This document shows, in pieces, positions 1 through 64,000 of a stretch of 64,000 nt of DNA. The position numbers were made by a program, and so were the translations under genes. The DNA comes from Mariluticola halotolerans. Its GTDB lineage: Bacteria; Pseudomonadota; Alphaproteobacteria; Rhizobiales; Devosiaceae. How positions within the stretch are numbered: position 1 is the stretch's first letter; every line of letters starts with the position of its first letter. The stretch is from contig NZ_CP090960.1 of assembly GCF_021611515.1 (NCBI RefSeq), positions 1,798,001 through 1,862,000 on the forward strand, in the 5' to 3' direction. Under the pieces are notes generated by a model. It searched no databases, was not told where the DNA came from, and saw only the letters and a list, made by a program, of their open reading frames with translations.

Positions 1-879
1 GGTGGCTTTCCAGCCGAAGCGGCCGAGCACCAGTTCGCCTGTGGTTTTGTCCAGCACCCAGCTGGGACGTCCTGAAATACCATCGCCGTCAGCATCATCA
101 GGATCTGCATTGGCGAGAATATCGGCGGGATGAATTTGCTCGATCAGGCCCAGCCCGATCATCGGCGAGGCTATGCGCGGTGACAAAAGAATATCCGGGT
201 CCGGATCGCCATAGCCGGGATTTTCAAACGTATAGGTTGGCTGGCGGAGGCTGACGACCGTCCCATCGGCCAGTTCAACCGGTACTTCCTCATAAGAAAT
301 CCCCATGTCGCCCTCGGCCTTGAAGCCGGGAATGGCACGGTTTTGCAATTGTCCGCCATAAATGGGGGCTGGCACATTCTGCCATTCCCGGCTGGCGAGT
401 TTGGCTTTCTCTTCGTCGGTTTTGGGTGGCACCGAGAGCCGCAAGAAAAGCGAGGTCGCCTTTTCGCCCTCGGTATCGGGCGCGCGGCCGCGACCGTCCT
501 TGACGTGGCAGGATTGGCACGACCGAGCATTGAACAGCGGCCCCAATCCGTCAGAGGCAAGCGTTGAGGATGGTGACGACACCCAGAGCTTGCGGAACAG
601 GGCATTGCCGAGCTTGAAAGTCTCTTCCTGCTCAAACGAAAGATTTTCGGAGAAATGCGAAAAGGCGTCACGGTTCACTTCGGCAGTTGAAGTGGTGGCC
701 CCGGCCTGCTTGGCCTCGAAACGCTCTGCTTTCGAAAAATCGCTCGTTGGCTTTGTGACACTGGTGACCCGCCCCCGGTCTTTGGGGGTCAGGTCATCTC
801 GTACGGGATCTGCCGCAAACCCATGCGCGGCAGTCGCAATGATAACGCCTGCTGCGAAAATTACGGGACTGCACTTCAT
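1..879 (-). CDS. DUF1111 family di-heme cytochrome c (thiol oxidoreductase / peroxidase-like), cut by window edge
   Basis: The reading frame runs open from an ATG at 879 to the window edge, giving 293 codons; the C-terminus is outside. Residues 1-23 look like a Sec signal peptide ending at GFAA, so the protein is probably periplasmic. A heme c motif CQSCH lies at residues 121-125. DUF1111 proteins usually carry a second heme motif nearer the C-terminus, which cannot be seen here. A weak GGAG lies about a dozen bases upstream of the start. It is the last gene of the iron block on this strand, 58 bp after bacterioferritin. Family members often sit beside imelysin genes, as here, and are thought to serve periplasmic redox steps in iron handling; that role is inference. 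Confidence 0.85.
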   Translation of the reverse strand, partial: MKCSPVIFAAGVIIATAAHGFAADPVRDDLTPKDRGRVTSVTKPTSDFSKAERFEAKQAGATTSTAEVNRDAFSHFSENLSFEQEETFKLGNALFRKLWVSSPSSTLASDGLGPLFNARSCQSCHVKDGRGRAPDTEGEKATSLFLRLSVPPKTDEEKAKLASREWQNVPAPIYGGQLQNRAIPGFKAEGDMGISYEEVPVELADGTVVSLRQPTYTFENPGYGDPDPDILLSPRIASPMIGLGLIEQIHPADILANADPDDADGDGISGRPSWVLDKTTGELVLGRFGWKAT

Positions 880-937
880 AAGCTTTTACTGCTCCAGATT
901 ATCGGCCGCCGCAAAAGCCCGATCGGGTTATGGCAAC

Positions 938-1423
938 CTATTCGGCGTCCAGCGAAGTCCCGGCATTGAGCTGGCCATAGCTCACCTCTCCCAGCTTGTC
1001 CAAAAGCGCCAGCTGGGTTTCAAGAAAATCGATATGGCCTTCTTCGTCCGTCAGCAATTCCTCAAAGAGTCGCATGGAGACGATGTCGCCCTTTTCGTGA
1101 CAAATCTCGCGGGAGTTCGCGTAGCTCGCCCGCGCTTCATGTTCACCTGCCAGATCCGCCTCGAGCACCTCGCGCACCGACTGACCGATCTTGAGGGGCG
1201 CAACCTGCTGCAGATTTGGATGGCCTTCAAGAAAGATGATCCGCGCAACAAGCTTGTCGGCGTGATGCATTTCCTCGATCGATTCAGCCCGTTCTTTCTG
1301 TGCCAGTTTTGTGTAACCCCAATCCTCCAGCAGCCGGAAATGCACCCAATACTGGTTGACTGCCCCGAGCTCGAGAAACAGCGCTTCGTTCAGCCGTTCG
1401 ATAACCTTGTCGTCCCCGCGCAT
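938..1423 (-). CDS. bfr: Bacterioferritin, heme-containing iron storage ferritin
   Basis: This 161-residue protein has the normal length for bacterioferritin, a 24-subunit cytoplasmic cage that oxidises ferrous iron and stores it as mineral. The dinuclear ferroxidase ligands are all present: E18, E51, H54, E94, E127 and H130. Met52, the axial heme ligand between subunits, is present in [10 protein letters not shown]. The start has a good GGAGAGG ribosome binding site. The start codon lies inside the upstream bfd reading frame, so the two genes overlap by about 140 bases in different frames and may be translationally coupled. Its partner ferredoxin Bfd, which releases iron by reducing the core, is immediately upstream. 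Confidence 0.95.
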
Positions 1424-1700
1424 GGCGTTTCCTCTCCATTTTCGTTTGCAAACCGGATAGCCGGTCGCGAAGGTCGATCACCTCATGCTCCGGTGTTTCC
1501 AGCGCACGATGATAACCTTCTACAACACGTATTATAGTGTCGACGATCGAGGGAAGACACCCACAGCATTTTCCGCGCTTTTCCAGCACGCTGAACACCA
1601 TGGCCGGCACGATGAGACGCCAGGGATCTTCATCCAGCAGACCGGTGATGACCTGCTCGATTTCCTTGCTGGAGATGATATTGCAGTGACATACAAGCAT
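1284..1700 (-). CDS. bfd: Bacterioferritin-associated ferredoxin, with C-terminal run-on into bfr
   Basis: The N-terminus carries the Bfd [2Fe-2S] ligands: C4 and C6 in CHC, and C45/C48 in KCCGC. Bfd docks on bacterioferritin and passes electrons for iron release. The start at 1700 places CHC at the usual positions; an ATG at 1721 is possible but neither has a convincing ribosome binding site. Bfd-like sequence ends around residue 92, close to where bfr starts, yet the frame stays open for about 46 more codons inside bfr. That tail is an out-of-frame reading of bfr and looks non-native, so a lost stop codon or a sequencing frameshift is likely. The functional part is probably residues 1-92. 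Confidence 0.8.
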
Positions 1701-1710
1701 TGAATGCGCG

Positions 1711-1753
1711 CCAAAAAGCAAAAGGGACCGAGCGGCATATGCGCCGCCCGATC
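1711..1753 (-). terminator. Intrinsic terminator or attenuator between imelysin gene and bfd
   Basis: On the minus strand an 11-bp stem (arms 1743-1753 and 1726-1736, two G-U pairs, loop 1737-1742) is followed by CCCTTTTGCTTTTT. It lies just after the imelysin stop and only about ten bases before the bfd start, so bfd-bfr transcription needs either read-through or a promoter hidden near the stem. Confidence 0.7.
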
Positions 1754-1761
1754 ATTGTTGA

Positions 1762-3048
1762 TTACTGGAATACAGCGTCCGGGCTATCAAGGCTGTCAGA
1801 ACCTTCAATGCTGACATCGCCGAGATTGAGCGCGGTCACGATGCGCTCAATTGACGTGGTCTGGTCGACCAGCGCGTCAATTGCCGCCATCACCGTCGCA
1901 TTGCCCTCATCATTGGCTTCGCCAATCATCTGGTCATACGCTTCAACGGTTTCGGCACGGGTCACCATGTCCCCCATGCGCGCCATCGTGATGGAAAGCT
2001 TGGCCTTCAGCTCTTCATCAAGCGCTGCGTCGGTATTGGCGACATAGGCAGAGAGCGAGGGGCCTTCAACAACCGAACCATCCACACGGGTATACTGGCC
2101 GAGATAGACATTCTGAATGCCCTTGGCGTCATAGTAATGCGAGTTGTGCGTGTTGTCGGAGAAGCAATCATGCTCTTCCTCGGGATCATGCAGCAGCACA
2201 CCAAGCTTCATGCGCTCACCGGCAAGTTCACCGTAAGAGAGTGAGCCCATGCCGGTCAGAATGGTGGCAATGCCGTCGTTATCATTGCCATTGACCACCG
2301 CATTGCGCGCTGCGCCGCCTTCCTGCCAGTTTGCGGTCATTTCCTCGAGGTCCGCGATCAGCAAGTCGGTTGCCGCACTCAGATACTGGCCGCGGCGGTC
2401 ACAATTGCCATTGGTGCAATCGGTCAGGCTGAAATCCGTCGCGGGCCGCGTGCCTGCGCCGGCATCCGTCCCATTGAGGTCCTGCCCCCAAAGCAAAAAC
2501 TCGATGGCGTGGTAGCCGGAAGCGACATTGGCCTCGTTCCCCCCTGCTTCATGCAGCATTTCGGCGATTGCCTCGGGCGTGATCTCGGGCACTTCAATTT
2601 CTTCGCCATTGATCAGCAGTTTGCCGCCAGCGATGACATTGGCCGTGTAAAGCTCATTGCTGTCGCTCTCGGTGCCGTAAGAAGGGTCGACATAATCAAT
2701 CAGGCCCTCATCCAGCGGCCAGGCATTTACCTTGCCTTCCCAGTCATCGACGATGGCATTGCCAAAGCGATAGGCTTCGGTCTGCTGATAGGGGTTGCGG
2801 GCGGCCAACCAGGCTGCACGGGCGGCAGCGAGCGTCTCTTCAGTGGGGTCGGCCAGCAGGGCCGCGACAGCCGTTTTCAGTTCCTTTGCCGTTGTCAGCG
2901 AATCCTCATACCCGGCGGCGGCAATATCGGCATAAGTTTTCAGAACTGCGCTTGCCGATACCGTCTCAGCCAGAACCGAGGGACTGGTGAGTGCGGTTGT
3001 GCCGAGCGTCAGGGCGATCAGGCCAGCGCGTAACAGGGATCTGGTCAT
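1762..3048 (-). CDS. Imelysin family iron-regulated periplasmic protein
   Basis: The 428-residue product starts at 3048, chosen because GGAAGGAG lies seven bases upstream; an ATG 24 bases further up lacks such a site. Residues 1-28 form a signal peptide ending in SVLAE. The imelysin signature GxHxxE is present as GYHAIEFLLWG at residues 178-188. Imelysin-like proteins (ICMP, IrpA, and the M75 domain of EfeO) are induced by iron limitation in several bacteria and are thought to bind iron or cooperate with redox partners at the membrane; there is no proven peptidase activity. An Irr-type box lies about 215 bp upstream. It heads the iron block and is followed by a terminator-like hairpin before bfd. 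Confidence 0.92.
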   Translation of the reverse strand: MTRSLLRAGLIALTLGTTALTSPSVLAETVSASAVLKTYADIAAAGYEDSLTTAKELKTAVAALLADPTEETLAAARAAWLAARNPYQQTEAYRFGNAIVDDWEGKVNAWPLDEGLIDYVDPSYGTESDSNELYTANVIAGGKLLINGEEIEVPEITPEAIAEMLHEAGGNEANVASGYHAIEFLLWGQDLNGTDAGAGTRPATDFSLTDCTNGNCDRRGQYLSAATDLLIADLEEMTANWQEGGAARNAVVNGNDNDGIATILTGMGSLSYGELAGERMKLGVLLHDPEEEHDCFSDNTHNSHYYDAKGIQNVYLGQYTRVDGSVVEGPSLSAYVANTDAALDEELKAKLSITMARMGDMVTRAETVEAYDQMIGEANDEGNATVMAAIDALVDQTTSIERIVTALNLGDVSIEGSDSLDSPDAVFQ

Positions 3049-3369
3049 TCGTGTGTCTCCTTCCGGGGGCAAGGCCCGGGTTTCAGGTCACCCGTTGGTG
3101 GAAGGAAAAGCACTAAAAGCCCAAGAATCTGGCGTTGGGCGTACCAGCCGCATGGGCCGATGCTTCCGCTTCGATCAACGGGATTAAAGGTCCCGCCATC
3201 AAGTTGGCTGAGGCATTGCTATCGGCGTGATTGGCTCAAATCAAGTTATTTTTCAATAGCTTAGAACAGTTCTAAACTACAGGCCATTGATACCGAGCGG
3301 AAAAACCACGCCCCCAAGCCGACGCTCATTACTCCGGCTCTGATGAGAGGGCGACAATGTTTAGTCTTT
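3049..3369. other. Intergenic region upstream of the imelysin gene
   Basis: This 321-bp gap holds no credible gene. It contains the Irr-type palindrome at 3261-3275 and the imelysin ribosome binding site. I could not place a convincing -10/-35 pair. Confidence 0.7.
3261..3275. promoter_or_regulatory. Candidate Irr-type iron control element (ICE)
   Basis: A perfect 15-bp palindrome TTAGAAC-A-GTTCTAA is centred at 3268. It closely resembles the TTTAGAA-N3-TTCTAAA element bound by the heme-responsive regulator Irr in Hyphomicrobiales and Rhodobacterales. It sits upstream of the minus-strand imelysin gene, a typical iron-regulated target. Binding by Irr is inferred; the irr gene is not in this window. 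Confidence 0.7.
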
Positions 3370-6030
3370 TCAGGCGCCTATGATCGACCAGAAGCCAAGC
3401 CGCTTTTTGGCCAGATGCAACATCAGCACACATGTGCCGATTGTTACCATGGCTGTCGCGATTGCCGCCCCGATTGCACCAAAGGCGAAGATCAAAATGA
3501 TATTCAGCACAATATTGGCCAACATGCTGACCAGCACGATTCTGGCGACGGCATTCTGTTCACCGGTCATTGAGAGGGTGAACTTGAGTGGGCCCATTGC
3601 TGCCTGCACGACCAGACCGAATGTGAGCACCAAAAGAATGGGCCATGCGGCGGTGAATTCGGCACCGAACAGCGCCAATGCACTGCCGCCGAAAATTGCA
3701 AGCACTGCCGCAATGAGGGCCGTGGGATAGAATGACTGTGCGATAAAGCGGCGTGACAGCGCCTTGATCGCCGCCTTGTCGTCACGGGCGAAGGCGGCGG
3801 CAATTGGCTTGGCGGCGGCGGATGACACCGCGATATGCACGAAGGCAACTGTCGCGGCGACTTTGGCGGCAACATAATAAAGCCCCACCACATCCATGGG
3901 CACGAAGAACTGCAGGATGATGATATCAGCAAACGACAGGAACAGCGTGTTGCCTTCGACAAGTGTTAGGGGCACGGCGGTGCGCACCCAGTTTCGCGTG
4001 TCCCATTGGGGCGTGGCATCGCCAAGATAGCCCCTCAGGCGCGTCGTGATCATTTGCCATTGGGTCAGAACCACCAGCGCAGATGCCGCAAGCGTGAGGC
4101 CCAGCGCACCGGCTGCATCAAGTGGCCAGGCCAGAGCCAGCGCAGCGAGAGCCAGTACAAACAAAACCGCAGGTCGCAACACAAAGCCGGGCGCATAGGC
4201 AAGCAATTGCCATCCCGCGCCACGGGCCACACCCTTGCCCAGTTCGGTAAAGGCAAAAAGCGGTAAGCAGACAGCCCCCACCAGTGCGGCGGGCACTAGC
4301 GCAGGTGGCGCAAACATGGCGGCTGCACCACCCATCAACATGGCGAAAATCAATGCCGCTGCGCCGACAAACCCGGTTGTCACCCGCAGAAATGCACGGG
4401 CATGGCCCGCATTGTCACGTTCCATATAGGTGGCAAGAAACCGGGTTGAAGCCATTGTGAAACCGAGTGGTGCCAGCCCACCGAGAACAATCACCCAGGT
4501 CCAGATCGCGGCATAGGTGCCAAATTCGGCGGCACCGAGGGCACGCGCCAAAACGATGTTCAGCGCAAAGCCGACACCAACGCCAGCAATCCGCGCGAAC
4601 AGGGTTTTAACGCTGTCATTACCCCAGAGACGCGCCAGCGGACTGGCTTTGACCGGCACCGCCTTCCCTTGCTGCGCGGTATCATCAGCAAGATCGGCAA
4701 ACATGCGCTCCTCGCTGGTGATGCCGAGACCTTGCGTCCGGCGTTCAGGACCACCATCGGATTGCCAACGCACCCGGTCGAGCAGACGTTTGGGGGCTGT
4801 CACATGAGCGGCGAGGCCGGGGACCATATCGTCGGTCGCCAGTTCGTCCACGTCTTCCTTGCGGCAGAGCCAGCTCCAGCCCCGTCGCGCAATCTCACCC
4901 AGAACCAGGAATGGTTTTGAAAAAGCACTGATTTCCGGGTCGCCGAGAAGATGCAATATGGATTGCAGGGAGTTCGAGCTGCGCGCGCCGTGCTGATAGG
5001 TATCCGGCACATCCACCTCACCGGTGACCATCATGTCGTACAGTTTTGCGGGGAAATCGATCCCGGCGGCAATGGCAAGTGCCACTGACCCCCAGAAACG
5101 CGCATTGACCTCAAGCAATACCCAGTCGCCGGTCGCCTTTTCCTGGCGGAACTCAAACATGGCAACGCCATTGAGCTTTGTCGCCAGCGCGATCTTTTTG
5201 CAGGCAGCGAACATTTCGGGATCGAGCGGTTCACTTATCCGCATCGAACTGGCACCGCCGCCGGGCTTTTCGCGCAGCCGGCGATGCTGGAAGGCAACGA
5301 GAATTTCGCCATTCCGGGCCAGAACGGAAATGCCCAGCCCGGTGCCGTGGCCAGAAGCAGGAAAACCGGACTCGACAAGGAAATGGTCCCGATTGGTGAT
5401 ATCTGCCAGAACGGCATCAGCGGCTTGCGCGCTTTCGACCGCGGTCACGCTGCCCCTGTCGGACAGGTTTTCCAGCGTATAGGACTGACGGGACTTGATA
5501 TAAAGTGGCGTGCCAAGATCAGCCACAAGGCTCGCTCCGGTATCCGTTTCGGACAGCGCGCGGCCTCTGGCGACCGACACCTGACATGCCTCAGCCACCG
5601 CCCGGGTCTCCAGCTTGTCGAACAGGCGCGTCATGGCCGCGTCGCCGGGATAGGCGAGCACGCCCTCTGCGAACGCTGATCTGCTTTGCCATAACGGCAA
5701 TAGCGAGCGTTCAGAGCAGGGGATAATCAGATCATAAGCGTAAGTGGCATCGAGCGCCTGCACAGCTTCAACCCATGCGCATGTATCCGGCTCAATGCGG
5801 GGCAAATGGTGCGTTGCGGCGACAAACCGGGATTTGAGCGCTGGCGCGTGCCAGTCGAACGGCGCGGCATGCACTTCAAGACCCTTGCGCCCCAGCGAGC
5901 GGACAATGGCCAGAAAGGATTGTGCATCGTCGCCAATGACCAGAACCCGGCCCGATCGCGCGGTCGTCCGATTCTGCCTATCTGTCTCTGCAGATTTGTT
6001 TTTTTTATTCTTGGCGTCAGGTGCGGCCAT
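3370..6030 (-). CDS. ATP-grasp / polysaccharide flippase-like fusion protein
   Basis: This 886-residue protein has two unrelated halves. Residues 28-340 form an ATP-grasp ligase module: a Rossmann-like pre-domain (RVLVIGDDAQSF), a central nucleotide region and the metal-binding EVNARFWGS at 307-315 with E307 and N309. Residues 340-464 are a linker with few features. Residues 465-886 are a multi-spanning membrane module typical of Wzx/RfbX-type flippases of the MOP superfamily, opening with LNIVLARALGAAEFGTY. AGGAG lies eight bases before the start. ATP-grasp enzymes join carboxylates to amines or thiols; flippases move lipid-linked glycans across the inner membrane. Neither a substrate nor glycosyltransferase neighbours are visible. 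The two domain calls are solid; the joint function is unknown. Confidence 0.85.
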   Translation of the reverse strand: MAAPDAKNKKNKSAETDRQNRTTARSGRVLVIGDDAQSFLAIVRSLGRKGLEVHAAPFDWHAPALKSRFVAATHHLPRIEPDTCAWVEAVQALDATYAYDLIIPCSERSLLPLWQSRSAFAEGVLAYPGDAAMTRLFDKLETRAVAEACQVSVARGRALSETDTGASLVADLGTPLYIKSRQSYTLENLSDRGSVTAVESAQAADAVLADITNRDHFLVESGFPASGHGTGLGISVLARNGEILVAFQHRRLREKPGGGASSMRISEPLDPEMFAACKKIALATKLNGVAMFEFRQEKATGDWVLLEVNARFWGSVALAIAAGIDFPAKLYDMMVTGEVDVPDTYQHGARSSNSLQSILHLLGDPEISAFSKPFLVLGEIARRGWSWLCRKEDVDELATDDMVPGLAAHVTAPKRLLDRVRWQSDGGPERRTQGLGITSEERMFADLADDTAQQGKAVPVKASPLARLWGNDSVKTLFARIAGVGVGFALNIVLARALGAAEFGTYAAIWTWVIVLGGLAPLGFTMASTRFLATYMERDNAGHARAFLRVTTGFVGAAALIFAMLMGGAAAMFAPPALVPAALVGAVCLPLFAFTELGKGVARGAGWQLLAYAPGFVLRPAVLFVLALAALALAWPLDAAGALGLTLAASALVVLTQWQMITTRLRGYLGDATPQWDTRNWVRTAVPLTLVEGNTLFLSFADIIILQFFVPMDVVGLYYVAAKVAATVAFVHIAVSSAAAKPIAAAFARDDKAAIKALSRRFIAQSFYPTALIAAVLAIFGGSALALFGAEFTAAWPILLVLTFGLVVQAAMGPLKFTLSMTGEQNAVARIVLVSMLANIVLNIILIFAFGAIGAAIATAMVTIGTCVLMLHLAKKRLGFWSIIGA

Positions 6031-6264
6031 GTCTTTAACTCCTGCCGCGTTTTAACCAGCGCGCGGTTTCAAACTCATTAAAGATTGCGAATACCTCACC
6101 TTCCACGGACATGAATGCAGACACGGTTTCGTGAAGAACACCGCGTTCGCCGGTGACATCCGGACAACAATTATGCTTTCAGGCCTTACAAAGCCGAAAC
6201 ATGCAACTAAATTATTGGTAACATTAGGGTTTTATTGGATCGACTGGTATTATCACCCCGGCGA

Positions 6265-6924
6265 TCACGCGTCGTCGCCAGCACCGCTTTTAGGCAATTG
6301 CCGAAAGAAATCCGCATAGCCCTGACTGCGGGTTGCATTGAGGATTTCGGCCAGTTGCGCCACCGGTTCGTTCGACCAGTCAGCGCGCAGATCGACGGCG
6401 GGATAGGGTTCACTGGTATATACTTTTAATGCCGCCGAGCGGATACCCCGATAATCTCCACCTTCAGCGGCGCCCGCCCGCAAAGCTGCGAGAAGCCTGT
6501 CTTCAAAGGGTTGCGTGCCAGAAGCCTGATAGGCTTCCAGCATGGCTTCAAACACATGGGTGCTCACAAGCATATTTCCGGCAACGCCCACCCCATCGGC
6601 CACCAGCGCGCCGCTGGCAGCTTCTGCCTTGCTGCCTGTCCAGGCAACCGCTGGTCCCGTTGTGCCAATGATCACGCATTGGCGGCTTTCGCGCCCGGCA
6701 TCTGCCGCCGTCAGCTGGTCCAGCACCTTTTGCGCAGACACGCCGCTTCCCAGCAAATCCAGCCCGATGCTGCCGTAAAGAGGATTGGTCAGGCTTTGGG
6801 TTGCAATCGCGCCAACACCAGCACGGGCATGGGGCACCAGAGAGCCCACCACCGGACCGCCAGTGGCCGTGGCAACGCCAAAAGCCCCCGTGTCCGTGTC
6901 TCTGGCTACGATAGAAAACGTCAT
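6265..6924 (-). CDS. DUF1028 family protein, putative Ntn-type hydrolase
   Basis: The 219-residue product opens with MTFSIVARD and contains VATATGGPVVGSLVPHARAG, both typical of DUF1028. Members have an Ntn-hydrolase-like fold, and removal of Met1 would leave Thr2 at the N-terminus as a possible nucleophile; catalysis is unproven here. There is no signal peptide, so it is cytoplasmic. It is transcribed divergently from an oligopeptide-type ABC operon and shares with it a region holding a large inverted repeat, suggesting joint control. A sensible idea is amide hydrolysis of the imported compound, but the substrate is unknown. The ribosome binding site is a modest AAGG. Confidence 0.85.
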   Translation of the reverse strand: MTFSIVARDTDTGAFGVATATGGPVVGSLVPHARAGVGAIATQSLTNPLYGSIGLDLLGSGVSAQKVLDQLTAADAGRESRQCVIIGTTGPAVAWTGSKAEAASGALVADGVGVAGNMLVSTHVFEAMLEAYQASGTQPFEDRLLAALRAGAAEGGDYRGIRSAALKVYTSEPYPAVDLRADWSNEPVAQLAEILNATRSQGYADFFRQLPKSGAGDDA

Positions 6925-6957
6925 CTGGCCTTGATGCCCGGTTTTTTCACAGAGGTC

Positions 6958-7005
6958 AATTTATCAGCATAAATTGGTTGCGTCATCTATTTATGCTGAT
7001 AAATT
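6958..7005. promoter_or_regulatory. Perfect 17-bp inverted repeat, candidate double operator
   Basis: AATTTATCAGCATAAAT at 6958-6974 is exactly complementary to ATTTATGCTGATAAATT at 6989-7005, with a 14-bp spacer. Each arm is also nearly self-palindromic (ATTTAT-N4-ATAAAT), so this looks like two inverted operator sites for a dimeric regulator, not a terminator. It lies between divergent genes for the DUF1028 protein and the binding protein. The GntR regulator at the end of the plus-strand operon is the obvious candidate binder, by inference only. Confidence 0.75.
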
Positions 7006-7080
7006 AACTGGTGATCGGTCGCCGAAACCGGTCTCTACATCCGGGCGGCCGGCGCAGCTTATGCCGCCAAGGAGGTAGTC

Positions 7081-8652
7081 ATGCACAAACTTACCAAGGG
7101 AATTGCTGCCCTTGCTCTCGCCGCGACAGCGGCCATGGGCATTACAGGTCAGGTTTCCGCCCAAACACCCCCCAATGTTCTTGTCGTCGGGCAGATTGCC
7201 GAACCGCAATCGCTCGACCCGCATACCGTTACCGCTGCCAATGATTTCCGCATTCTGGTCAATCTTTATGATGGACTGGTGCGCAACAAGCCGGGCACAC
7301 TGGAAATTGAGCCCTCGCTTGCAACGGACTGGACGATCTCGGAAGACGGTCTGGTTTATACGTTCAACCTGCGTGAGGGCGTCAAATTCCACGACGGTAC
7401 CGACTTCAACGCGGACGCAGTGAAATTCAACTTCGACCGGATGCTGAACGAGGATCATCCCTATTATGACACCGGGCCCTTCCCGCTGTCCTTCTTCTTT
7501 TCGGCAATTACCGATGTTGCCGTTATCGATGACATGACCGTTGAGTTCACCCTCAATGAACCCTACGCCCCGTTCATGTCCAACCTTGCCTCCCCCACCG
7601 GCCTGATCATTTCGCCGGCCGCCGTGGAGAAATTCGGCAAGGATGTGGGACGCAACCCCACGGGCACCGGCGCCTTCAAGTTTGAAGAATGGCAGTCGAA
7701 TGCCCGCGTTGTGGCCTCGCGCAATGATGATTACTGGGATGGTGCCACGCCGCTTGAAGCTGTGGTGTTCCGCCCGATCACCGATGCCAATACACGGGTT
7801 GCCGAAATGTTGTCCGGCGGCATTGATGTATTGCTGGAGACACCTCCCGACACCGTATCGACCTTCCGCGATGACGCCAATTTCAAGGTGGTGGAAGCCG
7901 CCGGGCCCCATCTCTGGTTCCTCATTCTCAATATGAAGGAAGGCCCGTTTGCCGATGTGCGGGTGCGTCAGGCCGCCAATTACGCGATCAACAAGGAAAG
8001 CCTTGTGAATGACGTGTTGCAGGGCACGGCCGATGTTGCGGCAGGCCCCACACCGCCGGCTTTCAACTGGGCTTACAATGATGACCTTTCGCCCTATCCG
8101 TATGATCCGGAAAAGGCACGGGCCATGATCAAGGATGCTGGCGCTGAAGGCGCTGAGGTCACCTTTTATGTGACCCAGGGCGGCTCGGGCATGCTCGATC
8201 CCATCCCGATGGGCACCGCCATTCAGGCAGATCTCAATGCCGTGGGCCTTGATGTGACCATCGAGACTTATGAGTGGAACACGTTCCTTGGGAAAGTGAA
8301 CCCGGGGCTTGAGGGCAAGGCGGATATGGCCGAAATGGCATGGATGACATCCGATCCGGATACATTGCCCTTCCTTGCACTACGCACAGATGCATGGCCG
8401 GACAAGGGTGGCTTCAATTCGGGCTATTATTCCAATCCGGAAGTTGATGCGCTCTTGAACAAGGCGCGCACCGAAACCGATCAGGCGGAACGTGCCCGGC
8501 TCTACAAGGAAATGCAGGCCATTGTTTATGAGGATGCGCCCTGGCTGTTCGTTGCCAACTGGAAGCAGAACGCTGTGACCACGTCATCGGTGGGCAATTT
8601 CGAGTTGCAGCCGGACTTCAGCCTTGTGCTGCGCGACGTCACCAAGAACTAG
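7081..8652 (+). CDS. ABC transporter substrate-binding protein, family 5 (peptide/opine/nickel type)
   Basis: The 523-residue protein has a signal peptide (residues 1-27, ending VSAQ) and the family-5 pattern: IAEPQSLDPHTV at the N-terminus, LREGVKFHDGTDFNADAVKFN near 100, and a C-terminal PWLFVANW segment. Such proteins capture di- or oligopeptides, glutathione, opines or related amides in the periplasm and deliver them to DppBC-type permeases. AAGGAGG lies six bases upstream of the start. It heads a five-gene plus-strand operon. Tandem hairpins after its stop probably keep its expression above that of the permease genes. The exact ligand cannot be read from the sequence; divergence from a DUF1028 gene hints at an amide-bearing substrate. 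Confidence 0.93.
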   Translation: MHKLTKGIAALALAATAAMGITGQVSAQTPPNVLVVGQIAEPQSLDPHTVTAANDFRILVNLYDGLVRNKPGTLEIEPSLATDWTISEDGLVYTFNLREGVKFHDGTDFNADAVKFNFDRMLNEDHPYYDTGPFPLSFFFSAITDVAVIDDMTVEFTLNEPYAPFMSNLASPTGLIISPAAVEKFGKDVGRNPTGTGAFKFEEWQSNARVVASRNDDYWDGATPLEAVVFRPITDANTRVAEMLSGGIDVLLETPPDTVSTFRDDANFKVVEAAGPHLWFLILNMKEGPFADVRVRQAANYAINKESLVNDVLQGTADVAAGPTPPAFNWAYNDDLSPYPYDPEKARAMIKDAGAEGAEVTFYVTQGGSGMLDPIPMGTAIQADLNAVGLDVTIETYEWNTFLGKVNPGLEGKADMAEMAWMTSDPDTLPFLALRTDAWPDKGGFNSGYYSNPEVDALLNKARTETDQAERARLYKEMQAIVYEDAPWLFVANWKQNAVTTSSVGNFELQPDFSLVLRDVTKN

Positions 8653-8666
8653 TTCTCCCAATCTGG

Positions 8667-8718
8667 CCGGTGGCGCTTTATGCGCCGCCGGTTTTATCTA
8701 TCATGGGTAAAACCCATG
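8667..8718 (+). terminator. Tandem hairpins after the binding-protein gene (partial terminator)
   Basis: A 10-bp stem (8667-8676 with 8682-8691, one G-U pair, loop TTTAT) is followed by TTTTAT, the form of an intrinsic terminator. A second perfect 7-bp hairpin CATGGGT-AAA-ACCCATG lies at 8702-8718. As both sit inside the operon they probably attenuate transcription and protect the upstream mRNA. Confidence 0.7.
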
Positions 8719-8753
8719 ACAATGCTCCATGACAAAGCCCGGCGGAGATAGAG

Positions 8754-9701
8754 ATGACGGCCTATATTCTCAAGCGCTTGCTCGCGGCCATACCGGTGAT
8801 TGCCGGTCTTTCTGTCATTGTTTTTCTCATCATGGCGATGATCCCAGGTGATCCGGCGCTGGCCATTCTCGGGGCCTATGCGACACCGGAGAATATCGAG
8901 CGGCTCAATGCCCAGCTCGGCCTCGACAAGTCGCTGTTCGAGCAATATTTCATCTGGGTCAGCAATCTGCTGCAAGGCGATTTCGGCCGCTCCTACATCC
9001 TCAATCGACCCGTCCTCGATGAAATTGTTGAGCGCTTCGGGGCGACATTAATTCTCGCCGGCACCGCGCTGGTGATCTGTTCCATTCTCGGTCTTTTGGC
9101 GGGGGTCGTCTCCGCCGTGCGCCAGTTTGGCTGGGCCGACCGCATCATCACCTTTCTGGTGATTATCGGCATTTCGGTGCCCTCATTCTTTCTCGGCCTG
9201 TTGCTGATCTTGTTGTTCGCGGTGCAATGGCGCTTGTTTCCGGCCTCGGGCATGTATGCGGTCTATGGCGGCGGCGACCTGCCGGACCTGTTGCGCCACC
9301 TGTTCCTGCCCGCGATGACGCTGGCCGTTGTCGCCACCGGCATTATCGCCCGGCTGACCCGCGCTGCCATGCTCGAAGTCTTGCGGCAGGATTATGTGCG
9401 CACTGCCCGCGCCAAGGGACTGGATGAACGCACGGTCATTTACAAGCATGCCTTCAAGGCGGCCATGGTCAGCGTGGTGCCGGTGATCGGATTGCAGGCC
9501 GGGTTTGTGCTCGGCGGCGCGGTTTATATCGAGACCGTGTTCCAGTGGCCGGGGATTGGGGCCATGCTGGTCAAGGCCATTTCCACCCGCGACATTCTGT
9601 TGGTGCAAGGCGGGGTGCTGGTGGTGGCCGCCGCCTATGTCTTCGTCAATCTCCTCGCCGATGTGGTGCAATCCCTGCTCGATCCGAGGTTGAAATCATG
9701 A
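8754..9701 (+). CDS. ABC transporter permease, DppB type
   Basis: A 315-residue inner membrane protein with the DppB architecture: an N-terminal membrane helix (LLAAIPVIAGLSVIVFLIM), the GDFGRSYILNRPV segment, a group of four to five helices and an EAA-like loop around DYVRTARAKGLDERTVIYKHAFK that contacts the ATPase. The C-terminus LADVVQSLLDPRLKS is typical. It forms half of the translocation channel with the DppC-like domain encoded next. CGGAG lies near the start and the stop overlaps the next start as ATGA, indicating coupled translation. Confidence 0.93.
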   Translation: MTAYILKRLLAAIPVIAGLSVIVFLIMAMIPGDPALAILGAYATPENIERLNAQLGLDKSLFEQYFIWVSNLLQGDFGRSYILNRPVLDEIVERFGATLILAGTALVICSILGLLAGVVSAVRQFGWADRIITFLVIIGISVPSFFLGLLLILLFAVQWRLFPASGMYAVYGGGDLPDLLRHLFLPAMTLAVVATGIIARLTRAAMLEVLRQDYVRTARAKGLDERTVIYKHAFKAAMVSVVPVIGLQAGFVLGGAVYIETVFQWPGIGAMLVKAISTRDILLVQGGVLVVAAAYVFVNLLADVVQSLLDPRLKS

Positions 9702-11503
9702 GCGCGCCCCAAGCTACAGCCACAGCCCCTAAAGCATCCCGGCGTCCCAATGCCTGGCAATTGCTGATGAACAACACGCTGGCCGCGATCGGCTTTTATG
9801 TAATCGCCCTGATTGCCCTCGCCGCTGTGCTCGTGCCCATTCTGCCCCTCCCCGACCCGGACCTGACCAATCTGGCCAACCGGCTGCAACCGGTGATGAC
9901 AGATGGGCATCTGCTCGGCACCGATCATCTTGGCCGCGATATTTTTGCCCGGCTGATCTGGGGCACGCGGGTGTCCCTGCTGGTGGGGATTTCCGCTTCG
10001 CTGGTCGCCGCATTTTTTGGCTCGGCCATCGGGCTGATCGCCGGTTATGCGGGTGGGCGCACCGACAATATCATGATGCGCGGCATCGATATGCTGATGG
10101 CGTTCCCTTACATCCTCCTGGCCCTCGCCATTGTCGCCGTGCTCGGGCCGGGGCTGATGAATGCGCTTTATGCCATAGCCGTGGTCAATATCCCGTTTTT
10201 CGCCCGCAATATCCGCGGCATTACCGTGGGGCTGGCGCATAAGGAATTTGTCGATGCGGCAAGGCTTTCGGGCAAGGGGCATATCGCCATTGTGCTCACC
10301 GAGATCCTGCCCAATGTCATGCCGATCATTGTGATCACCATGTCGACCACGGTGGGCTGGATGATCCTTGAGACGGCGGGCCTCAGCTTTCTGGGTCTCG
10401 GGGCTCAGCCGCCACAGGCGGACCTTGGCTCCATGCTGGGCGAGGGCCGCTCGCTCTTGTTCAACGCGCCGGTGGTCTCGCTTATTCCGGGGATCATGGT
10501 GTTCTTCATCGTCATGAGCATCAACCTGCTTGGCGACGGGGTGCGCGATGCACTTGATCCGCGCCTTCGTGCCGGTGCGCTCAGCCGCCCGATGCCCGTG
10601 ACCCGAATTGACCGCAATCATGCCCCTGACACCAGCGCGCGTGGAAAGCAGGCCGCGCTGTCGGTGGAAAATCTTGAAACCAGCTTCGAGAGCAGCAACG
10701 GGCTTGTGCCCGCCGTTAAAGGCATCAGCTTTTCGGTACAAAAAGGCGAATGCCTTGGCCTTATCGGGGAAAGCGGTTCGGGCAAGAGCGTAACCGCCTT
10801 GTCGCTTCTCGGTCTCGTCGCCTCCCCACCCGGGGTGATTACCGGCGGGGCCGTCGCCGTTGAGGGGCGCGACATGTTCGCGCTCAGCGCCACCGAGATC
10901 AGCACCTATCGCGGCGGCAAGGTCTCGTATGTGTTTCAGGACCCGCTGACGACACTGCACCCCTTGTTCAGCATTGGCGATCAGGTGGCCGAGGCTGTGC
11001 GGGCGCATCAGCCGGTCAGCCGCACCGAAGCCTATAAAAAAGCCATCGCCCTATTGGAGACCGTGCGCATACCCGATGCAGCGGAACGGGCCAGCGCCTA
11101 TCCGCACCAGCTTTCGGGCGGGCAGCGCCAGCGTGTCGGCATTGCCATGGCGCTGGCCAATGACCCCGACATCATTATTGCCGATGAGCCGACTACGGCG
11201 CTCGATGTAACGGTGCAGGCCGAAATCCTTCGCCTGTTGCAGGCATTGCGCACCGAGCGCGGGCTCGCGCTGTTGTTCATCACCCATGATTTTGGCGTGG
11301 TGGCAGAGGTCTGCGACCGGGTGGCAGTGATGCGTCACGGGGAAATCGTTGAGACCGGCGACACCAAAACCGTGCTCGGCAATCCGCAACACCCCTATAC
11401 CAAACGGCTGATCGCCTGCGTCCCGAAACCGGGCCAGGGCCGCAAATTCCTTGATGACCTGCGCAAACTGCCCGCGCTCGACCCGGTGGAGGCAGAGGCA
11501 TGA
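9698..11503 (+). CDS. Fused ABC permease-ATPase (DppC domain joined to DppD domain)
   Basis: A single 601-residue chain holds two normally separate subunits. Residues 1-290 are a DppC-type permease with HLLGTDHLGRDIFARLIWG and an EAA loop EFVDAARLSGKG at 183-194. After a linker (291-318), residues 319-601 form a DppD-type ATPase with Walker A GESGSGKS at 357-364, the LSGGQRQRVG signature, the DEPTTALD Walker B and a C-terminal oligopeptide-transporter segment (NPQHPYTKRLIACVPKPG). The start is the ATG overlapping the dppB stop; the frame is open further upstream but that reading lies inside dppB. Fusing ties one ATPase permanently to its permease; the second ATPase is encoded separately downstream. 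Confidence 0.92.
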   Translation: MSAPQATATAPKASRRPNAWQLLMNNTLAAIGFYVIALIALAAVLVPILPLPDPDLTNLANRLQPVMTDGHLLGTDHLGRDIFARLIWGTRVSLLVGISASLVAAFFGSAIGLIAGYAGGRTDNIMMRGIDMLMAFPYILLALAIVAVLGPGLMNALYAIAVVNIPFFARNIRGITVGLAHKEFVDAARLSGKGHIAIVLTEILPNVMPIIVITMSTTVGWMILETAGLSFLGLGAQPPQADLGSMLGEGRSLLFNAPVVSLIPGIMVFFIVMSINLLGDGVRDALDPRLRAGALSRPMPVTRIDRNHAPDTSARGKQAALSVENLETSFESSNGLVPAVKGISFSVQKGECLGLIGESGSGKSVTALSLLGLVASPPGVITGGAVAVEGRDMFALSATEISTYRGGKVSYVFQDPLTTLHPLFSIGDQVAEAVRAHQPVSRTEAYKKAIALLETVRIPDAAERASAYPHQLSGGQRQRVGIAMALANDPDIIIADEPTTALDVTVQAEILRLLQALRTERGLALLFITHDFGVVAEVCDRVAVMRHGEIVETGDTKTVLGNPQHPYTKRLIACVPKPGQGRKFLDDLRKLPALDPVEAEA

Positions 11504-12303
11504 GCATTGCAACCAACGCCATTGAAGTGACCGGCCTGACAAAAACCTTTGGCGGCAAGCGCACGCTTTTTGGTGGTCACTCCCATGCGGTGCACGCGGT
11601 GAAAAATGTCACCCTCGCCCTGCGTCAGGGGGAAACGCTGGCCATTGTCGGCGAGAGCGGTTCGGGCAAATCCACACTCGCGCGTATGGTCGTCGGGCTG
11701 GAAGTGCCGACCGCCGGGCAGATGCAGATTGCCGGGCAGGACGCCGCCGCGCTGACCCGCGAAGGCCCCCGCGCCTTCGGGCAGATGATTCAATATGTGT
11801 TTCAGGATCCGGTCTCCTCGCTTAATCCACGCAAGACCATTGGTGCCATTCTGGAAACCCCTCTCAGATTGCTCAAGGGTTTTAACGCGGCACAACGGCA
11901 GGCGCGCATGAAGGAACTGCTCGACGCGGTGCAAATGCCAGCCAATACGCTGGAGCGCTATCCGCATGAATTCTCCGGCGGCCAGTCTCAGCGCATTGCC
12001 ATCGCCCGCGCGCTCGCCGCTGCGCCCAAAATCATGGTGCTGGATGAACCTGTCTCGGCGCTTGATGTGTCCGTGCAGGCGCAGGTCCTCCTGCTGCTCG
12101 AGGATTTGAAGGCTGAATTCGATCTCTCCTATTTGTTCATCAGCCATGATCTGGCGGTGGTGGAGAGCATTTCGGACCGGGTCGCTGTGATGTATTTCGG
12201 GGAGGTGGTTGAGGAAGGTCCGGCCGAGGCGCTTTTCAAGGCTCCCCAGCATGACTATACCAAACGTCTTATCGCCAGCGCGCCGCGCCTTGAAACGGAC
12301 TAA
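11500..12303 (+). CDS. ABC transporter ATP-binding protein, DppF type
   Basis: A 267-residue ATPase with Walker A GESGSGKST, a Q-loop in QYVFQDPVSSLNP, signature SGGQSQRIAIARAL, Walker B VLDEPVSALDVS and the C-terminal HDYTKRLIASAP segment of peptide importers. It would pair with the ATPase half of the fused upstream protein to drive uptake. Its start overlaps the upstream stop as ATGA. Sequence is ordinary for the family. Confidence 0.94.
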   Translation: MSIATNAIEVTGLTKTFGGKRTLFGGHSHAVHAVKNVTLALRQGETLAIVGESGSGKSTLARMVVGLEVPTAGQMQIAGQDAAALTREGPRAFGQMIQYVFQDPVSSLNPRKTIGAILETPLRLLKGFNAAQRQARMKELLDAVQMPANTLERYPHEFSGGQSQRIAIARALAAAPKIMVLDEPVSALDVSVQAQVLLLLEDLKAEFDLSYLFISHDLAVVESISDRVAVMYFGEVVEEGPAEALFKAPQHDYTKRLIASAPRLETD

Positions 12304-12319
12304 GGACGATCCCCCCATC

Positions 12320-13117
12320 ATGAGTGTTTCCGATCAGGTGGCCGCAACCGCATCGCCCAAGACCATCAAGCCCGGGCCGCGCAAGGCGCGCAAGCGCACG
12401 GACGAAATTGCCGAGGCGGTCAAGCGCACGATCATGGAGCACGGGCTGGAACCCGGCGACCGGTTGCCGCAGGAAAAAGAGCTGATCGCCCAATATGCCG
12501 CCAGCAAGGGCACGGTGCGCGAGGCGCTTAAATCGCTCGAGGTCCAGGGCCTCGTTCGCATTCGCACCGGCCCCGGTGGCGGTGCCTTTGTCGAGCGCAT
12601 GTCCGAGGGCCGGGCGATGAGCCTTTTGGGCAATTACCTGTTCGCCAAGACCGTGACGATTGCCGACATCTATGCCTTGCGCAAGGCGCTGGAGCCGCTG
12701 GTGGCGGTGGATGCGATGGAGAATATCGACGCGGCCGGATTTACCCGGCTGGAAGGCATTATCAGCGTTTATGCCCACGAACCACGGGATGCAGAAGAAC
12801 GCTGGGCCCAGCGCATGGCGGAGCTTGATTTCCACTCGGTCGTGGCCGAATATTCCGACAATGCCCTTTTGTCGTTTCAGTGCCGGTTCCTGCAGCGGCT
12901 CTTGAAGGATCTGGCGGTCTGCCGCGATATCTACCGGCAGGACCAGCCGGTGATGCGCCAGCGCGGCATTGCCTATCAGCGCGAACTGATCGCGGCGATG
13001 CGGGAAAAGGATGGCGACCGTGTACGCCAGATCATGGCCGACCACATGGCCCATGCCGAACAGCAAATGCTGACACTGGAAGCGGAAGTTGAGGCAAGGT
13101 TTCTCGACGAGAATTAG
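12320..13117 (+). CDS. GntR family transcriptional regulator, FadR/FCD subfamily
   Basis: The 265-residue product has an N-terminal basic stretch, a GntR winged helix-turn-helix (about residues 24-95, with LPQEKELIAQYAASKGTVREALKSLE) and a C-terminal FCD ligand domain whose helices carry likely metal-binding residues (DFHSVV and a late HMAHAEQ). The start at 12320 follows an AAGGAC, 16 bases after the ABC operon. FCD regulators usually bind small organic acids and repress the neighbouring catabolic operon, so it is the likely controller of this operon through the inverted repeat at 6958-7005; that assignment is inference. Confidence 0.9.
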   Translation: MSVSDQVAATASPKTIKPGPRKARKRTDEIAEAVKRTIMEHGLEPGDRLPQEKELIAQYAASKGTVREALKSLEVQGLVRIRTGPGGGAFVERMSEGRAMSLLGNYLFAKTVTIADIYALRKALEPLVAVDAMENIDAAGFTRLEGIISVYAHEPRDAEERWAQRMAELDFHSVVAEYSDNALLSFQCRFLQRLLKDLAVCRDIYRQDQPVMRQRGIAYQRELIAAMREKDGDRVRQIMADHMAHAEQQMLTLEAEVEARFLDEN

Positions 13118-13143
13118 GCGTTTGTGCCTGCGACCGCCCCGAT

Positions 13144-13223
13144 CCTCATCCTGAGCCTTTAGAAGGATGGGCGGCAAGCTCGGCGCTGAAACCCTTATGG
13201 TTCGACAAACTCACCATGAGGGT
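13144..13223. repeat. Palindromic intergenic repeats
   Basis: Two imperfect palindromes lie in the 325-bp gene-free gap 13118-13442. The first (13144-13171) has arms CATCCT/AGGATG around TGAGCCTTTAG. The second (13191-13223) pairs ACCCTTATGGT with ACCATGAGGGT around TCGACAAACTC. Both resemble short repeats scattered through many alphaproteobacterial genomes. They may end transcription from the GntR gene, though no T-tract follows. Confidence 0.6.
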
Positions 13224-13256
13224 TTGGGTAAGTCCCGCCTCCCCGCAAATCGTCAT

Positions 13257-13390
13257 ACTCGGGCTTGACCCGAGTACCCATACGATGAGGCAACGCTATA
13301 GCTGGGCGTGTGGGGCAGGAAGGTTTAGCCTGACCCCGCCCTCTGCCGGTGCGGATGGTTGGTCATGGACCCTCGGGTCAAGCCCGAGGG
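13257..13390. repeat. Paired CTCGGG...CCCGAG palindromes
   Basis: ACTCGGG-CTTGA-CCCGAGT at 13257-13275 and an 8-bp-armed version with the loop TCAAG at 13370-13390 flank about 94 bp in opposite orientation. The core GGGCTTGACCC is a widespread dispersed repeat in alphaproteobacteria. The pair could be the ends of a small non-autonomous mobile unit or a REP-like element. Confidence 0.6.
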
Positions 13391-13442
13391 AGAAGGAAGG
13401 GAAAAGTGCCATTCTTCGTCCCAGCCCCCCCAACATCCCCGC

Positions 13443-13940
13443 CTAGTTCGGTTCAGTGGTTTCGATACTGGTATCAATCGCTGTCGCGTCGAAGATCGGC
13501 GCGGCATCCAAGTCCTTGGCACCAAGCATTGTCGCAATGCGTTCAAGGGCTGCCACAAGCATCGCCTGTTCCCAGTCATCAAGCTCTGCGAATCGCTGCT
13601 GGAAACGCTCATGCACGCCATCGGGTGCGGCGGCCACAATCTGATGGCCGGCCGGGGTCAGCGACAACCAGACCTGGCGGCGGTCGGCTTCACCTTTCCG
13701 TCTCTGGATAAGATTGCGGGCGACCAGCTTGTTCAAAAGTGCTGTCGTCGTCGCCTGGGTGATGCCAATGCGCGCGGCGATTTCGCCGGCCGTCTTCTCA
13801 CCCCCGCCTTCGAGTAATTGCAGCAGCACGAGCTGCGAGGTACTCAACCCGGTCTCGCGCATCAACGCCTTGGCGTTCCCATCGGTGACCCGGAGAATGC
13901 GCCGCATGGCGGTCAAAACTGTTTTAGTACGATCGTCCAC
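13443..13940 (-). CDS. MarR family regulator, probable EctR-type repressor of ectoine synthesis
   Basis: The 165-residue protein has a MarR winged helix (about residues 30-105) with TAGEIAARIGITQATTTALLNKL as recognition region and the wing RRKGEADRRQVWLSLT. It is transcribed divergently from ectA. In methylotrophs a MarR protein, EctR, represses ectABC-ask from this same kind of position. Two related 18-bp motifs in the intergenic region, one near each start, fit operator sites for one dimeric regulator. The EctR role is inferred from position and family; I have not aligned it to a proven EctR. Confidence 0.85.
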   Translation of the reverse strand: MDDRTKTVLTAMRRILRVTDGNAKALMRETGLSTSQLVLLQLLEGGGEKTAGEIAARIGITQATTTALLNKLVARNLIQRRKGEADRRQVWLSLTPAGHQIVAAAPDGVHERFQQRFAELDDWEQAMLVAALERIATMLGAKDLDAAPIFDATAIDTSIETTEPN

Positions 13941-13996
13941 GAGAAACCCTTTCAGACCGGCACCTTAGCCCCGAAATGCTTATGTCCCAAGCCCGG

Positions 13997-14018
13997 AATT
14001 AGTTCGCTGTGTCTAATT
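13997..14018. promoter_or_regulatory. Candidate MarR/EctR operator, marR side
   Basis: AATTAG-N10-CTAATT forms a perfect 6+6 palindrome. The core TTAGTTCGCTGTGTCTAA (13999-14016) matches a second motif at 14173-14190 at 13 of 18 positions. It lies 57-78 bp upstream of the marR start, suiting autoregulation. Confidence 0.5.
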
Positions 14019-14165
14019 AATTATATTTTTATGCATCAAAGCTATTCGATGCCCTAAATGATCCGGTTTTGACGCAATTCTGTCATATTTTAGCAGTTTT
14101 CGTCACTTTTCGCAGGATTAAGGGGAACTATCCTTCGTTTTTTGAATTATACAATCACCTCAAGG

Positions 14166-14193
14166 TTGACTTTTAATTCGTTTGATCTAACTA
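14166..14193 (+). promoter_or_regulatory. Candidate ect promoter overlapped by a MarR/EctR operator
   Basis: TTGACT at 14166-14171 and TAACTA at 14188-14193 are separated by 16 bp and lie about 30 bp before ectA. The motif TTAATTCGTTTGATCTAA (14173-14190) fills the spacer and enters the -10 box, where a repressor would block RNA polymerase. It is the partner of the motif at 13999-14016. Confidence 0.5.
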
Positions 14194-14220
14194 AGTGCTC
14201 ATCCAGAGTGGGAGAGAAAT

Positions 14221-14778
14221 ATGCGATTGGAGACACACGTGTCGCCCAAACCCAGAAATACGAATGAGACGCTTGAGATTCGTGCGCCCCGCGGAGACGA
14301 AGGTTCCGCCGTTTGGCAGCTGATCAAGAACAGCGGCTCGCTGGATGAGAATTCGGTTTACTGCAACCTGCTGCAATGCACGCATTTCGCGAGCACATGC
14401 GCTGTCGCCCTGCTGGACGGCAAGGTCGTGGGCTGGGTTTCGGGCTATATCCCGCCCGAAGAGCCGGACGTATTGTTCATCTGGCAGGTCTGCGTCAGCC
14501 CGGCCGCACGCGGACGTGGCATAGGCAAAAAGCTGATCCGCGATGTGCTGGCGCGCGATGTCTGCGCCGATGTACAGCGGATCAAGAGCACGATCACCGA
14601 TGACAATGACGCCTCATGGGCGCTGTTCAGCTCGGTGGCGGCCAAGTTTGATGCGCCGCTGAAGCGGCAGGAACATTTCAAGAGTGATGTGCATTTTGAA
14701 GGCGCACACGACACCGAACATCTGGTCACCATCGGACCGTTCGAGAGCGACGATGACGCATTGAAGTCCGCCGCCTGA
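14221..14778 (+). CDS. ectA: L-2,4-diaminobutyrate N-acetyltransferase
   Basis: A 185-residue GNAT enzyme that acetylates L-2,4-diaminobutyrate with acetyl-CoA, the second dedicated step of ectoine synthesis. The acetyl-CoA motif is VCVSPAARGRGIGKKLI (about residues 91-107), and EctA features LIKNSGSLDENSVYCNLLQCTHFAST and TITDDNDASWALF are clear. GGGAG lies close upstream. It heads the ect operon and is separated from ectB by an unusually long, structured 210-bp spacer. Length is normal. Confidence 0.97.
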   Translation: MRLETHVSPKPRNTNETLEIRAPRGDEGSAVWQLIKNSGSLDENSVYCNLLQCTHFASTCAVALLDGKVVGWVSGYIPPEEPDVLFIWQVCVSPAARGRGIGKKLIRDVLARDVCADVQRIKSTITDDNDASWALFSSVAAKFDAPLKRQEHFKSDVHFEGAHDTEHLVTIGPFESDDDALKSAA

Positions 14779-14786
14779 TCTAGTCG

Positions 14787-14899
14787 TCGTCGCACGGGAT
14801 GAGGGAGGACGCCCCGTGCATCGCGACGCCTGACGTGCCTCCCGCGATATCATTTTACGCGTTCCCCGCGCGTGCCTTCAGGCACCTCGCGGGAAACGC
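14787..14899 (+). repeat. Two strong hairpins in the ectA-ectB spacer
   Basis: The first hairpin pairs GCACGGG (14792-14798) with CCCCGTGC (14812-14819). The second is long: bases 14859-14876 pair with 14881-14899 around the loop TTCA with two imperfections. No T-tract follows either, so they look like mRNA processing or stabilising elements, or an inserted palindromic repeat, and not a plain terminator. Confidence 0.6.
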
Positions 14900-14988
14900 T
14901 TTCATCCAGGGCCCAATGGCCTTGTTCGCGCCCCTTATGGAGGGCGCCCGCCGGGCTGACCGGCATAACAACAGTTAAGAGGTATCAA

Positions 14989-16296
14989 ATGCCGCAGACA
15001 TACAAGCCGACAGAAACGATAGCGGACATCAAGACATTCGACCGGGTTGAAAGCCAGGTGCGTTCTTATTCGCGCGCTTTTCCCCGGATGTTCAACACGG
15101 CCAAAGGCGCGACGATCCACGACGCTGAAGGCAATAGCTACACCGATTTTCTCGCAGGCTGTTCCACGCTCAATTACGGTCACAATGACCCGGACATGAA
15201 GCAGGCCCTGATCGATTATATCACCCAAGATGGCGTGGCCCATGGCCTCGACATGTTCACCGATGCCAAGGCGAAATTTCTGGAAAGCTTCAACGAGCTG
15301 ATCCTGAAGCCGCGCAATATGGATTACCGTTTGCAGTTCACCGGCCCCACCGGTGCCAATGCCGTGGAAGCGGCGCTGAAGCTGGCCCGAAAGGTGACCG
15401 GCCGGCACAAGATCATCGCGTTCACCAATGGCTTTCATGGTGTCACGCTGGGCGCCCTGGCGGCCACGGGCAATGGCCATCATCGTGGTGGCGCGTCCAC
15501 ACCGCTCAACGGCGTCGACCGGGCAGCCTATGACCAGTATTTTGGCCCCGGCGTCGATACGGCAGCCCAGCTTGAAACCATGCTGGCCGACCCCTCCAGC
15601 GGCTATGACAAACCGGCGGCGATCATTGTCGAGCCGGTGCAGGGCGAAGGCGGCTTGAACGCGGCTTCTGCTGAATGGCTGCGCAAGATCGAAAAGATTG
15701 CGCACGACAATGGGGCGCTGTTCATCATTGATGACATTCAGGCCGGTTGCGGGCGCACAGGGTCATTTTTCTCCTTCGAGGAAATGGGGCTGTCACCTGA
15801 CATCATCACCATGGCGAAATCGCTTTCGGGCATGGGCCTGCCCTTTGCGCTGACGCTGATGAAGCCTGAGCATGATATCTGGAGCCCGGCTGAACATAAC
15901 GGCACGTTCCGTGGCAATAACCACGCCTTTGTCACCGCCCGTGTGGCTCTGGAGAAATTCTGGCGCGACGATACGTTTGCCAAGGAGATCCAGAAAAAGG
16001 GTGCCTATTTGAAGGACCGGCTGGAAGCGATTGCCGAGCAGCATGATTTCCGGGTCAAGGGACGCGGCATGATGCTGGGGATCGAAACCGATTCCGGCGA
16101 AACGGCCGCGGCGATCTGCAAGGCCTGCTTCAAGCAAAACCTGATTATCGAAACCTCCGGCAGCCATGACGAAATCGTCAAGGTTCTCGCCCCCCTGACC
16201 ATTGAAATGGCGCAGTTCGCGGCCGGGCTGGACGTGATGGAAGATGCCTTTGGCGAGGTATTGAACAACGAGAGCGCCCGCGCGGCTGCCGAATAG
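14989..16296 (+). CDS. ectB: L-2,4-diaminobutyrate transaminase
   Basis: A 435-residue class III aminotransferase converting aspartate semialdehyde to diaminobutyrate with glutamate as amino donor, the first dedicated step of ectoine synthesis. The PLP lysine is K277 in TMAKSLSG and the aspartate pair is in FIIDDIQAGCGRTG (245-258). The start at 14989 is chosen from TAAGAGG upstream and from the family N-terminus; an open reading further up lies in the spacer hairpin. Ten bases separate it from ectC. Confidence 0.97.
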   Translation: MPQTYKPTETIADIKTFDRVESQVRSYSRAFPRMFNTAKGATIHDAEGNSYTDFLAGCSTLNYGHNDPDMKQALIDYITQDGVAHGLDMFTDAKAKFLESFNELILKPRNMDYRLQFTGPTGANAVEAALKLARKVTGRHKIIAFTNGFHGVTLGALAATGNGHHRGGASTPLNGVDRAAYDQYFGPGVDTAAQLETMLADPSSGYDKPAAIIVEPVQGEGGLNAASAEWLRKIEKIAHDNGALFIIDDIQAGCGRTGSFFSFEEMGLSPDIITMAKSLSGMGLPFALTLMKPEHDIWSPAEHNGTFRGNNHAFVTARVALEKFWRDDTFAKEIQKKGAYLKDRLEAIAEQHDFRVKGRGMMLGIETDSGETAAAICKACFKQNLIIETSGSHDEIVKVLAPLTIEMAQFAAGLDVMEDAFGEVLNNESARAAAE

Positions 16297-16305
16297 GAGA
16301 CACCC

Positions 16306-16698
16306 ATGATTATCCGCAAACTGGACGAAGCCCGCGAAACCGAACGACTGGTGCATTCCGATGGCTGGGACAGCACCCGCCTGTTGCTGGCTGGCGACAA
16401 TATGGGCTTTTCGTTCCATATCACCCGCATCCACGAAAATGCCGAGTTGAACCTGCACTACAAGCACCATTTCGAGAGTGTTTACTGCATCTCCGGCTCG
16501 GGCTCGATTGAGGATTGCGTGACGGGCGAAGTGCACGAGATCCGTCCCGGCACCATGTATGCGCTCAACCTGAACGACAAGCACGTGCTGCGCGCCACCG
16601 AAGAAATGGTGATGGCCTGCACGTTCAATCCACCGGTCACGGGCAGTGAAGTGCACCGGGAAGACGGCTCCTATGCACCGGCGGAGGATGCCGCCTAA
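16306..16698 (+). CDS. ectC: L-ectoine synthase
   Basis: A 130-residue cupin that cyclises N-gamma-acetyl-diaminobutyrate to ectoine by water elimination. Likely iron ligands are E57, Y85 and H93, matching the positions known from EctC crystal structures. The motif [17 protein letters not shown] is typical. AGGAGA lies upstream. Length matches the family. Confidence 0.97.
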
Positions 16699-16742
16699 GC
16701 TTTTACGACCGGCCCACTCAAGACAAGAAAGGCTTTACGAAA

Positions 16743-17672
16743 ATGACGATGCGCGCTTTGCAAACAAAGACCGACGACTATCCGAGCCGATCTTCAGGCA
16801 CTGAACAATGGCTGGAGCGCAAGGACCCTGTGTTCTGGGGCAAGTGGACGCCTGAAGCGCCCCTGACCCGCACCGAAGCCGAGAGCTTTGCCAAAAAGGG
16901 CTATCTCGTACTCAAGAGCCTGTTTACCCCGCAGGAGGTGCAGGCCCTGCAGGCTGAATCCGCCCGGCTGAGAGCGCCCGGCGCCAAGCTGGACAAGGAA
17001 ACGCTGATCACCGAGCCCGGCTCCGATGACGTGCGGACCATTTTCCAGCTTGAGCAGCAAAGTGCCCTCTTTAACCGGCTGGCCAACCATAAGCGTCTTG
17101 CCGCCATTGCCAGCTTTCTGCTCGATGATGAGGTTTATATCCATCAGTCACGGCTGAATTACAAACCGGGTTATGCCGGCAAGGAATTCTACTGGCATTC
17201 AGATTTCGAGACATGGCACGCCGAAGACGGCATGCCCCGCATGCGGGCAATCTCGGCGTCTGTTCTGCTCAGCGATAACGATGCGATGAACGGGCCGCTT
17301 ATGCTGATGCCCGGCTCGCAGGACCACTTTATCGCCTGTGCAGGGGAGACACCGGAGGACAACCACAAATCCTCGCTGAAAAAGCAGGAAGTGGGTGTGC
17401 CTTCCGAGGAGAGCCTTTTGAAACTCGCGGAGACATTCGGCATTGAATATGCCGCCGGCGACGCTGGAACCGTGATCCTGTTCGATTGCAATACGATGCA
17501 TGGGTCGAACGGCAATATCACGCCGTTTCCGCGCTCCAATGCGTTCTTCGTTTACAACGCCATGTCCAATCAGTTGCAAGCTCCATTTGGCGCCAAAAAG
17601 CCGCGTCCGGCCTTTCTGGCCAATCGCGGCGAGCCCAAACCCGTGACGCTTGATCCTGAACCTTTGGCCTAA
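16743..17672 (+). CDS. ectD: Ectoine 5-hydroxylase
   Basis: A 309-residue non-heme Fe(II)/2-oxoglutarate dioxygenase that hydroxylates ectoine to 5-hydroxyectoine. The iron triad is H152, D154 and H253, inside the EctD signature WHSDFETWHAEDGMPRMRA (151-169) and MHGSNGN. It requires oxygen. Its place between ectC and ask shows that this strain makes both solutes from one operon. Confidence 0.97.
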   Translation: MTMRALQTKTDDYPSRSSGTEQWLERKDPVFWGKWTPEAPLTRTEAESFAKKGYLVLKSLFTPQEVQALQAESARLRAPGAKLDKETLITEPGSDDVRTIFQLEQQSALFNRLANHKRLAAIASFLLDDEVYIHQSRLNYKPGYAGKEFYWHSDFETWHAEDGMPRMRAISASVLLSDNDAMNGPLMLMPGSQDHFIACAGETPEDNHKSSLKKQEVGVPSEESLLKLAETFGIEYAAGDAGTVILFDCNTMHGSNGNITPFPRSNAFFVYNAMSNQLQAPFGAKKPRPAFLANRGEPKPVTLDPEPLA

Positions 17673-17687
17673 CGCAAAGATTTTTAG

Positions 17688-19157
17688 ATGACTAACATGA
17701 GTAACGAAAACAACGCCCCCGCCTCGCGCGGTGCGCATACGGTCGAGAAAATCGGCGGCACCTCGATGAGCCGGGTGCGTGAATTGATCGGCACGATACT
17801 GGTGGGCGACCGCCAGGGCGACGCGCTTTACAATCGGGCCTTCGTGGTCTCAGCCTTTGGCGGCATTACCGACCAGTTGCTGGAAAACAAGAAATCCGGT
17901 GAGGCAGGTGTTTATGCGCTGTTTGCCGCCGCTGACAGTGATCACGCCTGGATGCAGACGCTGAACAATGTCAGCACGGCAATGCATGAGATCAACGGCC
18001 TGATGTTTGAGGATGCCGGGGACCGCCACGCGGCGGATGATTTTGTGCGTGAACGGATCGAGGGCGCGCGTGGTTGCCTTATCGATCTGCAGCGCCTTTG
18101 TTCCTACGGGCATTTCCAGCTTGGCGCACACATGCAGACCATTCGCGAAATGTTGTCTGCTCTGGGCGAGGCGCATTCGGCCCATAACCTGACATTGCTG
18201 CTGCGCCGCGAAGGGGTCAATGCCCGCTTTGTTGATTTGACCGGCTGGCGCGACGAAGCGCAACCGGATCTCGATGAGCGTATTCAGGCCGCGTTTGCGG
18301 AAGTCGACATCAGCCGCGAATTGCCGATTGTTACCGGCTATGCGCAAAGCCGCGACGGGCTGATGCGCGAATTCGACCGGGGCTATTCCGAGGTGACCTT
18401 TGCCAGCATTGCCGCGCTGACCGGCGCGCGCGAGGCGATCATCCATAAGGAATTTCACCTCTCAAGCGCCGACCCGCGCCTTGTGGGCGAAGACAAGGTG
18501 CGCAAGATCGGGCGGACCAATTATGATGTGGCCGACCAGCTCTCGAATATGGGGATGGAAGCCATTCACCCCAAAGCTGCCAAAAAGCTGCGTCAGGCCG
18601 ATATTCCCTTGCGCGTTGCCAATGCGTTTGATCCCAAGGACCCCGGTACCCTGATCGATGCGGAGGCTGCCGATACAGCTGGCGTCGAGATCGTCACCGG
18701 CCTGCCGGTAACGACCCTTGAACTGTTCGAGCAGGACATGGTCGGGGTGAAGGGCTATGACGCGACGGCGCTCGAAATCCTGACCCGGCACAAGGTCCGG
18801 ATTGTTTCGAAAATCTCCAATGCCAATTCGATTGTCCATCACGTCGAAGCGCCGCTCAAAGCCATCCGGCGGGTGGAGCGGGACTTGGCCAAGGTTTATC
18901 CCTCGGCCAGCATTTCCACCCAGCGGGCCGCGATCGTCTCGGCCATCGGGCGCGACCTCAAGGGTCTGCGGGTGATGCTGCGCGGGCTGACGGCGCTTGA
19001 TGACGCCGGGATTGTACCCAACTCGGCGCTTGAAACCGGGCGTGGCGTTGATGTGCAGTTTGTGCTGCGCAAGGAAGATCTCGATGCCGCCATCAAGGCG
19101 CTGCATCACGAGTTGATCGAGACCAGCGCCAAAAAACAGCTGCGGCAAGCCGCTTAA
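17688..19157 (+). CDS. ask: Ectoine-specific aspartate kinase
   Basis: A 489-residue aspartokinase of the ect-linked type (Ask_Ect), which phosphorylates aspartate toward aspartate semialdehyde for ectoine synthesis while escaping the feedback control of the housekeeping enzyme. The kinase domain opens with VEKIGGTSMSRV; two ACT-like segments lie in the last third (VRIVSKISNANSIVHHV and the region near VDVQFVLRKEDL). The start may be 17688 or the ATG nine bases later; neither has a strong ribosome binding site. It ends the operon before a clear terminator. Confidence 0.95.
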   Translation: MTNMSNENNAPASRGAHTVEKIGGTSMSRVRELIGTILVGDRQGDALYNRAFVVSAFGGITDQLLENKKSGEAGVYALFAAADSDHAWMQTLNNVSTAMHEINGLMFEDAGDRHAADDFVRERIEGARGCLIDLQRLCSYGHFQLGAHMQTIREMLSALGEAHSAHNLTLLLRREGVNARFVDLTGWRDEAQPDLDERIQAAFAEVDISRELPIVTGYAQSRDGLMREFDRGYSEVTFASIAALTGAREAIIHKEFHLSSADPRLVGEDKVRKIGRTNYDVADQLSNMGMEAIHPKAAKKLRQADIPLRVANAFDPKDPGTLIDAEAADTAGVEIVTGLPVTTLELFEQDMVGVKGYDATALEILTRHKVRIVSKISNANSIVHHVEAPLKAIRRVERDLAKVYPSASISTQRAAIVSAIGRDLKGLRVMLRGLTALDDAGIVPNSALETGRGVDVQFVLRKEDLDAAIKALHHELIETSAKKQLRQAA

Positions 19158-19166
19158 AAAACAAAA

Positions 19167-19206
19167 GGTCCGGCACGCCTCTTTGGCATGCCGGACCTCT
19201 TTCTTT
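19167..19206. terminator. Bidirectional terminator between ask and the ectoine catabolic operon
   Basis: A 13-bp stem (19167-19179 with 19185-19197, one mismatch) is followed by TCTTTCTTT on the plus strand and AAAAACAAAA precedes it, giving a T-tract for the minus strand. It separates convergent synthesis and breakdown operons. Confidence 0.85.
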
Positions 19207-19219
19207 ACTGCTGCGGTGA

Positions 19220-20590
19220 CTAGCCCAGCACTTCCTTGACCGCCAAAGCGGTCTTTTCAACCACGATATCAGCCTCTGCCTTTGTCAGGCAGAAAGGCGG
19301 CGCGAAGCCGAGAATGTCGCCCTGCGGCATGGCGCGCGCGATGACATTGTGCTTGGCCAAAGCTGCTGAAATCTGCGGACCGATCTTTTGCGCCGGATCG
19401 TAGAATTTGCGTGCCGCGCGCTCTTCCACAAACTCAACCGCACAGAGCATGCCTTCGCCGCGAATATCGCCCACATGCGGATGCTCGCCGAGCGCGGCTT
19501 TCATCGACGTGTTGAGATAGGCACCGATTTCGCTGGCATTGGCGATAAGATTCAGATCATCGATCAGCTTGAGATTGGCGACACCGGCGGCGGCACCAAT
19601 CGGGTGGGCGGAATAGGTCCAGCCATGGCCGATGGGGCCGTTCTCATCGGTCCCCTGCTCCAGCACTTTCCACACCTTGTCGGAAATGATCGAACCGGAA
19701 AGCGGCGCGTATGCCGAGGTCAGGCCCTTGGCGATAGTGATGATATCGGCTTCGATGCCGAAATGATCGGAGCCGAACATGGTGCCGAGGCGACCAAAAC
19801 CGGTGACCACTTCGTCGGCAACCAGAAGAATATCGTGCTTTTTCAGCACGGCCTGAATGGCGGGCCAATAGCCAGCGGGGGGCGGGACAATGCCGCCAGT
19901 GCCGAGCACCGGCTCGCCGATAAAGGCGGCAATGGTGTCAGCCCCTTCCCGCGCGATCATGGCTTCAAGTTCGCTCACACAATGGGCGACGAAATCGGCT
20001 TCGCTCATGGAGAGATCATCGCGGCGGAAATAATAGGGCGCGACCGTATGCAGGATCGGGGAGAGCGGCAGATCGAACTTGTTATGGAAACCTGCAAGAC
20101 CGGTCAGCGAGCCGGTCATCAGGCCCGAGCCGTGATAACCGCGCCAGCGCGAGATGATCTTCTTCTTTTTCGGGCGGCCGAGGATATTGTTATAATACCA
20201 GATCAACTTGATATTTGTCTCATTGGCGTCAGAACCCGAGAGGCCGAAATAGACCTTGGACATGTTCTTGGGCGCGCGGTCGAGCACCATTTTGGCCAGC
20301 GTGATCGAGGCTTCCGTGCCGTGGCCGACATAGGCGTGATAATAGGCCAGTTCCTTGGCCTGGGCGGCAATCGCCTCGGCAATCTCGGCGCGGCCATAGC
20401 CGGCATTGACGCAATAAAGCCCGGCAAAACCATCGAGCAATTTGTTGCCGTCGCGATCCTCGATATAAACGCCGGAGCCGCCGGTGATGATGCGGTTGGG
20501 GCTTTCACCGCGAGCGTGCTGGGCGAGATGGGTCGAGGGATGGAAGAAATTCTCCCGGTCCCACTTGTCGAGTTGATCATTGCTAAGCAT
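19220..20590 (-). CDS. Class III aminotransferase, probable diaminobutyrate transaminase of ectoine breakdown
   Basis: A 456-residue omega-aminotransferase with the PLP lysine in TIAKGLTSAYAPLSG and VADEVVTGFGRLG. In ectoine catabolic loci a gene of this type (doeD in Halomonas, atf in Ruegeria) converts diaminobutyrate to aspartate semialdehyde. It is the last gene of the minus-strand operon, after an aldehyde dehydrogenase that would take the product. It resembles beta-alanine or putrescine-pyruvate aminotransferases, so a broader amine substrate cannot be excluded. Confidence 0.88.
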   Translation of the reverse strand: MLSNDQLDKWDRENFFHPSTHLAQHARGESPNRIITGGSGVYIEDRDGNKLLDGFAGLYCVNAGYGRAEIAEAIAAQAKELAYYHAYVGHGTEASITLAKMVLDRAPKNMSKVYFGLSGSDANETNIKLIWYYNNILGRPKKKKIISRWRGYHGSGLMTGSLTGLAGFHNKFDLPLSPILHTVAPYYFRRDDLSMSEADFVAHCVSELEAMIAREGADTIAAFIGEPVLGTGGIVPPPAGYWPAIQAVLKKHDILLVADEVVTGFGRLGTMFGSDHFGIEADIITIAKGLTSAYAPLSGSIISDKVWKVLEQGTDENGPIGHGWTYSAHPIGAAAGVANLKLIDDLNLIANASEIGAYLNTSMKAALGEHPHVGDIRGEGMLCAVEFVEERAARKFYDPAQKIGPQISAALAKHNVIARAMPQGDILGFAPPFCLTKAEADIVVEKTALAVKEVLG

Positions 20591-20627
20591 ACGCTTGTCC
20601 TTCTGGTTTAATCTTTAAAAACTGGCG

Positions 20628-22112
20628 TCATGCCCAATCGCGGCAGACATATTTGACGTCCATGAATGCTTCCATGCCAAGGCGAGCGCCTTCGCGGCCA
20701 ATGCCGGATTGCTTCATGCCGCCAAAGGGAATCGGCGCACCGGTGACCTTGGTGCGGTTGACCGCCACCATGCCATATTGCAGCACGCGGCTGGCGCGAT
20801 AGATGCGGCGCGGATCGGCGGTGTGCAAATAGGCGACGAGCCCATATTCGGTATCATTGGCGCGTTTGAGCACTTCCTCTTCCGTATCGAACGGAGAGAT
20901 AGCCGCGACCGGTCCAAACGTTTCCTCATGCATGATCAGCGCTTCGTGCGGCACATCGGCGAGAATAGTCGGCTGAAAGAACAGCTCCCCCAGCGCATCG
21001 CGCTTGCCGCCGGTGAGGACCCGCGCGCCCTTGGCCAGGGCATCGGCCACATGCTGTTCCTGCTTGGCGACAGCCGCCTCATTCATCAATGGGCCGATAT
21101 CGGGATCATCAAGACCAAAGCCGAGGGTCAGGGCCGCCGTGCGTTCGGTGAAGAGACGACAGAAATCATCATAGACCGGCCGTTCAACCAGAAAGCGGTT
21201 GGCCCCGAGGCAATCCTGCCCGGAGGTGGCGAACTTGGCCTTGACCGCTTCATCGACAGCCTTTTCCAGATCAGCATCGGCAAAGACGATGAACGGGGCA
21301 TGCCCGCCCAGTTCCAGCACCAGCTTTTTCACCGTATCCGCGCCCTGCCGATAGAGCAGTTTGCCGATTTCAGTGGAGCCGGTGAAGGAGACGACGCGCA
21401 CGCGCAAATCTCCCATCCACGGGGCGACAATGGTCGCCGCCTTGCCGGTGACGATATTGAACACGCCCTTGGGCAGTCCGGCCCGCTCACCCAGCTCCGC
21501 CAGCGCCAGCGCCGAAAACGGGGTTTCTTGCGATGGGTGGGCGACAATGGTGCAACCGGCGGCGAGAGCTGCAGCAGCCTTGCGCGTCAGCATGGCGGCG
21601 GGGAAATTCCATGGGGTGATCAGCGCTGCAACACCAACCGGTTCGCGCCAGACCTCGACCTCGGCGTCGGGCAGATGCGAGGTGACGCTTTCAATATTCG
21701 GGCGCTTGGCCTCTTCGGCATAGAACTCGACAAACGAGGCCGCATAATCGATCTCGCCACGGGATTCCGAGATGGGCTTGCCCTGTTCCAGCGTCATCAG
21801 CCGGGCCAGATCTTCGCGGTTTGCAAGGATCAGATCGAACCAGCGGCGCAATACGGCGGCACGCGCCTGTGGCAGCCGCCCGGACCAGTCTTCAAAAGCT
21901 GCTTCCGCTGCATCCACGGCGGCGGCGCTTTCACTGGCGGTCAGGCTGGCAACTTCGCCCAGCCAGCTACCGTCGGCAGGGTTGGTGACCGGGATCACCG
22001 CGCCGTCATCAGCGCCCGCCCAGCGTCCATCAATATAGGAGAACTGGCGTACCAGCCGCTGATCCGACAAACCGGAAAGCAGGGTTTTGGGTGCTTCGTG
22101 AGCTGCAAGCAT
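20628..22112 (-). CDS. NAD(P)-dependent aldehyde dehydrogenase, probable aspartate-semialdehyde oxidation
   Basis: A 494-residue aldehyde dehydrogenase of the succinate-semialdehyde type. The catalytic glutamate is in LELGGHAP and the catalytic cysteine in SGQDCLGANR; the latter motif is usually SGQTCVCANR. In ectoine loci this gene is called ssd or doeC and oxidises aspartate semialdehyde to aspartate. The start at 22112 was chosen from the family N-terminus; the frame stays open upstream but there it overlaps asnC. The transaminase follows directly. Confidence 0.88.
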   Translation of the reverse strand: MLAAHEAPKTLLSGLSDQRLVRQFSYIDGRWAGADDGAVIPVTNPADGSWLGEVASLTASESAAAVDAAEAAFEDWSGRLPQARAAVLRRWFDLILANREDLARLMTLEQGKPISESRGEIDYAASFVEFYAEEAKRPNIESVTSHLPDAEVEVWREPVGVAALITPWNFPAAMLTRKAAAALAAGCTIVAHPSQETPFSALALAELGERAGLPKGVFNIVTGKAATIVAPWMGDLRVRVVSFTGSTEIGKLLYRQGADTVKKLVLELGGHAPFIVFADADLEKAVDEAVKAKFATSGQDCLGANRFLVERPVYDDFCRLFTERTAALTLGFGLDDPDIGPLMNEAAVAKQEQHVADALAKGARVLTGGKRDALGELFFQPTILADVPHEALIMHEETFGPVAAISPFDTEEEVLKRANDTEYGLVAYLHTADPRRIYRASRVLQYGMVAVNRTKVTGAPIPFGGMKQSGIGREGARLGMEAFMDVKYVCRDWA

Positions 22113-22212
22113 GATGTCACCGCCATAAATGAGAAATATCGTTGGGGTGACAATAAACCGGTTGCGGGCAAAGGATGTTCCAAAGGGGCCGCCGGCGACC
22201 GTGGAAACGTCT

Positions 22213-22722
22213 TTAATCGCGCGCGGTGCCCTTGTTTTCGTCTGCACCGGCAAAAAGCGCATCAAAGGGCAATGGCGTGCCGGTCTTGACCGGCTTGGTG
22301 ACGATATAGGTGTAATAGCGGGAGAAACCGAGCCCCTGTTCCAGCAAGGTATCGATCAGGCGCTGATAGGCGTCGATATCGCGGATGACGATTTGCAGCA
22401 GATAATCGAACCCGCCCCCCAGCGCCCAGCAGCCGGTGATTTCGGCCCGCTCATGGATGGCGCGCTCAAATTTCTGGAACGTGTCCGCCTTGTGCCGTTC
22501 CAGTTCAACGGTCACGAAAACCGTGACATTGGGAACGATCTTTTTCAGCGAGATTTCAGCGTGATAGCCATTGATCAGCCCAGCGGCTTCCAATCGCTTC
22601 AGCCGCTCCCAGCAGGGGCTGGGCGAGAGGTTGATGCGCTTGGCCAGTTCGGCCTTGGAAATACGCGCCTCAGCGGAAAGCACCTTCAGTATTTCAATGT
22701 CGCGGTCATCAAGTTTAAACAT
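22213..22722 (-). CDS. Lrp/AsnC family regulator of the ectoine catabolic operon
   Basis: The 169-residue protein has an N-terminal helix-turn-helix (ISKAELAKRINLSPSPCWERLKRLE, residues 19-43) and a RAM ligand domain (VFVTVELERHK to the C-terminus), the standard Lrp/AsnC layout. An asnC gene is a conserved member of ectoine import and breakdown clusters in alphaproteobacteria, where it responds to breakdown intermediates together with EnuR. Here it lies between eutC and the aldehyde dehydrogenase, in the same direction. Confidence 0.92.
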   Translation of the reverse strand: MFKLDDRDIEILKVLSAEARISKAELAKRINLSPSPCWERLKRLEAAGLINGYHAEISLKKIVPNVTVFVTVELERHKADTFQKFERAIHERAEITGCWALGGGFDYLLQIVIRDIDAYQRLIDTLLEQGLGFSRYYTYIVTKPVKTGTPLPFDALFAGADENKGTARD

Positions 22723-22749
22723 AATATAAGGGTGCCATTCTGGATTTCA

Positions 22750-23742
22750 TCAACTTGATATTGCCGTGCCCTTGCCCGCTTTTATGCTCAGGCTGAAGGC
22801 GTGGGTGGCGATCGCCGTATCCTGTGCACCGGTGCCGGTCAAATCGCAAATGGTGATGTCGTTATCGCTTTTGCGGGAAGTGATCGCGCCGGTGACGACC
22901 TGGCCCAGTTCAGCCGGCGGCTCTCCCTGCCAAAGCCCGGTGGCCAACGCACTCCGTAACTCACCCAGCGCTTCACACTGGCTGACCCGATCACAGATAT
23001 AGGCATCAGCGGCGGTCAGCGCCTGCGAATCGATTTCGTTCTTCTCCCCCTGGTCCGAGCCCATGGCGGTGATATGGAGGCCCGGATGCAACCAGTCCGC
23101 CATCAGCACCGGGCTGCGCGACGGGGTGGTGGTGATCACCAACTGGCTTTGCTCGACCAGACGGGCCGGATCGGTTTCCGCCCGCGCGTCAACACCAAGA
23201 CGGGCCGCAATATCGGCGGCACAGGCTTCAGCCTTTGCCGTGTCGCGGCCCCAGACCAGCACTTTGGTGAACGGGCGCACCAGGTGCGCGGCTTCAATTT
23301 GCAGCCGCGCCTGCACCCCGGTGCCGATCACCCCGGCGGTCGTCACCATTTCGGGTGCCATGTGCCGGGCGGCAACAGCGCCGGCGGCGGCGGTGCGGAT
23401 ATCGGTCAGATAGCCATTATCAAGAAACAGCGCTTCCACCAGACCGGTTTTGGCCGAGAACAGTACCATCAACCCGTTAAGGCTCGGCAGGCCCAGTTTG
23501 GGATTGTCGAAAAAGCCGGGACTGACCTTGATGGCAAAACCATCGAAGCCTGGGATATAGGCGGTTTTGACATCCACCTCGCCATTGGCCTCGGGTATGG
23601 CCATGGACAAGATGGGCGGCATGATCACCTTGCCGCCGGCGAGCGCTGCAAAGGCGCGCTCAACCACATCAATCGCGGCCAGATCGAGTTTGACGACCTG
23701 ACGCAGTTCGGCCTCGGTCAGGATGCGGATATCATGCGCCAT
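22750..23742 (-). CDS. eutC: Ornithine cyclodeaminase-like protein of hydroxyectoine breakdown
   Basis: A 330-residue member of the ornithine cyclodeaminase/mu-crystallin family with the NAD-binding region GVIGTGVQARLQIEAA. EutC, with EutA and EutB, is proposed to convert hydroxyectoine-derived intermediates so that they can enter ectoine degradation. The start at 23742 is chosen because it opens the conserved N-terminus and overlaps the end of eutB by 11 bases. The family resemblance is clear; the exact reaction is not proven. Confidence 0.9.
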   Translation of the reverse strand: MAHDIRILTEAELRQVVKLDLAAIDVVERAFAALAGGKVIMPPILSMAIPEANGEVDVKTAYIPGFDGFAIKVSPGFFDNPKLGLPSLNGLMVLFSAKTGLVEALFLDNGYLTDIRTAAAGAVAARHMAPEMVTTAGVIGTGVQARLQIEAAHLVRPFTKVLVWGRDTAKAEACAADIAARLGVDARAETDPARLVEQSQLVITTTPSRSPVLMADWLHPGLHITAMGSDQGEKNEIDSQALTAADAYICDRVSQCEALGELRSALATGLWQGEPPAELGQVVTGAITSRKSDNDITICDLTGTGAQDTAIATHAFSLSIKAGKGTAISS

Positions 23743-24739
23743 AGGGCTGCCCCGCAATTGTGAGATCGCCCAGAGAGACATCGCGCCCGTTGATGATATC
23801 GGTGAAGGCGGTCATATCCACATTACGCCCGGTGATGATACTGGCAATCGGGCCATTGGCTTTCGGCAACTTGCCCGCCTCAAGTGCTGCAATGCCGACA
23901 GCAGACGCGCCTTCGGCGACCATGCGGTCCTCATAATAAAGCGTTTGCATGGCGTGATAGATTTCGGCTTCGGTGACGAGAACAATGTCATCGAGCAGGT
24001 CGCGGCAAAGGGCAAAGGACAGCCGGTTTTCAAGCCCAATACCGCCGCCAAGGGAATCGGCAAGGCTCGCCACTTCCTCGACTTCAACCGGATGGCCGGC
24101 GCGCACCGATGCATGCATGGCTGCGCCGCGATCCATCGAAATACCGATCACGCGGGTTTTGGGGCTGATGGCCTTGACCGCGAGGGCTATCCCTGCAGCC
24201 AGCCCGCCGCCTGACAAGGGCACCAGCACCATATCGATCTCGGGCCGGTCCTCGAACAGTTCGAGGCCAATCGTCCCCTGCCCGGCAATGACAAACGGAT
24301 CATCAAACGGCGAGATTTCCGCCAGACCTTCTGCCTGGCACAGTCGCTGGCTTTCCGCCTGCGCTTCGTCCTGGCTAACCCCCTTGATGCGCACTTCAGC
24401 GCCGAGCGCCTCAATACCGTCAATCTTGGTTTGCGGTACGAGAGACGACATGCAGATCACCGCGCGCAGACCACGGGCGCGGGCGGCAAAGGCGACGCCC
24501 CTGCCGTGATTGCCGGTCGAGCAACAGGTCACCCCGGTCGTGCCTTCAGGCAAGTTGAACACCGCATTGGCCGCGCCGCGCAGTTTGAAGGCGCCGGTCG
24601 GTTGTGTGGTTTCAAGCTTGAGCAGAAAGTCCTGCCCGGCAAGCGCACTCAAATGCGGTGACAGGATCAGGGGAGTGCGGGCGGCAGTGCCATAAATCGA
24701 ATTGCGGGCCGCCAGAATATTGGCGAGCGATAGCGTCAT
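23732..24739 (-). CDS. eutB: Threonine dehydratase-like PLP enzyme of hydroxyectoine breakdown
   Basis: A 335-residue fold-type II PLP enzyme with the lysine in PTGAFKLRGAANAV and a glycine-rich loop LVPLSGGGLAAGIAL. EutB is proposed to dehydrate a hydroxylated intermediate derived from 5-hydroxyectoine. Its start overlaps the ehuA stop by four bases. The racemase-like eutA that usually precedes eutB is absent. Confidence 0.9.
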   Translation of the reverse strand: MTLSLANILAARNSIYGTAARTPLILSPHLSALAGQDFLLKLETTQPTGAFKLRGAANAVFNLPEGTTGVTCCSTGNHGRGVAFAARARGLRAVICMSSLVPQTKIDGIEALGAEVRIKGVSQDEAQAESQRLCQAEGLAEISPFDDPFVIAGQGTIGLELFEDRPEIDMVLVPLSGGGLAAGIALAVKAISPKTRVIGISMDRGAAMHASVRAGHPVEVEEVASLADSLGGGIGLENRLSFALCRDLLDDIVLVTEAEIYHAMQTLYYEDRMVAEGASAVGIAALEAGKLPKANGPIASIITGRNVDMTAFTDIINGRDVSLGDLTIAGQPYGA

Positions 24740-25554
24740 CCAGCCTCCAGCACCGCACTGAGAAATTGCTGTGTACGCTCTCGTTGCGGGTTGCCAAAAA
24801 TGACATCCGGGCTGCCCTGCTCTTCAATACTGCCCTGATAAAAGAAGCAGATCCGATCAGAGATTTCCTTGGCAAAGCCCATCTGGTGGGTGACCATGAG
24901 CATGGTCAGCTTGTATTCGGCGACAAGTTTGCGGATGACACTGGTCACCTCGCCGATCACTTCGGGATCAAGCGCGGAGGTGACTTCATCGAACAGCATG
25001 ATTTTCGGCCGCATGGCCAACGCCCGGGCAATGGCAACGCGTTGCTGCTGGCCGCCGGACAGGCGCGAGGGATGCTGGTCGACCTTGTCCTCAAGCCCCA
25101 CAAGACCCAGCAGTTCGATGGACCGGTCGCGCGCCTCGTCTTTCGATAGACCGAGCACGTGCACCGGCGCTTCCATGCAGTTTTCAAGCGCGGTCATATG
25201 CGGGAACAGGTTGAAGTGCTGGAAGCACATGCCAATGTTCGAACGCATCCTTTGTACGTGCTTGCGATTGGCCGGCACCAGTTTGCCATCGCGTTCCATA
25301 TGGGTCAGCGGTTCGCCATCCACATAGATGACGCCACCATTGATGGTCTCCAGCGTCATCAGCATGCGCAGAACGGTGGTCTTGCCGGAACCGGATGGGC
25401 CGATGACGGTCACCATTTCCCCTGCGTCCACATCGAGATCAAGCGCATCGAGCACCACCAGATCGCCATAGCGCTTGGTCACATTCATGAACCGCACCAT
25501 GGGAATTTTGTCACCGGTCAGGCGCAGCGGATATTTTGAAAGATCTTCTGTCAT
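24736..25554 (-). CDS. ehuA: Ectoine/hydroxyectoine ABC transporter ATPase
   Basis: A 272-residue polar amino acid-type ATPase with Walker A GPSGSGKTT, signature LSGGQQQRVAIARAL, Walker B MLFDEVTSALDPE and H-loop VTHQMGFAKEISD. It energises import by EhuBCD. It is embedded between ehuD and eutB with four-base overlaps on both sides, so all three are translationally coupled. Confidence 0.92.
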   Translation of the reverse strand: MTEDLSKYPLRLTGDKIPMVRFMNVTKRYGDLVVLDALDLDVDAGEMVTVIGPSGSGKTTVLRMLMTLETINGGVIYVDGEPLTHMERDGKLVPANRKHVQRMRSNIGMCFQHFNLFPHMTALENCMEAPVHVLGLSKDEARDRSIELLGLVGLEDKVDQHPSRLSGGQQQRVAIARALAMRPKIMLFDEVTSALDPEVIGEVTSVIRKLVAEYKLTMLMVTHQMGFAKEISDRICFFYQGSIEEQGSPDVIFGNPQRERTQQFLSAVLEAG

Positions 25555-26222
25555 TTGCTCATTCCGAGTTTCTGGCGGACCCAGGATTCAAAATTGCGGA
25601 TCAGGGCGGCGGTGGGCAGGGAGATGAGCAGGAAGATAATGCCCACCATGGTATAGGGTTCGAGGAAGCGATAACTCTCGGAACCAATCGCATTGGCCGT
25701 GTGCATCAATTCCGCCACGCCGATCACCGAAAGCATGGGCGTGTCCTTGAAAATCCCCACCAGATAATTGCCCATGCCGGCCAGCGAAGGCGGCAGGGCC
25801 TGGGGAATGATAATGCGGCGATAGGTATGGGCCATGCTCAGATTGAGCGCGGTTGCCGCCTCCCATTGCCCTTTCGGCACGCTATCGAGACCGCCACGGT
25901 AAACTTCGGACAAATAGGCTGCATAGTGCAGGCCAATGGCGATCATACCCGCGGTCCAGGGCGACAGGCGAATGCCGAATTGCGGTCCGACGTAGAAAAC
26001 AAAGAATATCTGCAACACCAGCGGGGTGGAACGGATGAACTCCACCAGCTCGCGCATGACAAAGGTCAAAGGCTTGATCGGCGTGCGCTGCGCCAGCGCC
26101 AGCACGAGGCCCAGTACAATGGCGATCCCGTAGCCAATGCCCGCCGCCATCAGCGTATTGCCGGTGGCCACAAGCATTTTGGGCAGGATCTCCCAGACGA
26201 AACTCCAGCGCCAGTCAAACAT
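25551..26222 (-). CDS. ehuD: Ectoine/hydroxyectoine ABC transporter permease
   Basis: A 223-residue HisM/GlnP-type permease with about five membrane helices and the EAA-like loop SVPKGQWEAATALNLSMAHTYRRIIIPQAL. It pairs with EhuC to form the channel. Its start is one base from the ehuC stop. Confidence 0.92.
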   Translation of the reverse strand: MFDWRWSFVWEILPKMLVATGNTLMAAGIGYGIAIVLGLVLALAQRTPIKPLTFVMRELVEFIRSTPLVLQIFFVFYVGPQFGIRLSPWTAGMIAIGLHYAAYLSEVYRGGLDSVPKGQWEAATALNLSMAHTYRRIIIPQALPPSLAGMGNYLVGIFKDTPMLSVIGVAELMHTANAIGSESYRFLEPYTMVGIIFLLISLPTAALIRNFESWVRQKLGMSK

Positions 26223-26223
26223 G

Positions 26224-26889
26224 TCAGGCCCTTCCCATTCTGCGCGCCATGAAGCGTTCGAGCCAGCGCATGGACGGCGTCAGGATAAAGCGCGCCAGAA
26301 TGTAGTAGATGATGAGCGCGGTGCCGAAAGCCTCGGCGGACTGGAAGGTCAGCCCGTTGATCTGCTTGGCCTCGAACATCAGGTCGGCGACAGCAATCAG
26401 CGAGACAAGGGCGGTGCCCTTGAGCAATTCGATCAGCAGATTACCCCAGGGCGGCAGCATGATGACGAGTGCCTGCGGCAGGATGATGCGCAGCATGCGC
26501 TTGGCCGGTGTCATGTTCAGCGCTTGAGCGGCTTCCCACTGCCCCTTGGGCACGGCAAGAATAGCCCCGCGCACCAGCTCGGCCCCATAGGCGCCAAGGT
26601 TCATGCCGACCGCCACAAAACCGGCGGTGAACTTTTCAAAGGAAATACCGAATAGCGGTAGCACGAAAAAGATCCAGTAAAGCTGGACCAGCAAAGAGGT
26701 GCCACGGAAAATTTCGATGTAAACCATGGAAACGCCAGAGACCACCTTGTTGCGCGACATGCGCATAAGACCGGCGGAAAGGGCGAGAACAATGGCGAGA
26801 ATGGCGGACAGCACGGTCTGAAGGATCGTGACTATCGTACCGTCTATAAAGCGTGGGCCGTATTGCCCGAGGAATTCAAGATAGCTCAT
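26224..26889 (-). CDS. ehuC: Ectoine/hydroxyectoine ABC transporter permease
   Basis: A 221-residue HisQ/GlnP-type permease with helices at the N-terminus (TVLSAILAIVLALSAGLM) and the cytoplasmic loop AVPKGQWEAAQALNMTPAKRMLRIILPQAL. It lies 86 bp after ehuB, with a stem-loop in between. Confidence 0.92.
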   Translation of the reverse strand: MSYLEFLGQYGPRFIDGTIVTILQTVLSAILAIVLALSAGLMRMSRNKVVSGVSMVYIEIFRGTSLLVQLYWIFFVLPLFGISFEKFTAGFVAVGMNLGAYGAELVRGAILAVPKGQWEAAQALNMTPAKRMLRIILPQALVIMLPPWGNLLIELLKGTALVSLIAVADLMFEAKQINGLTFQSAEAFGTALIIYYILARFILTPSMRWLERFMARRMGRA

Positions 26890-26933
26890 GCCGTGTCCCC
26901 CGGCGTGTTACGACTGGCGCCCATCTGAATTGA

Positions 26934-26958
26934 CCGGCAGGGATTATGCCCCTGCCGG
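26934..26958 (-). repeat. Perfect 9-bp hairpin between ehuB and ehuC
   Basis: CCGGCAGGG pairs exactly with CCCTGCCGG around a 7-base loop, just after the ehuB stop and without a T-tract. Such stem-loops after binding-protein genes commonly protect the upstream message from 3-prime exonucleases. Confidence 0.65.
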
Positions 26959-26975
26959 CCGAAAAGTCCCAGGGA

Positions 26976-27824
26976 TTAGCGGTTAGCGCAAACCCATTCG
27001 GTAGTACGGTCACCCGGAAGGGTGCTTTCGTCGTAGCCGTACTCGGCGACTGTCGCGAGCATTTCATCGGAGCCAAGGTATTCGGCCTGGGCTGCGTTGA
27101 ACTTGTCGAGGAAATCCTGATCGGCATCGCGGAAGCCGATACCAGCCCAGTTGAAAGTGTCTTCCGGCATTGCATTGGCGTCGGAAACATCAACTGCGCC
27201 ATCGGAGCTGACAGCCAGCTGCTTGACGGTGAAATATGTACCGGCACCCGCATCAGCGCGGCCAGCTTTGACGGCAGCGAGGATTTCGGTGGGGCCAGGC
27301 ACCTGCATGATCTTGTCTTCCGGCACACCGGCGGCCTTGGCCGCTTCGATGTTGGAATAACCAGCGCCGGTCACCATCATGGCGTCGGCATTCTTGATGT
27401 CTTCGTAATTGCCCAGATTTTTGGGGTTACCGGCAGCAACAATGAAGCCATCACCGATTTTGGCCATCGGCTCGGAGAAAGCGATGTTCTCGCAGCGGCT
27501 TTCCAGAATGTTCATGCCGCCGGTGATGATGTCAAAACGGTTCGCCTTGAGACCGGGAATAAGCCCGCCCCATTCGGTGTTGACCGGCTCGATATTGTCA
27601 TAGCCCATCTTGGCCAGCACAGCGATTGTGTAGGCGTTCACGAAACCTTTGGGGTCACCATTTTCGCCGGGATAGGCGAAAGGAATTTCATTGGCAAAGC
27701 CGATGCGGATGGCCTCACCATTCTCGATACGATCCATGAGGGGGCCCGCTTTTGCCGCAACGGCACCCAGCGCAACGGCGATGGCACCTGCTGCAATCGC
27801 GACCTTGAAAAAAGACTGTCCCAT
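26976..27824 (-). CDS. ehuB: Ectoine/hydroxyectoine substrate-binding protein
   Basis: A 282-residue family-3 solute-binding protein with a signal peptide (residues 1-26, ending AAKAG). It shares the EhuB-like pattern IRIGFANEIPFAY, GLIPGLKANRFDIITGGMNI, RCENIAFSEPMAKIG and GNPKNLGNYEDI. EhuB binds ectoine and hydroxyectoine through aromatic residues in the periplasm. The start at 27824 has AAGGAGAA; the frame is open further upstream but there it covers the operator region. It is the first gene of the nine-gene catabolic operon. Confidence 0.93.
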   Translation of the reverse strand: MGQSFFKVAIAAGAIAVALGAVAAKAGPLMDRIENGEAIRIGFANEIPFAYPGENGDPKGFVNAYTIAVLAKMGYDNIEPVNTEWGGLIPGLKANRFDIITGGMNILESRCENIAFSEPMAKIGDGFIVAAGNPKNLGNYEDIKNADAMMVTGAGYSNIEAAKAAGVPEDKIMQVPGPTEILAAVKAGRADAGAGTYFTVKQLAVSSDGAVDVSDANAMPEDTFNWAGIGFRDADQDFLDKFNAAQAEYLGSDEMLATVAEYGYDESTLPGDRTTEWVCANR

Positions 27825-27849
27825 TAATGTTCTCCTTCGTTTTCCCTGT

Positions 27850-27863
27850 TGTTGTGTACAACA
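27850..27863. promoter_or_regulatory. Candidate GntR operator, ehuB side
   Basis: TGTTGT-GT-ACAACA is palindromic with a 2-bp spacer and fits the GT-Nx-AC pattern of GntR-family sites. It lies 26 bp upstream of the ehuB start and shares the core TGTGTACA with the site at 27935-27944. Confidence 0.6.
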
Positions 27864-27934
27864 TCGCACGATTTCAACCTGAGTCAATGCGAAAGCCGAT
27901 ATTTCGCTTGGAACTTTCCCATATTTCCTCCTAG

Positions 27935-27944
27935 ATGTGTACAT
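27935..27944. promoter_or_regulatory. Candidate GntR operator, doeA side
   Basis: ATGT-GT-ACAT repeats the core TGTGTACA of the site at 27850-27863 and lies 28 bp before the doeA start. Two sites in the divergent region suggest a single regulator of both catabolic arms, most simply the GntR gene downstream of doeB. Confidence 0.55.
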
Positions 27945-27972
27945 ATAGACATCCTGGCAGGAGTTTCTGGAG

Positions 27973-29169
27973 ATGGGTCACAGCAATCGGATTGAACAGT
28001 TCCAGTTCACTGATGCGGAATATGAACGGCGTCTGAGCAAGGTGCGTGCAGCCATGACTGCCGCCGAAATTGACGTGCTTTTTGTCGAGGACCCTTCGAA
28101 CATGGCATGGCTGACCGGCTATAATGGCTGGTCATTCTATGTGCATCAGGGGGTTCTGGTTTTTCACGATGCCGACCCGGTGTGGTGGGGCCGTGCCCAG
28201 GATGCCAATGGGGCCTTGCGCACCGTCTGGATGGATGATGACCGGATCTCCTGGTATCCAGACCATTACGTGCAATCGAGCGCCTGCCACCCAATGGAAC
28301 TGCTCGCCGCCTCCTTGCGTGATCGCGGTTATGGCAACAAGCGTGTCGGCGTTGAAATGGAGAACTACTATTTCACCGCCAAGGCCTTCCTGACCTTGCA
28401 AAGCGAGATGCCCGACGCGTTTTTTGTCGATGCCACCTCGCTGGTCAATTGGCAGCGCGGGGTCAAATCCGACGAAGAGCTGAGCCATATGCGCAAGGCT
28501 GCCCGCATTTCCGAAAAGATCATTGATGGCATTTACGAGCGGGTTGAACCGGGCGTCCGCAAAAGCGAGATCGTGGCACAGATCTATCATGATGCGTTAC
28601 GCGGGGTTGGCGAGGACTGGGGTGATTACCCAGCGATTGTGCCACTTCTGCCCAGCGGCTCGGATGCGGCCGCCTCGCATCTGACATGGGACGGACGCGT
28701 GTTTGAAAAGGACATGGGCACGTTCTTTGAAATTTCCGGCTGTTACCGCCGCTATCATGTGCCCTTCTGCCGTACGGTCTATCTCGGCCAGCCACCGCAA
28801 CACATGATCGACGCGGAAAAGGCCTTGATTGAAGGGCTGGCGGCGGGGCTTGAAGCGGCTGTTGCGGGCAATACGGCAGCGGATATCGCCCGGGCGCTCG
28901 AGGCCAGCCTTCTGACCGCGGGGATTGAGCGCAATGCGCGGGCCGGTTATCCGATCGGGTTGTCCTATCCACCCGATTGGGGCGAGCGCACCATTTCCAT
29001 CCGCTCAGATGACAATACGGTTCTGGAACCGGGCATGACGTTTCATTTCATGCCGGGGCTTTGGATGACGGATTGGGGGCTTGAGATTACCGAAAGCATC
29101 CTGATCAAGGACAAGGGGCCGGCGGAATGCTTTTGCGACCGCCCCCGCGAAATATTTATCAAGAAGTAG
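27973..29169 (+). CDS. doeA: Ectoine hydrolase (M24 family)
   Basis: A 398-residue protein of the Xaa-Pro aminopeptidase fold (M24). In ectoine loci DoeA, also called EutD, opens the ectoine ring to give N-acetyl-diaminobutyrate. The N-terminal domain has LSKVRAAMTAAEIDVLFVEDPSNMAWLTGYNGWSF-type sequence; the C-terminal pita-bread domain includes SGSDAASHLTW-like and EPGMTFHFMPGLW segments. AGGAG lies upstream. It starts the plus-strand arm divergent from ehuB and is followed 14 bp later by doeB. Confidence 0.94.
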   Translation: MGHSNRIEQFQFTDAEYERRLSKVRAAMTAAEIDVLFVEDPSNMAWLTGYNGWSFYVHQGVLVFHDADPVWWGRAQDANGALRTVWMDDDRISWYPDHYVQSSACHPMELLAASLRDRGYGNKRVGVEMENYYFTAKAFLTLQSEMPDAFFVDATSLVNWQRGVKSDEELSHMRKAARISEKIIDGIYERVEPGVRKSEIVAQIYHDALRGVGEDWGDYPAIVPLLPSGSDAAASHLTWDGRVFEKDMGTFFEISGCYRRYHVPFCRTVYLGQPPQHMIDAEKALIEGLAAGLEAAVAGNTAADIARALEASLLTAGIERNARAGYPIGLSYPPDWGERTISIRSDDNTVLEPGMTFHFMPGLWMTDWGLEITESILIKDKGPAECFCDRPREIFIKK

Positions 29170-29183
29170 AGTTGAGGGAAGTT

Positions 29184-30344
29184 ATGGCGCTGATCGATGA
29201 CACAAAGGCCATTCTGGCTGATCTTGTCGCCTTCCCAACCGTTTCGGCAGACAGCAATCTGGAATTGATCGCCTATGCGGCGGAACGGCTTTCCGCGTGC
29301 GATGCAAGCCTTCACGTCATGCGGGACGAAAGCGGGCACAAGGCCAATCTGTTTGCAACCATCGGCCCGCAGGTCGACGGAGGCATTGTCTTGTCCGGCC
29401 ATAGCGATGTGGTGCCGGCCCTCGCAGAGGAATGGCAATCGGACCCGTTTGTCCTGCGCGAGGCGGATGGCCGGCTTTATGGCCGGGGCACCTGTGACAT
29501 GAAGGGGTTTATTGCCGCAACGCTCGCCATGGCGCCCCGCTATGGAAAACTGGGGCTGAAGCGACCGATCCATTTTGCCTTCACCTATGATGAAGAAGTG
29601 GGGTGCCTTGGTGCGCAGCACCTGATCAATGACCTGACGTCGATGGGCATCAAACCCTCGGTTGCCATTATCGGCGAGCCGACGGAAATGCGCATCATTG
29701 AGGGTCATAAAGGGTGCTTTGAGTATACCACGCATTTCACTGGGCTGGAGGGGCATGGTTCACGCCCCGAACTGGGAGTTAATGCGGTTGAATATGCCGT
29801 GCGTTATGTGACGCGCATGATGCAGCTCGCCGCTGACGTCCAGAAAATGGCCCCGACGGACAGCCGGTTTGAGCCACCCTGGACCACGGTTCAGGTGGGA
29901 CAGATTTCGGGGGGAATGGCGCGCAACGTCATTCCGGGCCATTGCGCGGTTGAATGGGAAATGCGACCTGTCAGCAAGCGGGATGCTGACCATGTCAAAT
30001 CCGGCCTTCAAACCTATTGTGACGAAGTGCTTTTGCCTGCAATGCAACATGTCAGCCCCGAGGCGGGAATTCTCACCGAAACAATTGCCGAAGTCGCCGG
30101 GCTGGTGCCGGCCGATGCCAATGAAGCGCGCGCCATCGTCTCGGCTTTGACCGGACAGGACGATGCCGATCTGGTCGCCTTTGGCACCGAGGCGGGATTG
30201 TTCCAGTCGCTGGGCATGTCAGCGGTTATCTGCGGGCCTGGCTCGATTGCCCAGGCGCACAAGCCCGACGAATTCATCGCCATATCCGGGTTGCAAGACT
30301 GCCTCGACATGCTGACGGGGCTTGAAGAAAAGCTGTTGGCATGA
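29184..30344 (+). CDS. doeB: N-acetyl-L-2,4-diaminobutyrate deacetylase
   Basis: A 386-residue M20 metallopeptidase related to ArgE. DoeB, also called EutE, removes acetate from the product of DoeA, yielding diaminobutyrate. Di-zinc ligands are recognisable: H73 and D75 region (SGHSDVVPA), D105 (GRGTCDMKGF), E137/E138 (YDEEVG) and E165. The start at 29184 has GAGGG upstream; the longer frame would overlap doeA. Its stop overlaps the next start as ATGA. Confidence 0.94.
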   Translation: MALIDDTKAILADLVAFPTVSADSNLELIAYAAERLSACDASLHVMRDESGHKANLFATIGPQVDGGIVLSGHSDVVPALAEEWQSDPFVLREADGRLYGRGTCDMKGFIAATLAMAPRYGKLGLKRPIHFAFTYDEEVGCLGAQHLINDLTSMGIKPSVAIIGEPTEMRIIEGHKGCFEYTTHFTGLEGHGSRPELGVNAVEYAVRYVTRMMQLAADVQKMAPTDSRFEPPWTTVQVGQISGGMARNVIPGHCAVEWEMRPVSKRDADHVKSGLQTYCDEVLLPAMQHVSPEAGILTETIAEVAGLVPADANEARAIVSALTGQDDADLVAFGTEAGLFQSLGMSAVICGPGSIAQAHKPDEFIAISGLQDCLDMLTGLEEKLLA

Positions 30345-31075
30345 AGAAACCGGTGAAACTGCCAAAGCCGCCCGCCGCACAGCGCACCGAAGTGCGCACC
30401 AGCATTGCGCGCGAACGTTTCATGCGGCTGTCCTATACGTTGCGGGACCGGATTTGTATGCTCGACTATCCACCGGGCAAGTGCCTCAGCGAGGAGACGC
30501 TGGCCGCCGAATTCGGCGTCAGCCGCACGCCGTTGCGGCGGGCCTTGGGCTGGCTGGAATCGCAGGGGCTTTTAACCTCAGTGCAGGGTGTCGGCACAAT
30601 CGTCACCGATATCGAGATCGATTCCCTCGCTCAGGTTTATCAGCTGCGCATGGAACTGGACCAATTGCTGGGCACGCTCTCCCCGGTGCCGCCGACAACT
30701 GAGACCATCGGCCAGTTCCAGCAATTGTTCGAGCGCAGTTGCGCCCTGGTTTTCGCGCCCGATGCGCGGGGATTTGGCCGGCTGAATATCGACTTCTTTC
30801 ACGCGCTCATGCGCCTGACCGATAACGAGCCCTTGCGGGATATTTCTGAACGCCTGTTCTATCAGGCCAGCCGCATCTGGCTGAAATCGCTGCCGCACAT
30901 GAACCTTGCCCATGAACTGGCGATTTTCTCACGCGAGATCGCTGACATCATGGCGGCTGTGGAGGTGGGGGATCTCTCGGCGGCGGGCCATATCAGGCGC
31001 TCGCATATTTCCATGGGGTTCATCCGGCTGAAAAAACACCGGGACATGGAATTTCAAAAGCCGCTGACCACATAA
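30341..31075 (+). CDS. GntR family regulator (FCD), candidate controller of ectoine catabolism
   Basis: The 244-residue protein has a GntR helix-turn-helix (ISLS-like LSEETLAAEFGVSRTPLRRALGWLE, about residues 48-72) and an FCD C-terminal domain. It is translationally coupled to doeB. In most alphaproteobacteria ectoine catabolism is run by EnuR, a MocR-type GntR protein with an aminotransferase domain; none is present in this locus, and this shorter FCD type takes its place. The TGTGTACA sites between ehuB and doeA fit a GntR target. Its ligand, possibly an acetyl-diaminobutyrate, is unknown. Confidence 0.88.
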   Translation: MKKPVKLPKPPAAQRTEVRTSIARERFMRLSYTLRDRICMLDYPPGKCLSEETLAAEFGVSRTPLRRALGWLESQGLLTSVQGVGTIVTDIEIDSLAQVYQLRMELDQLLGTLSPVPPTTETIGQFQQLFERSCALVFAPDARGFGRLNIDFFHALMRLTDNEPLRDISERLFYQASRIWLKSLPHMNLAHELAIFSREIADIMAAVEVGDLSAAGHIRRSHISMGFIRLKKHRDMEFQKPLTT

Positions 31076-31078
31076 AGC

Positions 31079-31112
31079 GGCAGGCGAACCGGCATCAACC
31101 GGAGCGCGTGCC
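31079..31112. terminator. Imperfect hairpin between convergent gntR and M24 peptidase genes
   Basis: Two 14-base arms flanking CATCAA pair at 11 of 14 positions. It lies four bases after the gntR stop and could end both convergent transcripts; no clear T-tract is present. Confidence 0.4.
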
Positions 31113-31143
31113 ACCTTCTTGCAAAACTGTATTCGACGCAGCG

Positions 31144-32241
31144 CTATACGGCGATAGCCGTGCGCGGCAGTTCCGAGAAAATCTCCGGACCATCTTCGCG
31201 CAGGATGACGATTTCTTCCAGCCGCAGGCCGAATTGTCCGGCCAGATAAATGCCCGGCTCAATGGAAAACACCATGCCCGGCTCCAGAACGGTTTCAGCG
31301 CTGGCCGTGATATAGGGCGGCTCGTGAATATCGATGCCAAGACCATGGCCGGTGCGGTGCACAAATTTGTCGCCATATCCGGCTTTCGTAATCACATCAC
31401 GGGCGGCCTTGTCGACCTGCTTCGCCTTGACGCCCGGGCGCGCAGCCTCCAGCGCCGCGCCGACTGCTGCCTCAAGAACGGCATGCACTTCGGCAAAGTT
31501 TTCAGGCTCGGTGCCGCAATAGCCGACACGGGTCATGTCGCTGGGATAGCCGCCAATCCGGCAGCCGGTGTCGATCAACACAGCGTCGCCAGCCTTCAGC
31601 TTTGTTGTTCCCGTGTGATGGTGCGGAAACGCGCCATTGCCGCCAAAGCATACGCTGGTGAATTCCTGGACGGCGCCGTTGGCCTTATAGAATTCTACGA
31701 TCACATTGGCGATTTCGATCTCGGTGACGCCGGGCTTGAGCGCCGCAAAACCGGTTTCCATCGCCCGGTCATTGAGCAGTGCACAGGCCTTGAGGGCCTT
31801 GTATTCAGCGTCGTCTTTCAAGGCCCGCAGATGGCCGATTGTATCATTTGTGAAACGGCGGCTTGCGCCGGGCAGTGCATCGAGCAGCAGCAGCGCGAAA
31901 TCGGCGCGCATGGTCTCGTCGAGAACGACACTTGGCGCGTCGCGGTCAATATTGGTGGCATCAAGCAGGGCCTTGAGCGCTACGTCGGGGCCATCGGCAT
32001 CGGACCATGGGAAAAATGGCAGGTCGGTGTGCTGGCGGGCGCTATCAACATTGAGCGCGGGCATCAGAAAACCGGCATAGGTCTGGCTGACCAGCAGCAT
32101 CACGGGGCGCTCGTCGCCATGGGGAGACAGGTCGGCCAGCCACTGCATGTGGCTTGATGGGCCGATGGCAATCAGGTCCGTTTTGGTTTCGGCCATCAGT
32201 GCCTGCAGATTGGTCATGCGTTTTGTCAGGATATTCGACAT
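31144..32241 (-). CDS. M24 family metallopeptidase, Xaa-Pro dipeptidase/aminopeptidase-like
   Basis: A 365-residue creatinase/prolidase-fold enzyme. Metal-site segments are visible: DAVLIDTGCRIGGYPSDMTR (two aspartates), HRTGHGLGIDIHEPP (histidine), SIEPGIY (glutamate) and LRLEEIV (glutamate). The start at 32241 follows GGGGACACC; the open frame upstream reads through a terminator hairpin. It lies directly after a peptide-type binding protein gene, so it may cleave the imported peptide or a related amide. It is not doeA, which is encoded separately at 27973. Confidence 0.88.
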   Translation of the reverse strand: MSNILTKRMTNLQALMAETKTDLIAIGPSSHMQWLADLSPHGDERPVMLLVSQTYAGFLMPALNVDSARQHTDLPFFPWSDADGPDVALKALLDATNIDRDAPSVVLDETMRADFALLLLDALPGASRRFTNDTIGHLRALKDDAEYKALKACALLNDRAMETGFAALKPGVTEIEIANVIVEFYKANGAVQEFTSVCFGGNGAFPHHHTGTTKLKAGDAVLIDTGCRIGGYPSDMTRVGYCGTEPENFAEVHAVLEAAVGAALEAARPGVKAKQVDKAARDVITKAGYGDKFVHRTGHGLGIDIHEPPYITASAETVLEPGMVFSIEPGIYLAGQFGLRLEEIVILREDGPEIFSELPRTAIAV

Positions 32242-32260
32242 TTTGGTGTCCCCGAGGGTG

Positions 32261-32292
32261 AAAACAAAAACCGGGCCGCCGCAGCGGCCCGG
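32261..32292 (-). terminator. Strong intrinsic terminator after the binding-protein gene
   Basis: On the minus strand CCGGGCCGC pairs perfectly with GCGGCCCGG around TGCG, followed by TTTTTGTTTT. It lies 20 bp before the M24 peptidase start in the same direction, so that gene depends on read-through or a buried promoter. Confidence 0.85.
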
Positions 32293-32312
32293 CATAATCG
32301 ATGCGTCAGGTC

Positions 32313-33896
32313 TTACTTGGAGACCAGACGGTAATAAACGAAGTCGGATGTCGCGCCATTGACATAGCCGTTCACATTCGGAGCCATCGCGACTTCATAA
32401 GCGGCCTGGAACATGATGACGATCGGCGAATTTTCCTGCACTTTTTTCTGCAGGTCGACATACATCTCGTTGCGCTTTGCCTGATCAGCTTCAGCGAGCG
32501 CTGCGGTGACTTCCTTGTTCATGTCATCCGGCACAGCCCAGGCATTCCGCCATGTGGTGGTCGCCTGGTAGTTTTCGTCCGAATTGTCCGAATTGTAGGC
32601 GAAAGCCTTGGCGTTGGAATGCGGATCCATGAAATCAGGACCCCAATACAACAGCATGGCTTCGTGGGTACGCTCACGATATTTGGTGATGACCTGCGCG
32701 CCCGTGCCCGGAATGATGTCGAAATTGATGCCCGCTTCGGCAAAACCTGCCTGCAGCGATTGCGCCATATCGGTAAACGGGGTGGCGTTGATCACGTCGA
32801 GGGTCACATTGATCGGTGTTTCGATACCGGCATCGGCGAGGATCTGCTTGGCCTTTTCCACGTCATAGGTATAGGGGGTTTCGTCATAGGAACCGGGGAA
32901 ACCCTTTGGCCAGAATGCCTGATGCACTTCCATCTGGCCTTTGAGGAAACTGTCGGTCATGCCCTTGTAGTTGACGAGGTAACGGGCCGCTTCCCACACA
33001 GCTTCCGGCTGCAGGGCTTCGGTCTTCTGGTTGAACGAGAGGAAATGCACAGCGGCCTGCGGGAAGGTTTCAACCTTCACATCGCCCTCAAGCCCGGCAA
33101 TCTGGTCCGGGGTCAGGTTCTTGGCCATATCGACGTCGCCGGACTGCAGCAGCAATTGCTGGGTTGCCGCTTCCGCCACGTGACGCACGATAACCGAATT
33201 CACCTTGGGCGCGCCCTTGAAGTAATCAGGGTTGGCATTGAGGCGGATGATTTCAGCCGGACGGTAGCCTGCCAGCTCGAAAGGACCGGAGCCGGCGGAA
33301 TTGGCATTAAGCCAGGCATTGCCCATGTCACCATCGGCTTCATGGCTCATCACGGTGACTTCATCAACGACCGAGGCCGGACGGGCCGCCAGCACGTTGA
33401 GCACGAAGGCAGACGAGAAATCGCCATCATATTTGATGGTGACGGTATTGCCTTCGGCGGTGACCATGTCGTCAACATTTTCAGGGGTCCAGCCAAGCTG
33501 GGTGAGAATGAAGGCGGGGGTCAGGTTGAGCTTGATCACGCGGGCGAGCGAGAAGACCACGTCTTCGGCACGCACGGGATTGCCGGAATGGAAGGTCACA
33601 CCATCACGCAGGGTGAAGGTGATGGTCTTGGCCGCATCATCGGCGGTCCATTCGGACGCCAGACCGGCGGAGAGAACCGAGGGGTCCTCGGCATCATACT
33701 GGACCAGACGGTCATAGACATTGGTGACGAGTTCACCGGAGGTGAATTCGTACGCCTGAGCGGGATCGATGGCGACGATGTCATCGATATTCTGGGCAAC
33801 GACCAAAACGTCGGCGGGCGTTTCAGCCAGCACAGCGACGGGGCTCATCGGCAAGGCGATGGCCGCCGCAAACAATGCGGCTCTTGCGAATTTCAT
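32313..33896 (-). CDS. ABC transporter substrate-binding protein, family 5
   Basis: A 527-residue periplasmic binding protein with a signal peptide (residues 1-24, ending VLAE) and family-5 features: VAQNIDDIVAIDPAQAYEF, LRDGVTFHSGNPVRAEDVVFSLARV and a C-terminal PIVIMFQAAYE segment. Its start codon shares one base with the stop of the regulator gene upstream (TGATG). Permeases and ATPases for this system are in the divergent plus-strand operon at 34717-38298. Substrate is unknown; an adjoining peptidase suggests a peptide. Confidence 0.92.
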   Translation of the reverse strand: MKFARAALFAAAIALPMSPVAVLAETPADVLVVAQNIDDIVAIDPAQAYEFTSGELVTNVYDRLVQYDAEDPSVLSAGLASEWTADDAAKTITFTLRDGVTFHSGNPVRAEDVVFSLARVIKLNLTPAFILTQLGWTPENVDDMVTAEGNTVTIKYDGDFSSAFVLNVLAARPASVVDEVTVMSHEADGDMGNAWLNANSAGSGPFELAGYRPAEIIRLNANPDYFKGAPKVNSVIVRHVAEAATQQLLLQSGDVDMAKNLTPDQIAGLEGDVKVETFPQAAVHFLSFNQKTEALQPEAVWEAARYLVNYKGMTDSFLKGQMEVHQAFWPKGFPGSYDETPYTYDVEKAKQILADAGIETPINVTLDVINATPFTDMAQSLQAGFAEAGINFDIIPGTGAQVITKYRERTHEAMLLYWGPDFMDPHSNAKAFAYNSDNSDENYQATTTWRNAWAVPDDMNKEVTAALAEADQAKRNEMYVDLQKKVQENSPIVIMFQAAYEVAMAPNVNGYVNGATSDFVYYRLVSK

Positions 33897-34576
33897 CAGT
33901 GTTTCTCCTTTGACTTGGCAGTTTTCTTGTTGGCGTTTCTGGCCGGCTTGGCACCGGACGTGTTTGCGTCATCCGGCAAAAGCCGTGGCTTTGCCGTGGA
34001 ACGGAAAAGGGCCAGCGTGCCCGTCCATAAAAGGCGCGCCGGTTTGTCTGTGTGGTTGGACCATGCATGCGGATGATTGCCGCGAAAATGGAGGCTATCC
34101 CCCGCCGACATGATCATGTCTTCATCGCCGAGACGCTGAGTGATCTCGCCTTCAAGGATATAGAGAATTTCCTCGCCCTCATGGGCAACGGTCTCGGACC
34201 GGTAGCCGGGCGGCACGGTCATGACGAAGGAGGACAATACATTGCCGGGGAAATCGGCACCCAGCCGCTCATAGACCACGGAGGATCCATCGATGGAAAA
34301 TTTCGGCCGTCCCCCCTCGCGGGTCAAAGCCTCACGCGTATTGGGGGTGGAGATGAAATAGTCGATGCCCACCTCAAGTGCGCGGGCAATCTGGGCCAGC
34401 GTGCCAAGCGAGGGTGTAGCGTGGTCGCGTTCGACCTGGGAGAGGTAGCCGACGGAAACCTGGGCCCTGTCGCCCAGCGCCTGCAAGGTGAGATGCATCT
34501 GGCGGCGGCGGGCGCGAATAAGCGCACCGACTTTTGGATGATTATCAGCTTCGTTTCTGGCTAGCGCCTCAGCCAT
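33896..34576 (-). CDS. XRE-family regulator with C-terminal cupin domain
   Basis: The 226-residue protein has a Cro/C1 helix-turn-helix (about residues 15-70, TLQALGDRAQVSVGYLSQVERDHATPSLGTLAQIARAL) and a cupin sensor domain (about 120-190, with HEGEEILYILEG). The basic C-terminal tail is rich in lysine and alanine. Regulators of this type usually control amino acid, polyamine or peptide uptake. The start at 34576 follows GAGGACAGG. It is coupled to the binding-protein gene and divergent from the transporter operon, so it probably governs both. Confidence 0.9.
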   Translation of the reverse strand: MAEALARNEADNHPKVGALIRARRRQMHLTLQALGDRAQVSVGYLSQVERDHATPSLGTLAQIARALEVGIDYFISTPNTREALTREGGRPKFSIDGSSVVYERLGADFPGNVLSSFVMTVPPGYRSETVAHEGEEILYILEGEITQRLGDEDMIMSAGDSLHFRGNHPHAWSNHTDKPARLLWTGTLALFRSTAKPRLLPDDANTSGAKPARNANKKTAKSKEKH

Positions 34577-34607
34577 TACCTGTCCTCGTCCCACAATAAT
34601 TTTTTTG

Positions 34608-34629
34608 ATATAAGCAAAATTTCTTGTAT
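34608..34629. promoter_or_regulatory. Candidate operator in the regulator-transporter divergent region
   Basis: ATATAAG-N8-CTTGTAT is symmetrical at six of seven positions and lies in the only AT-rich stretch of the 140-bp divergent region. The XRE-cupin protein is the likely binder, but the call is weak. Confidence 0.3.
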
Positions 34630-34716
34630 GCTCCAAGCGAAAAGTGAAAAATACGAAACCGTCGACGCCAAGGGCCCGGCGCTAGTTTGTTGTTATCAAA
34701 CGGAGAATTTGGCGGC

Positions 34717-35808
34717 GTGACAATCGAACCGCAAACCCAGCCGCAGACGTCACCCCCCGCACCACATGCGGCAGCCGGTGGACGACAGCGGTGGATCAAG
34801 CAGACCACGACGACAATTCTTGGCTTTATTGTCACTGTGGCGCTGACCTTTCTCGGCCTTTTGGCCATTACGTTTTTCATCGGCCGGGTCATCCCGATCG
34901 ATCCGGTTCTCGCCGTTGTTGGCGACCGTGCACCGCAGGCCGTTTATGATGCGGCGCGGGAAGCCATGGGGCTCGACCGGCCGTTGATCCTGCAGTTCTT
35001 CTCTTATGTGGGTGATGTGCTGACGGGTGATTTCGGCAAGTCGGTTTCAACCGGCCGTTTTGTGGCCGATGACCTCGCCCGCTTCTTCCCGGCGACGCTC
35101 GAAATGGCGACAATCGGCATTCTGATCGGGGTGTTTCTGGGCGTGCCGATGGGGGTTTATGCCGCCAGTCGGCAAGGCACATGGATTGATCAGGTCATCC
35201 GCGTCATCGGTCTTTTGGGCTATTCGGTCCCCGCCTTCTGGCTCGGCCTCGTCGGGCTGGCGGTGTTTTATGCCAATCTGCGCTGGGTCGGTGGTCCGGG
35301 GCGGATCGATATTTTCTATGACGGGCTGATCCCGCCGGTAACCGGGCTTATTCTAGTCGACAGTCTTTTGGCCGGTGATCTCGATATTTTCCGCAATGCG
35401 GTCAGCCACATTATCCTGCCCGCCTCGGTGCTGGGGTTCTTCAGCCTTGCCTATATCGCGCGCATGACCCGTTCGTTCATGCTCGACCAGCTCAGCCAGG
35501 AATTTGTCACCACCGCCCGGGTCAAGGGCGTGCCCGAGCGGCTGGTTTTGTGGCGGCATGCGTTCAACCCGATCCGCGTGCCCTTGATCACGGTGATCGG
35601 GCTTTCCTATGCCGGGCTGCTTGAAGGCTCGGTCATGATCGAGGTTGTGTTCTCCTGGCCGGGGATCGGCAATTACCTGACCACCGCCCTTCTCAATGCC
35701 GACATGAATGCGGTGCTTGGCGCCACGCTGGTTATCGGCGCGGTCTTCATCTTCATCAACAAAATCTCCGACGTGCTTTATCGCGTCCTTGATCCGAGGG
35801 CCCGCTAA
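34717..35808 (+). CDS. ABC transporter permease, DppB type
   Basis: A 363-residue permease starting at a GTG preceded by GGAG eleven bases upstream; TTG codons further up lack a site. It has a proline- and glutamine-rich N-terminal cytoplasmic extension of about 30 residues before the first helix (LGFIVTVALTFLGLLAITFFIG). The DppB pattern GDFGKSVSTGRFV, the EAA-like loop EFVTTARVKGVPERLVLWRHAF and the C-terminus ISDVLYRVLDPRAR are clear. Its stop overlaps the next start. Confidence 0.9.
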   Translation: MTIEPQTQPQTSPPAPHAAAGGRQRWIKQTTTTILGFIVTVALTFLGLLAITFFIGRVIPIDPVLAVVGDRAPQAVYDAAREAMGLDRPLILQFFSYVGDVLTGDFGKSVSTGRFVADDLARFFPATLEMATIGILIGVFLGVPMGVYAASRQGTWIDQVIRVIGLLGYSVPAFWLGLVGLAVFYANLRWVGGPGRIDIFYDGLIPPVTGLILVDSLLAGDLDIFRNAVSHIILPASVLGFFSLAYIARMTRSFMLDQLSQEFVTTARVKGVPERLVLWRHAFNPIRVPLITVIGLSYAGLLEGSVMIEVVFSWPGIGNYLTTALLNADMNAVLGATLVIGAVFIFINKISDVLYRVLDPRAR

Positions 35809-36713
35809 TGGCTTCGACACGCGACTGGCTGCTTGACGACAGCCCCGCCTCCCTGCTGCAGGCCAATCTCGGGCGCAGCTATCGCATCGTTCTGGCGCTG
35901 ATGCGCAATCCGCTGGCCGTTGTCGGGGCGTTCATCATTTTCGTGCTGATCATCACCGCCATGTTCGCGCCGCTGATCGCTCCCTTCTCCCCCATCGGGC
36001 AGGATCTGGGCAATCGTCTGCAGCCTCCCGGTGGCACCCACTGGATGGGGACGGATGAACTGGGTCGCGATATCTTTTCGCGCATTGTCTATGGCGCGCG
36101 CATTACCCTGACCATTGTCGCCCTGGTCGCGGTCATCGCCGCGCCGGTCGGGCTGCTGATCGGGGCCATTGCCGGCTATTTCGGCGGCTGGGTCGACCGG
36201 GTGATGATGGGCATTACTGATGTCTTTCTTTCCATGCCCAAACTCATTCTGGCGCTGGCCTTTGTTGCCGCCCTTGGGCCGGGCATCGAGAACGCGATCA
36301 TCGCCATCGCCATTACCGCATGGCCCGCCTATGCCCGTATCGCCCGTGCGGAAACCCTGACCTTCCGGCATTCCGAATTCATTGCCGCCGTGCAATTGCA
36401 GGGGGCCTCGCCGTTTCGCATCATTGTCCGGCATATCCTGCCGCTCTGCACCTCCTCGATGATCATCCGCGTCACCCTTGATATGGCCGGGATCATTCTG
36501 ACGGCGGCTGGGCTAGGCTTTATCGGGCTGGGCGCACAGCCGCCGCTGCCGGAATGGGGCGCGATGATTTCGCGCGGCCGCACCTTTATTCTTGATCAAT
36601 GGTGGGTGGCGACCATGCCCGGTTTTGCCATTATTCTGGTCAGCCTCGGCTTTTGTTTTCTCGGTGACGGTTTGCGCGATGTGCTCGACCCCAAACAGGG
36701 AGACAAGCTTTGA
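35808..36713 (+). CDS. ABC transporter permease, DppC type
   Basis: A 301-residue permease with the DppC pattern HWMGTDELGRDIFSRIVYGARI, EAA-like loop around EFIAAVQLQGASPFRIIVRHILP, and C-terminal FCFLGDGLRDVLDPKQ. It shares one base with the dppB-like stop (TAATG). Confidence 0.93.
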   Translation: MASTRDWLLDDSPASLLQANLGRSYRIVLALMRNPLAVVGAFIIFVLIITAMFAPLIAPFSPIGQDLGNRLQPPGGTHWMGTDELGRDIFSRIVYGARITLTIVALVAVIAAPVGLLIGAIAGYFGGWVDRVMMGITDVFLSMPKLILALAFVAALGPGIENAIIAIAITAWPAYARIARAETLTFRHSEFIAAVQLQGASPFRIIVRHILPLCTSSMIIRVTLDMAGIILTAAGLGFIGLGAQPPLPEWGAMISRGRTFILDQWWVATMPGFAIILVSLGFCFLGDGLRDVLDPKQGDKL

Positions 36714-37546
36714 GCACCCCCCTTCTTGAAGTCGACAACCTCCGCGTCAGCTTCCCCTCGCCGCAAGGCCGGGTGGAAGTGGTGCGCGGCATCTCGTTTT
36801 CCCTTGGCAAAGAACGCCTCGGCATTGTGGGGGAAAGCGGCTCGGGCAAATCCATGACCGGGCGCGCGATCCTTAAACTGATCCGTTCACCGGGCAAAGT
36901 GACTGCCGACAAGCTCATGTTCGATGGCATCGACATTCTGGCCCAAAGCGAAAAGCAGATGCGCGCCATTCGCGGCGCCCGCATTTCCATGGTGATGCAG
37001 GACCCCAAATTCTCGCTCAATCCGGTGATGACCGTCGGCGCACAGATTGCCGAGGCCCTCGTCACCCATACAAAATTGCCCCGCGCCGAAATCAAGGCAC
37101 GGGTGCTCTCCATGCTCGAAGCCGTGCGCATCAATGATCCCGAACGGGTCGCCGGGCTTTATCCGCATGAGGTTTCGGGGGGCATGGGCCAAAGGGTGAT
37201 GATCGCCATGATGCTGATCCCCGAGCCGGACCTGTTGATTGCGGACGAGCCGACCTCGGCGCTCGATGTTTCTGTGCAGGCGCAGGTGCTCGATATTATC
37301 GATGATCTGGTCACCTCCAAGGGCATGGGGCTGATCCTGATCAGCCATGACCTTAATCTGGTGTCGCGTTATTGCGACCGGATACTGGTGATGAACAGTG
37401 GCGAAGTGGTCGAGAGCTGCATCGCCAGCGAATTGTCCAACGCCCAACACCCCTATACCCGCGGCCTGCTCGCCGCGATGCCGCAAATGAATGAAACACG
37501 CGAAGAACTGCCGGTGCTTGACCGCAGCGCATGGGCGGGCACATGA
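36710..37546 (+). CDS. ABC transporter ATP-binding protein, DppD type
   Basis: A 278-residue ATPase with Walker A GESGSGKSM, QDPKFSLNPVMTVG, signature VSGGMGQRVMIAMML, DEPTSALDVSVQ and the C-terminal HPYTRGLLAAMPQ. It starts at a TTG that overlaps the upstream stop; no better start exists. In the signature motif the usual LSGGQ is VSGGM. Confidence 0.92.
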   Translation: MSTPLLEVDNLRVSFPSPQGRVEVVRGISFSLGKERLGIVGESGSGKSMTGRAILKLIRSPGKVTADKLMFDGIDILAQSEKQMRAIRGARISMVMQDPKFSLNPVMTVGAQIAEALVTHTKLPRAEIKARVLSMLEAVRINDPERVAGLYPHEVSGGMGQRVMIAMMLIPEPDLLIADEPTSALDVSVQAQVLDIIDDLVTSKGMGLILISHDLNLVSRYCDRILVMNSGEVVESCIASELSNAQHPYTRGLLAAMPQMNETREELPVLDRSAWAGT

Positions 37547-38298
37547 GCGCCATAACCCTCACCGATCTCGACATTTCCTATGGCGAGACGCAAATCACCC
37601 ATGACATCAACCTCTCCATTGCGACGGGCGAAAGCTTTGCTCTTGTGGGCGAAAGCGGCTCGGGCAAAACCACGGTTCTGCGCGCCATTGCCGGGCTGGC
37701 TCCGGAATGGACCGGGGGCATTTCGGTTTTGGGCCAAGAGCGCAGCCATGGCGTCGACCGGCAGTTTGCCCGGGTCTGCCAGATGGTGTTTCAGGACCCC
37801 TATGGCTCCCTGCATCCGCGCAAAACCGTCGATGCCAGCCTTGGTGAACCGCTTGCCATCCACGGCATTGGCAATCGCGGTGACCGGGTTGAGGCCATGC
37901 TGGAAGCCGTCGGGCTCGACCGGCGTTTCCGCTTCCGCTTCCCGCACCAGCTTTCGGGCGGCCAGCGCCAGCGCGTCGCCATTGCCCGCGCCCTGATGCT
38001 GGAGCCGAAAGTGCTGCTGCTTGATGAACCGACCTCGGCGCTTGATGTGTCGGTGCAGGCTGAAATCCTCAATCTCCTCAAGCGGCTGCGGCGCGAGCAG
38101 AACCTCACCTATCTGGTCGTCACCCACAACCTGCCGGTGGTCTCATTTCTGTGCGACCGGCTGGCGGTGATGCGCTATGGGCGGATCGTTGAGGTCGCCG
38201 ATGTCGCACAATTGAAATCCGGCCAGCTGGCTGATGCCTATTCACGCGAATTGTTTGCGGCCAGCGGCGGCACTCTCGTTCAACAAATCCAGGACTAG
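37543..38298 (+). CDS. ABC transporter ATP-binding protein, DppF type
   Basis: A 251-residue ATPase with Walker A GESGSGKTT, CQMVFQDPYGSLHPRKTV, signature LSGGQRQRVAIARAL and DEPTSALDVSVQ. The start at 37543 overlaps the upstream stop as ATGA. It completes the second peptide-type importer. Confidence 0.93.
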   Translation: MSAITLTDLDISYGETQITHDINLSIATGESFALVGESGSGKTTVLRAIAGLAPEWTGGISVLGQERSHGVDRQFARVCQMVFQDPYGSLHPRKTVDASLGEPLAIHGIGNRGDRVEAMLEAVGLDRRFRFRFPHQLSGGQRQRVAIARALMLEPKVLLLDEPTSALDVSVQAEILNLLKRLRREQNLTYLVVTHNLPVVSFLCDRLAVMRYGRIVEVADVAQLKSGQLADAYSRELFAASGGTLVQQIQD

Positions 38299-38302
38299 TT
38301 TC

Positions 38303-38809
38303 ATGACGACTGAAAATTTCGATGCCGCGCTGGCGCAATTCGACGCGGCCATCGCCACGGCCACGACGGCCATGGCCTGCTACAAGGTGTTGCAGACCCT
38401 GACCGAACAGATCGTCGGGGTGAAGCTCTTCACGGTCATGACGGTCGATATGACAGCCGAACTGGCCCGGCGCGCCTATACCAGCGACGCCGCCAATTAT
38501 CCCGCCTCGGGCACAAAGCCGATCACTTATGATGACTGGTTTGAGATCGTCCATAAAAAGCGCAATCACTTCGTCGCCAACACGCTTGCCGACATTGCCA
38601 AGGTCTTTCCCGATTACGAACTGATCGGTTCGCTCGGCTGCGGCTCTGTGGTCAATTTGCCGGTGATTGCGGGCGATGAACTTCTGGCGACAGTCAACAT
38701 GCTGCACGAAGAGCAATATTTCACACCGGAACGCGTCGACCTGATCACGAAATATCTGTCGATCCCGGCCAAGGCGGCCCATCTCGCCGCCCTCCGCCTC
38801 GGCAAATAA
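38303..38809 (+). CDS. Stand-alone GAF-domain protein (paralogue of the one at 40113-40619)
   Basis: A 168-residue cytoplasmic protein made of one GAF domain and no output domain. Conserved blocks include LFTVMTVD, ARRAYTSDAANYPASGTKP and DYELIGSLGCGSVVNLPVI. It follows the last transporter ATPase by four bases and is clearly part of that operon. The same blocks recur in the other GAF protein of this window, also placed in a transporter operon. GAF domains bind small molecules such as nucleotides, amino acids or amides; the lack of any effector domain suggests a ligand sensor acting through another protein, or an enzyme. It lacks the cysteine arrangement of free methionine-R-sulfoxide reductase. 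Confidence 0.85.
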   Translation: MTTENFDAALAQFDAAIATATTAMACYKVLQTLTEQIVGVKLFTVMTVDMTAELARRAYTSDAANYPASGTKPITYDDWFEIVHKKRNHFVANTLADIAKVFPDYELIGSLGCGSVVNLPVIAGDELLATVNMLHEEQYFTPERVDLITKYLSIPAKAAHLAALRLGK

Positions 38810-38814
38810 CCAAT

Positions 38815-38847
38815 AAAAAAACACCGCCCTCATCGGGGCGGTGTTTT
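38815..38847. terminator. Bidirectional intrinsic terminator
   Basis: A perfect 9-bp stem ACACCGCCC/GGGCGGTGT (38821-38829, 38836-38844) is flanked by A6 on the left and TTTT on the right. It ends the plus-strand transporter operon and the converging minus-strand amidohydrolase operon. Confidence 0.9.
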
Positions 38848-38875
38848 GCAATCCATGCGGCGATCAGCCGGACAT

Positions 38876-40111
38876 TCAGGCGAAGGCGGTGTCCTTGATG
38901 AACTTGCCGCCCTGCATGATGATCGGCATGTGCTGGCCCTGCCCTGTCAGCAAGGACAGGTCTTCGAGCGGGTTGCCGTCCACCACCACCAGATCCGCAT
39001 AGGCGTCCGGCGCGATCGTGCCGATGCGGCCTTCCATTCGCAGCAGTTTCGCCGCCACATGGGTTGCCGAACCGATGACTTCCATCGCCGGCAGCACGCG
39101 CCCGCGAATGACAAATTCTTCGGACTGGTGCTGGTGCATTTCGCCCAAAAGGTCACTGCCATAAGCCATGAGCAGACCCGCCTCACGCATGATTTCCAGT
39201 GAGGCCATGCCGTTGAGGCGCACATTGTCCACCTTGGCAACCGAGGTTGCCGGCAGGCCGAACGAGGCTCCTTCACTGGCCAGTTTGTCATAGGTGACAA
39301 GTGTCGGCACGGCGATTGCGCCCTGCTCGGCGGCGAAATGGGCCGTATCACTTTCGATCAGGTTGCAATGTTCAAGCGAATGCACACCGCATTCCACGGC
39401 CCGGCGGATTGCCGCATCGGTGTAGAGATGGGCCGAAACATAGGTGCCCGCGTTTGCAGCTTCTTCCACCACGGCAGTCAGTTCAGCCCGCGAAAACCCG
39501 AGGAAATGGATCGGGTCGGTTGGCGAGGCAACGCCACCATTGGCCATGATTTTGATGAAATCAGCGCCGCCCTTGATCTCTTCACGCGCAGCCCGGCGCA
39601 TTTCAGCATCGCCATCACACACACGCCCCAGAGTGCCCAGCCGGAACCCGGTCTTGATGGTGGGGCGGTCGTCAAACGGCCCGCGGAAATCGCAATGCCC
39701 GCCGGTCTGGCTCAATGCCTTGCCGGACAAAACCAGACGCGGTGCCGGAAACAGACCTTCCTCAGCTGCCACGCGCAACCCGCTATCGGCCCCGCCAACA
39801 TCGCGGACGGTGGTGAAGCCACGGGCGAGCATGTCGCCCATGATGCGGATGGACCGGGCGGTGACCAGACTGTCAGGCAATTGCGCATTGCGCCCGAGAT
39901 CGGCCAGCACAGCGACAACATGCACATGGCAATCGATCAGGCCGGGCATCAGCGTGCGCCCGCCCAGATCAATCACCCGCGCATCCGCTGAGGTGATCTT
40001 GTCCGCGACCTCGCGGATGATACCGCCCTCAACCAGCACCGATGTGGGTGCACCCGGCTCCGGCGCAGTGCCGTCAACAATGCGGGCATTGGTAAAAAGA
40101 ATGGTCGACAC
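38876..40111 (-). CDS. Amidohydrolase family protein (imidazolonepropionase/prolidase-like)
   Basis: A 411-residue TIM-barrel amidohydrolase with the metal-binding MPGLIDCHVHV, GGHCDFRGP, HLYTDAAIRRAV, GVHSLEHC and a final GSDLLGEMHQ aspartate segment, followed by an IAPDAYADLVVVDGNPLEDL domain. The start is a GTG with GGAG eight bases upstream. It closes the liv operon and probably hydrolyses a cyclic amide or amide-linked compound imported by the Liv transporter. No signal peptide is seen. The precise substrate is unknown. Confidence 0.88.
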   Translation of the reverse strand: MSTILFTNARIVDGTAPEPGAPTSVLVEGGIIREVADKITSADARVIDLGGRTLMPGLIDCHVHVVAVLADLGRNAQLPDSLVTARSIRIMGDMLARGFTTVRDVGGADSGLRVAAEEGLFPAPRLVLSGKALSQTGGHCDFRGPFDDRPTIKTGFRLGTLGRVCDGDAEMRRAAREEIKGGADFIKIMANGGVASPTDPIHFLGFSRAELTAVVEEAANAGTYVSAHLYTDAAIRRAVECGVHSLEHCNLIESDTAHFAAEQGAIAVPTLVTYDKLASEGASFGLPATSVAKVDNVRLNGMASLEIMREAGLLMAYGSDLLGEMHQHQSEEFVIRGRVLPAMEVIGSATHVAAKLLRMEGRIGTIAPDAYADLVVVDGNPLEDLSLLTGQGQHMPIIMQGGKFIKDTAFA

Positions 40112-40112
40112 G

Positions 40113-40619
40113 TTAAATACTCCGATTGGATGTGGCGCGCGCCTCGGCACGGGCCTGCAAGAAAGCGGGAACAAGAGCGGGGGCCAGCTGTTCGACCAGC
40201 GCCACCTGTTCTTCGCGATAATAATGTTCCGGGGCCAGCAGGTTAAGCGTACCAATCACCGCATCATCATAAATGACCGGGACATTGATCACCGAACCCA
40301 GCCCCATGCTCTCAATCAGTTCGTGATCGAAAAAGGCCCAGCGAATGGCTTCCTTGTCATAACCGATAAAGGGCTGCTTGTTTTTCAAAACCAGATCACC
40401 CCAGGGCGTTGGTCCCATCAGCTTGCGGCCGGATACCGGATATTCCTCGGGCCGGTTGGAATAGATGCGGGCCACTTCCTGCCCATCGACATACAAGAGG
40501 GTGAACAGCTCATGGCCAACCAGTTCCTTGCACAGATCATCAAGTGCCTTGAACACGGGCAGCGGCTGGCCTTTTTCGGCCTGGGCTGCGAGCAGAGTGG
40601 AGAGCGGTTTGTTTGTCAT
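40113..40619 (-). CDS. Stand-alone GAF-domain protein (paralogue of the one at 38303-38809)
   Basis: A 168-residue single-GAF protein, exactly the length of its paralogue. Shared blocks are LFTLLYVD, ARIYSNRPEEYPVSGRK, DHELIESMGLGSVINVPVI and a final TLNLLAPEHYYREEQVALV. The cysteine in GCGSVVN of the other copy is leucine here (GLGSVIN), so a thiol there is not essential to the family. It is coupled to livM by a four-base overlap and followed one base later by the amidohydrolase. A ligand-sensing role in this uptake and hydrolysis operon is inferred. Confidence 0.85.
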   Translation of the reverse strand: MTNKPLSTLLAAQAEKGQPLPVFKALDDLCKELVGHELFTLLYVDGQEVARIYSNRPEEYPVSGRKLMGPTPWGDLVLKNKQPFIGYDKEAIRWAFFDHELIESMGLGSVINVPVIYDDAVIGTLNLLAPEHYYREEQVALVEQLAPALVPAFLQARAEARATSNRSI

Positions 40620-41515
40620 ATTTTGGGTGCCGGTATAATGCGCTCAGGCAATAGCCCGCGCGGTTTGAAACGAAGAACCAGAAGCAGTGCGGTGCCGATC
40701 ATGATTTCACGAACGGCGGCGAACTGGGCTGGCGCGAAATCGGGCAGCAGGTCGGGCACGAAACGGGTGAGTTCGAGGAAGAACACCACCAGATAGGCGC
40801 CCAGCACACCTCCTGCGGGCCGGCCAACGCCACCGGCAGCAACTGCCAGAAAGATGTAAATGGTGATCAGCGGCTGGAAATGATCCGGCGAGACATAGGA
40901 CTGGAAATGCGCGTAAAGCGCACCGGCCAGGCCGGCAATCGCCGCGGACAGGGCAAAGGCCTGCACCTTGAAGCTCAATACATTCTTGCCCGCAAAGGCC
41001 GCCAGTTCCTGATCTTCACGGATTGCTTTCATCGCGCGGCCATAAGGCGACCGGTCGATACGGCGCAACAAGGCCCAGACGATCAGCACAATGAAGCAGA
41101 CCATCACCATGTAGAACAGGTTGAACCCCTGATTGCCGAGCACGGATTTTAGCGGGGCCTGAATGCCCGAAATACCGTCCGAGCCATTGGTCAACCAGCG
41201 CTCATTGAGCGCGACCAGACGAATGACCTCGGCAAGTCCGAGCGTCACGATGGCCAGATAATCATCGCGCAGGCGCGTGGTGGCCAGCGTGACGATGAAA
41301 CCGGCGACGGCACCAACGACAATCGCTGCGCCCCAGCCCACCAGAATTGGCGTGCCAGCCCCGGTCAGAATGGCAGAGGTATAAGCACCGATGGCAAAGA
41401 AACCAACGAGGCCGAGATTAACAAGGCCGACGCCGCCCCAGATGAGGTTGAGGCTCAGCGCCAGCAGCGCGTAAACACCGCCAATAGTCAGGGCGAAGAT
41501 AAAATATGCAAGCAT
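40616..41515 (-). CDS. Branched-chain-type ABC transporter permease (LivM type)
   Basis: A 299-residue LivM-like permease with many helices, GRAMKAIREDQELAAFAGKNVLSFKVQAFALSA-type loop and the C-terminus LRFKPRGLLPERI. The start at 41515 shares its last base with the livH stop. LivM-type systems import branched-chain amino acids but also amides, urea and aromatic acids. Confidence 0.92.
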   Translation of the reverse strand: MLAYFIFALTIGGVYALLALSLNLIWGGVGLVNLGLVGFFAIGAYTSAILTGAGTPILVGWGAAIVVGAVAGFIVTLATTRLRDDYLAIVTLGLAEVIRLVALNERWLTNGSDGISGIQAPLKSVLGNQGFNLFYMVMVCFIVLIVWALLRRIDRSPYGRAMKAIREDQELAAFAGKNVLSFKVQAFALSAAIAGLAGALYAHFQSYVSPDHFQPLITIYIFLAVAAGGVGRPAGGVLGAYLVVFFLELTRFVPDLLPDFAPAQFAAVREIMIGTALLLVLRFKPRGLLPERIIPAPKI

Positions 41516-42378
41516 CAGGCAGCCCTCTCGCCGAATATGCCGCGCGGACGCAGGGTGAGCACCAGCAGAATGGCGATAAAGCCAACCGCAGAACGATAGG
41601 TGGCCGGTATGACTAGAAGCGCACATTCCTCGGCAATACCGATAACCAGCGCCCCGGCCACAGCCCCCGGAATTGAGCCAAGACCGCCCAGAACCGCTGC
41701 CGCAAATACGGTCAACAGCACACGGTAGCCGAGCATGGGATCAATCGAGGCATCCAGCCCGATCAGAACACCGCCCGTACCCGCAAGACCTGCGCCAAGA
41801 AACACCGTCAGAATGGCGACCTTGGCCGGATCGATGCCCTTGAGACGGGCCAGATCGGCATTGTCTGCCACAGCCCGCATGGCCTTACCGAACCGGGTAA
41901 ACCTGAGGAAAGCAAACATGGCGGCCATAATGGCAATGGCGATCATGAGACTTTGCAATTGCTGCGGACCAACCCTGAGGCCGAGAAAACGCCAGTCGGG
42001 CACAATCGGCAGGTCATAGCCGCGCAGATCATTGCCGAAATAGAGCCGCACGATGTTCTCAAGAACAACATTGAGCGCGATAGAACCGATTGCCACTGTC
42101 AGGGCGCCCGAACCGCGCAACCCTTTCAGGGCTGTCTCCTCTGCCGCCATGCCGGCAAAGCCGGCAACGGCAAAGGCGACGATGAGTGCCGGCAAAACGC
42201 CGGCACCCAAATGAACATTTACCCACCAGGCTGCAAAGGCTCCGATAGTGGCGTAGGCAGCGATCGCAAAGTTGGGAAAGCGCAACACCGCAAAAATCGC
42301 GGTGAAGCCAATGGCCGGCACCGCAATCAGGGTGCCGTTCATTATGCCATTCAACAAGGCCTGCAACAGGATGGTCAT
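41515..42378 (-). CDS. Branched-chain-type ABC transporter permease (LivH type)
   Basis: A 287-residue LivH-like permease with TIGAFAAWWVNVHLG near the N-terminus, the cytoplasmic loop GKAMRAVADNADLARLKGIDPAKV and C-terminus LTLRPRGIFGERAA. It lies 15 bp after the binding-protein gene and overlaps livM. Confidence 0.92.
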   Translation of the reverse strand: MTILLQALLNGIMNGTLIAVPAIGFTAIFAVLRFPNFAIAAYATIGAFAAWWVNVHLGAGVLPALIVAFAVAGFAGMAAEETALKGLRGSGALTVAIGSIALNVVLENIVRLYFGNDLRGYDLPIVPDWRFLGLRVGPQQLQSLMIAIAIMAAMFAFLRFTRFGKAMRAVADNADLARLKGIDPAKVAILTVFLGAGLAGTGGVLIGLDASIDPMLGYRVLLTVFAAAVLGGLGSIPGAVAGALVIGIAEECALLVIPATYRSAVGFIAILLVLTLRPRGIFGERAA

Positions 42379-42393
42379 GCTCTGCGCTTACCG

Positions 42394-43599
42394 TTAGGCG
42401 ATGTTGATGAAGGAGAACTTGCCGTCGAGCACCTGCTCGTAACGGAAGCTGCTGTCGGAGATATCACCCGTGTCGGTGAAATCGCACGGACCGCTGGCAC
42501 CGTCATAATCGACAGCCTTGCCTTCAGCGATAAGCTTCAGCCCGTCAATGGCATTGTCGACCTTGGTGCCGCCTTCGCCCTGGCTGACAGCGCGCACGCT
42601 ATCCTTGATCGCGGTGCCGGTGCTCTCGCCGGCTGCTGCCATTGCCATGATGATCAGATTGATCTGGTCATAGACCTGCACGGTGTAGGGATCCGGGCTT
42701 TCAACGCCGATCATGTCGACGAGGCGCTTGTAGGCAGTCGAATTTTCATTCGAGGAGGGTGCAATTGTGTAGCAGCCTTCAACGACTTCTTTTTGCACGC
42801 CATCGAGCACCTGCTGGTTCACAGCATAGGCGAAGGCAATCTTGGTGCCTTCAAAACCGGCGCGATAAAGTTCCTTGAGCATGACAGTGGTGTCCGGTGC
42901 ATAGCCGCCAAGCACAACCGCATCAGGATTGAAGCGCATGATCTCGTCGACTTCGGAGCGGTAGGAAGGCTTCTTGTCATCATAGACCAGCGAGGCTGCT
43001 TCGCCGCCGCCTGCTTCAACAGCCTTGGCCATGTTGGTGTACTGGCTTTCAGCGAACGGGGTCTGCGGGGAGACGAAGAACACGCGCTTGGCACCCTTTT
43101 CCAGCGCGAATTCGCCAAACTTGCGGCCCTGCAGCGTGGTGTTCGGCTGGGTGCGCACAAGGTAACCGTTATGGGGCAGTTCAGTGATTGCATCAGCGCC
43201 GGAAACGGTGGCGAGGAAGGTGCCCGATTCCCAGCACAACGGGGCAACGGCTGTGGTCACCGAGGAGGCCCAGGTGCCCAGAATGGCGGAGACCTGATCC
43301 ACATCGATCAGCTTGCGCGCGGCGCGGACACCGGCTTCGGGGTTGGTCTGGTCGTCTTCGGAGATCAGCTCGATCTGCTTGCCGAGCACGCCGCCGGCGG
43401 CATTAACCTCGTCGACAACGGCCTGGGCCGTCTGGGTCATGATGGGGCCATAGGGGCCACCAGCGCCGGTGAGCGGGGTCAGTGTACCGATCTTGATAAC
43501 CTCGCCCTCTGCGCGGGCTGCGGACGGCATCATCGCCAGGCCAACGAGCGCTGTTGAGGCACCAAGGAAACTTCTGCGATTGACTGCATATTTGGTCAT
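42394..43599 (-). CDS. Branched-chain-type substrate-binding protein (LivK type)
   Basis: A 401-residue periplasmic binding protein of the Leu/Ile/Val type. The N-terminus VNRRSFLGASTALVGLAM carries a twin-arginine signal, cleaved near SAARAE. Typical features are IKIGTLTPLTGAGGPYG and LIDVDQVSAILGTWASSVT. The start follows AAGGG. Neighbouring amidohydrolase and GAF genes suggest an amide ligand in place of a branched-chain amino acid, resembling the amide-binding AmiC group; this is inference. Confidence 0.9.
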   Translation of the reverse strand: MTKYAVNRRSFLGASTALVGLAMMPSAARAEGEVIKIGTLTPLTGAGGPYGPIMTQTAQAVVDEVNAAGGVLGKQIELISEDDQTNPEAGVRAARKLIDVDQVSAILGTWASSVTTAVAPLCWESGTFLATVSGADAITELPHNGYLVRTQPNTTLQGRKFGEFALEKGAKRVFFVSPQTPFAESQYTNMAKAVEAGGGEAASLVYDDKKPSYRSEVDEIMRFNPDAVVLGGYAPDTTVMLKELYRAGFEGTKIAFAYAVNQQVLDGVQKEVVEGCYTIAPSSNENSTAYKRLVDMIGVESPDPYTVQVYDQINLIIMAMAAAGESTGTAIKDSVRAVSQGEGGTKVDNAIDGLKLIAEGKAVDYDGASGPCDFTDTGDISDSSFRYEQVLDGKFSFINIA

Positions 43600-43644
43600 T
43601 ATTTTACCCTTGTTTTTGCACTTGCTTAGTCATTCAGTTTTGGA

Positions 43645-44352
43645 TCACCCGCCGAGAAAGAGACGGCGGATTTCGGGGTCAACGGCAAGATCAGGTCCCG
43701 CCCCCTCAGCGGATTCCTTGCCGGATACGAGGACATATCCACGCGTGGATATGGCCAAAGCTTCGACCGCATGCTGCTCGACCATCAAAATGGGCAGTCC
43801 GGTCTGGTTGAGTGCCGTGATGGCGTCGAAAAGTTCTTCTGCGGCGCGAGGCGACAGGCCCGCGGTCGGCTCGTCGAGCAGCAGAAGCGTCGGGGCGGTC
43901 ATCAGGCCCATGGCCATGGCAAGGATTTGCCGCTGGCCGCCCGACAGCGTGCGCGCCAGATCACCGCGTTTTCCCGCCAGCATCGGATAGCGGTCAAACA
44001 TTTCCGCCATGCGGGTCTTGCCGCCAGTGCTGTCCTGATAGGCACTGATCTCAAGATTTTCCGCGACCGAAAGCGAGCCGAAAATATTGCGTTCCTGGGG
44101 CACAAAGCTGATGCCCGACTTGGTGCGGCCAACGGCGCTCTCGCTGGTGACATCCCGGCCCTCAAGCACAATCTTGCCTTCTCGGGCGGGCACCAGGCCG
44201 GCAACCACTTTCAGCAATGTCGATTTTCCGGCGCCATTGGGGCCGATAATGGTGACAATCTCACCGGGTTCGACCCGGATCGAGGCCTCCTTGAGAATGC
44301 GTTCCGCCGCACCATAGCCGGCAACAATATTTTCAGCTGTGAGCAGGCTCAT
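43645..44352 (-). CDS. Branched-chain-type ABC transporter ATPase (LivF type)
   Basis: A 235-residue ATPase with Walker A GPNGAGKST, signature LSGGQRQILAMAMGL, Walker B LLLLDEPTAGLSP and H-loop MVEQHAVEAL. Its start overlaps livG by four bases, and the longer frame upstream lies within livG. Confidence 0.93.
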   Translation of the reverse strand: MSLLTAENIVAGYGAAERILKEASIRVEPGEIVTIIGPNGAGKSTLLKVVAGLVPAREGKIVLEGRDVTSESAVGRTKSGISFVPQERNIFGSLSVAENLEISAYQDSTGGKTRMAEMFDRYPMLAGKRGDLARTLSGGQRQILAMAMGLMTAPTLLLLDEPTAGLSPRAAEELFDAITALNQTGLPILMVEQHAVEALAISTRGYVLVSGKESAEGAGPDLAVDPEIRRLFLGG

Positions 44353-45113
44353 TTGCGGCTTCCCAGATAGGCTTCCTGAACTTCGGTATCGGCGGCGACT
44401 TTCTCGAACGTGCCTTCCACCAGCTTGCGGCCCTCGGCCAGCACCACCACGGGGTCGCAAAGCCGTTTGATCAGCGCCATGTCGTGTTCGATGAGACAGA
44501 TGGTGATGCCGCTTTCATTGAGCGCCACCAGATGCCCGGCAATCTCGTCGGTCAGGGTGGGGTTCACCCCGGCCATCGGCTCGTCGAGCAGGATGATTTT
44601 CGGTTCAGCCATCAGGGCGCGGCCGATTTCGACCAGCTTTTTCTGGCCACCGGACAAGGCGGTCACCGGATTGTCGATGACATGATCGAGACGCAACCGG
44701 CGGGCGATGCCAAGGGCGCGTTCAGCGAGTTCCGCCTCGCGGGCTTTTGCCGCCTTGCTGCCGAGCACGGCGGCCAGCATGTGTTCGCCGGGCTGTTTCA
44801 GCCCGTAAAGCATCAGATGCTGGAAAACCGAGAGTTTGGGAAAGCCGCGCGCCAACTGAAAGGTGCGCACCAGTCCGCGCTGCACCAGCTGATGCGGCGG
44901 CAGGCCGGTAATGTCATCATCGCCGATCTTCACGCTGCCGCCACTTGGCTGATACAGGCCGGAGATAGCGTTGAACAGGGTCGATTTGCCGGCACCATTC
45001 GGGCCGATCAGGCCGGTGAACGAGCCTTCTTCAATGTCAAAATCAACGCCGTTGAGCACCTGGGCGCCATAAAAGCCAAGCGTCAGGTTGGTAACTGAAA
45101 GCAGCGCGCTCAT
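44349..45113 (-). CDS. Branched-chain-type ABC transporter ATPase (LivG type)
   Basis: A 254-residue ATPase with Walker A GPNGAGKST, an inserted LivG-type segment (LMLYGLKQPGEHMLAAVLGSK), signature LSGGQKKLVEIGRAL and DEPMAGVNPTL. It overlaps the tetR stop by four bases. Confidence 0.93.
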   Translation of the reverse strand: MSALLSVTNLTLGFYGAQVLNGVDFDIEEGSFTGLIGPNGAGKSTLFNAISGLYQPSGGSVKIGDDDITGLPPHQLVQRGLVRTFQLARGFPKLSVFQHLMLYGLKQPGEHMLAAVLGSKAAKAREAELAERALGIARRLRLDHVIDNPVTALSGGQKKLVEIGRALMAEPKIILLDEPMAGVNPTLTDEIAGHLVALNESGITICLIEHDMALIKRLCDPVVVLAEGRKLVEGTFEKVAADTEVQEAYLGSRK

Positions 45114-45757
45114 TCGGCGGCTCCGTGTTTCGGGGTGGCAGCCGGTTTGGCGGTGGGGAATTGCTGGCGCACCTGCTGTTTCCAGAAGGTGAGCAGGCCT
45201 TCGTAATAGGCAGGGTCATCGCGCAGCACCGTCTGGGCAATCATGCCGCGGATAAAGCACATGGTGCCGTTCATCATGTTGCGGGCAAGATCGGGGCTGA
45301 CTTCAGCGCGTTCGGCCAGTTCCGTCCAGATCAGGTCAAGCCCGGCATGAAAATCACGCACAACGGGCACCAATTGCTGCTTGAAATCTTCATTGTGCCG
45401 GGCTTCAGGCAGGTATTCGAGGGTCACATAGAACAGCCGGTTCGACATGACGTCCCAAAGGTAATCGACGATCTCGTCGCTGGAACCACCCCGGACGGCA
45501 AAGTCCTTTCCAAATCGCGCCAGATCCTCGTTGACCAGCGACAACATGCGGGCAATCGAACTGGTGATGATGGAATCGCGGGTGGGAAAGTGATGGGTCA
45601 GCGCGCCGCGCGACACACCGGCCTTGCGGGCAATTTCCGGCGTCGTCGCCCGGGTGATCCCGTTTTCATAGAGCAGGTCGATGGTCGCTTCCATCAGCCG
45701 CGCCGATGTCTCGGCGGTGCGTTCCTGCTGCGATCTTCTTCTGTGCTTGCCAGTCAC
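45110..45757 (-). CDS. TetR family regulator of the liv-amidohydrolase operon
   Basis: The 215-residue protein has a TetR helix-turn-helix (about residues 16-63, GITRATTPEIARKAGVSRGALTHHFPTRDSIIT) and a ligand domain. It is the first gene of an eight-gene minus-strand unit and overlaps livG by four bases, so it probably regulates its own operon in response to the imported or hydrolysed compound. The lysine- and proline-rich end (TAKPAATPKHG) is ordinary. Confidence 0.9.
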   Translation of the reverse strand: MTGKHRRRSQQERTAETSARLMEATIDLLYENGITRATTPEIARKAGVSRGALTHHFPTRDSIITSSIARMLSLVNEDLARFGKDFAVRGGSSDEIVDYLWDVMSNRLFYVTLEYLPEARHNEDFKQQLVPVVRDFHAGLDLIWTELAERAEVSPDLARNMMNGTMCFIRGMIAQTVLRDDPAYYEGLLTFWKQQVRQQFPTAKPAATPKHGAAE

Positions 45758-46107
45758 CCGACAGCCTCCCGCGTTATTCAGAATGGGAAAACTGCGGCGT
45801 CACTTACAAACAATCAAGTCTGTTTTTCAAAAAAATGCACAAAAGACAATCAGCGGGAATGCGTGCCGTGTTTTTAGGCACAAAGCCAAACATCCTGAAA
45901 ATCCGGTTGTTGCCGGTCTTCAGGTTATTCCTCCCTACCTCGGCACTATCGCACCACGAAAAGCCGACGCACGTCAACACTTGCTAATATTTGACCAGCT
46001 TCCGCAAAACCGCCCTGCACATGGATGCACCGTGTCTGCGGCCGGCAAACCCCAGGCATTATTCAGCCAGTCATCTGAATAAAGCCGTTGCGAAACAATA
46101 GTTTATA
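45758..46107. promoter_or_regulatory. Regulatory gap between arfB and the tetR-liv operon
   Basis: This 350-bp stretch holds no credible gene. Features are AAACA-N8-TGTTT at 45808-45825, a fair TetR-type operator near the tetR start; a hairpin at 45894-45924 (CCTGAA/TTCAGG outside CCGG/CCGG); and a perfect 8-bp inverted repeat TTATTCAG-N8-CTGAATAA at 46060-46083 just after arfB. TTATTCAG occurs a third time at 45774-45781. Confidence 0.5.
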
Positions 46108-46539
46108 TCAGTCGAGGCTCGGCTTGCTGCGGCGCAGGTTTTTGATCGCGCCCCGGCGGGTTTTTGCGTCCACACGCTTGCGTTTGGCTGAAAGGCTGGG
46201 GCGTGTCTTGCGGCGATGCTTGGGCGGAATCGCGGCCTGCTGCAACAGGGCGACCAGCCGTGCGACGGCATCCTGCCGGTTCTGCAATTGCGAGCGGAAG
46301 CTGGATGCGGTGAGCACAATCACCCCCTCATTGGTCAGCCGGGTTCCCGCAAGAGCTGCGGCGCGGGTCTTCAAACCTGTGGGTAATGAGGGCGAGTGTT
46401 TAAGATCAAAACGGATTTGCACCGCCGTTGAGACCTTGTTGACGTTCTGTCCGCCCGGGCCGGAACTGCGCACAAAGCTGAAATCAATCTCGGCGGGATC
46501 GAGGGTAATCGTGCCGGTAATTTCAATCGGCTCAGCCAT
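46108..46539 (-). CDS. arfB: Alternative ribosome-rescue factor B (peptidyl-tRNA hydrolase ArfB/YaeJ)
   Basis: A 143-residue release-factor-like protein with the catalytic GGQ at residues 29-31 (SSGPGGQNVNK) and a basic C-terminal tail (KHRRKTRPSLSAKRKRVDAK) that enters the empty mRNA channel. ArfB frees ribosomes stalled on truncated messages. It lies between two unrelated operons and appears to be a single-gene unit. Confidence 0.95.
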   Translation of the reverse strand: MAEPIEITGTITLDPAEIDFSFVRSSGPGGQNVNKVSTAVQIRFDLKHSPSLPTGLKTRAAALAGTRLTNEGVIVLTASSFRSQLQNRQDAVARLVALLQQAAIPPKHRRKTRPSLSAKRKRVDAKTRRGAIKNLRRSKPSLD

Positions 46540-46660
46540 TCAGCGCCCCTGTTGCCCACGCCAGACAAACATATCGATCAAGGCGTGCCAATGGGTGCAT
46601 ATGGCATATTTCGCCTTCAGCCAGCAATGATGGCCCGATAGCCTGCCCGGCGCGATACCC

Positions 46661-47389
46661 TTACGCCCTGTCGACGGCGCTCCGGATCAGGTCGATATCC
46701 TTTTTGGCATTTTCCAGCAGGGTCAAAGCGGTTGCCCGGGCTTTTTCGGGATCATGGCCGATAATGGCCTCAACCAGTGCTGCGTGCTCAAGCACAGCGC
46801 GCGGTCGATGGGGGCCGAGCGCGGAGATATTGAACATGTGCCGAAGGCCAAAGCCGAACAACTGGCCTATCGGCCAGAAGAACTCGTTATGGGTCGCCAT
46901 ATAAATCGATTTATGGAAATCGAGGTCTGCCTCCACCCAGGCATTCTTGTCGTCCCCAGCATCGACCATTGCCTGAAAGGCTGCCTGAATGTGTACGCAG
47001 TCCTGTTCTTGCGCGTTCACCGCAGCGAGGGCACAGGCCGCCGGTTCGGTGGCGTGGCGCAGCTGGAACATTTTAACCAGATAGGTTTCCGTATCGCTGA
47101 CCTCCAGCCGCCAGCGCAGCACATCAGGGTCCAGATGGTTCCAGGCACTCGCCTCACGCACGCGTGTGCCCAGTTTGGGTCTCGAGGCCACCAGCCCCTT
47201 GGCGAAAAGCCCTTTGATGGCCTCACGGATTGCCGTGCGGCTCACCCCCATCATTTCGCATATCTGAATTTCAGGCGGCAGGGATTCGCCGGGTTTGAAG
47301 TCACCCCGGACAATCGCCAGCCCCAGCTCTTCCGTCACCCGCGCATGCCGGTTCTTGATCGACGCAACGCCGGACCGGGTATCGGACAC
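46661..47389 (-). CDS. GntR family regulator (FCD), end of the glycoside locus
   Basis: The 242-residue protein has a GntR helix-turn-helix (LPPEIQICEMMGVSRTAIREAIKGLF) and an FCD domain with DLDFHKSIYMATHN and a late EHAALVEAI, resembling regulators of sugar-acid (DgoR-like) pathways. The start is a GTG at 47389; the nearest AGGAG is about 16 bases upstream, farther than usual, so the start is not certain. It lies 193 bp after GH42 in the same direction. Confidence 0.85.
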   Translation of the reverse strand: MSDTRSGVASIKNRHARVTEELGLAIVRGDFKPGESLPPEIQICEMMGVSRTAIREAIKGLFAKGLVASRPKLGTRVREASAWNHLDPDVLRWRLEVSDTETYLVKMFQLRHATEPAACALAAVNAQEQDCVHIQAAFQAMVDAGDDKNAWVEADLDFHKSIYMATHNEFFWPIGQLFGFGLRHMFNISALGPHRPRAVLEHAALVEAIIGHDPEKARATALTLLENAKKDIDLIRSAVDRA

Positions 47390-47582
47390 AATCGAAATAA
47401 TATCGCTCCTGCGCTATCCCGGCGTTATCGCCGGATTTGCGTTTGGGCTATATCCTATCCTCCCCGACATCGCTAGGCGACCTTTTATCCGCCCTTTCGT
47501 CTCCCCCTTCCACCGGTCAGTGCCCCGAAATGAGGGCAGATCAACCGGTTCGGAACACCGGATGACCTGCCCTCCACAAAGC

Positions 47583-49685
47583 TCAGATTTCAACGATCAG
47601 CACATCTCTTGGCGGCACCGTGAACCGTGTGCCGTCAAAACCGGCATGTTCACCGGCCCAAAAGGCCTTGCCGGGCTTTGGGGCCTTGCCCCCAAGCGTC
47701 AGCGTGCCCGATTGTTCGGCGCGGGTGGGATTGACGATCCAGAGATAGCGCCTGTCGCCCGCTTCATGCAGTCGGATCTGCACATGCGGGTTGTTACTCG
47801 TTGTGTGCTGCGTCTTGCCGGTAAAGGCAAAGCATTCGGCGAAATATTTCAGGCCCTCGGGCGCACTGTTGCGGTAGTAGCCGACCGAGGGATGGGTGCC
47901 GACCAGCATGGTCCGGCCCTTGCCGAACCGGTTCTCGACAATGGCGATGCGCCCATCGGTAAAGCTGGCGCGGGGGGTGCCGCCCTCTGGCTGATAGGCC
48001 TGCAAAAAGCCGCCACCTACCGTCTCGACCCCATCAAGGCGAAAGCGGATGCGGTCCCCGATATCGGGCATGAATTCCACATCGGTCTCACGCGCACCAA
48101 ACAGCTTGTCCAACCCCATATTGGGCTGGACGACACCGACCTTGCCGCGATCTCCGAAATAGCCGGGGCAGGCCTCTGCAATCAGTGTACCGCCCTGTTC
48201 CACCCAGTCGGTAATGATCTTGGCCTGGGCCGAGGTGAACATGATCGGATAGGGGAAATAGAGCGCATCATACTGGGCGATATCATCGATATGCACCCAG
48301 TCGGCCTGAATGCCATTGTCGAAAAAGCCGCGATAGGCACCCCACATGGCGGCCGCATAGGTATCGTATTTGCCTTCATGGCTGAGCAGATAGTCCCATT
48401 GCTGGGTTTCCGGCACCACCAGAATGCCGATATCGCCCTTGACCGGCTTGGCCTCAAGCAGCGGCTTTTGTGCCGGGTCATTGGCCCATTTGCCGATCTC
48501 CGATGCCATGTCGGAACGCGGCGTGCGCGCCCCATCCATGCCATAGGAACCAAAGGCCCCGAATAGCGGGCCATCGAGCAGCGGGCGATAGCGCAGGTTG
48601 AGCACGCCGCGCGCGCCACCGGCAAAAGAGGTCATGGTCCAGGCGCGAATGTCTTCCGGCTCAGGGGCGCGTGCGTCTTCCTTGTCCCGGCCCACCACTT
48701 GCGGTTGCATCCAGAGCGGACCGCCCTGCCGTTCGGCATGCCAGAACGGCTTGCCACGGGAGGCGGCGCGATTGAGATCGGCGGCATAAAAGCTGCGCCA
48801 GGGCTGGTCGCCCTTTCGCCCCTGAATCCAGGTATAGCCATAGGCCTCGACCTTGGAGGCGGCCAGCCAGTCGTCGCAGCCGCGCGATGCCATATCGGGA
48901 ATGGCCCCGCCCACACCATGGGCGACGATCAGGTTTTTGGTATCGACCCCGCGAATGGTGTCGATGCGCCATTGCATCTGTCCATAATAATTGTCGCGCT
49001 TGAACTGCAGCCAGTCGATGCATTCGGGATAGGGTGCGATCTGGGTGGGCGGCTCAATATCGTCCCATTCCGCATAAGAGAAGCGATACCAGGCCGCAGC
49101 CAGCGTATCGAGATCACCATATTTTTCCTGCAGCCATACCCGGAAGGCCGCTTTGGTATGGGGATTGTAATCCACCGCAGGCGAATAATTGCATTCATTC
49201 CAGACGTCATAACCCAGAATGCCGGGATGGTCCTTGTAACGGCCGGCCAGCGCTTCCAGAAATGCGCCTGCCGCCTGTTTGACCTCAGGGCAGTTCAGCG
49301 TCAGCGACCCGGCCCCGCCACCATTATTGGCAAAGCCGCCGGTCGCCGCCGAAACGCCCATGGTTGCGGCCAGCGCCGTGCCATCGGCTTTCATCTGCCG
49401 GGCATGGGCGAATTTTCGATAGGCCCAGTCGGGTACCGTATGGGTCAGTTCGGCGATAACGGTCTTCATGCCGTTTTCGGCCGCCAGATCGAGCTGGCGG
49501 TCATATTCATCCCAGTCATATTGACCCGGCTTGCGCTCAATCGCGCTCCACATGAACCAGTGCCGGAACACATTAAGTCCGTCTTCTGCCGCGACCCCAT
49601 AGTCCCGCGCCCAGTCCTCCCTGGGTGGGTTGGACTTGCGGAAATAGACGGCGCCAAACGGCAATTGCATTGAAATCTTGCTCAT
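47583..49685 (-). CDS. GH42 family beta-galactosidase
   Basis: A 700-residue cytoplasmic glycosidase. The TIM barrel (about residues 10-380) has the acid/base E164 in YDVWNECNYSP and nucleophile E318 in FWHAERQGGP, as in GH42. A trimerisation domain (about 395-610) and a short C-terminal beta domain (about 630-700) follow. The start at 49685 has GGAGGAG close upstream. GH42 enzymes cleave beta-galactosides, sometimes beta-arabinosides. With the transporter it would split an imported glycoside inside the cell. No signal peptide is present. Confidence 0.92.
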   Translation of the reverse strand: MSKISMQLPFGAVYFRKSNPPREDWARDYGVAAEDGLNVFRHWFMWSAIERKPGQYDWDEYDRQLDLAAENGMKTVIAELTHTVPDWAYRKFAHARQMKADGTALAATMGVSAATGGFANNGGGAGSLTLNCPEVKQAAGAFLEALAGRYKDHPGILGYDVWNECNYSPAVDYNPHTKAAFRVWLQEKYGDLDTLAAAWYRFSYAEWDDIEPPTQIAPYPECIDWLQFKRDNYYGQMQWRIDTIRGVDTKNLIVAHGVGGAIPDMASRGCDDWLAASKVEAYGYTWIQGRKGDQPWRSFYAADLNRAASRGKPFWHAERQGGPLWMQPQVVGRDKEDARAPEPEDIRAWTMTSFAGGARGVLNLRYRPLLDGPLFGAFGSYGMDGARTPRSDMASEIGKWANDPAQKPLLEAKPVKGDIGILVVPETQQWDYLLSHEGKYDTYAAAMWGAYRGFFDNGIQADWVHIDDIAQYDALYFPYPIMFTSAQAKIITDWVEQGGTLIAEACPGYFGDRGKVGVVQPNMGLDKLFGARETDVEFMPDIGDRIRFRLDGVETVGGGFLQAYQPEGGTPRASFTDGRIAIVENRFGKGRTMLVGTHPSVGYYRNSAPEGLKYFAECFAFTGKTQHTTSNNPHVQIRLHEAGDRRYLWIVNPTRAEQSGTLTLGGKAPKPGKAFWAGEHAGFDGTRFTVPPRDVLIVEI

Positions 49686-49797
49686 GTTTTTCTCCTCCGG
49701 CATGCGCCCGAGCGGGCAGCCGTTCTCTGTCCCCCGTGCCTCAGGAACGGTGGTGGCAATTTGATCTGGATCGAATTCAGCCGTGACGCGGGTGCGT

Positions 49798-50670
49798 TCA
49801 GCTCTTTTCGGCCATCTCCTCCAGTGTCAGCACAAGGGCCGAATGGTCTTTGTCGCCGTCACCCTTTTCGATGGCGGCGTTCATCAAGTCCTGCAGGGCC
49901 GCCGTATTGGGCAGTTTCACCCCAAGCGATTTGGCAGCCTCTGTCGCCAGACCGATATCCTTGCGGTGCAGGCGAATGCGGAAGCCGGGATCGAATGTGC
50001 GATCGATCATGCGCTGCCCGTGCAATTTCATAATTGCTGACCCGGCAAAGCCGCCCATCAGCGCCTCGCGCACCTTGGCGGGATCAGCCCCGGCCTTTTG
50101 CGCAAACAACAGGCCTTCAGCCACCGCCTCAATGGTGAGGCCGACAATGATCTGGTTGGCCACTTTTGCCGTCTGCCCATCGCCGACGGGGCCCACATGG
50201 GTGATGGTTTTGCCCATGATCTCGAAAAGCGGTTTGCCCCGGGCAAAAGCCTCGTCCGTGCCACCAACCATGATGGTCAGCGCCGCATTCACCGCCCCTG
50301 TTTCGCCGCCCGAGACCGGCGCGTCGAGATAATCACAACCCAGCGCTTCGATCCGCGCGGCGAATTCCTTGGTCGCGACCGGGGAAATCGAACTCATGTC
50401 GATCACCAGCTTGCCCGCCGAGAGGCTTCCGGCCACGCCGTCAGCCCCAAACAATACCTCTTCCACGTCGGGTGTATCGGGCACCATGAGAATAATGACA
50501 TCGGCCATCTCGGCCACGGCTTTGGCGCTGCCCAGAGCCTTGCCACCCTTGTCGACCAGAAATTGCGAGACCGGTTTGACCCGATGCAGAAACACCTCGT
50601 GGCCCGCATCGATCAAATGTCCGGCCATTGGCCGCCCCATAATCCCGAGACCGATAAATCCAATTTTCAT
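49798..50670 (-). CDS. glxR: Tartronate semialdehyde reductase-like (3-hydroxyisobutyrate dehydrogenase family)
   Basis: A 290-residue beta-hydroxyacid dehydrogenase with the NAD(P) motif GFIGLGIMGRPM (4-15), substrate motif DAPVSGGETGA (116-126) and the catalytic K169 in GQTAKVANQ. GlxR/GarR reduces 2-hydroxy-3-oxopropionate to D-glycerate. It follows hydroxypyruvate isomerase by 13 bp, the classic hyi-glxR pair. Glyoxylate carboligase and glycerate kinase, the other usual partners, are not in this window. A different beta-hydroxyacid substrate is possible. Confidence 0.88.
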   Translation of the reverse strand: MKIGFIGLGIMGRPMAGHLIDAGHEVFLHRVKPVSQFLVDKGGKALGSAKAVAEMADVIILMVPDTPDVEEVLFGADGVAGSLSAGKLVIDMSSISPVATKEFAARIEALGCDYLDAPVSGGETGAVNAALTIMVGGTDEAFARGKPLFEIMGKTITHVGPVGDGQTAKVANQIIVGLTIEAVAEGLLFAQKAGADPAKVREALMGGFAGSAIMKLHGQRMIDRTFDPGFRIRLHRKDIGLATEAAKSLGVKLPNTAALQDLMNAAIEKGDGDKDHSALVLTLEEMAEKS

Positions 50671-50683
50671 GTGATGATGCTCC

Positions 50684-51460
50684 TCAGATATACTTTTTCA
50701 TCCAGCCCAGACCGGCGCTGGTATCGGCCATTGGCTTGTATTCGCAGCCGATAAAACCGTCATAGCCCAGCCGGTCGAGGGCCTTGAAAACGAAGTCGTA
50801 ATTGATCTCGCCGGTACCCGGTTCGTGGCGGCCGGGATTGTCGGCGATCTGGATATGGGCAATGCGTGCCGCCAGCCGTTCATAGGTAGGGATCAGGTCG
50901 CCCTGCATGATCTGGGTGTGATAAATATCGTATTGCAGATAGAGATTATCCGATCCAACCGCATCGAATATCCGCTCGGCATGATCGGTATGCGAGACGA
51001 AGAAACCCGGGATGTCGCGCAAGTTAATCGGCTCCAGCAACAACTGGATGCCAGCATCAGCCAGCCGCGGCGCGGCATATTTAAGGTTCGCCACCAATGT
51101 CTCTTCAAGCACATCAGCGCTTGCGCCTTGGGGCGCAATCCCTGCAAGGCAATTGATTTTCCTGCATCCAAGCGCTTGCCCGTATTCAACCGCTTTTGCC
51201 ACCCCGGCCTGAAATTCCTCTATTCGATCGGGCAGGCAACCAATGCCACGCTCGCCCCCGGCCCAGTCCCCGGCGGGCAGGTTGAACAGGGCCTGGGTCA
51301 GCCCGTACTGTTGCAATATGGCGGCAATCTTGTCAGCGGGCATTTCATAAGGGCTGACATACTCAACCGCCGGGAACCCGTCCTTCGCAGCCGCCGCAAA
51401 GCGGTCGGCAAAGGGAAGGTCAGCATAGAGAAACGAGAGGTTGGCAGAAAACTTTGGCAC
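50684..51460 (-). CDS. hyi: Hydroxypyruvate isomerase-like TIM-barrel enzyme
   Basis: A 258-residue xylose-isomerase-like barrel. The two catalytic glutamates E143 (LLLEPINLRDIPGFF) and E240 (FIGCEYKP) match hydroxypyruvate isomerase, as do D178 and the motif IADNPGRHEPGTGEINY. The enzyme interconverts hydroxypyruvate and tartronate semialdehyde. It is 11 bp after the ABC ATPase gene, inside the glycoside operon, which is unusual for a glyoxylate pathway gene. Confidence 0.9.
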   Translation of the reverse strand: MPKFSANLSFLYADLPFADRFAAAAKDGFPAVEYVSPYEMPADKIAAILQQYGLTQALFNLPAGDWAGGERGIGCLPDRIEEFQAGVAKAVEYGQALGCRKINCLAGIAPQGASADVLEETLVANLKYAAPRLADAGIQLLLEPINLRDIPGFFVSHTDHAERIFDAVGSDNLYLQYDIYHTQIMQGDLIPTYERLAARIAHIQIADNPGRHEPGTGEINYDFVFKALDRLGYDGFIGCEYKPMADTSAGLGWMKKYI

Positions 51461-51471
51461 GATGATTATCC

Positions 51472-53201
<1,730 letters not shown>

Positions 53202-53205
<4 letters not shown>

Positions 53206-54377
53206 CCTTCATACGGGTCGGCGGCATCACGCATGCCATCGCCGAGAAAATTGAAAGACAGAACCGCCAGCACCACCGCCCCGGCAGGCCAGATCAGCAG
53301 CCAGGGCGCGGTTGCGACCGTCCGGATATTCTGGGCGTCCTGCAACAGCACACCCCAGGACACTACCGGCGGTTTGAGGCCGATGCCGAGGAAAGAAAGC
53401 GCCGTTTCCGCCACAATCATTGTCGGCAAAGCCAGTGTCACCACCGCCAGAATATGGCTTGTCAGCGAGGGCAGGATATGGCGGAAAATAATGCGTTTCT
53501 CGCTCGAGCCGTCCAGCCGGGCCGCCGTGACAAAATCCTCGCCGCGCAGGGCAAAGAAACGGCCACGCACTTCACGCGCCAGCCCTGTCCAGGCCAGAAG
53601 CGAGACAATCAGGGTAATGACAAAATAGACCTGGAGGGGCGACCATGTGATGGGAATGGCGGCAGCCAGTCCGAGCCAGAGGGGAATGGTGGGCATGGCG
53701 CTGATCACTTCAACCACACGCTGGATCAGGGTATCCACCCAGCCGCCGTAATAGCCCGAGAGCGCGCCGAGCACGACACCGAGCACGAGGCTGATGGCAA
53801 CACCGATCAGGCCGATCGACATGGAAACACGGGTGCCATAAATGAGCCGGCTCAACAGGTCGCGCCCCAGCTTGTCGGTGCCAAGCAGATAGAACGGATC
53901 TGTGTGCTTGAGGGGCCCCACCAGATGCAGGTCCATGGGGAACAGACCCCAGAACTTGTATTCCGCACCCCGCACAAAAAAGCCGATAGGCACGATCTGA
54001 TCGTCATCAACAGTGAATGAGCGGCGCAGGGATTCCGGGTTCACCTCAACCTTATAGCCCTGAACGTGAGGCAGAAACTTGGTGCCGCCTTCCCCATCGG
54101 GGGCGAAAAACGAAATGCTCTGGGGCGGCGCATAGGTATATTGCGGCCGCGAGGTTTGCGGCAGGTCGGGTGCCAGAAACTCGGCGAATGCGCCAATCAG
54201 ATAGAGCATTATGATGATCACGCCGGCAAACATGGCCACCTTGTTGGCGGTGAACTTGTGCCAGATCAGCGTCCATTGTCCTGCCGCAGCAATCGAGATT
54301 GTTTCCTGGCCGGGCTTCAGCGGGCTGATCGCCGGACCATCATCTTGCAAAAGGCTTGTGGTGGTTTCCATAGTCAT
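53202..54377 (-). CDS. ABC transporter permease, DppC type, with large periplasmic insert
   Basis: A 391-residue permease, about 90 residues longer than standard DppC. The extra part (about residues 75-160) lies between the first helix and the FYLLGTDKLGRDLLSRLIYGTRV motif and is presumably periplasmic, as in MppC/YejE-like subunits. The EAA-like loop is EDFVTAARLDGSSEKRIIFRHILP and the C-terminus LGDGMRDAADPYEG. One base is shared with the upstream stop. Confidence 0.92.
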
Positions 54378-55363
54378 CAGTTGAACCGTATCCGGGGGTC
54401 AAGCAGGGCGAGCAGCAGGTCCGAGACCAGCATGCCGATGAGTGTCAGTATGCCCATCAGCAGAATGAAGCTGCCGGCGAGGTACATGTCCTGCGCAATC
54501 AGGGCACGCAGCAGCAGCGGGCCGGCTGTGGGCAGGTTGAGCACAATGGCGGTAATGGTGACGCCCGAGATCAGATTGGGCAGCACCCAGCCAATGGCCG
54601 AGACGAACGGGTTGAGCGCAATGCGTACCGGGTATTTGATCAGGGCGGTCATCGGCGGCAGGCCCTTGGCCCTTGCCGTGACCACATAGGGCTTGTTCAG
54701 TTCATCGGTCAGGTTGGCGCGCAGGATGCGGATCATGGCCGCCGTGCCGGATGTGCCGATCACGATCACCGGAATCCACAAATGCGCCAGCATGTCGCCG
54801 AACTTGGCAAGGCTCCAGGGCTGGCCGACATATTCGGGCGAATAAAGCCCGCCAACGCTTTGCCCCAGATATTTGTAAGAGACATACATCAGCGTCAGCG
54901 CGAGGATGAAATTGGGGATGGCGAGACCGATAAACCCGAGCAGGGTGAACACATGGTCCCCCACCGAATGCCGGCGCACCGCAGAATAGATGCCGATGGG
55001 CAGGGACACGGCCCAGACAAACAGCAGCGAGACAACCGATACCGCAAGGGTTGAGCCCATACGATCCCAGATCAGTTCCGATACCGGACGGCCCCATTCA
55101 AACGAATAGCCAAAATCCCCCCGCAAAATGATGCCGGAAATCCATTTCCAGTACTGGATAATCACCGGGTCATCGAAGCCATATATCTCCCGCATCCGGG
55201 CGATCTGTGCGGGGTCGGCGTTCTGGCCATTGTCGGTCATCGAGGCGACAATGGAGGTGACGTAATCCCCGGGCGGCAACTGGATAATCAGGAACGCAAT
55301 CAACGACATGCCGAACATGGTCGGGATCATGTAGATGAGGCGTTTAATGATGTATCGAAGCAT
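54377..55363 (-). CDS. ABC transporter permease, DppB type
   Basis: A 328-residue permease with LPPGDYVTSIVASM near residue 30, GDFGYSFEWGRPVSELIW, an EAA-like loop (ELNKPYVVTARAKGLPPMTALIKYPV) and the C-terminus LLALLDPRIRFN. GGGGAGA precedes the start. The longer periplasmic region resembles oligosaccharide-type members of the family. Confidence 0.92.
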   Translation of the reverse strand: MLRYIIKRLIYMIPTMFGMSLIAFLIIQLPPGDYVTSIVASMTDNGQNADPAQIARMREIYGFDDPVIIQYWKWISGIILRGDFGYSFEWGRPVSELIWDRMGSTLAVSVVSLLFVWAVSLPIGIYSAVRRHSVGDHVFTLLGFIGLAIPNFILALTLMYVSYKYLGQSVGGLYSPEYVGQPWSLAKFGDMLAHLWIPVIVIGTSGTAAMIRILRANLTDELNKPYVVTARAKGLPPMTALIKYPVRIALNPFVSAIGWVLPNLISGVTITAIVLNLPTAGPLLLRALIAQDMYLAGSFILLMGILTLIGMLVSDLLLALLDPRIRFN

Positions 55364-55388
55364 CGCTGTCTCCCCTATCGCCCGGCCT

Positions 55389-57569
55389 TCAGGCCCATTC
55401 GAGATATACTACTTCAAGCATGTCGATCGCGGGTACCTGCATGATGGCGCGATTACCCCTTGTTTCCACCTTGACGGGCGCTCCATCGACCATCAGGCGC
55501 GCCGATTTCACGGTGCGGCCTGCGGGCACATCCACTTCAACCGTGTGGGCACCTACCGGATAGATATCGCGGGTCGGGCCTTTCAGCATCATCGGGTTGG
55601 TCAGGTTGAACATGATCACCGAGAGGGCATCCGCCGATTCACGGATGGCGATATCGAGCACGGAATGGCCGTTCACTTCGACACGTGAGGGCTTGCCCAG
55701 TGCCCAGCGCACGGCATTGGCCATCAGGATGGCATGGTCTTCGGCCAGCACATCAAGAAAGACGGAGCCGATATTCCAGGGGATATAAACCGTGCGGCCA
55801 CCGGCTGCATTCTCTCGGGTAATAACCGCTGCACCCTTTGGTTCTTCGCGCGGATAGACCTCTTCCATGGGCAGGTCGGGGAAATCGGGCACAAACAGGA
55901 AGGGCGCGCTGGTGTCCGCATCAGCCTCGACGGTCATCAAATGCGTGCCACCGATAATGCGGTTGGCCCCTTCAAATCCGGCATTGATGTCATGGCTGCC
56001 ATTGAGCGCCACGTACGTGTTTTTCACCGGCCCGCGCGCCGGGGCCTTCATGCGGGCACCAAACACATCGGCCAGCCCGAACTCGGTGCGCAACGCGCCG
56101 GTCTCGGTGCGGGTTGAGGTTTCATGGGCGGCAACCAGACTGCCCCCACGGGCCACATAGTCACGCAATGCCTGGCATTGTTCATCCGACAGGCAGGTAG
56201 CATTGGCCAGAATGACAACCTTGAACCGGTCCAGCGCCTCGGCGCTCATCATCTCGTCGGAGAGAAACTCAAAAGGCAGCTTGGCCTCGATCAGTGCCTG
56301 ATAGAAGCCCAGATCATCGGCTTCAGCGATGCGGCGGTTTTCCTGCGCCCACATTTTAAGCGTGGTGCTGGGGTCAATCACGGCGATTTCCGCGTTGGCC
56401 GTGGTTGCCGCCAGCATGTCTTCAAGCCCTTCATGCAGGCTGAAGGCTTCGGCCACCGGGGCGACCCAGCGGTCATCCGGCACAACGCCGTTGAACTTGG
56501 TGTACCAGGGTAGCATGCCATGGGCGACACCATTGGTGATCCATGACTGGATTTCAGCGCCGGTCGTCACCGAATCCTTCCAGCGGTGCTCTTCTTCAGG
56601 CCCGATCGAGGTGATGAGGATTACCGGGCGCTCCGGGAAAGTGGCACGGATGCGCTTGGCATTCCGCCCCGCCGCCCAGATCGATTCCAGACCCTGACGG
56701 CCCTGATCATCAATAACGAGGAAAGGGCAATGTTTTTCGATGAGACCAAGATCAAATTCCATCAACGATGCCCCGCCCATATTGGGAATGAAGCTGGCAT
56801 GCGGCTTGATGGCTTTGACGTCCTTGTCCCACTGGATCACCATGCGGGTCAGCACTTCCCGCCGCCAGATGGTCCAGGCCTTCCACTGCGGATCGTCGGC
56901 ATTGCTGTTCAGCGGCAGGTCAAAGCCGGAGGCCGCCTTGAACCGGGTCTTGCAGGAATCACAATAACACACGCCATGGCCCTGCCAGCGATTGGCAAAG
57001 ACCGCGTCGATATCGTATTCGCGGGTAATTTCCTTGACGATTTCCGGCATGAAAACATTGTTGTAATCGCCATAGGCGCAGGTCACCCACACTTCGGGGA
57101 AGGCCCAGTGGCGGCGCTTGTTGCCGTCCTTGTCGACAGCGATCCATTCGGGGTGCGCGTCGGCGGCATCCTGATGGATGGCATGCGGGTCAACGCGTGC
57201 CATCACATGCATGTCGAGCTTGCGCGCGCCTTCCACCAGCGTGCCGAACGGATCGGTATCGCCGAGAAACTTGCTGACATAGTGCAGCGGCACCTTGGAG
57301 GGATAAAAACCGATATAGCCGCCCGCGCTCAGACAGGTCGCGTTGGATTTGGTGCGCTTGAACACATCGATCCAGAATTCGGGATCGTATTTAACCGGGT
57401 CATCCTCGGCCAGCGTCAACTGGGTCCAGCGGGTTGCAGATTTGTACCAGTCTGGTTTGCGCAATGTGCTGGCTGTTTTTGCGAGGGCGTCGAGCATTTC
57501 CGGGTTCCATTTTTCAGAGTTGGCGGTGCCGTGTACCGGTCCGCGTGCGGGCCGGTACTGTGCGTTCAT
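55389..57569 (-). CDS. GHL6-type glycoside hydrolase-like protein with GH42-like trimerisation domain
   Basis: A 726-residue cytoplasmic protein. Residues about 60-380 form a TIM-barrel of the hypothetical glycosyl hydrolase 6 (GHL6) type, including VMARVDPHAIHQDA, a D/R-rich YDIDAVFANRWQGHG and a C-x2-C pair (C203, C206 in YCDSC). Residues about 392-620 look like the beta-galactosidase trimerisation domain and a beta-sandwich ends the chain. Related proteins occur among alpha-fucosidase-like GH151 members, but I cannot assign catalytic residues. The start lacks a good ribosome binding site; an internal ATG at residue 25 is an alternative. It lies between the binding protein and permease genes. 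Confidence 0.78.
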   Translation of the reverse strand: MNAQYRPARGPVHGTANSEKWNPEMLDALAKTASTLRKPDWYKSATRWTQLTLAEDDPVKYDPEFWIDVFKRTKSNATCLSAGGYIGFYPSKVPLHYVSKFLGDTDPFGTLVEGARKLDMHVMARVDPHAIHQDAADAHPEWIAVDKDGNKRRHWAFPEVWVTCAYGDYNNVFMPEIVKEITREYDIDAVFANRWQGHGVCYCDSCKTRFKAASGFDLPLNSNADDPQWKAWTIWRREVLTRMVIQWDKDVKAIKPHASFIPNMGGASLMEFDLGLIEKHCPFLVIDDQGRQGLESIWAAGRNAKRIRATFPERPVILITSIGPEEEHRWKDSVTTGAEIQSWITNGVAHGMLPWYTKFNGVVPDDRWVAPVAEAFSLHEGLEDMLAATTANAEIAVIDPSTTLKMWAQENRRIAEADDLGFYQALIEAKLPFEFLSDEMMSAEALDRFKVVILANATCLSDEQCQALRDYVARGGSLVAAHETSTRTETGALRTEFGLADVFGARMKAPARGPVKNTYVALNGSHDINAGFEGANRIIGGTHLMTVEADADTSAPFLFVPDFPDLPMEEVYPREEPKGAAVITRENAAGGRTVYIPWNIGSVFLDVLAEDHAILMANAVRWALGKPSRVEVNGHSVLDIAIRESADALSVIMFNLTNPMMLKGPTRDIYPVGAHTVEVDVPAGRTVKSARLMVDGAPVKVETRGNRAIMQVPAIDMLEVVYLEWA

Positions 57570-57586
57570 CGGGAGAATGTTGCCGA

Positions 57587-59509
57587 TCAGGCCTTGAAGA
57601 ACTGCTCGGGCATGGAGGGTCCAGGTGTGGGCCAGCCAAACGAGTTCGGCATAACGGGCATGGTGTTGACCATGTCGTTCTTGACCACGCCATAGCCATC
57701 GGGCGGCAGGCTGACACCGAAGGTCAGGAACTGGTCGGCAGCGTTCTCGAGCAGCTGCTGCATCAGTTCTTTCTGCTTGGCCTGATCGCCGGTCGCCAGC
57801 AATTGCTTGTACAATTCCTGCTGCGTCTTGACGTCCGCGGGCGGCTCAATGGCATTTTCATGCTGAGGATCGGTGAAATAGAGCGCCCAGCCCGGTGCAT
57901 AAATTGCATTGGGATTGAACGGCACAAAATAGCGGGCATCGAGCATGGCGGCGACGCCGCTATTGGCGCCGAACTGGTGCGCGGTGGCATCGAAATCCCG
58001 GCCATTGCGCACCCGCACTTCCCACAAGGAGCGGTCCATGGTGCGGATCTGGGCATCGACACCCACAGCCTGGAACATCGGGATGGCCAGCTGGAACATG
58101 TCGAGGAAGGTCGAGCGCACCTGATCAATCTCAAAGATGATCGTCAGGCGGCGGCCAGAAGCATCCAGCCGATAGCCTTCGCTGTCCTTCTCGGGCACGA
58201 TGGCATCGAGCATGGCATTGGCCTTGTCGGGATCGTATTCGGTAAATTGCTTGGCCAGCCGCTCGTTATAAAGCGGATCACCCTCGACAATCGACGGCTG
58301 GGCGGGCGAGCCCTGGCCCACAAATACCGCGTCAATCAGCGCCTGCCGGTCGATCGAGACCGAGAGTGCCCGGCGGAAATCGCCATTATTATAAAGCTCG
58401 TTCTTGACCGGATCGGTGTGGTTGAGGTTGAGCTGGAACACCATCACATTGGCGGCGGATTCCTTGAGCGTGTAGAAATGGAAGTTGCCGCTGTCCTGTG
58501 CATCGAACAGCACCGGCTTGTTGGCCGGGGTGCCGATATACTGGTCCATCATGTCGATTTCGCCCTGCAGGGTCTTCAAGAGCAGCACCTGGGGATCGGC
58601 GACCATCTGGTAATTGATCTGGTCGAAATAGGGGAGCTGGGTGCCCTCGGTATCGATCTTGAAATAATAGGGATTGCGCACAGCGACGGCGCGTTCCGTA
58701 TCTTCGCCCGGGGCAATGGTGAACATCCAGGCATTAAGGGTCGGGCGCTTTGAATTCTGGAAGAAGTCATTGTCCTGCGCCAGGCCGCATTCGCGCTGGA
58801 ACAGGGCAATCCAGCTTTCCAGGCCGCGCTCCTTGGCCAGTGCATCGGCATCCGGATTGTATTTGATATGGAACTGCTTGAGGTAATGCTTCGGCGCGCG
58901 GGTCACCTGGTCCTGCTGGGCCCAGGCAAGCTGCTGGGCGAAAAAGCCGTTCGGTTCGGCAAACTTCACCTTGAAGGTTACCTCGTCAACGACCTCGAGC
59001 TCACCGAGCTTGCCCCCGGCAAACCAGAAAGGCTGGCCGCCCATGGATACGTCCGGATTGGTATAGATGTCCTCATACCAGAAGCGGATATCCTCGGTGG
59101 TATAGGGATGGCCATCCGACCATTTCATGCCCTTGCGCAGGGTGAAGGTATAGGTCTTTGAATCGGCGCTGACCTCATAGGATTCAGCAACATTCGGGGT
59201 TACGCCCGACCAGTCAGGGGTGAAACGCACCAGCGGCTCATAGCCCTGATACCGCACCAGCATGGACAGCGAACCACCGCCGACCAGTGCATGGTTCCAG
59301 GTGCCGCCCTGGGTGCCGGGGCGATCCAGCGGCGTGACAACCAGGGGATTGAGCGGCAGACGGTCGGCAATCGGGGGCAGTTTACCGCTGTCGACAGCGG
59401 CCTGAAGCGACGGGGATTCCATGGCGGTTTGCGCCAGGGCAGGCAGGGCTAGTGACCCCGCAAATGCGGAACTCGCAGCGATAAATGCTCTACGGCTAAT
59501 ATTTGTCAT
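57587..59509 (-). CDS. ABC transporter substrate-binding protein, family 5, long form
   Basis: A 640-residue periplasmic binding protein, about 100 residues longer than peptide-binding members. A twin-arginine signal (ISRRAFIAASS) is cleaved near ALAQ. Family-5 features include FTLRKGMKWSDGHPYTTEDIRFWYEDI. Long family-5 proteins are common in oligosaccharide uptake, fitting the two glycosidase-like genes in this operon. GGAGGAGG precedes the start. It is first in the minus-strand operon and faces the lacI-type gene. Confidence 0.9.
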   Translation of the reverse strand: MTNISRRAFIAASSAFAGSLALPALAQTAMESPSLQAAVDSGKLPPIADRLPLNPLVVTPLDRPGTQGGTWNHALVGGGSLSMLVRYQGYEPLVRFTPDWSGVTPNVAESYEVSADSKTYTFTLRKGMKWSDGHPYTTEDIRFWYEDIYTNPDVSMGGQPFWFAGGKLGELEVVDEVTFKVKFAEPNGFFAQQLAWAQQDQVTRAPKHYLKQFHIKYNPDADALAKERGLESWIALFQRECGLAQDNDFFQNSKRPTLNAWMFTIAPGEDTERAVAVRNPYYFKIDTEGTQLPYFDQINYQMVADPQVLLLKTLQGEIDMMDQYIGTPANKPVLFDAQDSGNFHFYTLKESAANVMVFQLNLNHTDPVKNELYNNGDFRRALSVSIDRQALIDAVFVGQGSPAQPSIVEGDPLYNERLAKQFTEYDPDKANAMLDAIVPEKDSEGYRLDASGRRLTIIFEIDQVRSTFLDMFQLAIPMFQAVGVDAQIRTMDRSLWEVRVRNGRDFDATAHQFGANSGVAAMLDARYFVPFNPNAIYAPGWALYFTDPQHENAIEPPADVKTQQELYKQLLATGDQAKQKELMQQLLENAADQFLTFGVSLPPDGYGVVKNDMVNTMPVMPNSFGWPTPGPSMPEQFFKA

Positions 59510-59583
59510 GTGAAATTTCCTCCTCCTTGCCGAACGGCTGTTAGCTCAGTTTCGACAAAAACAAGGCTTGCATAATGAATATT

Positions 59584-59610
59584 GTTAGGTAAAGCGTTAT
59601 GTACAAATTC
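59584..59610 (-). promoter_or_regulatory. Candidate promoter and operator for the glycoside operon
   Basis: On the minus strand TTGTAC and AATATT are 17 bp apart. The spacer holds TAACGCTTTA (59590-59599), symmetrical at 8 of 10 positions like LacI-family half-sites, and beside it TTATGTACAA (59598-59607), a GntR-like near-palindrome. Both regulators of this locus could act here; the calls are weak. Confidence 0.35.
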
Positions 59611-59757
59611 TGTTCAGCCTGGGTTTTTTGGGGAAAATTCTGCCTGATCCGAAACCAAACTGCTGAATAACAATACTATTTTTATGAAGCCTGTTATCCA
59701 GCATTTTTTATTGACCAATACCTTAGAGACGTCGAACACTGCGATTGGAGAAAAAAT

Positions 59758-60738
59758 TTGGCGCGCATCACCATTCAAACCATCGCGACGGAAACCGGAT
59801 TGTCCAAGTTTGCCGTCTCCCGCGCCCTTGCCGGCAAGAGCGGGGTGAGTGAGGATACGCGCGTCCGCGTGAACGAAGCGGCCACAAGGCTGGGCTACAA
59901 GCGCCCCGCCGCCGTCGCCCGGCTGCTCAGTGTGGTGTTTGACGCAACGGACATCATCAATAGCGAACTGCATATGCAAATTCAGGCCGGGGTGCAGCGC
60001 GAGGCGGCCCGGCTCGGCTATACCGTACGCATCCACAGCACCCATGATCCCGACGAACTTGAGGATTTTGCCAATCAGTGCGCCGGCATGCTGATTGTTG
60101 GCCCCCACAGCAAGGAAAGCCTTGAGCGGGCCTATGCCACCGGCACGCCGATTGTGCGCAGTGGCTGGCTGGCACCGCTGGAACCGGTCGACCAGATCGG
60201 CGGCACCGATCACGAGGCTGGCTCAGCCGTGGCCCATTACCTCATCAATCTGGGGCACCGCAATATCGTTTATGTGCATGGCGACCCGCGCTATCGCGGC
60301 CGCATGGAGCGGCTTTATGGCCTGCGCGAGGTCATCGAGCAGCGCGATGACACGGTATTGCATGACATGACCTGGAAGGAGGGCAATCATTTCGCCGAGG
60401 AATTCGACAAATTATGCGCCCGCGACATCGCCCCCACGGCCTATTTCTGCGCCCATGACGGGCTGGCCCTTACCGTGATGTCCGAATTGCTGGCGCGCGG
60501 CTATCATATCCCGCGGGATGTTTCAGTAATCGGTTTCGGCGACTTCAGTGCCGCGCAGCAAATCCTGCCGCAAATGACCACGGTCAAGATGCATGGTGTC
60601 GAGGTGGGCCGCGCCACCGTGCGGCGGCTTGATGAACGCATCAATGCCGAGGTGGAGCCGATCGGCCCGCTGCGCATTTCCATTCCCTCGGTCATTATCG
60701 AGCGGGATTCGGCGGGCCCTGCCCCGGCGCGTGATTGA
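59758..60738 (+). CDS. LacI family transcriptional regulator of the glycoside operon
   Basis: The 326-residue protein starts at a TTG with GGAG seven bases upstream. It has the LacI helix-turn-helix and hinge (TIQTIATETGLSKFAVSRALAGKSGVSEDTRVRVNEAATRLGY) and a periplasmic-binding-like sugar domain ending with VSVIGFGDFSAA and TTVKMHGVEVGR. It is divergent from the binding-protein gene with a 248-bp gap and probably represses it until a sugar binds. Confidence 0.92.
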   Translation: MARITIQTIATETGLSKFAVSRALAGKSGVSEDTRVRVNEAATRLGYKRPAAVARLLSVVFDATDIINSELHMQIQAGVQREAARLGYTVRIHSTHDPDELEDFANQCAGMLIVGPHSKESLERAYATGTPIVRSGWLAPLEPVDQIGGTDHEAGSAVAHYLINLGHRNIVYVHGDPRYRGRMERLYGLREVIEQRDDTVLHDMTWKEGNHFAEEFDKLCARDIAPTAYFCAHDGLALTVMSELLARGYHIPRDVSVIGFGDFSAAQQILPQMTTVKMHGVEVGRATVRRLDERINAEVEPIGPLRISIPSVIIERDSAGPAPARD

Positions 60739-60786
60739 CAGGCTGGGCAACTCTTCCTGAGAAAAGCGAAATCCGGCGGGGCCAAT

Positions 60787-61275
60787 ATGGGTGTCAAAAA
60801 CTATTTGATCGAAGGCGTTTCCGGCACCGGCAAGACCACCGTTTGCGATGCGCTGCAGGCACGCGGCTATCATGCCATCCACGGCGATCGGGAACTGGCT
60901 TATAGCGGTGATCCCGAAACCGACGAACCGGTGGATACCGGCGGGCACGCCTGTCACATCTGGGATGTCGACAAGGTTCGGGCCCTTGTTGCCGACCGGT
61001 CTGAGGCGATGACCTTCTTTTGTGGCGGCTCCCGGAATTTTTCCCGTTTCATCCATCTGTTCGATGCGGTTTTTGTGCTTGAGGTCGATATCGACACGCT
61101 GAACCGGCGGCTTGCCAAACGGCAGACAAACGAATTTGGCGGGCGCGCTGCCGAACGAGCATTAATTGCCCGCCTGCATGCAACCAACGAAGACATTCCG
61201 CGCCACGGCATCAGCATTGATGCGACCCTGCCGCTCCCCCGCGTCGTTGAGGCCATTGTAAGCCGGTGCGGCTAA
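60787..61275 (+). CDS. Small P-loop kinase-like ATPase
   Basis: A 162-residue protein with Walker A GVSGTGKTT (10-18), a likely acceptor region (HAIHGDRELAY) and a lid-like RRLAKRQTNEFGGR. It resembles adenylate/shikimate/gluconate kinase folds used for small metabolites or nucleosides. It follows the lacI-type gene by 48 bp in the same direction. Substrate cannot be assigned. Confidence 0.78.
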   Translation: MGVKNYLIEGVSGTGKTTVCDALQARGYHAIHGDRELAYSGDPETDEPVDTGGHACHIWDVDKVRALVADRSEAMTFFCGGSRNFSRFIHLFDAVFVLEVDIDTLNRRLAKRQTNEFGGRAAERALIARLHATNEDIPRHGISIDATLPLPRVVEAIVSRCG

Positions 61276-61383
61276 AGCCCTGCGATTACAAACACCGCGA
61301 CGCCCCGGCGACGACCACGCGCACAAGCCGGCCAGACTGCATGGCGCAAACTTCTATATATACATGTTTTTATTGAAGAAAAT

Positions 61384-61460
61384 TGGTGCGCCCGAAGAGA
61401 TTCGAACTCCTGACCCCCAGATTCGTAGTCTGGTGCTCTATCCAGCTGAGCTACGGGCGC
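61384..61460 (-). tRNA. tRNA-Arg (anticodon ACG)
   Basis: The minus strand folds into a full 77-nt cloverleaf: acceptor GCGCCCG/CGGGCGC with A73 and an encoded CCA, D arm GCTC-AGCTGGATA-GAGC, anticodon stem CCAGA/TCTGG with loop CTACGAA, and T arm around TTCGAAT. The anticodon ACG would be edited to ICG to read CGU, CGC and CGA. A possible -10 box TATAAG lies about 40 bp upstream at 61499-61504. Confidence 0.97.
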
Positions 61461-61671
61461 ACTTTGGCTGGGTGGATAATCCAGCGAACGGGCAGACACT
61501 TATACTGGTCATTCCGGCTTGGCAAGGCCATGCAGCGTCTAACTTTGCGCATGTTTGACAATTTCGTGTCACTGGTGCCGTCCAGCCCGGTTTTACGGGG
61601 GTGATGCCCACGGGGCATTTTGCCGGACTGGCTGAATTTTATGGTAGCGGTCGGCCTCCCGTGGCGCGTCG

Positions 61672-63105
61672 TTACATGGCCCGCGCCGTGCGGGGCAGGC
61701 AGATTTCGAAACGGGTCCCCTTGTCGAGGGCCACATGCACCAGCTTGCCGCCATGGGCTTCTGTCAGTTCACGGGCGATAGCAAGGCCCAGCCCTGTGCC
61801 CCCGGCGCGGGCGGAGCCTTCAAAAGCGACGAACAGGTTTTCCAGCGCCCTTGGGGGCAGGCCGGGGCCATTATCCGTGACGGCAATCACCATGCCCTCA
61901 TCACGCCTGTCTTCCAGTTCGACACAAATTTCGGGCGGGTTGGTGCGCATGCCGGCCGCTTCCAGCGCCTCGCGGGCGTTCTTGATCAGGTTGACCAGAA
62001 CGCGCGCCATCTGGTCGGGATCAACTTTCAGCGTTACCGCATCAGGCACATTATTGGCATAGCCCACATCCGGGTGCCCGGCGAGGCCGGCATCGAAGGC
62101 GGCCTCATCCACCAGCGCGCGCAGATCCACCGGCTGCGGGCGGGGCGGGGTCGCGCTTTGACGGCCATAATCGAGCACAGACTGGGCAAAGCCGATGGCC
62201 TTGTCGAGGGTTTGCACAAGGCGCGGGGCCAGCCTTTGCACTTTCGGATCATCAAGGGTTGCCACCTGATCGGAGAGCAATTGTGCCGAGGTCAGGGTAT
62301 TGCGCAAATCATGATTGATCTTGGCGACAGCCAGACCCAGATCAGCCAGATGGCGGCGCTGGCGCAGCATGGCGAACAGGTCCGCTTCCATCGCGGCCAG
62401 TTCCCGCTCGGCAATGCCGATTTCGTCGCGCCGGCTGGAGGCGCGGATGATCAGGGTGGCGTTTTCCGGCGCTTTGCGGAAAGACACCATATTGGCAATC
62501 AGCCGCTGGATCGGGCCAATCACCGCCCGGTTGAGGAAAACAAACAGCACCAGTGCGGTCATCGCCGCCACGATCAGCGACAAAAAGAAAATATTACGCG
62601 AATAAACCAGCATGCCAGCGCGCAGAGGGGCTTCGGAAACCAGCACCTCAATGATATTGCCCTCACCCCCGGGCACCGGTCCGACAATGCGCATGGTGCG
62701 GTCCGAACCGAAAAACAGGGTGTCGAGCGCCCCGGCCATCAGGTTGAAAGGGGTACGTTCGCGTTGATCGGCGGTTATCGCGGCCATGGGCATGTCGGTG
62801 CCCGAGCGCTCGATCAGCTGGCTCAGACCGTCGCGGCGGTAAACGACCGCCTCCGCCATGGCAGACCTTAACAACCGGTCGGCCAGCCCGTCGGGCAGGT
62901 CCATGGCATCGGGCACAATGTCGAGCACCCGGACCGCAACAGCGGCGACCGACAGCTTGTCGTCCAGCCAGTTGGCACGAAAATTGGCGACGGAGGGCAC
63001 ATAAAGCACCACCTCGACCGCCAGAATCACAAAAATGATCGTGGTGATCAGTTTCACCGACAGGCCGGAAAATGGCCCCGGCACCTGGTCTGTGCTTGCC
63101 CTCAT
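61672..63105 (-). CDS. Membrane sensor histidine kinase (orphan)
   Basis: A 477-residue kinase with membrane helices at about 17-38 and 172-191 enclosing a periplasmic sensor of about 130 residues, a HAMP domain (192-245), a HisKA-type dimerisation region with H265 in KINHDLRNT, and an ATPase domain with N box N372/N376, G1 DNGPGL (411-416) and G2 GGTGLGLAIA. No response regulator gene lies in view, so its partner is elsewhere. The sensor domain has no recognised signature. A short hairpin ATGCCC-ACG-GGGCAT lies downstream at 61604-61618, within the 211-bp gap to the tRNA that holds nothing else clear. Confidence 0.92.
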   Translation of the reverse strand: MRASTDQVPGPFSGLSVKLITTIIFVILAVEVVLYVPSVANFRANWLDDKLSVAAVAVRVLDIVPDAMDLPDGLADRLLRSAMAEAVVYRRDGLSQLIERSGTDMPMAAITADQRERTPFNLMAGALDTLFFGSDRTMRIVGPVPGGEGNIIEVLVSEAPLRAGMLVYSRNIFFLSLIVAAMTALVLFVFLNRAVIGPIQRLIANMVSFRKAPENATLIIRASSRRDEIGIAERELAAMEADLFAMLRQRRHLADLGLAVAKINHDLRNTLTSAQLLSDQVATLDDPKVQRLAPRLVQTLDKAIGFAQSVLDYGRQSATPPRPQPVDLRALVDEAAFDAGLAGHPDVGYANNVPDAVTLKVDPDQMARVLVNLIKNAREALEAAGMRTNPPEICVELEDRRDEGMVIAVTDNGPGLPPRALENLFVAFEGSARAGGTGLGLAIARELTEAHGGKLVHVALDKGTRFEICLPRTARAM

Positions 63106-63130
63106 AACAAACCAGTCTACCCGGAATTGA

Positions 63131-64000
63131 TTATGGCAACAAACGGATTAGCCGGGTCCACCGGCCTATCCACGGATTGTCCAGCTTGTCGTGATAGAAT
63201 TCGACGCCGACCCGCTTGGCCAGTTCGGACAGGGTTGGATACGGCGCGACGAATTTCAGCAGGCTGCCCGCTTTCAAACCATTGGCAATGGCAAAGGCGA
63301 AAAGGGATATCAGTTCGCCCGCGTGGGCCCCCACAATGCCGCAACCGAGAATCTTGCCATTCCTGTGGGCTATCATCTTGACCATGCCCGAGGTTTCGCG
63401 TTCGGCGCGGGCGCGGTCATTCTCGGCATAGGACCAGCGCAAAACCTTGAACTTGTCGCCGTATTTTTCGCGGGCGTCCTTCTCGGTCATGCCGACATTG
63501 GCAATCTCGGGGTCGGTATAGGTTGCCCAGGGAATAATCGATGTGTCGTTTTTCACCGGCAGGCCAAACAGCGCATTGCGCACCACAAGCCCGGCCTGAT
63601 AGCCGGCAACATGGGTGAATTGCAGCCCGCCTGTGACATCGCCAATGGCATAGATGCGCCGGTTGGAGGTGCGCAGACCCGCATTGACGGCAATGCCGCG
63701 CTTGTCATGTTTCACCCGCGCCTCAGTCAGCCCCAGATCACCGATACCCGGCGCACGTCCGGCGGCAATCAGCAAGTGCGTGCCGGTCACCGTCTCGCGC
63801 AATTCGCCCGCTTCAACGGTCACGGCAATACCGCCCCCGTCGGCAGGCGCCACCCCGGTCACCCCGGTATTGGCGCGCACCACAACCCCATCGTCCTCGA
63901 TGCGGCGCAGCGCGATGGCGGTCAGTTCCGGGTCGTCCTTGCTCAGCGGGTCCTGCATTTCAATCACAGTCACCCGGGCGCCAAGGCGTTGATAGGCCTG
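63131..64000 (-). CDS. FAD-dependent pyridine nucleotide-disulfide oxidoreductase, N-terminus outside window
   Basis: The frame is open to the window edge, giving 289 C-terminal residues; the FAD-binding N-terminus and redox-active cysteines are outside. Visible are part of the NAD domain (AYQRLGARVTVIEM), the second FAD motif RRIYAIGDVTGG and the dimerisation domain (PWATYTDPEIANVGMTE to the end). In the dimerisation domain the usual HPHPTLSE is APYPTLSE, so the catalytic histidine of lipoamide dehydrogenases is absent; this is seen in mercuric-reductase-like flavoproteins of unknown substrate. It lies 25 bp upstream of the histidine kinase gene on the same strand. Confidence 0.88.
   Translation of the reverse strand, partial: QAYQRLGARVTVIEMQDPLSKDDPELTAIALRRIEDDGVVVRANTGVTGVAPADGGGIAVTVEAGELRETVTGTHLLIAAGRAPGIGDLGLTEARVKHDKRGIAVNAGLRTSNRRIYAIGDVTGGLQFTHVAGYQAGLVVRNALFGLPVKNDTSIIPWATYTDPEIANVGMTEKDAREKYGDKFKVLRWSYAENDRARAERETSGMVKMIAHRNGKILGCGIVGAHAGELISLFAFAIANGLKAGSLLKFVAPYPTLSELAKRVGVEFYHDKLDNPWIGRWTRLIRLLP

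Follow-up and report, generated by a model that had tools for sequence, protein, structure and literature searches.

Why should a ligase and a lipid flippase be made as a single protein? The window analyzed here, a 64,000-nt stretch of the Mariluticola halotolerans genome, carries on its minus strand a gene (3370..6030) that had been read from its letters as an ATP-grasp enzyme fused to a Wzx-like flippase, i.e., a membrane-tethered ligase that could modify a lipid-linked glycan or peptide at the point of export. Our follow-up favors, with a probability of roughly 50%, an account in which the gene is the fused form of a conserved two-gene unit that would modify a lipid-linked envelope precursor and then flip it. 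We describe below the architecture of the gene, its counterparts in related genomes, the company kept by related flippases, and the explanations that compete with this one.

One Reading Frame Joins an ATP-Grasp Domain to a MOP Flippase

The frame is ATG-initiated, extends for 886 aa without an internal stop, and is preceded by the Shine-Dalgarno (SD) sequence AGGAG (6039..6043, minus strand), which lies 8 nt ahead of the ATG and has an anti-SD pairing energy of -6.9 kcal/mol. Its product is laid out as an ATP-grasp domain (residues ~25-432), a disordered linker, and a MOP flippase resembling WzxE and MurJ (residues ~477-886), with one Pfam domain above its cut-off in each half. An NCBIfam scan of the whole protein gave weak matches, far below the cut-offs, to PRK12767-type enzymes, spore_V_B, and matE. 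The flanking genes, both on the same strand, encode an imelysin (Peptidase_M75; 1762-3072) and a DUF1028 protein (6265-6924) and are separated from the fused gene by gaps of >200 nt. Promoter and terminator scans near the gene produced results at chance level.

The ATP-grasp half (residues 25-432; 4735..5958, minus strand) was recognized by Pfam as ATPgrasp_Ter (PF15632; residues 234-347; 36.0 bits vs. a cut-off of 29.1). When the two halves were folded with AlphaFold as separate models, the ATP-grasp half had a mean pLDDT of 91.2, and its structure matches included a PurK-type phosphoribosylaminoimidazole carboxylase (10bm, Z 27.5), PylC with L-lysine (4ffl, Z 27.0, 298 residues, rmsd 3.1), an L-amino acid ligase (3vot, Z 26.0), and biotin carboxylase; the Foldseek list for the same model includes RizA and YwfE. 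An alignment of 79 sequences (A4; window protein included, one locus split across two frames, L157, excluded) showed K139, E293, E307, N309, and R311 to be invariant (79/79) and K179 to be present in at least 90%. We take these residues (two Lys, Glu, ExN, and Arg) to be those that handle ATP and Mg. By profile, the set aligns with pyruvate carboxylase and with 2pn1, and the metal and catalytic motif E307-V-N309-A-R311 (5098..5112, minus strand) aligns with EVNPR of pyruvate carboxylase. The catalytic residue set is thus intact. ATP-grasp ligases, as well as FemAB-like GNATs, form amides, and this half is probably an amide-forming enzyme.

The MOP flippase half (residues 477-886; 3373..4602, minus strand) matched Polysacc_synt (PF01943) at residues 478-743 (41.6 bits; cut-off 28.2) and was modeled with a mean pLDDT of 86.6. 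Its best structure match was WzxE (9g9n, Z 34.5, 394 residues, rmsd 3.4), followed by a MATE protein (6fhz, Z 31.8) and MurJ (6nc6, Z 31.7), so the fold is one shared with WzxE and MurJ. Profile searches of the PDB returned the teichoic acid subunit flippase 9xzn (E 1.4e-9), MurJ (8.3e-7), and WzxE (0.0013), whereas MATE proteins were absent at E up to 1; a hit to a sodium pump (E 0.1) was taken as a chance match. To our knowledge, none of WzxE, the teichoic acid flippase, and MurJ carries an ATP-grasp domain.

Hydropathy analysis gave 11 segments past residue 443, and the model aligns over 394 residues with WzxE, for which 12 transmembrane helices are reported (PMC11706664). The same study names Lys17, Arg44, and an Arg-rich tail as important in WzxE and has the Arg-rich C-terminus of WzxO157, a related protein, facing the cytoplasm (PMC11706664). 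Conserved positions in the window's flippase are R480, R496, R619, and D702, together with a basic tail, K875-K876-R877; the three arginines and the tail are kept in most or all of 11 aligned flippases that are paired with an ATP-grasp gene. The profile alignment to WzxE is weak (E 0.0013); with chain numbering taken as one ahead of that in PMC11706664, neither Lys17 nor Arg44 has a basic counterpart in it, R480 being placed about one turn away from Lys17 and W510 opposite Arg44. These key positions appear changed in that weak alignment, and we do not file the window's flippase as WzxE. Overall, the original prediction of an ATP-grasp fold, an E307/N309 metal site, and a Wzx-like flippase within one chain was upheld in each of its parts.

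The Linker and a Possible Internal Start

Residues 433-476 (4603..4734, minus strand) form the linker, of which 443-469 were modeled with pLDDT <50. Third-position GC of linker codons 433-470 is 0.66, matching the 0.67 and 0.65 of the two halves, and the linker therefore reads as coding sequence. It contains GAGGAG-CGC-ATG (4702..4713, minus strand; the ATG encodes Met443), a possible relic or live flippase start. Among 21 in-frame ATGs, that of Met443 has the strongest anti-SD pairing (-7.2 kcal/mol vs. -6.9 for the real start), with the caveats that its 3-nt spacing is short and that two in-frame GTGs pair better (-7.8). Given this strong SD-like site, a free flippase may also be translated from Met443.

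The Fused Gene Corresponds to a Gene Pair in Related Genomes

Relatives of the ATP-grasp half, drawn from named genomes, comprised the best 80 of 102 matches (79 loci), the weaker 22 lying outside all counts per 79 given here. In a tree of 79 rows, the window protein grouped with five Maritalea sequences (support 99/94) within a 13-member set (100/96), of which it is the only fused member. A separate flippase gene adjoins the ATP-grasp gene in 11 of the 12 others, and L088 is a probable twelfth: its adjacent membrane protein, which had no Pfam or NCBIfam match, resembles the flippase by profile over 112 columns (hhalign probability 84%; two control membrane proteins gave 0.2 and 0.1%). Gene order is reversed at L084. 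With that locus left out and starts taken from the longest ORFs, the genes of the pair overlapped by as much as 71 nt or lay up to 26 nt apart at 10 of 11 measured loci, and were separated by 94 nt in Thermopetrobacter. The paired flippases were not resolved as one clade in their tree, where L084 and L088 sat on long branches. Maritalea and Devosia have the same proteins as the window, in the same order and adjacent (ATP-grasp 42-46% and flippase 36-38% identical to the window's halves), but as two genes instead of one chain. A further gene is shared by two of the pairs, which it adjoins at L088 (4364-5821) and L084 (9399-10835); the L084 copy is weakly thymidylate-kinase-like.

No second ATP-grasp/flippase fusion was present among the matches listed in the flippase, family, class, order, and phylum searches. 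The genome sets of the flippase, class, order, and phylum searches overlap, and at most three (flippase), four (class, order), or two (phylum) candidate places were scored per genome, so that misses are possible. Within the family, eight of 136 genomes had the ATP-grasp gene at E <=1e-25 and at least 42% identity, i.e., the window's genome and seven others. Each of the seven encodes the flippase in a frame of its own beside the ATP-grasp gene, with the ATP-grasp match crossing stop codons in two of them; G411 has a distant ATP-grasp gene (34%). The ATP-grasp family was found in six of 397 genomes in the order search (at 1e-40) and in four of 385 in the class search, own genome counted in each, and neither search gave another matched frame of >667 residues. 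The phylum search (349 genomes, 1e-60) showed no other fusion among the matches listed, and a first contig scan with the full-length fused protein as query returned no match. Eleven genomes (one genus plus G014) had long frames of 887-1023 residues near flippase matches, and these were initially taken as ATP-grasp fusions; of the eight fetched, the seven scanned with Pfam proved to be flippase-GNAT fusions. Another long frame, at L076, had no Pfam match in its N-terminal part, and a GNAT match lay beside the gene.

Thus, of the architecture that was to be sought across Hyphomicrobiales, the two-gene pairing recurs, whereas the fused form was seen in the window's genome alone among the matches listed; the family search met no second genome of its genus. 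Separate genes in close relatives had been named beforehand as a mark of a fusion created by sequencing or assembly error. Such genes were found, but nothing in the sequence pointed to a sequencing error, and an assembly artefact, though possible, is not supported, since the coding-like linker and the near-finished genome (3.45 Mb in 2 contigs, 99.97% complete, 0 contamination, window on the 3.34-Mb contig) speak against it. The separate adjacent genes of close relatives suggest instead that the fusion, seen in one genome, derives from a pair that recurs, rather than being a conserved fused protein, and the short gaps, together with the SD-ATG in the linker, fit the loss of a stop codon between adjacent genes, though a fit is no proof. 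As far as sequence tells, the fusion is real and most likely derived from the conserved pair. We found no description of this architecture among the papers listed on ATP-grasp enzymes with flippases or surface polysaccharides, a set that does not include the ATP-grasp amidoligase survey PMC3268129.

The best-surviving alternative is that the fusion is an accidental run-on, in which a stop was lost in nature or in assembly, the tether is unneeded, and Met443 supplies free flippase, an account compatible with the function we favor for the pair. It would accommodate the separate genes kept by close relatives, the single fused example known, and the rank of Met443 among the in-frame ATGs. Against it stand the coding-like linker, the quality of the two-contig assembly, and the fusion of related flippases to a GNAT in at least seven other genomes (Pfam; see below), which makes fusion a recurring outcome. 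We regard a run-on as unlikely, although it deserves more weight than the two alternatives considered further on.

FemAB-Like GNATs Are the Usual Flippase Partners in Devosiaceae

All but one of 21 flippase loci from Devosiaceae (L037-L057) had a match to a FemAB-like GNAT profile within their 1.5-kb flanks, the exception, L051, being on a short contig; these 21 are the loci with good matches in the family search and represent a subset of the family's flippases. Second flippases in Maritalea and Devosia genomes had a GNAT match at three of four loci (L171 had none), and all seven GNATs checked with Pfam beside Devosiaceae flippases (L037, L169, L172-L176; four from the 21 loci and three from others) were matched. 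The window's own genome (3.45 Mb) has four PF13480 domains by Pfam, two of which lie beside its two other flippases; the custom GNAT profile missed both. A rough, after-the-fact estimate of the chance of both adjacencies is 1.2e-5. Outside Devosiaceae, GNATs flanked the flippase at four of the 24 loci sampled at order level (L009-L032), some of which are truncated by contig ends; this speaks against a universal flippase-GNAT rule. CAP-domain and D-Ala-D-Ala carboxypeptidase-like genes recur by the flippase at L009-L032 and L177-L180 (one of each checked with Pfam).

The association also occurs within single chains. All eight fetched frames of the 11 long ones mentioned above matched the GNAT profile (seven of the eight had trained it), and seven were confirmed by Pfam; the hosts are one genus of another family and G014. 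As in the window, a related MOP flippase (31-37% identical) is joined to an amide-forming type of enzyme, but the partner is a FemAB-like GNAT at the flippase C-terminus rather than an N-terminal ATP-grasp domain. The genes for these proteins (L069-L075, L077) seemingly stand alone among housekeeping-type genes, as read by eye at L069, L071, and L074.

A Predicted Modify-Then-Flip Unit

Flippases of this type have their N-terminus facing the cytoplasm. In the reading that we favor, the N-terminal ATP-grasp domain would lie in the cytoplasm, activate a carboxylate with ATP, and join it through an amide bond to an amine on a lipid-linked envelope precursor, after which the C-terminal Wzx-type flippase would move the modified product across the inner membrane. 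Fusion would tether the ligase to the flippase; most simply, it would have arisen when the stop codon between two adjacent genes was lost, and Met443 may still yield free flippase. The ATP-grasp enzyme would occupy the place held by a GNAT in other units. The original proposal, that a cell-surface glycan or peptide could be modified at the point of export, is partly supported: the architecture and both folds hold, but the fused form is not conserved, and the modification itself is a prediction. Weighing against the favored reading are the single genome with the fusion among the matches listed, the non-basic counterparts of Lys17 and Arg44 in the weak WzxE alignment, the weak spore_V_B and matE matches, the lack of one clade for the paired flippases, the few GNATs at order-level loci, the GNAT-free locus L171, and the two GNATs of the own genome that the custom profile missed.

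The window has no match to glycosyltransferase families PF00535 and PF00534, the initiating transferase PF02397, or Wzy_C (PF04932), and the nearest glycan-assembly match is a PF00535 about 37 kb outside it. The observation that no glycosyltransferases accompany the gene therefore holds, and a precursor would derive from elsewhere in the genome. One of the genome's two other flippases, a more distant one, has a glycosyltransferase and an initiating transferase in its vicinity on the second contig (109 kb). The suggestion of a self-contained unit fits with neighbors that are not glycan genes at one Maritalea locus (L062; four neighbors scanned with Pfam) and at Devosia and Rhodobiaceae loci (read by eye). 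We consider the precursor to be probably an undecaprenyl-linked glycan and less likely a membrane lipid.

The latter would make the protein a counterpart of MprF, the aminoacyl-phospholipid synthase-flippase, and is a variant of the favored explanation that agrees with the stand-alone arrangement and with the lack of glycosyltransferase matches in the window. MprF reportedly likewise joins synthase and flippase in one chain, but the window protein has neither of the MprF synthase and flippase domains (Pfam, E up to 1) and consists of an ATP-grasp enzyme and a MOP flippase. In addition, the best profile matches of the flippase half, the teichoic acid flippase, MurJ, and WzxE, belong to families that move polyprenyl-diphosphate substrates, and we hold a membrane-lipid substrate to be doubtful, somewhat more so than a run-on. 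Least probable is a small soluble amide or dipeptide made by the ATP-grasp half and exported by the MOP half, as by an L-amino acid ligase with an efflux pump: closeness of fold to such ligases (3vot, RizA, YwfE), the stand-alone unit, the second rank of a MATE by structure, and weak matE/MatE matches (Pfam MatE is also matched by the flippases of L083, above cut-off, and L135, below it) speak for it, but profiles find lipid-linked flippases and no MATE, the distant flippase of the same genome lies near glycan-assembly genes, and FemAB-like GNATs are the usual flippase partners in Devosiaceae.

Enzyme-flippase coupling is already known, and an ATP-grasp enzyme with a MOP flippase in one chain is a new form of it. 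The main interest lies less in this single fusion than in the pattern of a flippase with an amide-forming enzyme. We tentatively propose, with clearly less confidence than for the gene itself, that Hyphomicrobiales may have general 'modify-and-flip' modules, in which a MOP flippase is adjacent or fused to a dedicated amide-forming enzyme, and FemAB-like GNATs (using an aminoacyl-tRNA or acyl donor) and ATP-grasp enzymes (using a free acid and ATP) are interchangeable. The window protein would then be the one-chain ATP-grasp form, resembling MprF but built from unrelated parts, and would decorate a lipid-linked surface precursor with an amide-linked group as it is exported. If so, an uncharacterized ATP-grasp family would be tied to envelope export, one compact protein would allow ligase and flippase substrates to be worked out together, there would be reason to examine the surface glycans or lipids of Hyphomicrobiales for amide-linked decorations, and orphan flippases could be annotated by the rule of a flippase plus an amide-forming enzyme.

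The Wider ATP-Grasp Family

Pfam scans of 79 proteins (78 from the loci plus the window's) found ATPgrasp_Ter in all 79, LMWPTP in 61, GNAT in three, and a flippase domain in the window protein alone. The ATP-grasp-LMWPTP proteins, many of them in exosortase-type exopolysaccharide clusters, thus belong to the same ATP-grasp family as the window protein but have a low-molecular-weight tyrosine phosphatase domain in place of the flippase. Their neighbors, annotated from one representative per cluster, include glycosyltransferases, TuaB-like flippases, and, in some loci, XrtA/PEP-CTERM-type genes. Of the 79 ATP-grasp loci, 33 had a match to the GNAT profile, including four that had been used to train it. 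GNAT, ATP-grasp, and LMWPTP domains occur together in a single chain at L101 (6615-9692), L120 (4667-7510), and L125 (2896-5736).

At 46 of the 79 loci, the ATP-grasp gene has a gene for a protein of ~340 residues nearby, e.g., at L096 (9722-10753) and L131 (9740-10705). Its assignment as a polysaccharide deacetylase was set aside, as neither a deacetylase match nor any other convincing match was obtained with Pfam (four members) or NCBIfam (three members). Among solved structures, a peptidoglycan deacetylase (E 0.35) was the sole relative within E 1, and the protein is possibly a divergent deacetylase. Finally, one Devosiaceae locus (L068, 6380-8826) has two tandem divergent ATP-grasp genes by glycosyltransferase, Wzy-like, and FemAB-like GNAT genes.
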